From positions 1 through 36,852 of the forward strand of contig JAKABN010000005.1 of the NCBI GenBank assembly GCA_021796895.1: 36,852 nucleotides of DNA. The letters are read 5' to 3'. Below, in pieces: positions 1 through 36,852 of the stretch. Every line of letters starts with the position of its first letter. The first letter of the stretch is position 1. The position numbers and the translations under genes are program-made. The notes under the pieces were generated by a model that saw nothing but the letters and a program-made list of their open reading frames with translations, did not search any database and was not told where the DNA came from. The stretch comes from Thermoplasmata archaeon. GTDB taxonomy: Archaea; Thermoplasmatota; Thermoplasmata; Sysuiplasmatales; Sysuiplasmataceae.

Positions 1-330
1 GCAGCTGGCCGCAGTTCATCCAGGCTCAGCAATCTGAACGCGACCATGCTCCTCAGGACGCTGTTTGACGGCGGCAGCATTCATCCCGCAATCGACGAAC
101 TGTCCGGAGGCTGGTATGGAAGAGAAGCCATAAGTGACATTGCCTCGAGAACCATTTCGGAACATCCTGACGCCGTCGAGAAATACAGGAAGGGGAACAT
201 GGAAGTGCTCAACTATTTTGTGGGTTTGTGCATGAAGGAGATGCGAGGCAAGGCAAAATCCGCAGACATCATATCCGCTCTCCGCGGCATACTGGATGCG
301 GATGCGCGAGGCTCAGAAAAAGGGAAATGA
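1..330 (+). CDS. gatB: Asp-tRNA(Asn)/Glu-tRNA(Gln) amidotransferase subunit B, C-terminal YqeY-type domain (5' truncated by window edge)
   Basis: Open frame from base 1; ...EHPDAVEKYRKGNMEVLNYFVGLCMKEMRGKAKSADIISALRGIL matches the GatB/YqeY tail pattern (AVxxYxxGK...FxVGxxMKxxRGKA). Confidence 0.8.
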   Translation, partial: AAGRSSSRLSNLNATMLLRTLFDGGSIHPAIDELSGGWYGREAISDIASRTISEHPDAVEKYRKGNMEVLNYFVGLCMKEMRGKAKSADIISALRGILDADARGSEKGK

Positions 331-2145
331 TGTTCCCGATTCATAATACATGATCTGACCGTTCGTTCCGTCCACCGTCACAGTATATCCCGTCATCGAC
401 GTGAAGGTGTATGCGAACGCCGAACTGGAAGTGGGCAGTGGAAGGAACGGCGAGGTCATCGGTAGATAGGGTGCGGCCGAAATCGAAATCGAGCTGATTT
501 CAGCTACACTGCCACTGCCGAAGAACTGACTGGATACGGAGCTGCTGTTTACAATCTGCAGCGCCGAAGCAAGCGTCAGCACGTTCAAACCGCTGGCCGT
601 TCCTCCGGACAGGTTCACGGAAGCACTCTGCCCGCTGGCATTCAGCGTGCCGTTCAGGGAAACGACAGTCACCTCATATCCACCGGCTGCGGGGTCTCCG
701 AACTGCATGCTCCACGATGAACGGGAGAAATTGTATTGCGCGCTAACCATTTCCGCTCCGTTCGCCTTGCTGATATATGAGCCCAGCGATGTGTTGTTCA
801 GCGCAAAATTGTACGCCGCCGTTATGTTAAGGATGTTTCCGGCAGTGCCGATGGCAGGCAATGCGCTCCCGTTCCACAGGATGTACCGACCTACTGCATT
901 GTCTTTTCCATAAGAGCCCCCCGAGGCTGCCGAAATGGCGCCACTTCTGCAGACGACTCTGGCAGAATCTGTCGAATAACTGATCGTAGTTCCGTTATCT
1001 GACGAAATTGACGATGTGTTTGCAAAGAGCGGAAATGCAGACAGGCTGTCGAGCTTGATGTGCCCGGTGAATGAGCTGCCGGATGTTATGTTGATTTCCA
1101 GCGCCGGGTCCGAAAGCGACGGATTGAACTGATCAGCGCTCCAGCGAACTCCGTGATATAATCCCCGCAGGGCCATTTGCACATTGCCTGAGAAACCGCC
1201 TGCATATTTTGACAGCTGCGCAGCAGTCATGGCAAACGAACCGTTGTCTCCGATCGCCGAAATCATGGAATTCTGCCATGGCATGCCTCCCGTCAGATTG
1301 GCATAGGCATGAGTGGAAAGAACACCTGTTCCGCCGACGCTCACGATTCCTCCTCCAATCTGAAGCGAGACGCTGGTCGAAGTGTTTGCCTCCTGCATGA
1401 CGGTGTAATTCCCATTCACGCTGTCGAAAGTCCTGGCCGCATAACCCATTACGACAACGGCTGTAAGATTCACAGGAAGTCCGGCCGCAGTTCCTTCCAC
1501 ATATCCCTTTCCTGTGATACTGCTGTTCGTGCTCAGCACATAGGTCTTCTGCGGCACACCAAGTGCGTCCGGGATGGTTACGGTACTGTTTCCCACCGAG
1601 AATGATGAATTTCCCCGGAGAGTCATGAAAACGCTGTCGACGGAAAGCGTCGTGCTGATGCCGGATGCGTTGAAAGGTACTGTGATTATGCCGAACGGGT
1701 TGTAGGCATCGAGCGTGCCTGTAACGCCGTAGGACGCAGTGTCGCCCAGATTTAAGCGCTTGGCCGTGAAGGACGAAGGATGCACACGAACCTCCGTCGT
1801 ACTCTCTTCCATATGTCCGTTCCACTCAAAAGATGCAGTGGCATGGTATGTGCCCGGTTCTCCATAGATGTGCGAGGAGTGTATGGCATGCGTCGTGTTT
1901 CCGTCACCGTAGTCTATTGAATAGAGTTTGAAAGAAGTGAGATGCGTCTGCAACGGAATGTCGAGGGATATCCTGACGGGATTGCCCGCAAGAGCATTTG
2001 CCGGGGAAACGGTCAGCAGCGGATGTTCTGCAAACTGCGTTACAGCAATCCCGGCGGCAGAGGCAACTGCAATCGCTGCAACCGCCAGCGCAATAAGCTT
2101 CTTCCTCTTGCAATTCAACCGTATCACACTCCACTGGACATTCAA
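313..2145 (-). CDS. Secreted or membrane-anchored protein with N-terminal signal/TM segment and PKD-like domain
   Basis: N-terminal hydrophobic segment LIALAVAAIAVASAAGIAV, PKD-like SIDYGDGNTTHAIHSSHIYGEPGTYHATASFEW, Ser/Thr/Asn-rich remainder. Confidence 0.7.
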   Translation of the reverse strand: MNVQWSVIRLNCKRKKLIALAVAAIAVASAAGIAVTQFAEHPLLTVSPANALAGNPVRISLDIPLQTHLTSFKLYSIDYGDGNTTHAIHSSHIYGEPGTYHATASFEWNGHMEESTTEVRVHPSSFTAKRLNLGDTASYGVTGTLDAYNPFGIITVPFNASGISTTLSVDSVFMTLRGNSSFSVGNSTVTIPDALGVPQKTYVLSTNSSITGKGYVEGTAAGLPVNLTAVVVMGYAARTFDSVNGNYTVMQEANTSTSVSLQIGGGIVSVGGTGVLSTHAYANLTGGMPWQNSMISAIGDNGSFAMTAAQLSKYAGGFSGNVQMALRGLYHGVRWSADQFNPSLSDPALEINITSGSSFTGHIKLDSLSAFPLFANTSSISSDNGTTISYSTDSARVVCRSGAISAASGGSYGKDNAVGRYILWNGSALPAIGTAGNILNITAAYNFALNNTSLGSYISKANGAEMVSAQYNFSRSSWSMQFGDPAAGGYEVTVVSLNGTLNASGQSASVNLSGGTASGLNVLTLASALQIVNSSSVSSQFFGSGSVAEISSISISAAPYLPMTSPFLPLPTSSSAFAYTFTSMTGYTVTVDGTNGQIMYYESGTSFPFF

Positions 2146-2278
2146 GGCGATGCCAGTTCAGTCTTCTGTTGAATGAGTTTTTCTTCGTACTTAAGACAGC
2201 GCAATGATGCGTCGCCGGACTCCTGTTCTGTTATTGCGACAGATAAATAGCGTGCGCTGTTAATGCAGCGTGCTGCAA

Positions 2279-4456
2279 ATGAGACGCCTGCTTCACGCCG
2301 CAAGGAGCAGCGGCCTTCTGCCGCTTGCAATCATCGTAATGTCGTACACTGCCATCATATCCTATCTCAGCCTGCTCAGATATAACAACTTCTTCACGTC
2401 CGACTGGGACTTCGGCACAATGCAGCAGATGCTGTGGTCCACGCTGCACGGCCGCCTGCTGTTCGAGACGGGGGACTATTCCACCGGCGGCTATCTTTCC
2501 TATCTTGAGATAAACAGCGCTTACATCGCGATTCCGGTCGCGTTCCTCTACTCCCTTTACCAGTCCCCCGCAACGCTTTTCGTGATTCAGTCGTTTGCCG
2601 TCGCGCTGTCTTCCTTTCCGCTCTATTTCATCGTTCTTCGCACCGGACACGGCCGGCAGGCTGCCTTCGCCTTTGTCCTTCTTTTTCTGTTTGGCATGGG
2701 AACGCTTTCCAGTGTCTTCTATGACTTCCACTGGGAGTCTTTCATACCGTTCGAGTTCTTCTCCTTCTATCTTCTCTTTTCCGCGCAAAGGTACAGGTAT
2801 GCGGCGGCCACGCTGCTCGTCGGCAGCGCGACGCTCGAAGTGTTCCCCTTTCTTGCCGCGGCCGCTGTCGTCTATTTCGCAGTGTCCGGCCCGGAGATTC
2901 CGCACGAAGCGGGTTTCCCGCAGGGCAGGAAATTGTATATAATTTTCATCGCGGCATGCGCCGTCTGCTTCATTTTTACAGTCGCGATGCAGAGGCTGCT
3001 CACTGACGTTGTCATCGGAACGGCGGCCGGCGGCGCCGGAATGGACGCCTACTCCCTTTTCATTCACCCGGTGCTTCTGCCTGGCATTCTCTTTGCTTCA
3101 TCCGCCTACTGGCTTCTGCTCTTTGCCTCGGTTGCTTTTCTTCCGCTGCTCGCCCGCAGGTCGCTGGTCATGAGCCTGCCCTGGTTCGTCGAATCTGTTT
3201 TTGTTTATCCCAAATTTTCGATTGCCTTTGGTTATCAGTATGCGTTCATTGCTCTTCCGCCCCTGATGGTATCCGCTGTCCTCGGCGCAAAAAGGCTGAG
3301 GGGCGATGAGCGCATCTCAACGATCTTTATTCCTCTCATAATTGTCTTATCATCTCTTTCGCTGCTCCTCTCCGGCGCTTCCGCAGTCTTCCTCAGGCAG
3401 AACGGATACGTGCTGTCCCTGCCTGTGCTCGCCGCACTTTTGCTCATCTTCGTTTTCCATTTCAGGAAGGAACTGAAGGGAGACGGCCGCTCACCGGGTA
3501 TAATGCCTGCGCCGGATCACAGGCGCATGTTCATCGCAATCCTGCTCTCGCTGCTGTTTTTCAACATTGTCATGGGTCCGCTCAACACGTCCAATTACGG
3601 CGTGAATTCGGGATATTACCTCAGCTACTCCACAAACCCATCATTTCACTACATAGATGAGGTGGCAGGCATGGTGAAGAGCGGCTCCACCATTCTCGCA
3701 TCAGACAACCTTTTTCCTCTCGTGGATGCCAGTCTCCGCTCCTACTCTGTTCTGTGGCTGCCATTTTCGCCCAGGCTCATGCCACATTTTCCGTTCAGTC
3801 CGGCAAATCTGCCGGAATATGTATTTGCCGACACATCGCAGCTCACTCTGATGCCCTCCTTCATCGTGAGCAGCATTTTTAACGGCAGCATTTACGGTCT
3901 TGTGGCATATGTGTACTACAGCGGGTACCCCGGCACCGTCTACCTGTTCCGGCTTGGTTACACAGGCCACGCAACAGCGTTTATGGCTTCGTCTTTCAAT
4001 TCGTCGGTTTACCTGAATTACCACAATCTGCGCACAGGTCTGTCCGGGCACACAGAAAAATTCGCCGGAAGTGCTTTCGGAAAAGTGATCGCAAGCAGAA
4101 ACGGAAACGCCTTGAGCCCCTCGGACAGCAACAGACTCAATATATGGTATGGTCCCTACATGACGCTGCTTCCGGGCAATTATACCGTCACATTCAGCAT
4201 CATGATACAGCCGGCGAACGGCAACGCCTCCATTCCCGTGACTTACATGAACAGCAACAGTTTCGGCTCGCCTTACTATTATTCCGTGAATCTCAGCGCT
4301 TCATCTGTCGGTGCCGGCCTGTTCGGCAGAATAAGTTTCGGTTTCAGGTGTACCGAACCCGCGCCTCTCGTCGAGTTCCGCGGATACCTGCTCCTGGCCG
4401 GTAATCTTCCAGCCGGAATTGTGCGGCTGAACTACATCCATCTTCAGAGGAACTGA
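2279..4456 (+). CDS. Polytopic membrane protein, DUF2079 family
   Basis: Long ORF (2270..4456 in track; in-frame ATG at 2279), many TM segments, DUF2079-like NNFFTSDWDFGTMQQMLWSTLHGRLLFE. Confidence 0.75.
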   Translation: MRRLLHAARSSGLLPLAIIVMSYTAIISYLSLLRYNNFFTSDWDFGTMQQMLWSTLHGRLLFETGDYSTGGYLSYLEINSAYIAIPVAFLYSLYQSPATLFVIQSFAVALSSFPLYFIVLRTGHGRQAAFAFVLLFLFGMGTLSSVFYDFHWESFIPFEFFSFYLLFSAQRYRYAAATLLVGSATLEVFPFLAAAAVVYFAVSGPEIPHEAGFPQGRKLYIIFIAACAVCFIFTVAMQRLLTDVVIGTAAGGAGMDAYSLFIHPVLLPGILFASSAYWLLLFASVAFLPLLARRSLVMSLPWFVESVFVYPKFSIAFGYQYAFIALPPLMVSAVLGAKRLRGDERISTIFIPLIIVLSSLSLLLSGASAVFLRQNGYVLSLPVLAALLLIFVFHFRKELKGDGRSPGIMPAPDHRRMFIAILLSLLFFNIVMGPLNTSNYGVNSGYYLSYSTNPSFHYIDEVAGMVKSGSTILASDNLFPLVDASLRSYSVLWLPFSPRLMPHFPFSPANLPEYVFADTSQLTLMPSFIVSSIFNGSIYGLVAYVYYSGYPGTVYLFRLGYTGHATAFMASSFNSSVYLNYHNLRTGLSGHTEKFAGSAFGKVIASRNGNALSPSDSNRLNIWYGPYMTLLPGNYTVTFSIMIQPANGNASIPVTYMNSNSFGSPYYYSVNLSASSVGAGLFGRISFGFRCTEPAPLVEFRGYLLLAGNLPAGIVRLNYIHLQRN

Positions 4457-4517
4457 CTTACTCCATGAATTGAATTCGCAGGTTCAAGTCAGTCGCTGAC
4501 TCAGGTGTTGGCATTCA

Positions 4518-5567
4518 TCATCCGAGCGGCAGCTCGAGGCGCCACACGACGCTTTCGCTTCCAAGATAGTTGGCCCCGAAGGCGAATATTATGCCAATAA
4601 AGTTCGCCGCAAGATATTCAAAATGCAGGAAGACAAGTATGCCCAGTATTCCTACGTTCAGCAGCGCGCCGGCGATCATGACTGCGTTGTATTTTGCAAG
4701 CCTGTTAAGGATCGCCCCGTGTACTCTTTTCCTGAACGTCCAGGAATTGTTCATTATGAAATTTGACACAATGGACGCCTCGACGGCGACTGCCGAAGCA
4801 AGCAGAAGCGGTGCATGCGGCTCAAGCAGGAAGAGCAGTCCTTCATTCACAGCCATTCCGGCAAGTCCGACCGCAATGAATTTTGCCACCCTGTAGTCGG
4901 AAAGACGCAGAACGAGTCCCATGTATCTGAGCAGTTCCGTCGGGCACAGTTTGCTTTTTCCGCTGTACCTGGCTCCGAACGAAAACGGAATCTCGGATGT
5001 CCGCAGGTTGCGTGAGGCGAGTATCTCCAGCAGCACTTTGTAGCTGCGGGATGAAACCTTTTTTATGTCCACCGCGTCCCTTCTGAAGAGGAAATAACCG
5101 GAGAGGGGATCTCTTATATGCCGGGTATGCGGAATCATGAAATGCGCAAGACCTGTCGCAAATCTGGAAATTGCGCTCCGTATTGCAGGCATGTTTGGTT
5201 CGCCACCCCTGGTGTATCGCGACGCTATTACCATGTCCGTTCCGCTTCTCGCTTCCGCCAGCATCGATGGAAGAAGCTCAGGCGGGTGCTGCATGTCGCA
5301 ATCCATTACTGCTATGAATTCTCCGCACGACACTAGTGTTGCGTCCCTGACGGCAGTCGCGATGCCCATTTTGGAAGATCTGGAAAGCAGGCGTATGTTG
5401 CCGTATGTGCTGTTGAGCCGCTTTGCGATTTCACCGGTGCCGTCAGGGCTCTTGTCGTCGACGACTATTACTTCGCAGTTCAGCCCGAGTTTTTCTATTC
5501 TGTCTATCAGGACTGGCAGATTCCCCGCTTCGTTATATGTGGGTATTACTACTGTCAGCTCAGTCAT
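4518..5567 (-). CDS. Family 2 glycosyltransferase (dolichyl-phosphate sugar synthase-like) with C-terminal GtrA-like membrane domain
   Basis: MTELTVVIPTYNEAGNLPVLIDRIE...VVDDKSPDGTGEIAKRL...MDCDMQHPPELLP; C-terminal TM region with NFIMNNSWTFRKR typical of GtrA. ATG at 5567 follows the upstream stop at 5569-5571. Confidence 0.88.
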   Translation of the reverse strand: MTELTVVIPTYNEAGNLPVLIDRIEKLGLNCEVIVVDDKSPDGTGEIAKRLNSTYGNIRLLSRSSKMGIATAVRDATLVSCGEFIAVMDCDMQHPPELLPSMLAEARSGTDMVIASRYTRGGEPNMPAIRSAISRFATGLAHFMIPHTRHIRDPLSGYFLFRRDAVDIKKVSSRSYKVLLEILASRNLRTSEIPFSFGARYSGKSKLCPTELLRYMGLVLRLSDYRVAKFIAVGLAGMAVNEGLLFLLEPHAPLLLASAVAVEASIVSNFIMNNSWTFRKRVHGAILNRLAKYNAVMIAGALLNVGILGILVFLHFEYLAANFIGIIFAFGANYLGSESVVWRLELPLG

Positions 5568-5568
5568 A

Positions 5569-7869
5569 TCAAGCGCCTCCGATGCCGAAGTTCCAGAATG
5601 TCGCGGACATCTGATATCCAACCGTGAGGCTACCTGCCAAATACATAAAGGTTGTCCCGCTGACCGACCAGTTGTTAGCGAGTGCTAGACTATGCACGGC
5701 GGTGAAATTTATCACAGTCATGTTTGTCAGTATGACAATTGTGTTTGCATCCGGATGAAAAGTCATTGAGGAAACGGTCGAGTTGTACCCAATCCATATG
5801 CTCTTCAGACCGCTCTCGAACTGAAACTCCGCACCGAAGAAGATCAAAGGCTGGCCTGCGGCATTTACCGAACTGCCCTCGGAAGCCGCCGGTCCGGTTA
5901 TGCTCAGGCGGTAGCCAAGAAATGCCCCGGCTCCTGCCAGAGCACTCAGGTTAATATTGTCATTTATCATCTGCGCTGATACCCATCCCGGCCGCGCCGA
6001 ACTCCTTCCCACTATTATACTTATCTGCCCTGGCGCGTAACTGTATTTTCCGGCTCCGTTTCCGCTCAGAGAGAAATGCCAGCCCACTGGTGAACTGGTG
6101 TTATAGAAGCCGGCATTCAGCATCAGCGGATTGTCTATCTGCAGCGCTGGTTTGGCATATCCGCCCGCTGATATGTACACCGACTGGAAGTTGTCATAAT
6201 ATGCTATGAGCCTGAATGAAACGTTGCTCTGTACGTAGTCGATGGGCGTGTTCGGTATTATGCGCATGGTGCTCGTGCCGGGCGCGATGACAGGATTCTG
6301 TGCACTCCAGAGCATCCCGTTCGCACTGACCACCGGGCCGTTTACGAGTATTCTGAAGAAGACAGGAATGCTGGCCGGCTGCCCGTTTGCAGGAATGTAG
6401 CTCACAGAAACGTTCATCGCCGTTATCATTCCGGGCACGGAATAAGGGTTGCTGAACGAGTCTATTTTCACAATCTTCAACGGTTCGTTGCTGGCCGCAG
6501 CATATCCGAATGCCGTGACGACCCCTCCCCCGACCACAATGATAGCGACCATCGATGCGGATACTCTGTTGTTCCTCACGGCCGCAATAGCGGACCTGAT
6601 GGCCTGCCTGAGATGTATTTGTGGTGCGGGCTGAAGAAGACCGCCGCTTTTCATCTGCTCGACGAGGTCAGGCAGCAGGAGCAGAATGAGGAAGGGCCAG
6701 TATATCAGGTAGTTGAGCAGAACGCGGTAGTAAAAAACGAATGAAAGAACGGGGAATGCGAAGAATGCAAATTTGAATCGTTCGTAACCGGTGACATACA
6801 GAACAAAGAATGTTGCGAGTATAAGCACGGGCAGAATCAGGAAGACGTATCTTGCAAGAGGAATGAATCCAGCGAATGCAAGTATTGACGGCCCCAATCC
6901 TATTCCTACGATCGGCTGACTTGCAACGCCGGCCACGCTTGCGAACCAGGCGTAGGGGTTCATCGCTATGAATGGTGCGTTGGTTACGAGGAAAGATGCT
7001 GCCATGTATGCCGAGAAGGTCGCCGCAGCCTTCCAGTCCTTTCCTCTTTCCATGTAGATGAAGTAGAGGAAAAAAGGAAAGATCGCGGCTGGAGTCTGTT
7101 TGAATGATATGCTGAGCCCGAACAGCAGGCCGGAAACAGCCGGTCTGTCCCTGAATGCATAGGAGAGCGCGAGGAAAAAGAGCCATACTATGTCTGTGAC
7201 CCCTCCGACGGTGTAAAACACCCAGTTGAAATTGACGAGCAGTATGAAGGTGGCATACGGAAACAGATCCGTGAAACGCCGTTTTCTGTAGTAATAGAAG
7301 AGCAGTGGATAACATGCAAGACTGAATGCAATGAGTATGTAATTGCTGTGCACCCCCCCTATCAGGGCGGGCATCATCATGAGCACCGACAGACCGGGGT
7401 AAGTCATGTAGTGCACGTATCCTCCGGTCAGCACGGGTGTTATGAAGTAGAACGGCACGTGATAGAACGAAAAAGCGCGGATCATGTTTGCGCTCACGTA
7501 AGGGTCTACACCGTGCAGTGTCAGATATGCCGCATAGGTGTCAAGAGCCAGCTCATCCGTTCCGAATGTCGGGAATATTCCGACCAGCGCGGCAAAGTAG
7601 GCAGTCATACCCGTGAGCAGCAATGTCAGAAAGGCATAGTCGATGCCTTTGTGATTTACTCTGACTATTGCCGAATAAACAAGGGAGATGCCGGCGAGTA
7701 TGAGCAGAAGCCAGACGGCAATCAGCATTTCAAGATCGAGGTATCCTGTTCTTGACCACAGCGATGTTGCGTAAGTGATGAAAAAGATCGCCATGCCTAT
7801 GTAGGCCACCCTGTTTATCAGTGTCCGCAGAACCCTCTCCTCCAATGGAAGGGGCACATCTCCTTTCAT
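5569..7869 (-). CDS. Polytopic membrane protein, GT-C/mannosyltransferase-like N-terminal half with large C-terminal extracytoplasmic domain
   Basis: About 10 or more TM segments in the first ~450 aa, then a soluble Ser/Asn/Gly-rich ~300 aa domain; adjacent to the GT2 gene. Confidence 0.6.
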   Translation of the reverse strand: MKGDVPLPLEERVLRTLINRVAYIGMAIFFITYATSLWSRTGYLDLEMLIAVWLLLILAGISLVYSAIVRVNHKGIDYAFLTLLLTGMTAYFAALVGIFPTFGTDELALDTYAAYLTLHGVDPYVSANMIRAFSFYHVPFYFITPVLTGGYVHYMTYPGLSVLMMMPALIGGVHSNYILIAFSLACYPLLFYYYRKRRFTDLFPYATFILLVNFNWVFYTVGGVTDIVWLFFLALSYAFRDRPAVSGLLFGLSISFKQTPAAIFPFFLYFIYMERGKDWKAAATFSAYMAASFLVTNAPFIAMNPYAWFASVAGVASQPIVGIGLGPSILAFAGFIPLARYVFLILPVLILATFFVLYVTGYERFKFAFFAFPVLSFVFYYRVLLNYLIYWPFLILLLLPDLVEQMKSGGLLQPAPQIHLRQAIRSAIAAVRNNRVSASMVAIIVVGGGVVTAFGYAAASNEPLKIVKIDSFSNPYSVPGMITAMNVSVSYIPANGQPASIPVFFRILVNGPVVSANGMLWSAQNPVIAPGTSTMRIIPNTPIDYVQSNVSFRLIAYYDNFQSVYISAGGYAKPALQIDNPLMLNAGFYNTSSPVGWHFSLSGNGAGKYSYAPGQISIIVGRSSARPGWVSAQMINDNINLSALAGAGAFLGYRLSITGPAASEGSSVNAAGQPLIFFGAEFQFESGLKSIWIGYNSTVSSMTFHPDANTIVILTNMTVINFTAVHSLALANNWSVSGTTFMYLAGSLTVGYQMSATFWNFGIGGA

Positions 7870-8296
7870 CGCTGCAAGAAGTCAGCGTGCACTATAAAAA
7901 ATACTCTCGTACTGGTTAAGCCAAATGGTTGAAAATGCGGGATGCGCTCACCGCTCTGACTCTCCCCTTCGACCCAATCCCGGAGTCTCTACTCCCCGAG
8001 TATATGAAACCAATCCGGCTCAGCTCATCCCCTTCCATTCAGATTCACCGGTAGATTTGAGAACAAAAACAGCCATAAGCTGAATAGATTACGTAAATCG
8101 GCGGGAGTTAGAGATTAATCCGGGCAGGCCTGTATTATTTATTTTATCAGGCAAAAATTTGTGATCACTCGGTGTTTTTCTACCTGCGGTATTGATGTCA
8201 ATGTGAAGGCATTTGGAGTTCCAGCTGATTGCCGAATCAAAAAAGACTGAATCAAGAGTCTTTATATCTGCATAATACCGTGGTAATACGATTGCC

Positions 8297-8491
8297 ATGG
8301 ATACAGTTCCCGCCAAATTGACACACAGGCTCATTGATGAGATAGATCAACTGATAAAAGAGGGCTGGTATGCCAACAGATCGGAATTGATCCGAGATGC
8401 CGTTCGCGAGGCAATACGACGAGCACGATCCGAACGCCTCGGAGCAGCAATCAAGGAGGATGTGGAGTGGGGACTGAGTGGCAAGAGTTAG
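8297..8491 (+). CDS. Ribbon-helix-helix (CopG-type) antitoxin-like regulator
   Basis: MDTVPAKLTHRLIDEIDQLIKEGWYANRSELIRDAVREAIRRARSERL is a canonical RHH pattern. Confidence 0.8.
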   Translation: MDTVPAKLTHRLIDEIDQLIKEGWYANRSELIRDAVREAIRRARSERLGAAIKEDVEWGLSGKS

Positions 8492-8930
8492 TATCGCTGT
8501 CTTGGACACCGGCCCGCTCATACATTTGGGGCAGATAGATTATACGAGACTATTCAGAGTTATCAAGGACATATTGCTGGACAGGGACGCTATACGGTAA
8601 CTTGGCAACAGGTCGTGCTTGCCATCATATTATAGACTCATTGAATTGAATGGACGAAGCAAAGATATGGCTGAGTAAATAATGGACCAGTACGCCTTGG
8701 GCACGGGAGAATCCACTTCAATTGCACTTGCCAAACAGGAAAAGGTACGTCTCATCTTCACCGACGATCTGGAGGCGAGGGAAGCGGCAAGTATCTACGG
8801 CCTGGAGTCCCGGACTTCTTGGATATGTTTCTGTCATGGCACTCCTTCATGTAAGTCCCGGGAGCGAATCGCCAGAACGTCGAAAATAAGTTATGCAGAC
8901 AGGTCCGAGGACCTTTCGAGTAATCACGTG
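8481..8930 (+). pseudogene. Degraded PIN-domain (DUF3368-like) toxin
   Basis: Overlapping GTG start gives VARVSIAVLDTGPLIHLGQIDYTRLFRVIKDILLDRDAIR*, then a disrupted middle, then ALGTGESTSIALAKQEKVRLIFTDDLEAREAASIYGLE, then a frame change to SPGLLGYVSVMALLHVSPGSESPERRK*. Confidence 0.65.
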
Positions 8931-8941
8931 CGTGGAGGGAC

Positions 8942-9403
8942 TCATCCCATTCTAATCAGCGTCATAGTGTCCATAACGCCGGGATAGGATCTGATTTCGT
9001 CGACTTTCCTGTTCAGAAGTTCTACAGACTCTGTTTTCATCTCCGCCGCGACATCGTATTCGCCGCTGGTTTCATACACTGACACCGAAACCTCTTTCAG
9101 TCTCTTGATTAGCATCCTAGTCTGATCCAGCTGAGTCTTGATGAGCACAAGGCCGCTCACTTCATTGCTCTTGGTTATTATGGTGAATTTCTCTATTATG
9201 CCGTCTTCTATCATTTTGGCGATCCTCGCCCTCACGCCGCCTTCCGTCAGATTCACGTGCCTGGCCATCTCCACATTCTTCATCCTGGCGTTTTCCCTGA
9301 GAAGAGAGAGAATCTGCGTATCTATTTCGTCAATGATTCTGACAACAATCTTCTTCTGATTGTCTCTGCCATCCGTGCCAGCGCCCGACATACGAAGTCG
9401 CAT
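8942..9403 (-). CDS. Lrp/AsnC-family transcriptional regulator
   Basis: IDEIDTQILSLLRENARMKNVEMARHVNLTEGGVRARIAKMIEDGIIEKFTIIT (HTH) plus ligand-binding-like C-terminal domain. Confidence 0.88.
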   Translation of the reverse strand: MRLRMSGAGTDGRDNQKKIVVRIIDEIDTQILSLLRENARMKNVEMARHVNLTEGGVRARIAKMIEDGIIEKFTIITKSNEVSGLVLIKTQLDQTRMLIKRLKEVSVSVYETSGEYDVAAEMKTESVELLNRKVDEIRSYPGVMDTMTLIRMG

Positions 9404-9577
9404 ACATTGATTCTCTATTTAATGAATTCCAATTGAATTTGTTCTGCTGCTTCGCACAGAACAGATTCGCCGTTATCTGCATGCTCTGCATCCGTGCATT
9501 ACATCAGTCGCCGGTGGGAAAGAATAATTAGACGTAACACCTTACCAGTAACGCAATACCCTGGGGGCAGGGCCGCT

Positions 9578-9817
9578 GTGCTGGAAATTAAGCTCTACAA
9601 GACTATAGACGCCACATCCGAGAACTGTACTGGTCCCATAGGTGAACTGTCGTCGGCCATGAATGACGCATATGTCGGCGAAGGTGTTGCAATACTGCTT
9701 GGTGACGAACCGACCCGGGACGATGTTCTCGTGTGGGCCAGGCGTACAGGAAACGAAGTCGCTGAAAATATTTCCGAAGGCGGGAAGTTTAAACTGATTT
9801 TGAGGAAGGTGAAGTGA
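9578..9817 (+). CDS. TusA/SirA-like sulfurtransferase
   Basis: GTG at 9578: VLEIKLYKTIDATSENCTGPIGELSSAMNDAYVGEGVAILLGDEPTRDDVLVWARRTGNEVAENISEGGKFKLILRK; TusA-type Cys-x-Gly/Pro-Pro-x2-x-Leu motif and fold pattern. Confidence 0.75.
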   Translation: MLEIKLYKTIDATSENCTGPIGELSSAMNDAYVGEGVAILLGDEPTRDDVLVWARRTGNEVAENISEGGKFKLILRKVK

Positions 9818-9818
9818 A

Positions 9819-10973
9819 ATGAAGAACGTTTTGGTGGCTGGTGGTGGACTCGGTGGAACTATTGTGGCTAACAGAATAGCGCAGAAACTTTCGAACGAGA
9901 TAGATAAGGGGGAAGTTAACGTAACTGTCCTTGACAAGGACGACAAGCACTTCTATCAACCCGGATTCCTGCTTGTTTCTATGGGCGCCATGGAGCCGGG
10001 CGAGACGCACGTACCCGAACGTTCTGTTCTCGACAGGCACGTGAAGTTCCTCTCCGGAGATAAGGGAACAATGACCAAGATAGACGCGGCAAACCATTCA
10101 ATTTCAACCGCGGATGGAGCATCTCACCATTACGATCAGCTCGTTCTTTCCACCGGTTCCCATCTTCAGTTTGACGAGATACCCGGTTTCACGGAGGGCG
10201 CGGATACCTTCTTCAACCTGGAGAAGGCAAGGGACATGTGGAAGAAAGTTCAGTCATTCACCGGCGGCAAAATTGTGGTGGATACAGCTATGCTGCCGCA
10301 CAAGTGCCCCGTTGCTCCGCTGGAGGTAACGCTGATGCTGGACGACTACTTCAGGAAGAAGGGCATCAGGGAGAAGGTTCAGATCGACTACTGCTATCCC
10401 GTGCCCGGAGTATTCGGTATACCCAACGTCAATCGCATGATGACCGGAATCTTCGCCGAACGGGGAATAAACATTCACAGCCAGTTCACTCTCGCCTCCG
10501 TTGATGCCGGAGCCAGAAAGATAACATCGAAGGAAGGAGAGAGTCTCGATTACGACATGCTTGTGAGCGTGCCGCCCCACAAGGGCGCACAGGTTATCGG
10601 CGACTCGGGTCTCGGAGACAGGAGGAACTGGATACCCACCGACAAGTTTACGCTGCTCGTCAAGGGTCACGACGACATCCACGCAATGGGCGATACTACC
10701 GACATTGCGATTTCGAAGGCTGGTTCAACAGCAGATTACGAATCCTACACGGTTAGCCACAACGTGGCCGCCGACATCACGGGCACCGATGGAAAGAAGA
10801 CATATCCGGGCACTGTTTTCTGCTTCATTGCGACAGGGATGGATCAGGCGACGTACATAAAATTCGATTACAGCCATCCGCCGGTACCTCCCACTCCTTC
10901 CCAGATTTACTGGTGGAGCAAGCTTGCCTACAACAAGCTCTACTGGAGCATTCATGCAAGGACAATGATCTGA
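9819..10973 (+). CDS. sqr: FAD-dependent NAD(P)/FAD disulfide-type oxidoreductase, sulfide:quinone oxidoreductase-like
   Basis: MKNVLVAGGGLGGTIVANRIA Rossmann motif; KHFYQPGFLLV, PHKCPVAPLE, FCFIATG Cys motifs typical of SQR-like proteins. Confidence 0.82.
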   Translation: MKNVLVAGGGLGGTIVANRIAQKLSNEIDKGEVNVTVLDKDDKHFYQPGFLLVSMGAMEPGETHVPERSVLDRHVKFLSGDKGTMTKIDAANHSISTADGASHHYDQLVLSTGSHLQFDEIPGFTEGADTFFNLEKARDMWKKVQSFTGGKIVVDTAMLPHKCPVAPLEVTLMLDDYFRKKGIREKVQIDYCYPVPGVFGIPNVNRMMTGIFAERGINIHSQFTLASVDAGARKITSKEGESLDYDMLVSVPPHKGAQVIGDSGLGDRRNWIPTDKFTLLVKGHDDIHAMGDTTDIAISKAGSTADYESYTVSHNVAADITGTDGKKTYPGTVFCFIATGMDQATYIKFDYSHPPVPPTPSQIYWWSKLAYNKLYWSIHARTMI

Positions 10974-10975
10974 CG

Positions 10976-11368
10976 GTGTTGCGCTTGAGGCTTGCAATCA
11001 TCCTCGGTTCAAATCATCTGGAAAGGGTGGAATTTGCGTCGATGACTGCATTCCTCGCGTCGAGCATGGGGGAGGAGGTAAACATTTTTGCGACAATGGA
11101 TGGCGTGAAGGCGTTCAGGAAGGAGCCGGAACTGCTGTCGGAGGCGGAGTCTGCCGCCATGATAGCAAAGTCCGAGGCAGGCGGAAGATTTGCGGAATAT
11201 TTCAGGAAGGCTAAGGAGACGGGAAAGGTGAAGATTGTGGCATGCAGCATGGCTTCGAAGCTGTTCGGCCTCGGCAAGGAAGACTACGTCGATGTCGTTG
11301 ACGGCATAGGCGGCCTGACCTCGTTTCTCGATTCCACAGACGGAAGCAGCATGATCAGCATCTGGTGA
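10976..11368 (+). CDS. DsrE/DsrF-like (DsrE2-type) sulfur-relay protein
   Basis: GTG at 10976: VLRLRLAIILGSNHLERVEFASMTAFLASSMGEEVNIFATMDGVKAF...KIVACSMASKLFGLGKEDYVDVVDGIGGLTSFLD; DsrE2 pattern with Cys. Confidence 0.72.
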   Translation: MLRLRLAIILGSNHLERVEFASMTAFLASSMGEEVNIFATMDGVKAFRKEPELLSEAESAAMIAKSEAGGRFAEYFRKAKETGKVKIVACSMASKLFGLGKEDYVDVVDGIGGLTSFLDSTDGSSMISIW

Positions 11369-12276
11369 TTGAGTTGAGCGGTGAAAATACGGAAAGTGCG
11401 AAAAGCATGTCGTTGAACACGGAGGAAGAGAAACAGGTACGGGAGTTCATTTCCAACATACCCCGTTTCAACAGCGTCATGAAGGAATTCTCCACTATGA
11501 TGAATGAGGGACAGATGGAGGCTCTGTCGCAGGCACTTGCGGCGCTGCGTTTCCTTAAAGACGGCCTAAACGACGAGTCCGTAGAGTCCCTGTCAAAGCT
11601 CGGAGGAAAGCTGACCGATGTGGCATCGGCAATTTCATCCGAGCAGTCCATGGCAGTCATAGGGAGCCTGAATACAGAAAGCAGGGAACTTTCCGAACTG
11701 ATCAGGGACATAGGAAGGATGCACAGGGACGGTGTCTTCGAAGCAGTCATGAATGCCGCATATGCGCTGAAGTTCCTGAAGGACGGGCTTAACGACGAGG
11801 CGGTCGAAAACATATCCTCCAACATGGCGGACATGCTTTCCATTTCCAGACAGTATTCACCGCTTCTCATGGGTGGCGAACTGCCTTCCGTTCTCGCGAC
11901 CGTGTCCAGGCTGGAGCGCGACGGTGCGCTTGAGGCCATTGTCGACGCTGCGTATGTCATCAAGTTTCTCAGGGACGGGCTTAACGACGAAGCGCTCTCC
12001 AACATAGCTTCGCTGCTGTCAGAACTTCTCACGCAGTGGCATTCCCTGCACAACCTCATAGACACATTGTCCTCCCCGGCTGCCAGGAGAGTTTTCAGCG
12101 CGCTGGCAGACGAGTCACTTGAGCAGAGGCTGGAAAATGCACCGCCCAGAAAGGGTGGTATGTCGCTGCTCTCCCTGTCAGACCCGGACGTCAGAAAGGG
12201 TTTCGGCGTCGTCTTCGAACTGCTCAAGGCATTCGGGCAGGAATTCAAAACAGTTGAGAGTAAGGACGCAGACTGA
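11365..12276 (+). CDS. DUF1641-family protein with three internal repeats
   Basis: Repeats ALRFLKDGLNDESVESLSKL, ALKFLKDGLNDEAVENISSN, VIKFLRDGLNDEALSNIASL. Confidence 0.72.
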   Translation: MIELSGENTESAKSMSLNTEEEKQVREFISNIPRFNSVMKEFSTMMNEGQMEALSQALAALRFLKDGLNDESVESLSKLGGKLTDVASAISSEQSMAVIGSLNTESRELSELIRDIGRMHRDGVFEAVMNAAYALKFLKDGLNDEAVENISSNMADMLSISRQYSPLLMGGELPSVLATVSRLERDGALEAIVDAAYVIKFLRDGLNDEALSNIASLLSELLTQWHSLHNLIDTLSSPAARRVFSALADESLEQRLENAPPRKGGMSLLSLSDPDVRKGFGVVFELLKAFGQEFKTVESKDAD

Positions 12277-12466
12277 CTGTTTTGCCCGTGCTGGCAGCCC
12301 GTGGCAGTTTCATGAAAACGCATCTGCTGCCACGCTCTGATAAAAGGTTGCCTATCATCGCCACACACTGTCTTTTCTGTGCTTATTCTCAAATAGTGTA
12401 ATCATATGGCTGATTTTTAATGAGCGATCTTACGATGGTCGCACAAGGATTCCTGCTGGTGTATGT

Positions 12467-13057
12467 ATGTCGAGCCGGTTTGCAATTTCGCAGCGCATCG
12501 GACGGATAATAACGCTCATGGGTGCCGTCTTCATGCTGTTCATAGCATCGGCGACGATTCCGTTCGTGATCGGAAACGGTATAAGTTTTGCCGTTCCGCC
12601 ATCCCCGACCGAAACTCATTCCGCAGGAACACTGTATATAAACACATCATTTACCGTTGAAAATCATTGCCCCTATGCGGTGAGGCAGATATACTACACC
12701 CTTAATCTGAGCCTTCTTTCCAACGGGACTGAAATATATTCTTACAGCACACATCTGGCTGCCGCACTGCCTGGCAAGATGGAGCATTATGTGATTTCGG
12801 TGCCGATATCCGTTTCCGCATTGCCTTCCTGGTTCGTCTCGGCCGCCCTGTCCGCTCCTGTGAATATGTCTGTCGGGACTTCGATCAGTGCATCCTACGC
12901 ATATGGTTTCTTCCAGTTCGGTTTGAACTTCAAAGGACCGTTCAGCTCTTCTTCCATTATGAAACCGGCAGCGCTTGCAGGCGGTCAGCCTCTTCCTGTA
13001 TGCGCCAGCAGCATCACGCTCCTGCAGATGTGCAAACACAGAGGGGTGGCTGCTTGA
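12467..13057 (+). CDS. Hypothetical membrane-anchored protein
   Basis: N-terminal TM IITLMGAVFMLFIASATIPFVIG; stop overlaps the next start (TGATG). Confidence 0.5.
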   Translation: MSSRFAISQRIGRIITLMGAVFMLFIASATIPFVIGNGISFAVPPSPTETHSAGTLYINTSFTVENHCPYAVRQIYYTLNLSLLSNGTEIYSYSTHLAAALPGKMEHYVISVPISVSALPSWFVSAALSAPVNMSVGTSISASYAYGFFQFGLNFKGPFSSSSIMKPAALAGGQPLPVCASSITLLQMCKHRGVAA

Positions 13058-13533
13058 TGAACAAAAATGCAAGACAGCCTGCTCCTGGCAGCGAAAAGCC
13101 TCCGCTCCACATATCCGGAGCAATTCTTTCCTCCCTGACATCCGCATTATTCTTCATATTCGCACCAATACTCTATATGCAGATTGCATCCGCTTACCCT
13201 CAGATTGGCTTCGATTCTATGAGCGTTTGGACGCAATCGGCAATTCTGATAGGTTCTGCCTTCATGTTTCTGAATGCCGGCGCCGTACTCCTCGGAAATG
13301 AAAGGATCGCCGGCGTACTGCTCAGGGCTGCATCCCAGGTCGCGATAGCATTTTATGTGCTGTCGGTCATAGGCAGGACTTTTACAATCACCGTTCAGGG
13401 CGGATACCATCTCTCGATGGCCATTTACTACATCGCGCTCATCATGGCCTCTCTGGCGCTCCTGAGGATACTCCCTTCATTCACAGAATATGTGGAGTAC
13501 AGGCGTTATGTGCGGAGGGAACTCTCCGCTTAG
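13057..13533 (+). CDS. Small polytopic membrane protein
   Basis: ATG at 13057; four predicted hydrophobic segments; coupled to the preceding ORF. Confidence 0.5.
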   Translation: MNKNARQPAPGSEKPPLHISGAILSSLTSALFFIFAPILYMQIASAYPQIGFDSMSVWTQSAILIGSAFMFLNAGAVLLGNERIAGVLLRAASQVAIAFYVLSVIGRTFTITVQGGYHLSMAIYYIALIMASLALLRILPSFTEYVEYRRYVRRELSA

Positions 13534-13784
13534 AAAAAGGACTGATCTGCTGAGGGAATGCGCAATCTTCTGAGCTTCGTCTCATTCTCTTCGGATTTCA
13601 TCCCCCTGAACTCATTCTCCAGCAGTTCCATCTCCTTTGAGACGCGCATGTTCCTGCATATCGGGCACTCCACCGGTTTATGAAGCTGATGCTTAACACT
13701 GACCACCGAACTGTCCAGACCTATTCTGACGCCGCAGTTGTCGCAGTCCACATCCAACATATCTCTTTCCGCCATTTGATGCAC
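13530..13784 (-). CDS. Small zinc-ribbon protein
   Basis: CDNCGVRIGLDSSVVSVKHQLHKPVECPICRN (CxxC...CxxC). Confidence 0.55.
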   Translation of the reverse strand: MHQMAERDMLDVDCDNCGVRIGLDSSVVSVKHQLHKPVECPICRNMRVSKEMELLENEFRGMKSEENETKLRRLRIPSADQSFF

Positions 13785-13870
13785 TGTCTCCCCTTTTCAC
13801 ATTCGCCTCAATCAGAGACACACCGGAGCTCATGAAATTGAAGCAGTGTCCGTGTAATTACCCGTCTCAC

Positions 13871-16800
13871 TTAATCGTTTGCATCGGCTCGTGTCGAATC
13901 CGGTTTATCGCTGTCGAATTTCTCCAGTTCGGTACTCAGGTAACCCCTTTTCAGATCTCCGATGTCTATTTCCTCGAAAAGTTTCTCGAGTATCGCAAGC
14001 TCCCTCTGCTCGAAGGTCATCTTGTCTATTGCAACGAGCAGCACCGATGATGTGTCGACCGTCTTCTGCATCACGCTTTCCAGCATTCCCATTACCTTCA
14101 TCATGCTGTTGTTGGAAAGCAGATATTCCAGCCCGTCCAGAAACACTACGGCGTTCTTGTGCCTCTCTATAAACGAGAGAATCGCGCTGCCGATGACTGA
14201 AATCTTCGACGGATCGAGGTTGCTGTTGCCCACAACCTGCGTCAGCCACCTGATTTCTGTGTTTCCCAGATCATATTTTTCCCTGAGCTTGGAAGGATGC
14301 TGTCTGGTAATCACAAGCGGGTTGAATCCCGCCTTCTTGAAATCGACCAGTGCAAGATATGCAAGCAGCGGCTTCTGCTCAGGTATCATGTAGCTGAAGC
14401 CCCGCTTCATGGAATACCTCACTCCCTCCACCGGCGAGTGGACAGTCCCGGAAGCTTCCATTTCCTTCCCTACCCCCTGCAGTGCCTTGGTCTCGTCCGT
14501 CCCGTTTCCCGCCTCCTCCCTCAGTCTCAATATGAATCCTCTCCTGTCCCTCCCGGACAGCGGAGAAGCGGAAACAATAATCTTCCTCGGGCCTTCGGAC
14601 GACGCGAAGAGATAGGAGGACTCAAATCTTTCTCCCCTCCTGATGTTTTCCGAGAGATCTGCGACCTGATATGCATCGCCGTCGTCCAGCAGCGAAACAA
14701 TTTTGTCCCCGCCGGTTCCGGGCTGCATGGCCAGCAGTTGCCTGGCGGCTCTGTTGGCGAACTCTATGTTTCCATGTATGCTCAGCCTCATAATAGGTTC
14801 ATCCATATCGTCCAGTATTTCCGAGAGTTCGATCTGCCTGACTTCCGCCACCCTTTTCAGCTGCTTTTCCTGTTTCAGTGTTTCCGTAGCGGAAAACGAA
14901 TTTATCACGTTTGATGTCAGCCTGTCCAGTATGGTGACATCGCTTTCGCTAAAACCGCCCTGTCCGAATCTGTTTATGAGCAGTAGCACTGCCCTGATTT
15001 CAGTTCCGCTGCCCTTGTAGAGGGGGTAAATGAGCAGCTCTCTGACGTAGCCGTCCGATTCAGTCTCACCTTCAATCCTGACGTTCTCAAAACTGTTTAT
15101 CACCATGGCCTCCCCCTTTTCCGCTGCTTTCAGCGCCAGTCTCTCAATGGAATCGGGTATCTTCGTCTCAAAGTATCCGCTCCATTCTATATAGGAGGAG
15201 GACAGCGTGCCGGCGAGTGCGTATTCCGCCCCGATTATGTGGCCTGCCGCAGACGCGAATGCATCCATCATACCGCCGAAATCCCTGTGGGACGCAACTT
15301 TCTTCCCAATCTCGTCCACGGTGCTGAAGAGTCCGTGCCTGTGTCTCTCTTCCGACAGTGCCGACAGCTGCCTCACTCTTCTGGATATGAAGGGCGCCAT
15401 CTCGTTGTAGATGTGTATGTGTTCCGACATATGGCAGTCGGGCGGGTAACCTGCCATGAACAGAAAATCGGTGCCGTCTATCGTGCTCATCCTCCACGCC
15501 ACAAGCCTGTTCCCGAAAAGCGCCGGCACATTTTCGTCAACCGAGGGCGGAAACTCGCTCACCTGCGGGTGCATTCCGTGCGTGCCTGTCAGATGAGTCG
15601 CATATTTCATCATTATTTCTGCCTGCACGACTCCTTCGCCTCCTGAGGACGCTGCCAGTCTGAGCACTGCCTGCATGTAATCGATCGAGTATATGGCAGC
15701 GAAGGCAGCGCCGAGGCGCTCGGTTGCATAACCGCACACCTTCCTGTAGACAGACTGGACTTCAATCTCGTCCCCGACAGCATCTTTGAACGCCGCAATT
15801 TTGCTCAGGCGCTGAAGATCGGCATGATCGGACATGCTTGTCTTTATGCCGATGTGCCGTGAATTGTAGAAATCGAGGAGCTTCTGAGTCACAGTGTTCC
15901 TGTAGACGTCCTTCCTGAGATTTGACTGGAAACCGAAACCTATGAGCAGGACCGACTGTCCGTTCTTCTCCGATGATTCGTGTATGAGCATATTCCTGAA
16001 TACAGGCCGCTCAACTCCCGCCGGAGCGGCTCCGAACGCATCTATTGCCGCCGATGTTTCGGTCTCCCCTTCCTGTGTGTATGTTCTTGTCGCGAGTTTC
16101 ACCATGTCGTGCATCATGCCGTTCAGTGAAGCTGCGCTGATTGAACACCCTCCGCCGCCGAAATACTTCAGGTCGGTGCATAAGCACTGCAGTTGACTCT
16201 CACCGTCCTTTTTCAGAAGCAGCATTCCGGTCTCACAGGTTGAAAACCGGAGCGCGCTGCTGAGAACCTTTGATGCAAATGAATCGCTGTCAGGACTGTC
16301 AAGGCTTTCGATCAACTGTTCGGCAAGCACAGAATGCATTGAGTTTTCCTTCTCCTTTTCGGCATATGACTTGCGTATCTCCAGTGCCGCGTTCGCTCTT
16401 TCCATCACAGTGGAAAATTGCCTGCCGGTTATTTCCGCCATCTCGATCTCTTCGGCAGAGAAGGTCTTCTTTCCGATTCTGTGAAGTGCGATGACGCCGA
16501 TGTCTTCTCTCACGCTCTTCATGGGTATGGCAAGAATGGCCTCCGGCTCATTGGGCGTTCCGGGTATGTTGATAGAGGCCGCGTCCGCGTTTGCTTCCTG
16601 AATGAGCACCGGCTTGTCATTCGATATCGTTCTACCGACGATGCCTTCTCCAAGCTTGACCGAGAAGGACAGCATTTCGTCGGCAAACACACCGCGCGAT
16701 GTGACCGGAATCAGGAGCGATCTGCCCTCGTTGAGGACGTAGAACACCGAAATGCTCGATGGTATGACTGAATTGATGAACGAAAGTGCTTCCTCGGCAA

Positions 16801-17926
16801 TGCGAACAGGATCGTTTTCCCTGTGCAGCAGAAGGATCTCCTCCAGCAGCATGTTCCTGAACAGTATTTTTCTGTCCTTCTCGGAAATGAGCAGGCTCGA
16901 GGACATTCTTGCACCAAGAATCTGGGACAGAAATTCGACGTCCCGGAACTCGACATCGTCCAGAGGGACGGGCGACCTGCTCTCCATTATCAGAATCGCA
17001 CTGCCTTTCGAGTTTGTCTTCACCGGTATGAGTGCAGCCCACCTGGTGCCTGTCCCGAGCGGTTTATAACCCAGAGATTCGACATCCTTGATCACGAGAG
17101 GTTCATTCTGGCCCGCAACTCCTATGATCATGCTGCTGAGCTTCATGCTCTGCGGGCTGTCGTATAATGGTGTCAGGGACTCGCTCATTCCCGCAAACTC
17201 CAGAGAGTGCCCGGTTTCATCCGTTACCATCAGGGCGACATAGTCTATGCCCATTCTCTTCTGTATTATGTCAGCAATCTTGTTGAGCACATTGTTTGCA
17301 ATCGCACCTTCGTGCAGCTGGTTTCCAAGCTCGATCGCGGCTGCAAGCCTGGATGAGTGCGACAGCTGCTCCCCTACCGCAAACTCTCTTCTGATGACTG
17401 AATCGAATATCCTGTTGACAAGTGACAGCGCAAGCTCTTCGTCTAAACTCAACTGCGTGCGCACTCCCACGTAAGTGTAGAGAGTTGGAACTCCGCTCTC
17501 CGTTCCCCGGAAGAGGATAAAGTCCGTGACGCCCGTAGCCAGAGAGATTTCGTCAATCAGCCTGATGCCCGAGCCGGGTGCCTTAATCGCCTTCTTGCTA
17601 TCCCCGAAATCGGCGTTAAGCGGCAGAAGATCCTCATATTTTGTCTCATCCAGTTCGCCAATCAGCTCCTGATGACTCGTCCATCTGAAGCGAAGATCCC
17701 TGCTGATCACAACAAAAATGACAAACATATCCTTTCTGAGTCTCGCAATATGCCTGCCAAAGGAGAAGAGAAGGGATTTCCAGTCCCCGGCGTCCGTCAG
17801 GACATCGACTCCGGCTGTTATGAACCGCTCGAAGGAGTCGACCGCTTCCGGAGGAGAGCGGATACTGGCTCCTTTGAGTTCCGCACTCGCCACGAATTCA
17901 TTTATGCTGCTCTCATTCTCTGACAT
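13871..17926 (-). CDS. Giant multi-GAF, PAS and C-terminal DUF835 signalling protein without kinase domain
   Basis: Several GAF-like segments (e.g. LGEGIVGRTISNDKPVLIQEANAD...AIPMKSVREDIGVIALHR), PAS ILDDMDEPIMRLSIHGNIEFANRAARQLL, C-terminal DUF835-like KPLLAYLALVDFKKAGFNPLVITRQHPSKLREKYDLGNTEIRWLTQV...VVFLDGLEYLLSNN. Confidence 0.85.
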   Translation of the reverse strand: MSENESSINEFVASAELKGASIRSPPEAVDSFERFITAGVDVLTDAGDWKSLLFSFGRHIARLRKDMFVIFVVISRDLRFRWTSHQELIGELDETKYEDLLPLNADFGDSKKAIKAPGSGIRLIDEISLATGVTDFILFRGTESGVPTLYTYVGVRTQLSLDEELALSLVNRIFDSVIRREFAVGEQLSHSSRLAAAIELGNQLHEGAIANNVLNKIADIIQKRMGIDYVALMVTDETGHSLEFAGMSESLTPLYDSPQSMKLSSMIIGVAGQNEPLVIKDVESLGYKPLGTGTRWAALIPVKTNSKGSAILIMESRSPVPLDDVEFRDVEFLSQILGARMSSSLLISEKDRKILFRNMLLEEILLLHRENDPVRIAEEALSFINSVIPSSISVFYVLNEGRSLLIPVTSRGVFADEMLSFSVKLGEGIVGRTISNDKPVLIQEANADAASINIPGTPNEPEAILAIPMKSVREDIGVIALHRIGKKTFSAEEIEMAEITGRQFSTVMERANAALEIRKSYAEKEKENSMHSVLAEQLIESLDSPDSDSFASKVLSSALRFSTCETGMLLLKKDGESQLQCLCTDLKYFGGGGCSISAASLNGMMHDMVKLATRTYTQEGETETSAAIDAFGAAPAGVERPVFRNMLIHESSEKNGQSVLLIGFGFQSNLRKDVYRNTVTQKLLDFYNSRHIGIKTSMSDHADLQRLSKIAAFKDAVGDEIEVQSVYRKVCGYATERLGAAFAAIYSIDYMQAVLRLAASSGGEGVVQAEIMMKYATHLTGTHGMHPQVSEFPPSVDENVPALFGNRLVAWRMSTIDGTDFLFMAGYPPDCHMSEHIHIYNEMAPFISRRVRQLSALSEERHRHGLFSTVDEIGKKVASHRDFGGMMDAFASAAGHIIGAEYALAGTLSSSYIEWSGYFETKIPDSIERLALKAAEKGEAMVINSFENVRIEGETESDGYVRELLIYPLYKGSGTEIRAVLLLINRFGQGGFSESDVTILDRLTSNVINSFSATETLKQEKQLKRVAEVRQIELSEILDDMDEPIMRLSIHGNIEFANRAARQLLAMQPGTGGDKIVSLLDDGDAYQVADLSENIRRGERFESSYLFASSEGPRKIIVSASPLSGRDRRGFILRLREEAGNGTDETKALQGVGKEMEASGTVHSPVEGVRYSMKRGFSYMIPEQKPLLAYLALVDFKKAGFNPLVITRQHPSKLREKYDLGNTEIRWLTQVVGNSNLDPSKISVIGSAILSFIERHKNAVVFLDGLEYLLSNNSMMKVMGMLESVMQKTVDTSSVLLVAIDKMTFEQRELAILEKLFEEIDIGDLKRGYLSTELEKFDSDKPDSTRADAND

Positions 17927-18167
17927 CTGCCGCCACTGTACCGAAGCGCTGATTTACTGTCTGTCCAGCCTGCAGCTTCATCTGGCGCATCGCTATTTAA
18001 ACAAAAATCGTCCAGTTGTCACTATTGATATTCAGCTGGCCCCGGCTCAGCGGATATACAGGCAGCATATCAGCTGCGATACAACGTAAAGTTCCACTGC
18101 ATTTTCGAAGAGTCCGGTCGCTCATCTCAGGGCAGAGCATGCAAATCGCGACTGCACATCCAATCTG

Positions 18168-18177
18168 CTTAAATAAG
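18168..18177 (+). promoter_or_regulatory. TATA-like box for the ORF starting at 18198 (leaderless spacing)
   Basis: CTTAAATAAG about 21 nt upstream of ATG 18198. Confidence 0.5.
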
Positions 18178-18197
18178 CGGCAACCTATGTCAGACTA

Positions 18198-18815
18198 ATG
18201 TCTGACGATATGCTCATCGGTGACGCGCACCATGGTTACGGAGGACGGGACGGTCTCCCGTTTGCTTCCGGAGATGCGACTGAGGAGAACACCGGTACAA
18301 TCGCTGCAGGGGATGGCACAGAAGCTCTCGCTGAGCCTGTCTTCCCGGAGTTACGGGAGGCTGCCATCGGCATTTTGCTCACTGCCGGCTCCATGAACGG
18401 CCTGGAAGCTGACAGGATTGTGGCGTACTCGAAGACACTGAACAGCCTGTGCAGATCTGTGCTCGAAAATGCAGAGGAACGCATCCGCTGCGTCGAAGAG
18501 ATTCACACGGTTGAGCCGGAAATATCCGTTAAGAACCGCGGTTCAGGGCGTTCCGTGTCTGAAATGGCGTTTCCCTCCGGGTCCGTCCTGAGCCGGGACG
18601 ACTGGTCGAAGCTCTGCTCGCTCCTGGCAGACAGACTCGACAGATACGGCTGCATAATAACACAGCGGGACAGGAAATTCCTTTCCAGCAAATCAGGCAT
18701 CGAAATTTCATCCTATATGTGGTCGACCCTGGTAAAGAAGCTGGATCTGAGAAGGGTGAAGAATCCATACTCTGCTTCTTCACTCGTCATATACGTTCCA
18801 CGTGCCGGCAAATGA
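18198..18815 (+). CDS. Hypothetical protein
   Basis: 205-aa ORF with promoter at leaderless spacing; no family recognised. Confidence 0.5.
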   Translation: MSDDMLIGDAHHGYGGRDGLPFASGDATEENTGTIAAGDGTEALAEPVFPELREAAIGILLTAGSMNGLEADRIVAYSKTLNSLCRSVLENAEERIRCVEEIHTVEPEISVKNRGSGRSVSEMAFPSGSVLSRDDWSKLCSLLADRLDRYGCIITQRDRKFLSSKSGIEISSYMWSTLVKKLDLRRVKNPYSASSLVIYVPRAGK

Positions 18816-18864
18816 GTGCAGATCAAACACAAAGTGGTTTAGTTATGATTGCAATGCACGCGTC

Positions 18865-19968
18865 GTGTTACTGGTTCTTGGTGCCGGTCTCGTGGGCAGG
18901 GCAATCGCGAGCGACCTTGCAGCAGACTGTGATGTCGCAGTCTGTGACGTTTCGTCCAGGTCCATGAGCACACTCGACGGCGTAAGAAAGTACAGTGGAA
19001 ACATATTCGACAACAGGCCCCTTATAGAGCGTTCGGATGCTGTAGTCACGGCCCTTCCCGGAAGCGTTTCCTACGGCATCGTGAAGAAACTCCTGAGAAT
19101 GGGCAGAAATGTAGTGGACACAGGATTCATGGCGGAGAATCCAATGACATTAGAGGGCACAGCCGGCCGTGGCCGGTGTATTTACGTGCCCGATGCAGGA
19201 TATGCACCGGGCCTGAGCAACGTGCTGGCGGGCCGCCTTTACAGGACCATGTCGCCTGCGTCCATTGAAATCTTTGTCGCAGGTTTGCCTTCGGAGGATA
19301 TTCCTCCGTTTCACCATGCTCCCACTTTCAACGTGGAGGGGCTCATAGATGAATATACCAGGCCGGCGAGAATTGTCAGGAATGGCGATGTTGTCCGGAT
19401 GGATCCTCTTTCCGAGATCAGGAGCGTCAGCTTTCCAGGATTTGGCCCTCTGGAGGCCTTCTATACAGACGGCCTGAGAACGCTGCTGGAGACGGTGAAT
19501 GTCGCTAATATGCACGAGCTGACTCTGCGTTACCCCGGACATCTTGCGTCAATGAGATTCCTGCGCGATATGGGATTCTTCTCTTCTTCGCCGGCGGGTG
19601 GCATGGTCCCGCGCAACGTTACTGAGGCGCTCTTCTCCGCCTCCGGCGGCGATTTCAGGGATCTGTGCCTGACAATGGTCACAGGCATGAATGACAAAGT
19701 CACAATGGATTTCACGTCCATCGACAGATACGACGGGAAGACGGGAACAAGATCCATGGCACGCATGACAGGTTACACCGCCGCGGCCATCACCCGCCTG
19801 ATATTGAATGGTGATGTCGATGGAAGAGGAGTGCTTGCGCCCGAGTATATAGGTTTTGACGACAGACTCTTCTCAATGCTTTTTTCTGATCTGAGAAAGA
19901 AAAATATAATTTTCCGATCCCGCAGAAGAAAGACTGAAGGCAAACGGCCACCCCACCTGCATTCTTGA
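18865..19968 (+). CDS. Saccharopine dehydrogenase/lysine dehydrogenase-like oxidoreductase
   Basis: VLLVLGAGLVGRAIASDLA...SDAVVTALPGSVSYGIVKKLLRMGRNVVDTGFMAE...YVPDAGYAPGLSNVLAGRL; GTG at 18865 favoured (track ORF begins 18802). Confidence 0.8.
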   Translation: MLLVLGAGLVGRAIASDLAADCDVAVCDVSSRSMSTLDGVRKYSGNIFDNRPLIERSDAVVTALPGSVSYGIVKKLLRMGRNVVDTGFMAENPMTLEGTAGRGRCIYVPDAGYAPGLSNVLAGRLYRTMSPASIEIFVAGLPSEDIPPFHHAPTFNVEGLIDEYTRPARIVRNGDVVRMDPLSEIRSVSFPGFGPLEAFYTDGLRTLLETVNVANMHELTLRYPGHLASMRFLRDMGFFSSSPAGGMVPRNVTEALFSASGGDFRDLCLTMVTGMNDKVTMDFTSIDRYDGKTGTRSMARMTGYTAAAITRLILNGDVDGRGVLAPEYIGFDDRLFSMLFSDLRKKNIIFRSRRRKTEGKRPPHLHS

Positions 19969-20025
19969 TATATTGCTTCGGCGAGAGGCTATTGCTCATG
20001 GCGATTGAGCAAAAAGCGAGCGCAA

Positions 20026-20047
20026 TCCCACGAATTTATTCGTGGGA
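20026..20047. mobile_element. Orphan IS200/IS605-like terminal hairpin (solo end) or 5'-UTR hairpin
   Basis: TCCCACGAAT-TT-ATTCGTGGGA perfect 10-bp inverted repeat followed by GGATGTCAG, resembling right ends of TnpB-carrying IS200/IS605 elements; no tnpA/tnpB in the window. Confidence 0.4.
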
Positions 20048-20070
20048 GGATGTCAGATGATTGAGAAGGG

Positions 20071-20340
20071 ATGCGGATGCGAGGAAGAGACGGATCGGAT
20101 AAACGGATAACATCTTCGCAGATTGCCACTTTTGTTTACTGTGCAAGAAAGCACAGTATTGCCTCTTCCCTGCCTCCGGATTACATCGAACCTGCCTCAG
20201 TCCGTGACAGAAGGGAAGAAGGCGTCTCGTATCACAGGTCGAAAGGAAGAACCGTTGTTGTGCGATCCCTGATGAGAGTTTTGCTGTTTGCGGCAGGCAT
20301 TCTGGCACTAGCGGGGGCGCTGATAATATGGCTCAGATGA
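20071..20340 (+). CDS. N-terminal part of a Cas4-like (RecB-type) protein with C-terminal TM helix
   Basis: ITSSQIATFVYCARKHSIA (Cas4 first-Cys motif), GVSYHRSKG (His motif), then TM SLMRVLLFAAGILALAGALIIWL. Confidence 0.6.
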   Translation: MRMRGRDGSDKRITSSQIATFVYCARKHSIASSLPPDYIEPASVRDRREEGVSYHRSKGRTVVVRSLMRVLLFAAGILALAGALIIWLR

Positions 20341-20792
20341 CCATGTTCGCATTGTTTCTCTTCGCTGTGGGCATTCTGATACTCATATACTGGTTTGCGG
20401 CTGCAGACCATATGCAGTCCAGCGACATGTTCGGGTCCGGGATGCTTTTCAGATCCGCACGCTATCCTCTCAGCGGCAAACCTGATGTTGTGCTGAAAAG
20501 GAGGCGCACGTTCATGCCTGTTGAATACAAAAGCTGCAATTCAGGCGGCATCGCAAGGGACTGGGATGTGGCACAACTGCTCTCATACTGCCTTCTGATT
20601 GAAGAGTGCGCAGGAAGAACAAAAGGCGGAAAACTGGTGTACAGGGACATGGAATTTTTTATTCCATGGAACGGCCGTTCCAGGCGGTATATTGAAAACA
20701 CAATCATGGAGATGCTCAACGGCTATGACCGTATGACCGACGACACATGGAAATGCGGAACGTGCGAGTTCAGGCAGTTCTGCGGAAGATGA
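20337..20792 (+). CDS. C-terminal part of a Cas4-like nuclease with N-terminal TM helix
   Basis: TM MTMFALFLFAVGILILIYWFAAA; GKPDVVL...FMPVEYKS...QLLSYCLLIEE (PD-(D/E)xK and Q motif); C-terminal CGTCEFRQFC. ATGA overlap with the upstream ORF (track ORF begins 20328). Confidence 0.72.
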   Translation: MTMFALFLFAVGILILIYWFAAADHMQSSDMFGSGMLFRSARYPLSGKPDVVLKRRRTFMPVEYKSCNSGGIARDWDVAQLLSYCLLIEECAGRTKGGKLVYRDMEFFIPWNGRSRRYIENTIMEMLNGYDRMTDDTWKCGTCEFRQFCGR

Positions 20793-20793
20793 G

Positions 20794-20943
20794 TCAGTTT
20801 CCGAACGGCGTCCTTTTCCTCTTTGTCCCGTCCTTGTGGATGGCATAGCTTCCGGAATCGTGACAGCTGTCTGCCCGCTCCCGAACCTCGTACTCCCTAC
20901 CGCAAAACCAGCATTTGTAAACAACTCTGCTGACCGCTGACAA
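20794..20943 (-). CDS. Small Cys-rich zinc-finger-like protein
   Basis: VVYKCWFCGREYEVRERADSCHDSGSYAIHKDG; TTG start at 20943 with a TATA-like box near 20989-20998. Confidence 0.4.
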   Translation of the reverse strand: MSAVSRVVYKCWFCGREYEVRERADSCHDSGSYAIHKDGTKRKRTPFGN

Positions 20944-21061
20944 CTGTCTCCGCTCCTGTACTCCGAATTTTGTCAGGCCGGACGTCTGATAAATATCTTT
21001 TGAGCGCGTTTGCCGCAACGCCGCACCGACTGGTGCGAACGCGCTGCCTGCCGGCCGTCGC

Positions 21062-22495
21062 TCAATCGTCCAGCATATCGGCACCGGAAATCTTTCCGAC
21101 CAGCTGGCTGTTCCCCTCAATCGAACCAGCTCCCTCTGCTGTCAGTTTTTTCAACTCATTAATTTCGCCCTGCGTCATCATGACGAGCAGACTCATGCTG
21201 TCCCTCACCGCTCCCGCCGGGTTTCTGTCATCCTGCGGCTGAAGGGTTAACGTGAATCTTACGTTTTTCTTCGCAATCGCATCACTGTGTACAGCTGTGT
21301 ATCCCCTTTCTCCGTGATGCGCAATGTCCAGACCGGTATGTTCCTCCTCCACAGGTACCCTGACTCCCATCACATAATCAAGCACCTTCAATATGCCAAT
21401 CGTCATGAGAAACGAGTATGCGGATGAAGACGCCACTGCAATAAGCTGAACTCCGACCTGCCCCGGATTCCCGTAGAAGAGTCCGCTGGCTCCGGCCGAA
21501 TTGACTGCGACGGTGGCGAAGAGGCCCGTTGCCACTGCTCCCCATGCTCCGCCAACGCCATGAACACCGAATGTGTCCAGCGTATCGTCCACCCTTGTCC
21601 TGTTCCTCAATGAAACTGCATAGAAGCATATCACACCGGCTCCGAAACCCACGGCGAGCGCACCCCATATATCGACAAAGCCGGATGCGGGCGTGATGGC
21701 TACGAGTCCTGCAACAGCTCCGGATGCTGCGCCCAGCATGCTTGCCTTCCCTGTATAGTGCCAGCCCAATCCCAGCCAGGTGAGGGAGGCCAGGGCGGCC
21801 GCGGTGTTTGTGACAATGAACGCGTTAACTGCCAGAGCCGAGGCGCCAAGAGCTGATCCGGCATTGAATCCGAACCATCCGAACCAGAGAAGAGCCGCGC
21901 CGAGTATTGTCAGTGTGGGTTCCGCATGCTCGGTACCGTTGCTTTTGGTCAGTCTCGGTCCTATGAACAGTGCGGCGGCAAGACCAGCGACACCGGCGTT
22001 AAGATGGACGACGGTACCTCCTGCAAAGTCAAGGATGCCCATCCCGTGCAGCCATCCGTCGTAGGCCCAGACCCAGTGCGCCACGGGATCGTAAACCAGG
22101 GTCGTCCAGGCAAGGGTGAAGACAATGAATGTCGAGAATTTCATCCTGCCGACGAATGCACCGCTGACGAGTGCCGGCGTGATTACCGCAAACATCGCCT
22201 GGAAAATCATGAAGGTGCTGACGTTTATGTTCTGGATGCCGGGGTAAGTGGTGCTGTATCCCATGTTTGCCATGCCTATGTACTGTGTGCCGCCTATGAT
22301 GCCCTGAAACACTCCGGACGGTCCCGGGGCAAAGGACAGTGAAAAACCAATCAGCACCCACTGAACGCTCACTATTGTTAGCACAGCAAAGGACTGGCCT
22401 ATCAGAGAGAGTATATTTTTCCTGCCCGCCATTCCGCCATAGAAATAGCCGAGCGCGGGTGTCATTATCATTACAAGTGCAGCCGATGCGAGCAC
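21062..22495 (-). CDS. amt: Ammonium transporter Amt
   Basis: MTPALGYFYGGMAGRKN, AHWVWAYDGWLHGMGILDFAGGTVVHLNAGVAGLAAALFIGPR, GWFGFNAGSALGA. Confidence 0.93.
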   Translation of the reverse strand: MLASAALVMIMTPALGYFYGGMAGRKNILSLIGQSFAVLTIVSVQWVLIGFSLSFAPGPSGVFQGIIGGTQYIGMANMGYSTTYPGIQNINVSTFMIFQAMFAVITPALVSGAFVGRMKFSTFIVFTLAWTTLVYDPVAHWVWAYDGWLHGMGILDFAGGTVVHLNAGVAGLAAALFIGPRLTKSNGTEHAEPTLTILGAALLWFGWFGFNAGSALGASALAVNAFIVTNTAAALASLTWLGLGWHYTGKASMLGAASGAVAGLVAITPASGFVDIWGALAVGFGAGVICFYAVSLRNRTRVDDTLDTFGVHGVGGAWGAVATGLFATVAVNSAGASGLFYGNPGQVGVQLIAVASSSAYSFLMTIGILKVLDYVMGVRVPVEEEHTGLDIAHHGERGYTAVHSDAIAKKNVRFTLTLQPQDDRNPAGAVRDSMSLLVMMTQGEINELKKLTAEGAGSIEGNSQLVGKISGADMLDD

Positions 22496-22792
22496 CCAGG
22501 CAGTGTCGCCGCTGCTTATTGCCGTCTTTCAGACCTCCATAACTTTTTGTGTCATGCTGTTTTGTGCCAAGCATAGATGCAATATATTAATGTTAAGTGA
22601 ATTTGTTAAGTCATGTGACTACTTTTGTAAGATTATCATGATATATTGACAGGTTAATTTAGAAAAAAGAGAACGATTGCAAGTTTGTCAATTCAGATAC
22701 GACATGCGAACAACGCATATCAGTCCCGGCACTCATGTCACCATCCTCACTTTGGATACGTCCGTAACTGTCGCACCACAGATCTTTCCGGA

Positions 22793-23557
22793 TCACTCGG
22801 TCTGGAATGGTCTGAATTCAGATGCGATAATATGCCGGCCATTAATGCCATCCGAGTCATGCGATGCAAGAAATACCGCAGGAGGACCGAGGATTTCTGC
22901 ATCCAGCAGTTTTCCAAACGCATCTTCAGGCGCACTTTGCGGGAACATTCCGCCCCTGACGAAACCTCCCGGCGTCAGTACATTGGCTGTGATGCCTGTG
23001 CCTTCAAACTCTTTTGCCATGATCATGGTAAGCGTGTCCACGGCGGCTCGCGTCGTGGAGAATGGTGCAAAGCCCCTTATTGCAAGCAGTTCTCCGCTGA
23101 CGTCCACGTCCACTATCTTCCCTCTTCCCTGTCCGATGAACGTGGGCATGAACGCCTGGGTAACAGCGAAATAGCCGATGTAGTTGACATCCATGGCCCT
23201 TCTCATAGATGCAATTTCATATGAGTAGAAGGGCATGGCCCTGGACACGAAAGCCGGATTGAACTGCTCCATGCCAATGCCGGCACAGTTGAACAGCACA
23301 TCGAGTCCTCCCCACCTCGAGTGCAGAAGATTCACCACTTCCGTGATGGAGTCGTGCGATTCGACGTCCATGACTACGGCGAACACATCAAGACCGTCCC
23401 TCTTCAAATCCTGACTGGCATCTTTGAGTCTCTGTCCTGCCCTTGCAGCCATTGCGACAAATGCACCCTCCTTCAGCAGCGCCCTCACGATGGCCCTGCC
23501 TATGCTGCCGCTTCCGCCTGTAACGAGCACCCTCACTTCAGAAAGCCTTCCTGTCAT
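22793..23557 (-). CDS. Short-chain dehydrogenase/reductase (SDR)
   Basis: VLVTGGSGSIGRAIVRALLKEGA (TGxxxGxG), NCAGIG, FSTTRAAVDTLTMIMAKEFEGTGITANVLTPG; Tyr of YxxxK not evident in the usual place. Confidence 0.8.
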   Translation of the reverse strand: MTGRLSEVRVLVTGGSGSIGRAIVRALLKEGAFVAMAARAGQRLKDASQDLKRDGLDVFAVVMDVESHDSITEVVNLLHSRWGGLDVLFNCAGIGMEQFNPAFVSRAMPFYSYEIASMRRAMDVNYIGYFAVTQAFMPTFIGQGRGKIVDVDVSGELLAIRGFAPFSTTRAAVDTLTMIMAKEFEGTGITANVLTPGGFVRGGMFPQSAPEDAFGKLLDAEILGPPAVFLASHDSDGINGRHIIASEFRPFQTE

Positions 23558-23722
23558 ACTGTCAGCGCCACGGGCAGACTGATCGGCGTCATGGTAAAGA
23601 ACGTGTCCATGGACAAAGCCTCGCTCCACCCGAGGCGATCGGCAATCTGTTATTCAATACCGTGTCTGTGGCAGCTTTTCCAAGATGCACAATTATGCAT
23701 CGCTTGCGTTTCCCCTGTCAAT

Positions 23723-25852
23723 TCAGTCATTGCACGGTGTGACCACGGTGTAATCCGAATCCAGTATTCCTCTCACCGTATCTTCAGTGAATCCAAACGA
23801 GCTGAAGAATTCTGCCAGAGCGCTTCCCACGTATTCAAAATCTTCCTTCCCCAGTTTCCTCGTATCGACCAGCAATTGTCTTGAATGCCTGCTCGTGTAG
23901 AAGAGTTCGTCGACTCTAGAAAAGATATCTGCCTTGAGCATGCTCCTGAGTGAACTGCGGGTTAATGTTTCTCTTTTTTCAATTTCCCCCAGCATCGTGC
24001 TGTCAATGAGTCCCTCTTCCGACGCCGTTCTAAGATAATTGACCACGTCCTCCTTCAGCGGGTTGAGCCCGAAATGTTCCTCTCCCACGCTTCCCCTTAC
24101 ATAGAGCCTTCCTCCCACCATTCCGGAAGCCGCAAACATGCCTATCGGCTCAGGGGCATCGAGAAGATTGAGGACAACTGCGGCGCCTCCCGCCATGTAT
24201 TCACACAGATAGTCGTCGCACGTCTCTCCAATTATCAGCGAGGGCCTTCCGCTTTCCGTGCTGTATTCTCTCATCTGTATGCCTGCCCTGTTTCCGGCGG
24301 AGCCCCGGATGAATATGAATCCGCCCTGGAGTGCCTGCCCCAGCACATCCCCCGCATCGCCGTGAACAGTGACGCCGCCTCTGTGCATCGTGTCGCATGC
24401 ATCGTCTGCTATGTTTCCGTGTACCCGGTAGAACAGACCATCGTTGAGGTTTGCCAGGCAGTTGCCCGGATTCCCGTGCAGTTCCACTGTCAGTTTACTC
24501 TCACTCGAGAGCGCCATTCCGATGTACCTGTGCCCTGCCACATTCCGAAGCGCTACCTCTTTGGCATCGCGTGCCGCAGCTTCCCTCAGGAATCTGTTGA
24601 TATCATCATATGACATCGCAGAAGCATCCCTGGATGCCGGCCAGTCCTGATCATCTGATGAATCATGCAGCTGGGCATCATATCGCGGCAGCATGCTCGT
24701 CCCGCCGGCTACCGCCATGCGTCTCGAACTCCCGCCGGCGATGATACCCATGGAAAGGGATGCTATGAAGAAAGCTCCCGGCTCCGGCCTCCACGTCCTG
24801 GCCTCCGGCGATATGCACCGAATCTGTGTCTCCTCACTCGCAACGTAAAAATGACCATCATCCTCGCCGAGCACCATCGGTCTGAGTTTCGATCTGTCCA
24901 CCATGGCTATGAGATACAGATCGTCCCCGTCGCAGAAACCGGCGGCGACAGAGAACGGTCCGTCGAGTCTGGCCCTGCGATATCTGTTCATGAGTGAAAG
25001 CATTTCGCCGTCGACACCTCCCTCCATCGGCCCGGTGAGCACTGTGCATGCCTGCTGCACTGTCAGTCCTTCAACCCTGACCAGCCTGTCCATCAGCCTG
25101 GCTATGACCTCACTGTCCGTTCCCGCATGACTCCTGAATCCCCAGGATCTCAGCATGTTGACATTCGAACCGAACGAGCTTATGTCTCCGTTATGCACGA
25201 TGGCGCATTCCATCGATGCGAAAGGATGAGACCAGAACGGATATGTGCCGGGAGAATTCGTCGGCTGCCTCGTGTGTGCAATCCACATGTCCGCGGAGAC
25301 CCTGTCTCCGTCGAGAGCATAGGCCCGGGCAACCTCGGCCGGATGTCCAACGCCCTTGTACACCTCCACGAATCTGCCGAACGAAACAATTCTTCCGTCC
25401 GGACTTCTTCCGGAGAAGAGCCTGGTGTTTATGCCGTCGACTATGGCATCCAGATCGTCTGTTCCCGATACACTGTACGGTGATACTGCCGCCGTCATCA
25501 GTTTCATCTCACCGCCGCCTCTGCTTATCGCTGCTCTGTCCAGCCTGAAGTGAAGAATTCTGCCGAACTTTCTCTCCACATCCCTCCTGATGTATGTCGC
25601 TGCTGCATCGTCTCTCACAAATGCCGTGAGCCTGAAGGGTTCCCATTCCGGTGCCGTTCCTGTCAGTGTGAATGAGGCAAAACCGGCTCCCAGTCCGCCG
25701 CCCCTGTAACTTGCTGCCGATATTCCCTTAACCGGCACGCGGCCCGCAATCCTCATGGCGTCCTTCTTCCTGATCATGCCGAATATGCCGCATCCGTCCT
25801 TGACAACGGGAACGCGAAGGTCCGCCGGTTTTCCGTTTTTCACGTCACTCAC
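23723..25852 (-). CDS. Glutamate synthase class-II glutamine amidotransferase domain fused to GXGXG domain
   Basis: VVKDGCGIFGMI (catalytic Cys), WIAHTRQPTNSPGTYPFWSHPF, HNGDISSFGSNVNML; C-terminal GXGXG-type repeats GGVTVHGDAGDVLGQALQGGFIFIRGSAGNRAGIQM. GTG at 25852 overlaps the upstream stop (GTGA); track ORF begins 25894. Confidence 0.85.
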   Translation of the reverse strand: MSDVKNGKPADLRVPVVKDGCGIFGMIRKKDAMRIAGRVPVKGISAASYRGGGLGAGFASFTLTGTAPEWEPFRLTAFVRDDAAATYIRRDVERKFGRILHFRLDRAAISRGGGEMKLMTAAVSPYSVSGTDDLDAIVDGINTRLFSGRSPDGRIVSFGRFVEVYKGVGHPAEVARAYALDGDRVSADMWIAHTRQPTNSPGTYPFWSHPFASMECAIVHNGDISSFGSNVNMLRSWGFRSHAGTDSEVIARLMDRLVRVEGLTVQQACTVLTGPMEGGVDGEMLSLMNRYRRARLDGPFSVAAGFCDGDDLYLIAMVDRSKLRPMVLGEDDGHFYVASEETQIRCISPEARTWRPEPGAFFIASLSMGIIAGGSSRRMAVAGGTSMLPRYDAQLHDSSDDQDWPASRDASAMSYDDINRFLREAAARDAKEVALRNVAGHRYIGMALSSESKLTVELHGNPGNCLANLNDGLFYRVHGNIADDACDTMHRGGVTVHGDAGDVLGQALQGGFIFIRGSAGNRAGIQMREYSTESGRPSLIIGETCDDYLCEYMAGGAAVVLNLLDAPEPIGMFAASGMVGGRLYVRGSVGEEHFGLNPLKEDVVNYLRTASEEGLIDSTMLGEIEKRETLTRSSLRSMLKADIFSRVDELFYTSRHSRQLLVDTRKLGKEDFEYVGSALAEFFSSFGFTEDTVRGILDSDYTVVTPCND

Positions 25853-28212
25853 TCCGGTCCGGCAGGCTTCAGGCTCAGTTCGTTTCTCCACCATGTGTCC
25901 ATGTCTACAGCTCTGAGCAGCTCCCTGTTGCCAGTGAGCGAAGAGCCGACGGAACTTATTCCTGCCGCCCCTGCCAGCAGCTTGATTTCCTTCTGCAGTC
26001 CCGCGACAAGATTCTGCAGCAGCTTACGGTCAACAGTCGCCACTAAGCCGTGTCCGCCGGATGCGCCCGCAGTTCCGGTCCCGCATGCCATCGAGGCGGC
26101 AGTGCGGAAACCCGCAGCATCCGCTCCGAGAGCGACCAGCTTGAATATGTCCTCCGCTCCGCAGATTGTGTCGTCCTCGGCCAGAATTGTAATGCTTTCT
26201 CTCAGACCCGCATCCAGAAACAGGGCATCTACCGCCGAAACGGTCAGTTCCACGGGGGCATGCGAACGCCGATCGTCCATGTCAATAACCACGCCTGCGA
26301 ACACACTGCAGTTCCAGTTTACGGCGGCGAGTTTTTCCGCCGTTTCCGGCGTTGAGGGGCACCTTATCAGGAGCGGTCCTTTCCCGCCGCCTGTGTTTCC
26401 GATCCGCGCGAGGTCGTCGACCGTGTCTATGTCTATCGTCCTTATGCGCGCGCTGGATGCCGTGTTGTCCAGTGCGGACATGAGGCGGGCGCCCGTGCCC
26501 TGCATTCCGCACCTGCCGCTGTCCAGAATGAGCCCCATCTCGGAGGCAACCCTTTCGAACACGGCGTCGTCTGTGTTGTCGCTCCCTGCAGGTGCATGGG
26601 TGAAGAAGAAAGGAGAGGAGAGTCTGATAGTTCCCCCGCATATCCGCACACCAGTGTCTATCCGCTCCCTGTAGGGGTCTATGCTCGGTCTCGTGACCTG
26701 GGCACCGTCGCAGACTATGCTGTCCATCGGTCTCACGGACTCTCCGGAGCGTCTCACAGCTCCGGTGCCCATGCTGGACATGACCGCTTCCCTGGGCGAT
26801 TTCCCGGAGGCGCCGGAAAGTTCCCTGAGCGCCCTGACAGTCTCCTCGTCCCAGACACTCTCCTGAACATCCTGTGCGATGTCATTGATGGAAGCTCCAG
26901 GTTCAATGCCATATGCATTCCCTGCATCCGCTCCGCTGATACCCAGAATGGACGTGAGTTCGTCCCGCTCATTCCCCGAAAGGCGCAGCAGCGACCTGTT
27001 GCCTATGAGTTCCGAAAGTCTGCCCACACCGGCCGCGGACATGATCTCGCTCATCTCACCGGTCCATCCGTTTACGAGATTTGATATCCATAATATGGCG
27101 CATTCCTGCGAAATTGTCCTCTCCGGCGTATCGTCAGCTCTGTTTGTAATCAGCGCCGGGCAGAAACCCGTATGGCACTTGTGAACCATGAGACAGCCCA
27201 GCGCCAGCAGTGTTGCGGTGCCCAGGCTGGTCATGTCCGCTCCCAGTGCCATCAGCTTCACCGAGTCTTCCGGCGTGCTCACACGCCCACCAGCTATTAT
27301 CGTGAAGTTTTCTCTCAGCCCCTCCTTTCTGAGAACGGCATCCACCGCAGGCACTGCGAGCTCTATCGGCATGCCGGTATTGTCGCGTATGACTCTGGGT
27401 GCGGCCCCTGTTCCTGCGCCCGCACCGTCTATTATGATGCCCGCTGCGCCCATCCTGGCGACGCCCGCTGCAATGTATGTAATGTAGTTTGTCGCCGCCA
27501 CCTTCACCATCACTGGTCTGCCGGTTGCATGTTTGAGGGCGGTTATGCGCTGGCCAAGATCCTCTATGGAGTATATGTCGTGATGAGGTGCCGGAGAAAT
27601 CGCATCACGTCCGGGCGGTATACGTCTGGCCGCGGAGATCGGGCCCGTCACTTTCGCGCCAGGCAGATGGCCGCCGATGCCAGGCTTGGCCCCCTGTCCG
27701 ATTTTTATCACAACGGCCTGTCCTTTCGACAGCGACGAGGCGTCTACTCCGAACCTTGCCGAGGCCCACTGGACCGTTATCCTGCCGCAACCGGTTATTT
27801 CGGGCATCAGCCCTCCCTCGCCTGTTCCGGCAATCACTCCGGTCCTTTCGGCCGCCATTGCTATGGCAATGTTGGGAATACCGGAAAGTGCTCCGTACGA
27901 CATATCCCCGAGATAGAGTGGAGAGGAGAGTGTCAGGTCAGAGCCGTTGCAGAACCGTGAACTCATATCTGCAGTCCGCGTCATTCCCGTATGCATCTTT
28001 TTATCACTGACAATGAAAATGCGGTCCAGTATCCTGCCCGTCCTGTTGTTGGCAGGAATGTACGGCTGACGTGTGGAGCGCCCTGAAAGTGACATTGTCC
28101 GTATGTGTTCTATTCTCCAGTCATCCCAGAATTCCGCCGTTCTCTTTTTCGGGAGAGGCCTGTATTTATTGATTACCACGCTATTTTTTGCCAAGACTGT
28201 AGATGGCAGCAT
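25849..28212 (-). CDS. Glutamate synthase FMN/[3Fe-4S] catalytic domain, followed by a second degenerate copy
   Basis: LSSPLYLGDMSYGALSG, GTGEGGLMPEI, KIGQGAKPGIGGHLPG, CLMVHKCHTGFCPALITN; second copy in the C-terminal ~300 aa. Confidence 0.88.
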   Translation of the reverse strand: MLPSTVLAKNSVVINKYRPLPKKRTAEFWDDWRIEHIRTMSLSGRSTRQPYIPANNRTGRILDRIFIVSDKKMHTGMTRTADMSSRFCNGSDLTLSSPLYLGDMSYGALSGIPNIAIAMAAERTGVIAGTGEGGLMPEITGCGRITVQWASARFGVDASSLSKGQAVVIKIGQGAKPGIGGHLPGAKVTGPISAARRIPPGRDAISPAPHHDIYSIEDLGQRITALKHATGRPVMVKVAATNYITYIAAGVARMGAAGIIIDGAGAGTGAAPRVIRDNTGMPIELAVPAVDAVLRKEGLRENFTIIAGGRVSTPEDSVKLMALGADMTSLGTATLLALGCLMVHKCHTGFCPALITNRADDTPERTISQECAILWISNLVNGWTGEMSEIMSAAGVGRLSELIGNRSLLRLSGNERDELTSILGISGADAGNAYGIEPGASINDIAQDVQESVWDEETVRALRELSGASGKSPREAVMSSMGTGAVRRSGESVRPMDSIVCDGAQVTRPSIDPYRERIDTGVRICGGTIRLSSPFFFTHAPAGSDNTDDAVFERVASEMGLILDSGRCGMQGTGARLMSALDNTASSARIRTIDIDTVDDLARIGNTGGGKGPLLIRCPSTPETAEKLAAVNWNCSVFAGVVIDMDDRRSHAPVELTVSAVDALFLDAGLRESITILAEDDTICGAEDIFKLVALGADAAGFRTAASMACGTGTAGASGGHGLVATVDRKLLQNLVAGLQKEIKLLAGAAGISSVGSSLTGNRELLRAVDMDTWWRNELSLKPAGPE

Positions 28213-28287
28213 ACTCTAGTATTTTACCTTTTCGTCCGGTAATTTCGATTGTCGTTGGACCCGCGCCTGTCTGCCGCTCCGCAGCGC

Positions 28288-29277
28288 TTACTGTTTCCTC
28301 ACGAACAGGCTCCTCAGCTCCTTTCCCACCTGCTCGATCTGCTCTTTCTGCGCTTCGTCTCTCTTCTTCCTGAGTGTGGGCATCTCCCTGTAATATTCGT
28401 TCATCCATTCTTCTGCAAAACTGCCGTCTCTGATGTCGCTCAGAATCTTTTCCATGTTGCCTACCACGTGATCGTCAATCACCCTGGACCCCCTGGTCCT
28501 GCCGCCGTACTCAGCGGTGTTGCTCACATTGTCCCACATGTTCTCTATGCCGCCGGTCTGGATGAGATCGACTATCAGCTTCAGCTCATGCAGCACCTCA
28601 AAATACGCGACCTCCGGCTGATAACCGTTCGACACAAGCAGTTTGAACGCCCTGCCTATCAGTTCCGCTACTCCGCCGCAGAGCACGACCTGTTCCCCAA
28701 AATTGTCCGTCTCCGTCTCCTCCCTGAAGGTCGTTCTGATTACGCCCGCCTTTGTTGAACCGATGCCCCTGGCAATCGCGAGAGCCACGCCGAATGCGTT
28801 TCCCGAATAATCCTTTTCGACGGCGACCAGAGATGGCGTGCCGAAGCCCTGGAGATACGTATTCCTGACCATCGCTCCGGGTCCCTTCGGCGCTACCATA
28901 ATTACATCAACTCCTTCAGGCGGCTGTATCCTGCGGAAATGTATGTTGAATCCGTGACCGAATTCCAGCGTCATTCCCTTCCGGAGGTGCTTCTCAACGT
29001 CGTTGGCATAGACGTCCGACTGAACTTCATCCGGTATGAGCATCATCACAATATCCGCCGACTTGACGGCTTCGGACACGGTCACCGGCGCAAATCCGTC
29101 TGTTTCCGCAATGCTCCAGCTCTCGCCGCCCTTCCTGAGACCTACGGTGACGTCCGCTCCGGAATCCCTGAGGTTGAGCGCCTGTGCCCTTCCCTGTATG
29201 CCATACCCTATGACTGCAATCCTCTTTCCTTTCAGAACGTCCATGTCGGCGTCCCTGTCGTAATATGCGTTGACCAT
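28288..29277 (-). CDS. ilvC: Ketol-acid reductoisomerase
   Basis: KRIAVIGYGIQGRAQALNLRDSGADVTVGLRKGG; DIVMMLIPDEVQ; FGHGFNIHF; APKGPG; FREETETDNFGEQVVLCGG. Confidence 0.95.
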   Translation of the reverse strand: MVNAYYDRDADMDVLKGKRIAVIGYGIQGRAQALNLRDSGADVTVGLRKGGESWSIAETDGFAPVTVSEAVKSADIVMMLIPDEVQSDVYANDVEKHLRKGMTLEFGHGFNIHFRRIQPPEGVDVIMVAPKGPGAMVRNTYLQGFGTPSLVAVEKDYSGNAFGVALAIARGIGSTKAGVIRTTFREETETDNFGEQVVLCGGVAELIGRAFKLLVSNGYQPEVAYFEVLHELKLIVDLIQTGGIENMWDNVSNTAEYGGRTRGSRVIDDHVVGNMEKILSDIRDGSFAEEWMNEYYREMPTLRKKRDEAQKEQIEQVGKELRSLFVRKQ

Positions 29278-29292
29278 GATGCCACATCCGAT

Positions 29293-29586
29293 TCAGCCGA
29301 GCATCTCCTGCGGGTTCATTTCCCTTCTGGTCTGCGGGGTGCCTGCATGAGGTTCGCAGCCTTCCAGCTGATGTTCTGCGTACAGAACTCCCTGTATCTT
29401 CTTTATTGACTTCACTACCCTCATGGCGTCCGCATCGCTCATCACATCCACACTGATCGTGCAGGGACTGCCTCCGCGCGTGAATATCAGCTTCTCTATA
29501 CTGATGTTCCTTCTGCTGAATTCGAATATCACTCTCTGTAGCACTCCTTCCTGATCATCTGCCGAAATTCTTAATCTGGCCGTCAT
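29293..29586 (-). CDS. ilvN: Acetolactate synthase small (regulatory) subunit, single ACT domain
   Basis: LRISADDQEGVLQRVIFEFSRRNISIEKLIFTRGGSPCTISVDV; located between ilvB and ilvC. Confidence 0.82.
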   Translation of the reverse strand: MTARLRISADDQEGVLQRVIFEFSRRNISIEKLIFTRGGSPCTISVDVMSDADAMRVVKSIKKIQGVLYAEHQLEGCEPHAGTPQTRREMNPQEMLG

Positions 29587-31261
29587 TCACATCCTTCCAT
29601 TTACATCGCCCGTATATTGTGCCGTTCCTGCCCGCCCACGGAGGCGTCATCGGCAGGCAGTCCTCGTTTATGTCCAGCTTCATGTCCGCGACGAACGGCA
29701 CGTCGCTTGCGAGGCCCCGCCTTATGGCCTCGGCCACTTCGCCTGCCTTCTCAACCACCACACCTTCACCGCCCATAGACTCCGCAAACTTGACGAAATC
29801 CGGCGATCTCCCGTAATCTGCAGCGAAGATGTGATTGCCGTAAAACTGTTTCTGAAACTGCCGTATCATGCCCAGGCTTGCATTGTTCATCACTACGACA
29901 AAGACAGGTATGCGGTTTTCCACCGCAGTCGCGAATTCGCCGAATGTCATCTGGAATCCGCCGTCTCCCGTGAGGCATATGACTTTTGCTCCGGGTTCCG
30001 CCACTTTTGCTCCTATGGCCGAGGGAAGGCCGAAGCCCATCGTTCCGAGTCCTCCTGAAGTGATGAATCTTCTGTGTCCCCTCACCTCGAAGAAATGCGC
30101 GGCAAACATCTGGTGCTGTCCCACATCTGTTGTGATGATTGCATCGTCCGGCAGCATTTTCGAGAGCTGACTGATTACCTTCTGCGGTTTGAGCGGCGAC
30201 TCGTTAATATCGAAATCACACTGGCAGAAGGAACGCGCTGCCATGATCCTGGTCATCCATTCAGTGCGCCTTTCCGTATTCCTGTCCACGCTGTTCTTCA
30301 GCAGCTCTATTATCTCGCCGCAGTTTCCTGTGATTCCGACTATATTCTTCACATTCTTTCCTATTTCGGCGTTGTCTATGTCCACGTGTATTATGCCTGT
30401 CTTCGTCAGAAATTCGCCGGTTTTGCCCGTCGTCCGGTCGCTGAATCTGGTTGCTATTGCAAGCACGACATCTGCCTCGTCAAGCACGAGAGCGGAGGAG
30501 CGCCTCCCATGCATGCCTGTTGTGCCCATCGCCAGAGGATGGTCTTCCCTGACGGCTCCCTTCCCCATAACCGTGGAGACCACCGGAGCTCCCAGAAGTT
30601 CGGCGAGCTCGAGCACGGCCTCGCCGCATCTGGCCCATTTCGCGCCGCCGCCGACGAGTATGGCCGGCCTCTGCGCTGCATTGAGCATCGACACCGCCGG
30701 CTGAAGATTAGAAAGGTCAGACGGGGCCGTCACCGTCGTCGATGACAGATGAGGTTCGCCGGAAAGTTCATTGGCCACAGTATCCGAAGGTATGTCTATA
30801 GCCACGGGCCCGAACCTGCCGCTCACGGCCACGGCAAACGCCTTTCCGACCAGATACGGTATTTCCTCCGGAAACCTGACCTTGAAGTTGCTCTTCGTGA
30901 CAGGTATCATCATGTCGAATGTGTTGGATTCCTGGAATGCGTCGTTGCCCATCATTTTTGTCGAAACCTGACCTGTCAGGCACACAACCGGCGATGAATC
31001 GAGATAGGCTGTGGCAACGCCCGTGATCATATTTGTTGCGCCCGGTCCCGAGGTTCCCAGGCATATTCCGGGTCTTCCGCTGACTCTCGCATAGCCGTCG
31101 GCCATATGCGCCGCTCCCCCTTCATGTCTGGTCAGCACATGCGTGATGCTGCTTGCGCCGATCTCGTCGTATATGGCGAGGTTTGCACCCCCCGGTATGC
31201 CGAAGATCGTCCGCACGCCGTGCTCCGCGAGTGTATTAACTAACAGTTTAGCTCCTCTCAT
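29555..31261 (-). CDS. ilvB: Acetolactate synthase large subunit
   Basis: MRGAKLLVNTLAEHGVRTIFGIPGGANLAIYDEI; TSGPGATNMITGVATAYLDSSPVVCLTGQV; TPP motif GDGGFQMTFGEFATAVENRIPVFVVVMNN. ATG 31261 preceded by GGGAGATGG. Confidence 0.93.
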   Translation of the reverse strand: MRGAKLLVNTLAEHGVRTIFGIPGGANLAIYDEIGASSITHVLTRHEGGAAHMADGYARVSGRPGICLGTSGPGATNMITGVATAYLDSSPVVCLTGQVSTKMMGNDAFQESNTFDMMIPVTKSNFKVRFPEEIPYLVGKAFAVAVSGRFGPVAIDIPSDTVANELSGEPHLSSTTVTAPSDLSNLQPAVSMLNAAQRPAILVGGGAKWARCGEAVLELAELLGAPVVSTVMGKGAVREDHPLAMGTTGMHGRRSSALVLDEADVVLAIATRFSDRTTGKTGEFLTKTGIIHVDIDNAEIGKNVKNIVGITGNCGEIIELLKNSVDRNTERRTEWMTRIMAARSFCQCDFDINESPLKPQKVISQLSKMLPDDAIITTDVGQHQMFAAHFFEVRGHRRFITSGGLGTMGFGLPSAIGAKVAEPGAKVICLTGDGGFQMTFGEFATAVENRIPVFVVVMNNASLGMIRQFQKQFYGNHIFAADYGRSPDFVKFAESMGGEGVVVEKAGEVAEAIRRGLASDVPFVADMKLDINEDCLPMTPPWAGRNGTIYGRCKWKDVNDGQIKNFGR

Positions 31262-31272
31262 TCTACCATCTC

Positions 31273-31309
31273 CCTGAAACGACAAAACCAGAAAGTTGGT
31301 CGTTTCAGG
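31273..31309 (-). promoter_or_regulatory. Leader hairpin (perfect 11-bp inverted repeat, 15-nt loop) between leader ORF and ilvB
   Basis: Minus strand: CCTGAAACGAC-CAACTTTCTGGTTTT-GTCGTTTCAGG followed directly by GAGATGGTAGA-ATG. Confidence 0.65.
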
Positions 31310-31376
31310 TAATGAAGTGCAACAAGTCTACAATAATGCCGAGCGTCATTGTTCCGGAGGCACTTCCGATTTTCAT
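31305..31376 (-). CDS. Candidate ilv leader peptide MKIGSASGTMTLGIIVDLLHFIT
   Basis: ATG 25 nt downstream of the TATA-like box; 8 of 23 residues Ile/Leu/Val, 7 of them in the last 12; stop TGA inside left arm of the hairpin; different frame from ilvB. Confidence 0.5.
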   Translation of the reverse strand: MKIGSASGTMTLGIIVDLLHFIT

Positions 31377-31400
31377 CCTGAGTTCGCAGACAACATTCTC

Positions 31401-31410
31401 TATAAATATC
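31401..31410 (-). promoter_or_regulatory. TATA-like box for the ilvB leader transcript
   Basis: Minus strand GATATTTATA ending 25 nt before ATG 31376; spacing similar to other TATA-ATG pairs in this window (33503-33510/33535, 32696-32703/32724). Confidence 0.6.
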
Positions 31411-31550
31411 TTGTGACGAATTAGCATGGTTAGGATAATCAAGAAAATACGGCATATGACGAAGTATAACATCGTTCATATCAGCCAGGCTTAAGAGCAT
31501 CGGCGACGGGCTATTTCGGCACGGCGCTCACTGGCGGACCCGTAGGAAGC

Positions 31551-31560
31551 TTTTTTAAGG
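31551..31560 (+). promoter_or_regulatory. TATA-like box for the small membrane protein transcript
   Basis: TTTTTTAAGG; same TTTTAAGG core as upstream of the glucose dehydrogenase gene. Confidence 0.5.
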
Positions 31561-31613
31561 ACTGGCATCTATCTCATTAATGTCAATATTGATAATTTAG
31601 GGGAGGAATAGAT

Positions 31614-31721
31614 ATGTCGTTAAGCATGGCTTTGATGTGGGGCGTTGTATTCGGGGCAATTCTCTTTAACATGTGGTTCGTCTGGGGAGTGTATTTCTAC
31701 TCCGGTAAACAGACACGATAG
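31614..31721 (+). CDS. Small (35 aa) single-TM membrane protein
   Basis: ATG preceded by GGGGAGGA: MSLSMALMWGVVFGAILFNMWFVWGVYFYSGKQTR*; absent from the ORF track because of length. Confidence 0.6.
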   Translation: MSLSMALMWGVVFGAILFNMWFVWGVYFYSGKQTR

Positions 31722-31786
31722 GCTGAGTGCATCACGGGACTGGAGCCAATCGCCCCTTCTGCAAGTTGCTGATATACCGGAGAGCC

Positions 31787-32644
31787 ATGCCTCAGAGCAT
31801 GGAGTATCGTGAATTCGGCAGAACTGGCGTGCGTGTTTCTCCCATTGGCATGGGCACATATTACGACATCGGATGGATTGCGGCATCCGCACTTGGAATT
31901 AAGATAAACCTGAAGGAGAAGATTTCCGCAATAAGAAAGGGTATAGAGGCAGGCATAAATCTCATCGACACCGCAGAATTCTACAGGAGCGAGTCTGTTG
32001 TTTCCATGGCAATTCGGGACTACGACAGGGAAAAACTGTTTGTTGCAACTAAAGTCTTTCCGACACACCTGAGACCGGAAAAGCTGATCAGGGCGTGCGA
32101 CAGGAGCCTGCGGCTCCTGGGGACAGATTATATTGATCTGTATCAGGTGCACTTCCCGAATTTCCGAGTTCCAGTGAGTGAAACGATGCAGGCTATGGAA
32201 CGGCTGGCGGATGATGGAAAAATCAGGCACATAGGCATAAGCAATTTCTCTCTTCCGAAGATGATTGAGGCAGAGCAGTCGCTGAAGAAGCATTCCCTCG
32301 CATCCACTCAGATGCACTACAACCTTAATCATAGAAGTGTGGAGAAGGACATTCTGCCTCACTGCAGGGAGAACGGAATTGCACTCATGGCATACTACCC
32401 CCTGGGTCACGGAAAACTGGCGGAGCTCCCGCACGGCCAGGCCGAAGCTGCGGCGGCGATAGCCTCAAAGTACGGGCTCAGGACGGACGCACAGGTCGCA
32501 CTGAATTACCTGCTGTCATCCGACAGATGCGTTTTTCCCATTCCACGTGCTTCGAATCCGCAGCATGTGGCGGAGAACTCCCTGCTGGGCGGAAATCTGT
32601 TTGACAGGGAAGATATGGATACTCTCACTTCCCTGTTCGCATAA
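31787..32644 (+). CDS. Aldo/keto reductase
   Basis: MEYREFGRTGVRVSPIGMGTYYDIG; NLIDTAEFYRSE; RSLRLLGTDYIDLYQVHFPN; IRHIGISNFS. Confidence 0.92.
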   Translation: MPQSMEYREFGRTGVRVSPIGMGTYYDIGWIAASALGIKINLKEKISAIRKGIEAGINLIDTAEFYRSESVVSMAIRDYDREKLFVATKVFPTHLRPEKLIRACDRSLRLLGTDYIDLYQVHFPNFRVPVSETMQAMERLADDGKIRHIGISNFSLPKMIEAEQSLKKHSLASTQMHYNLNHRSVEKDILPHCRENGIALMAYYPLGHGKLAELPHGQAEAAAAIASKYGLRTDAQVALNYLLSSDRCVFPIPRASNPQHVAENSLLGGNLFDREDMDTLTSLFA

Positions 32645-32723
32645 GGCGCAGAATGTGCGGCGTGACTGTGACACAATCGTTCTGTCTGGCACATGTTAAT
32701 ATGTACGACCGGAATCAGGAATC

Positions 32724-33068
32724 ATGCACGGTTCACGTCACACTCCACCGCAGTCGGGTGATGCCGGAATTTCCGCGGCAGTTGATGCTGTGTCAAGGCA
32801 GGTAGATGCACCTGATATTCATGAAATACGGAAACTGACTCCGGTGCAAATCAACAACGAACAGGAGAAACTGGCGCTTGCCGAACTGGCAGTCGTCATC
32901 TGCGAACTGTCGGCCATCGAAAGAGAGATCGAAGACAGCAGGCGTGAACTCGAGGACGTGAAACGCAGACTGATAGACTCAAGGCGAAGGCTCGATGAGG
33001 AGAGACTGCTCTTCCGTACATACGCCAATGACAACCTGTTCCTCAAGAATGCTCTCCCTGAGGAGTAA
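32724..33068 (+). CDS. Small coiled-coil protein
   Basis: Heptad-rich ELSAIEREIEDSRRELEDVKRRLIDSRRRLDEERLLFRTYANDNLFLKNAL; TATA-like TTAATATG 21 nt upstream of ATG. Confidence 0.5.
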   Translation: MHGSRHTPPQSGDAGISAAVDAVSRQVDAPDIHEIRKLTPVQINNEQEKLALAELAVVICELSAIEREIEDSRRELEDVKRRLIDSRRRLDEERLLFRTYANDNLFLKNALPEE

Positions 33069-33090
33069 CGGAGGAGAGGGGCGGACTAAT

Positions 33091-33501
33091 ATGCGCGGTA
33101 GGGCAGGGGCGAAGCAAGCCGCAGCAACCTGTCTGTCTCTGTTTGTCAGTCGCAGGAGGGGGATCGCGTATCCACCGAATCGGAACGAACTCATGCGCGA
33201 ACTCTCACTGATTATGCAGCAGAGGAAGGATGCCCTTGCAAGAAAGCAGACAGTTGAGAGAGAGCTGCGTGAGCTCAAGGGTGAACTCATTAATGTCGAA
33301 ACCGAACGTTCCGGTCTGCACTTCAAATCATACACACTGTTCAGCGAGAACACTACACTTGCGATCAGACTCTCTGCGCTCAGATCACCTTATCCCGGGA
33401 CAGCCGCGGAAAGCATCAATGAGAGGGAACACGACAGGATTCTCGACAGATATGTTTTCCGGACAGATCGCTCCTGCGTAAGCGGCAAGTCATCAAAATA
33501 G
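33091..33501 (+). CDS. Small coiled-coil protein, possible paralog of the preceding ORF
   Basis: ATG 33091; LARKQTVERELRELKGELINVETERSGLHFKSYTLFSENTTLAIRL resembles the preceding protein's coiled-coil plus tail. Confidence 0.45.
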   Translation: MRGRAGAKQAAATCLSLFVSRRRGIAYPPNRNELMRELSLIMQQRKDALARKQTVERELRELKGELINVETERSGLHFKSYTLFSENTTLAIRLSALRSPYPGTAAESINEREHDRILDRYVFRTDRSCVSGKSSK

Positions 33502-33502
33502 A

Positions 33503-33510
33503 TTTTAAGG
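33503..33510 (+). promoter_or_regulatory. TATA-like box for glucose dehydrogenase (leaderless spacing)
   Basis: TTTTAAGG ends 25 nt before ATG 33535. Confidence 0.5.
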
Positions 33511-33534
33511 TAAACGCCGTGCTGCCACCGTAAG

Positions 33535-34626
33535 ATGAAAGCAATCGTAGTAAAACCAGGGGTTCCCGGAGTTATGCTCGGCGAGAAGAAGGAGCCCTCC
33601 ATAAACGACGGCCAAGTTCTGCTCAAACCCAGGTTCGTAGGCATATGCGGAACAGACAGAGAGATAATATCTGCGTATTACGGCGAGGCACCTGCAGGCG
33701 AACAGTTCCTGGCTATAGGACACGAGTCTCTCTGCACCGTCGCCGATCCGGGCAGCAGCCCCTTGCGCAAGGGCAGCCTGGTTGTCCCTACTGTAAGACG
33801 TGGATGCGGAGAATGCTGGAGTTGTCTCCATGGCCAGTCGGATATGTGCTTCACCGGCAAATACAGGGAGCGTGGAATCAAGCAGCTGGATGGTTACAAT
33901 TCGGAAGTAATTACCGAAGTGCCGGAGTACATTGCCGAAGTGCCTTCCGACATAGGCGATGCTGCTGTGCTTACCGAACCGATGACCATTGGCGAAAAGG
34001 CAATAATACAGGCTGTGGGACTGCAGCAGAGGGTGAGATGGGAATGCGACGGCGACTATTCATGCAGGAAGGCTCTGGTGCTGGGAACCGGTCCGGTGGG
34101 CCTGCTTGCAGCACTTGCAGCAAAAATCAGGGGATTTCAGGTCTGGGCAGCGGACAGGCACGATGACAGCACAATGCGTGCGGGCATACTCAAGAGTGCC
34201 GGCATAGCGCACATAGACAGCAGGAGTCAGGGCATCGTCGAGTTTGCCGGGACCATAGGCAATTTCGATCTCATTATCGAAGCGACGGGAGATGCGGTAG
34301 TCGGGCTTGACACTGTCCCGGCCCTCTCGCCGAACGGCATCATGGCCCTGACGGGAATTCCGGGCGGTGCTCAGACGTATCAGATGCCCGCCGTGCAGAT
34401 TATGCGCTCGCTGGTTCTCAACAACGCGCTTGTCGTCGGCATCGTCAATGCCAACCTGAGTTATTTCAAGGCAGCGCTCTATGACATGGTTGAAATAAAC
34501 AGAAGATATCCCGGTATACTCGAGAAGATGGTTTCCCACCGGTTTGCACCTGAGGATTTTTCATCAGCCTACTCGCTGAGAGGAGATGAATCGGTGAAGG
34601 TCGTAATCGACTGGACAAAGCAGTGA
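33535..34626 (+). CDS. gdh: Glucose/aldose 1-dehydrogenase, zinc-dependent MDR family (Thermoplasma type)
   Basis: FVGICGTDREIISAYYG; AIGHESLCTV; RGCGECWSCLHGQSDMCFTGKYRERGIKQLDGY; VLGTGPVGLLAALAAKIRG. Confidence 0.9.
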   Translation: MKAIVVKPGVPGVMLGEKKEPSINDGQVLLKPRFVGICGTDREIISAYYGEAPAGEQFLAIGHESLCTVADPGSSPLRKGSLVVPTVRRGCGECWSCLHGQSDMCFTGKYRERGIKQLDGYNSEVITEVPEYIAEVPSDIGDAAVLTEPMTIGEKAIIQAVGLQQRVRWECDGDYSCRKALVLGTGPVGLLAALAAKIRGFQVWAADRHDDSTMRAGILKSAGIAHIDSRSQGIVEFAGTIGNFDLIIEATGDAVVGLDTVPALSPNGIMALTGIPGGAQTYQMPAVQIMRSLVLNNALVVGIVNANLSYFKAALYDMVEINRRYPGILEKMVSHRFAPEDFSSAYSLRGDESVKVVIDWTKQ

Positions 34627-34631
34627 TATGA

Positions 34632-36602
34632 ATGCCAAGAGATCTGCCTTTAGGCAACGGAAGATTGCTAATAGCCTTCGACGGGGATTACACAGTAAGG
34701 GACATTTACTTTCCTCACGTCGGCAGTGAAAACCATTCGGTGGGGCATACATTCAGGGTGGGAGTATGGGTCAACGGCTCGTTCAGCTGGACAGGCTCGC
34801 CAGGGTGGAAGAAATCACTGCGCTATGTGCCGGACACCATGGTATCGGACGTTACGCTGAGAAACGATGCGCTCGGCGTCGAGCTGCATTTCCGTGATGC
34901 GGTGGATTTCGTCATCGATGCCATGGTAAGGAAGATTGACGTCAGGAGAGTGGCAGGGGGCGATGCCGAGATACGCCTGTTCTTTCACCATGATTTCCAT
35001 CTGTATGGAAATGACATAGGCGATACCGCCTTTTTCGATCCTCAGCTGAATGTGGTCATTCACTACAAGGACGAACGCTATTTCCTGACAGACGCGGGCA
35101 ACGACGAAGGGGAGGGGATAAGCATGTTCGCGTGCGGACAGAAGGAAATGGAAGGGAGGGAAGGTACGTGGCGCGACGCGGAAGACGGAGTGCTGTCGGG
35201 CAACGCGATATCGCAGGGTTCCGTGGATTCGGTCATAGGTGTCACGTTCCGCGTGCCTGCAAACGGTAGCAGGAGCGGCTACTACTACATGCTTGCCGGC
35301 GAAAACTACGACAGCATAGACAAGCTCCAGAATCTGGTAAGATCCAGAGGCGTCGCCAGGTTCATAGAGCGGACAGCAAACTACTGGCGGCTCTGGTGCA
35401 CGAAGGAGAAGAGGGATTTCGCTGATTTGCCTGCAGGGATTGTGTCTCTGTACAGGAGAAGTCTGCTCGCAATGGCAACAAACATCGACAGCCAGGGCGG
35501 CATAGTCGCGGCGAACGACACCGATCTCCTCCGCTTCAACAGGGATACATACAGCTACATCTGGCCCAGGGACGGTGCTCTGGTATCGCTTGCTCTGGAC
35601 AATGCAGGCTACTCCTACCCTTCCTCGATGTTCTATCAGTTCTGCGCCGGCGCGATAAGCCACAGGGGTTATTTTCTGCAGAAGTACAACCCGAACGGCT
35701 CGTTTGCCAGCAGCTGGCATCCGTGGGCGCTCAACGGCAAACCGTCGCTGCCGATTCAGGAAGACGAAACATCTCTCGTGCTTCATGCCCTCTGGAACCA
35801 CTTCGAACGTTACAGGGATGTCGAATTTTTCAAGCCGCTGTACAGGAGGCTCATCAAGAATGCGGCAGACTTCATTGTGTCGTACACCGACAGCGTCACC
35901 GGTCTGCCGGTGGACAGCTACGACCTTTGGGAGGAGAGACGCGGTGTGTTCACATTCACCTGCTCCGCCAATTATGCGGGTCTGGTCGCGTCATCGAAAT
36001 TCTGCAGCAGCTTCGGTGAGGAGGATGTGGCGGCGCGATATTCCTCCGCCGCATCATCGCTGAAAAAGGCAATAATCGCAAATCTCTACAGCCGTCAGGA
36101 CGGCAGGTTTCTCAGGGGGCTCGTGCGTGGTGACGGTCCGGTGCCGATTAAGGACAATGCGGTAGACGCGAGTCTTTCCGGCGTCTTTCTCTTCGGCGTG
36201 CTTGAGCCTGATGATCCCATGGTCGCCGGAACCATGAAGGCGATCAGAGACAAACTGTGGGTGAGAGGCAGCACAGGTGGAATTGCGAGATATGATGGCG
36301 ACATGTACCAGCGCGCGGGAGACAGCGGCGATGTGCAGGGTAATCCATGGTTCATATGTACGCTGTGGCTCGCCGACTGGTACAGTGCTGTTGCCCGCGA
36401 CGTCAAGTCGCTGTCGAAAGCGCTCGATCTGCTCAAGTGGACAGCACAATATGCTCTTCCGAGCGGCATACTCGCCGAGCAGATTCATCCTGTCACCGGC
36501 GCACCGCTGTCTGTTTCTCCGCTCACATGGAGTCATGCGGCGTTTGTGGATGCGGTGGACAGATATCTTGAAAGCGCCATGCGGATCGGTGATGCAAGAT
36601 GA
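34632..36602 (+). CDS. Glycoside hydrolase family 15 (glucoamylase/trehalase-like)
   Basis: LPLGNGRLLIAFDGDYTVRDIYFPHVG; YSYIWPRDGALVSLALDNAGY; DLWEERRGVFTFTCSANYAGL. Confidence 0.9.
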   Translation: MPRDLPLGNGRLLIAFDGDYTVRDIYFPHVGSENHSVGHTFRVGVWVNGSFSWTGSPGWKKSLRYVPDTMVSDVTLRNDALGVELHFRDAVDFVIDAMVRKIDVRRVAGGDAEIRLFFHHDFHLYGNDIGDTAFFDPQLNVVIHYKDERYFLTDAGNDEGEGISMFACGQKEMEGREGTWRDAEDGVLSGNAISQGSVDSVIGVTFRVPANGSRSGYYYMLAGENYDSIDKLQNLVRSRGVARFIERTANYWRLWCTKEKRDFADLPAGIVSLYRRSLLAMATNIDSQGGIVAANDTDLLRFNRDTYSYIWPRDGALVSLALDNAGYSYPSSMFYQFCAGAISHRGYFLQKYNPNGSFASSWHPWALNGKPSLPIQEDETSLVLHALWNHFERYRDVEFFKPLYRRLIKNAADFIVSYTDSVTGLPVDSYDLWEERRGVFTFTCSANYAGLVASSKFCSSFGEEDVAARYSSAASSLKKAIIANLYSRQDGRFLRGLVRGDGPVPIKDNAVDASLSGVFLFGVLEPDDPMVAGTMKAIRDKLWVRGSTGGIARYDGDMYQRAGDSGDVQGNPWFICTLWLADWYSAVARDVKSLSKALDLLKWTAQYALPSGILAEQIHPVTGAPLSVSPLTWSHAAFVDAVDRYLESAMRIGDAR

Positions 36603-36852
36603 GCAGGATAGCTTCAAGGATCATAGATGTGTCGGTGGCGGTCCGGGACGGAATGCCGATTTACGACGGCAATCCTCCGCTGTCGATGGAATGGGCCATG
36701 AGCATTGAGCGCGGCGATCAGGTCAACCTTACGCGCCTGAGTGAAGGCGTCCATACAGGAACGCACGTGGATGCGCCGTTCCATTTCATACAGAGCGGCA
36801 GGAAGATAGACGAGCTGGAAATGACGAGCTTCTTCTGCAACGTGCGGGTCAT
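36599..36852 (+). CDS. Cyclase-family (kynurenine formamidase-like) protein, truncated at window end
   Basis: ATGA overlap with GH15 stop; IIDVSVAVRDGMPIYDGNPPLSMEW...NLTRLSEGVHTGTHVDAPFHFIQSGRKIDEL (HxGTHxDxPxH). Confidence 0.88.
   Translation, partial: MSRIASRIIDVSVAVRDGMPIYDGNPPLSMEWAMSIERGDQVNLTRLSEGVHTGTHVDAPFHFIQSGRKIDELEMTSFFCNVRV

Follow-up and report, generated by a model that had tools for sequence, protein, structure and literature searches.

Cas4-type nucleases have been studied as soluble single-chain enzymes that take part in CRISPR adaptation and DNA repair. The histidine of their GxxxH motif is an active-site residue. Cas4 proteins (PF01930, TIGR00372; structures 8d3l, 4ic1 and 4r5q) have D, ExK and Q motifs of the RecB type, the histidine of the N-terminal lobe and four cysteines in common with the gene pair described here. 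By Foldseek the predicted fold is also the same, both for a joined model of a relative of the pair and for the second half taken from the DNA under study. Solo-Cas4 genes are a further point of reference (Hudaiberdiev et al. 2017, PMC5704561), since the pair, like them, is Cas4-like and lies outside a CRISPR locus.

In this work a stretch of 36,852 nucleotides from a Thermoplasmata archaeon (the window) was analyzed, which stems from a fragmented MAG of 241 contigs that is 79% complete. Two overlapping open reading frames of the window, ORF1 and ORF2, are very probably two genes for one obligate two-subunit, membrane-anchored Cas4-type nuclease with a [4Fe-4S] cluster bridging the chains. The two-gene architecture is well supported, and the two products would assemble into a heterodimer that carries the cluster and has nuclease activity. 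The enzyme would belong to the RecB-like PD-(D/E)XK, [4Fe-4S] class, and its role would lie in the processing of ssDNA or DNA ends at the membrane, independently of CRISPR.

The gene pair in the window

The features of the pair are collected in Table 1. ORF1 contains the motif SSQIATFVYCARK with Cys24 and GVSYH with His55, and ORF2 contains GKPDVVL, PVEYKS, QLLSYCLLIEE and CGTCEFRQFC. The initial annotation had described ORF1 as the Cas4 N-terminal segment with the first cluster cysteine, the histidine region and a terminal transmembrane helix, and ORF2 as a leading transmembrane helix followed by D, ExK, Q and the last three cysteines. These motifs were found as described, the helix of ORF1 is predicted by hydropathy, and ORF2 scored above the Pfam cut-offs of both PF01930 (Cas_Cas4; 27.0 bits, gathering cut-off 22.7) and PF12705 (PDDEXK_1; 27.9 bits, cut-off 22). 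The score of ORF2 against the CRISPR-associated Cas4 equivalog TIGR00372 was 51.1 bits, which is below the curated cut-off of 65, and a Pfam search with ORF1 of the window alone gave no match. In a profile search, ORF1 corresponded to the N-terminal Cys/GxxxH segment of Cas4 and ORF2 to the core with the last three cysteines. The strong matches obtained with PADLOC were Cas4 profiles, weaker ones included DruK and Cas4-Cas1 fusions, and the program assigned the pair to no defence system. An ATGA overlap between the two frames had also been noted before; it is present if ORF2 begins at ATG 20337, and with the alternative start ATG 20328 the overlap amounts to 13 nt.

Table 1. Features of the ORF1/ORF2 gene pair in the window
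Feature	Position	Strand	Remarks
ORF1, N-terminal half of Cas4-like nuclease	20071..20340	+	89 aa; Cys24, Gly51, His55; predicted C-terminal membrane helix
ORF2, catalytic half	20328..20792	+	start codon ATG 20328 or ATG 20337
Cys24 codon, ORF1	20140..20142	+	first of four predicted cluster Cys; invariant among homologues
His55 codon, ORF1	20233..20235	+	GxxxH motif; invariant; aligns with GxxxH of Cas4 8d3l
Predicted C-terminal membrane helix, ORF1 (approximate)	20274..20337	+	hydropathy; helix 31-75 in joined L052 model
ATGA stop-start overlap, ORF1/ORF2	20337..20340	+	same position in L004
Predicted N-terminal membrane helix, ORF2 (approximate)	20337..20402	+	hydropathy; helix 2-22 in model of window ORF2
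Putative catalytic Asp of GKPD, ORF2	20484..20486	+	invariant among homologues
Putative catalytic ExK (E-Y-K), ORF2	20523..20531	+	E and K invariant
QLLSY motif, ORF2	20574..20588	+	Q and Y invariant
C-x2-C-x5-C, ORF2	20754..20783	+	last three predicted cluster Cys; invariant

Occurrence of the pair

A scan of genome contigs with ORF2 alone as the query gave 0 matches; a scan of named genomes with an alignment as the query gave 52 loci, which belong to Thermoplasmata, Chloroflexota, Desulfobacca and Paracraurococcus. The ORF2 profile was found in 31 of the 101 Chloroflexota genomes sampled (E < 1e-20), the weakest of these matches being a Cas4-Cas1 fusion (L125). The initial annotation had allowed for the case that all relatives encode one continuous frame; instead, after removal of duplicates, ORF1 and ORF2 occupy separate open frames at 82 loci in Thermoplasmatota, Chloroflexota, Desulfobacterota and Pseudomonadota. 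The split pair is additionally present on Bacillus subtilis and Paludisphaera plasmids, which are complete plasmids of isolates and in whose records ORF1 is annotated as 'hypothetical protein'. Its occurrence can be sporadic (1 of 96 genomes in the class of Paracraurococcus, 2 of 79 in the phylum of Desulfobacca), and no relatives of the pair were found in viral and phage collections.

Conserved residues, membrane topology and structure models

Across six phyla, the only invariant positions of ORF1 are Cys24, Gly51 and His55, as judged from two sets of homologues (n=20 and n=16). Among ORF2 homologues the D, E, K, Q and Y residues and three cysteines are invariant, the tyrosine in two of the homologue sets aligned, as is an Asp close to where the soluble part begins. 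With one N-terminal and three C-terminal residues, the predicted set of four cluster cysteines is complete and invariant, and together with the predicted Cas4 active-site residues it is divided between the two chains. Similarly, PF12705 aligned to ORF1 of B. subtilis and Paludisphaera over positions 1-43, with weak matches below the cut-off (E 0.0015-0.008), and to ORF2 of the same organisms over positions 101/122-246.

Hydropathy analysis predicts one membrane helix for each half. A net positive charge is found on the soluble-domain side of these helices, in keeping with the positive-inside rule, and outside the membrane there is a median of only 2 aa, both behind the helix of ORF1 and ahead of that of ORF2. 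Thus, the soluble parts of both proteins are expected on the cytosolic side, with the break between the chains at the outer face of the membrane.

As a proxy for the pair of the window, a joined chain of the Chloroflexota relative L052 was modelled, in which the single in-frame stop was read as a residue. This chain was predicted with a pLDDT of 94.7 and a pTM of 0.89 from an alignment in which the ORF1 rows ended ahead of the helix. Its best Foldseek match was the Cas4 chain 8d3l_J, with a TM-score of 0.65 by target over 270 alignment columns, and the matches comprised type I-C Cas4 (8d3l), Dna2, an Argonaute-associated Cas4 and AdnA. ORF2 of the window on its own was modelled by AlphaFold with a pLDDT of 88.8 and likewise matched Cas4. 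A Cas4 fold is thus confidently predicted across both halves in the joined L052 model, and for ORF2 of the window alone as well.

On this basis the following assembly can be proposed. The N-terminal helical lobe of ORF1, with the first cluster cysteine and the GxxxH histidine, would reside in the cytosol, and the chain would then cross the membrane outward. ORF2 would begin outside, cross back and bear the catalytic core (D, ExK, Q) with cluster cysteines 2-4. The helices of ORF1 and ORF2 would pair at the place of a hairpin, and docking of the N-terminal lobe on the core would complete the active site and link the two chains via the cluster. The nuclease would then become active only where the membrane holds both halves next to each other.

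Genomic context and possible role

The neighbourhood of the pair differs between phyla. In a group of Chloroflexota loci (L044, L052, L060, L067, L068, L073, L077 and L080) the gene order is SSB, DUF3467 (missing at some of them), a translin-like gene (PF01997, E 1.9e-5, narrowly short of the cut-off), ORF1 and ORF2, with genes resembling NAD kinase and RecN behind ORF2 at several loci. One group of Thermoplasmata has L7Ae, S28e-like and L24e ribosomal genes as neighbours; the NAD kinase and S28e identities were read from the sequences. A saccharopine dehydrogenase-like gene lies upstream of the pair at Sysuiplasma loci, and an ammonium transporter lies downstream of it on the opposite strand in the window. 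Three B. subtilis plasmids have the order helicase (Helicase_C_2), hypothetical gene, ORF1, ORF2 and Hfq. Since these contexts vary between phyla, no single pathway is indicated.

Some further genes around the pair may be recorded here. At 13871-17926 (minus strand) the window encodes a 1351-aa GAF and DUF835 protein, and L033 and L035 of the Sysuiplasma family have a long opposite-strand ORF of one protein family at the same place. The same two loci encode a protein similar in size, sequence and place to that at 18198-18815 of the window, which has no Pfam match at a meaningful E-value. Glutamate synthase is encoded at 23723-28212 (minus strand) in two overlapping genes, one with the amidotransferase and GXGXG domains (723 aa) and one with the Glu_synthase/central domain (787 aa). 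On the B. subtilis plasmid NRS6116_2 (L130), CpaB and an A24 family peptidase are encoded besides the split pair, which suggests a pilus-type system.

The chromosomal contexts suggest a housekeeping function in the processing of DNA ends or ssDNA at the membrane, and the plasmid contexts would also fit a function in defence or in the transfer of DNA. Tentatively, the pair can be pictured as a widespread membrane nuclease whose redox-sensitive cluster and active site would form only when the separately encoded halves meet, whose activity would be gated by co-insertion and whose substrate at the membrane would be DNA of the chromosome or DNA entering the cell. With the same architecture, the enzyme could instead serve in defence or in the control of incoming DNA and not in repair. 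The presence of the pair on B. subtilis and Paludisphaera plasmids, the pilus-type proteins on NRS6116_2 and the fact that Cas4 itself acts in CRISPR adaptation speak for such a role; the ribosomal protein, SSB, NAD kinase-like and RecN-like genes next to the chromosomal pairs of Thermoplasmatota and Chloroflexota speak against it, as does the lack of matches on phage or viral contigs, and we consider it rather unlikely.

Two genes, probably for one enzyme

The model of ORF2 on its own shows a Cas4 core, and in a few genomes the two genes are not adjacent; this could also mean that ORF1 acts separately as an adaptor in the membrane and that ORF2 is a nuclease that does not need it. However, the few invariant positions of ORF1 include exactly the Cas4 residues that ORF2 is missing (the first cysteine and GxxxH), and the joined L052 model unites both halves in one confident fold. 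Furthermore, a Thermoflexus MAG has ORF1 and ORF2 on different contigs and has kept both, so that ORF1 is retained there even where adjacency is lost. An independent ORF2 nuclease is therefore improbable, and we keep to two subunits of one enzyme.

A different question is whether the two frames are translated as one gene, with a ribosomal frameshift or stop codon readthrough yielding a fused hairpin protein. The stop is located at the hairpin turn, and in 61 pairs, a count that includes a few loci fetched twice, ORF2 is in the -1 frame relative to ORF1 in 52, which would suit recoding, as would a few loci with a single in-frame stop between the halves (L052, L055, L060, L080 and L059). However, the frame relation is 0 in 5 and +1 in 4 of these pairs, and no one recoding event fits all three relations. 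Inspection of the window junction by eye revealed no slippery heptamer, and some bacterial ORF2 genes are preceded by a Shine-Dalgarno-like sequence of their own (GGGAGG in L073, GGTGATACTATG on the B. subtilis plasmids). In several genomes the halves are even set apart: besides the Thermoflexus contigs, L098 and L071/L115 have an L,D-transpeptidase-like gene (identity read from the translation) between them, L090 has another gene there and L089 a 200-nt gap. As halves separated by genes or contigs occur in some genomes, frameshifting or readthrough is not the general rule, and the mixed frame relations together with these separated genes rule out a programmed event as the general mechanism. 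Expression of the pair as one recoded gene is thus very improbable, and two separately translated subunits are the preferred reading.

Probable independence from CRISPR

Neither Cas1 in the genome of the window, within its 79% completeness, nor cas1 or cas2 genes next to the pair were found. Cas1 is present somewhere in 16 of the 29 pair-carrying genomes and absent from the other 13, several of which are 95-100% complete. Furthermore, pair-carrying Chloroflexota genomes possess separate soluble Cas4s that adjoin Cas1. The pair is thus a Cas4-like system outside a CRISPR-cas locus, as the initial annotation had proposed in view of the window alone. Membership in the Cas4 family and the 16 genomes with a Cas1 would be compatible with a nuclease of CRISPR adaptation; given the genomes that lack Cas1 and the separate soluble Cas4s next to Cas1 in Chloroflexota, this function has hardly any probability.

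Conservation and origin of the split

The nearest sequenced relative (G003/L004) has both ORFs, with 64% identity in ORF1 and 75% in ORF2. Comparison of the window with this relative gave dN/dS values of 0.20-0.26 for ORF1 and 0.16-0.17 for ORF2; the two frames thus evolve under purifying selection. The split is common to 6 of 6 genomes of the same family with a close ORF2 match; in all of them ORF1 is in another frame and its TGA stop overlaps or lies near the ORF2 start. The division into two genes is genuine and conserved, and a sequencing error does not account for it. The main alternative of the initial annotation, a single-base frameshift in the gene of a fused hairpin protein, is ruled out by the split genes of the same family, of other phyla and of complete isolate plasmids. 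Although the fragmented assembly of the window could have suggested a sequencing frameshift or a decaying pseudogene, this explanation is practically eliminated by the conservation of the split across independent assemblies and complete plasmids and by the selection on both frames.

Both profiles were found in one frame at 18 loci, of which 17 encode Thermoplasmata proteins predicted to have 3-8 helices and one encodes a soluble protein. In the only fused two-helix homologue found, which comes in addition to these 18 (L111, in the Chloroflexota genome G129), the catalytic Asp is gone (ARPA instead of GKPD) and ExK has become DIK, with the four cysteines kept; no active fused two-helix form was found alongside the 82 split loci. 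The genome of the window itself encodes a single-chain Cas4-like protein of 344 aa (L001, G000:C223:5543-5872) with about 4 predicted membrane helices inserted between the N-terminal cysteine and the core. Such polytopic single-chain proteins occur in many of the sampled Thermoplasmata genomes (L001 relatives L014-L032), and L031 has about 8 predicted helices resembling repeated hairpins. This single-chain subfamily shows that not every member of the membrane clade has to be split. A separate observation concerns L062, where the ORF1 frame at about 7500-7900 reads LGQFVYATEG and is without the first cluster cysteine (LGQFVYCSDG in the close relative L075); this is possibly a degenerate or misassembled copy.

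In a core-domain tree the membrane forms are set apart from soluble Cas4 (SH-aLRT 85-88). The polytopic single-chain forms are nested among the split ones in this quick tree, yet the AU test (p about 0.5) does not reject monophyly of the split forms, so that the split may have been either gained or lost.

Comparison with known systems

Overall, if cluster ligands and active site are divided as proposed across archaea and bacteria, this would be an unusual assembly route for an Fe-S nuclease, and the pair points to an unnamed DNA-processing activity at the membrane. As it is present on B. subtilis plasmids and in cultured Paludisphaera borealis, the pair is testable now. In the literature searched on split, membrane or solo Cas4 we did not find a published description of this arrangement, nor was a description of the polytopic Thermoplasmata proteins found; in the main text of the solo-Cas4 survey (PMC5704561), a word search returned neither 'transmembrane' nor 'split'.

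The nuclease domains of Dna2, AdnAB and AddB and the protein ACE1 (9iab) have the RecB-family fold in common with the pair and appear as Foldseek matches. Unlike the pair, however, Dna2, AdnAB and AddB are helicase-fused, ACE1 is associated with Argonaute, and none of them is split at a membrane. The polytopic Thermoplasmata proteins (e.g. L001) belong to the same membrane clade as the pair in the core-domain tree and have their predicted helices between the N-terminal Cys/His segment and the core; they are one polypeptide each, in contrast to the two genes of the pair. The same difference separates the pair from the PF01930 family with its one polypeptide chain: known Cas4 is a single soluble chain, whereas the pair consists of two genes, each with a predicted membrane helix, away from cas1 and cas2.
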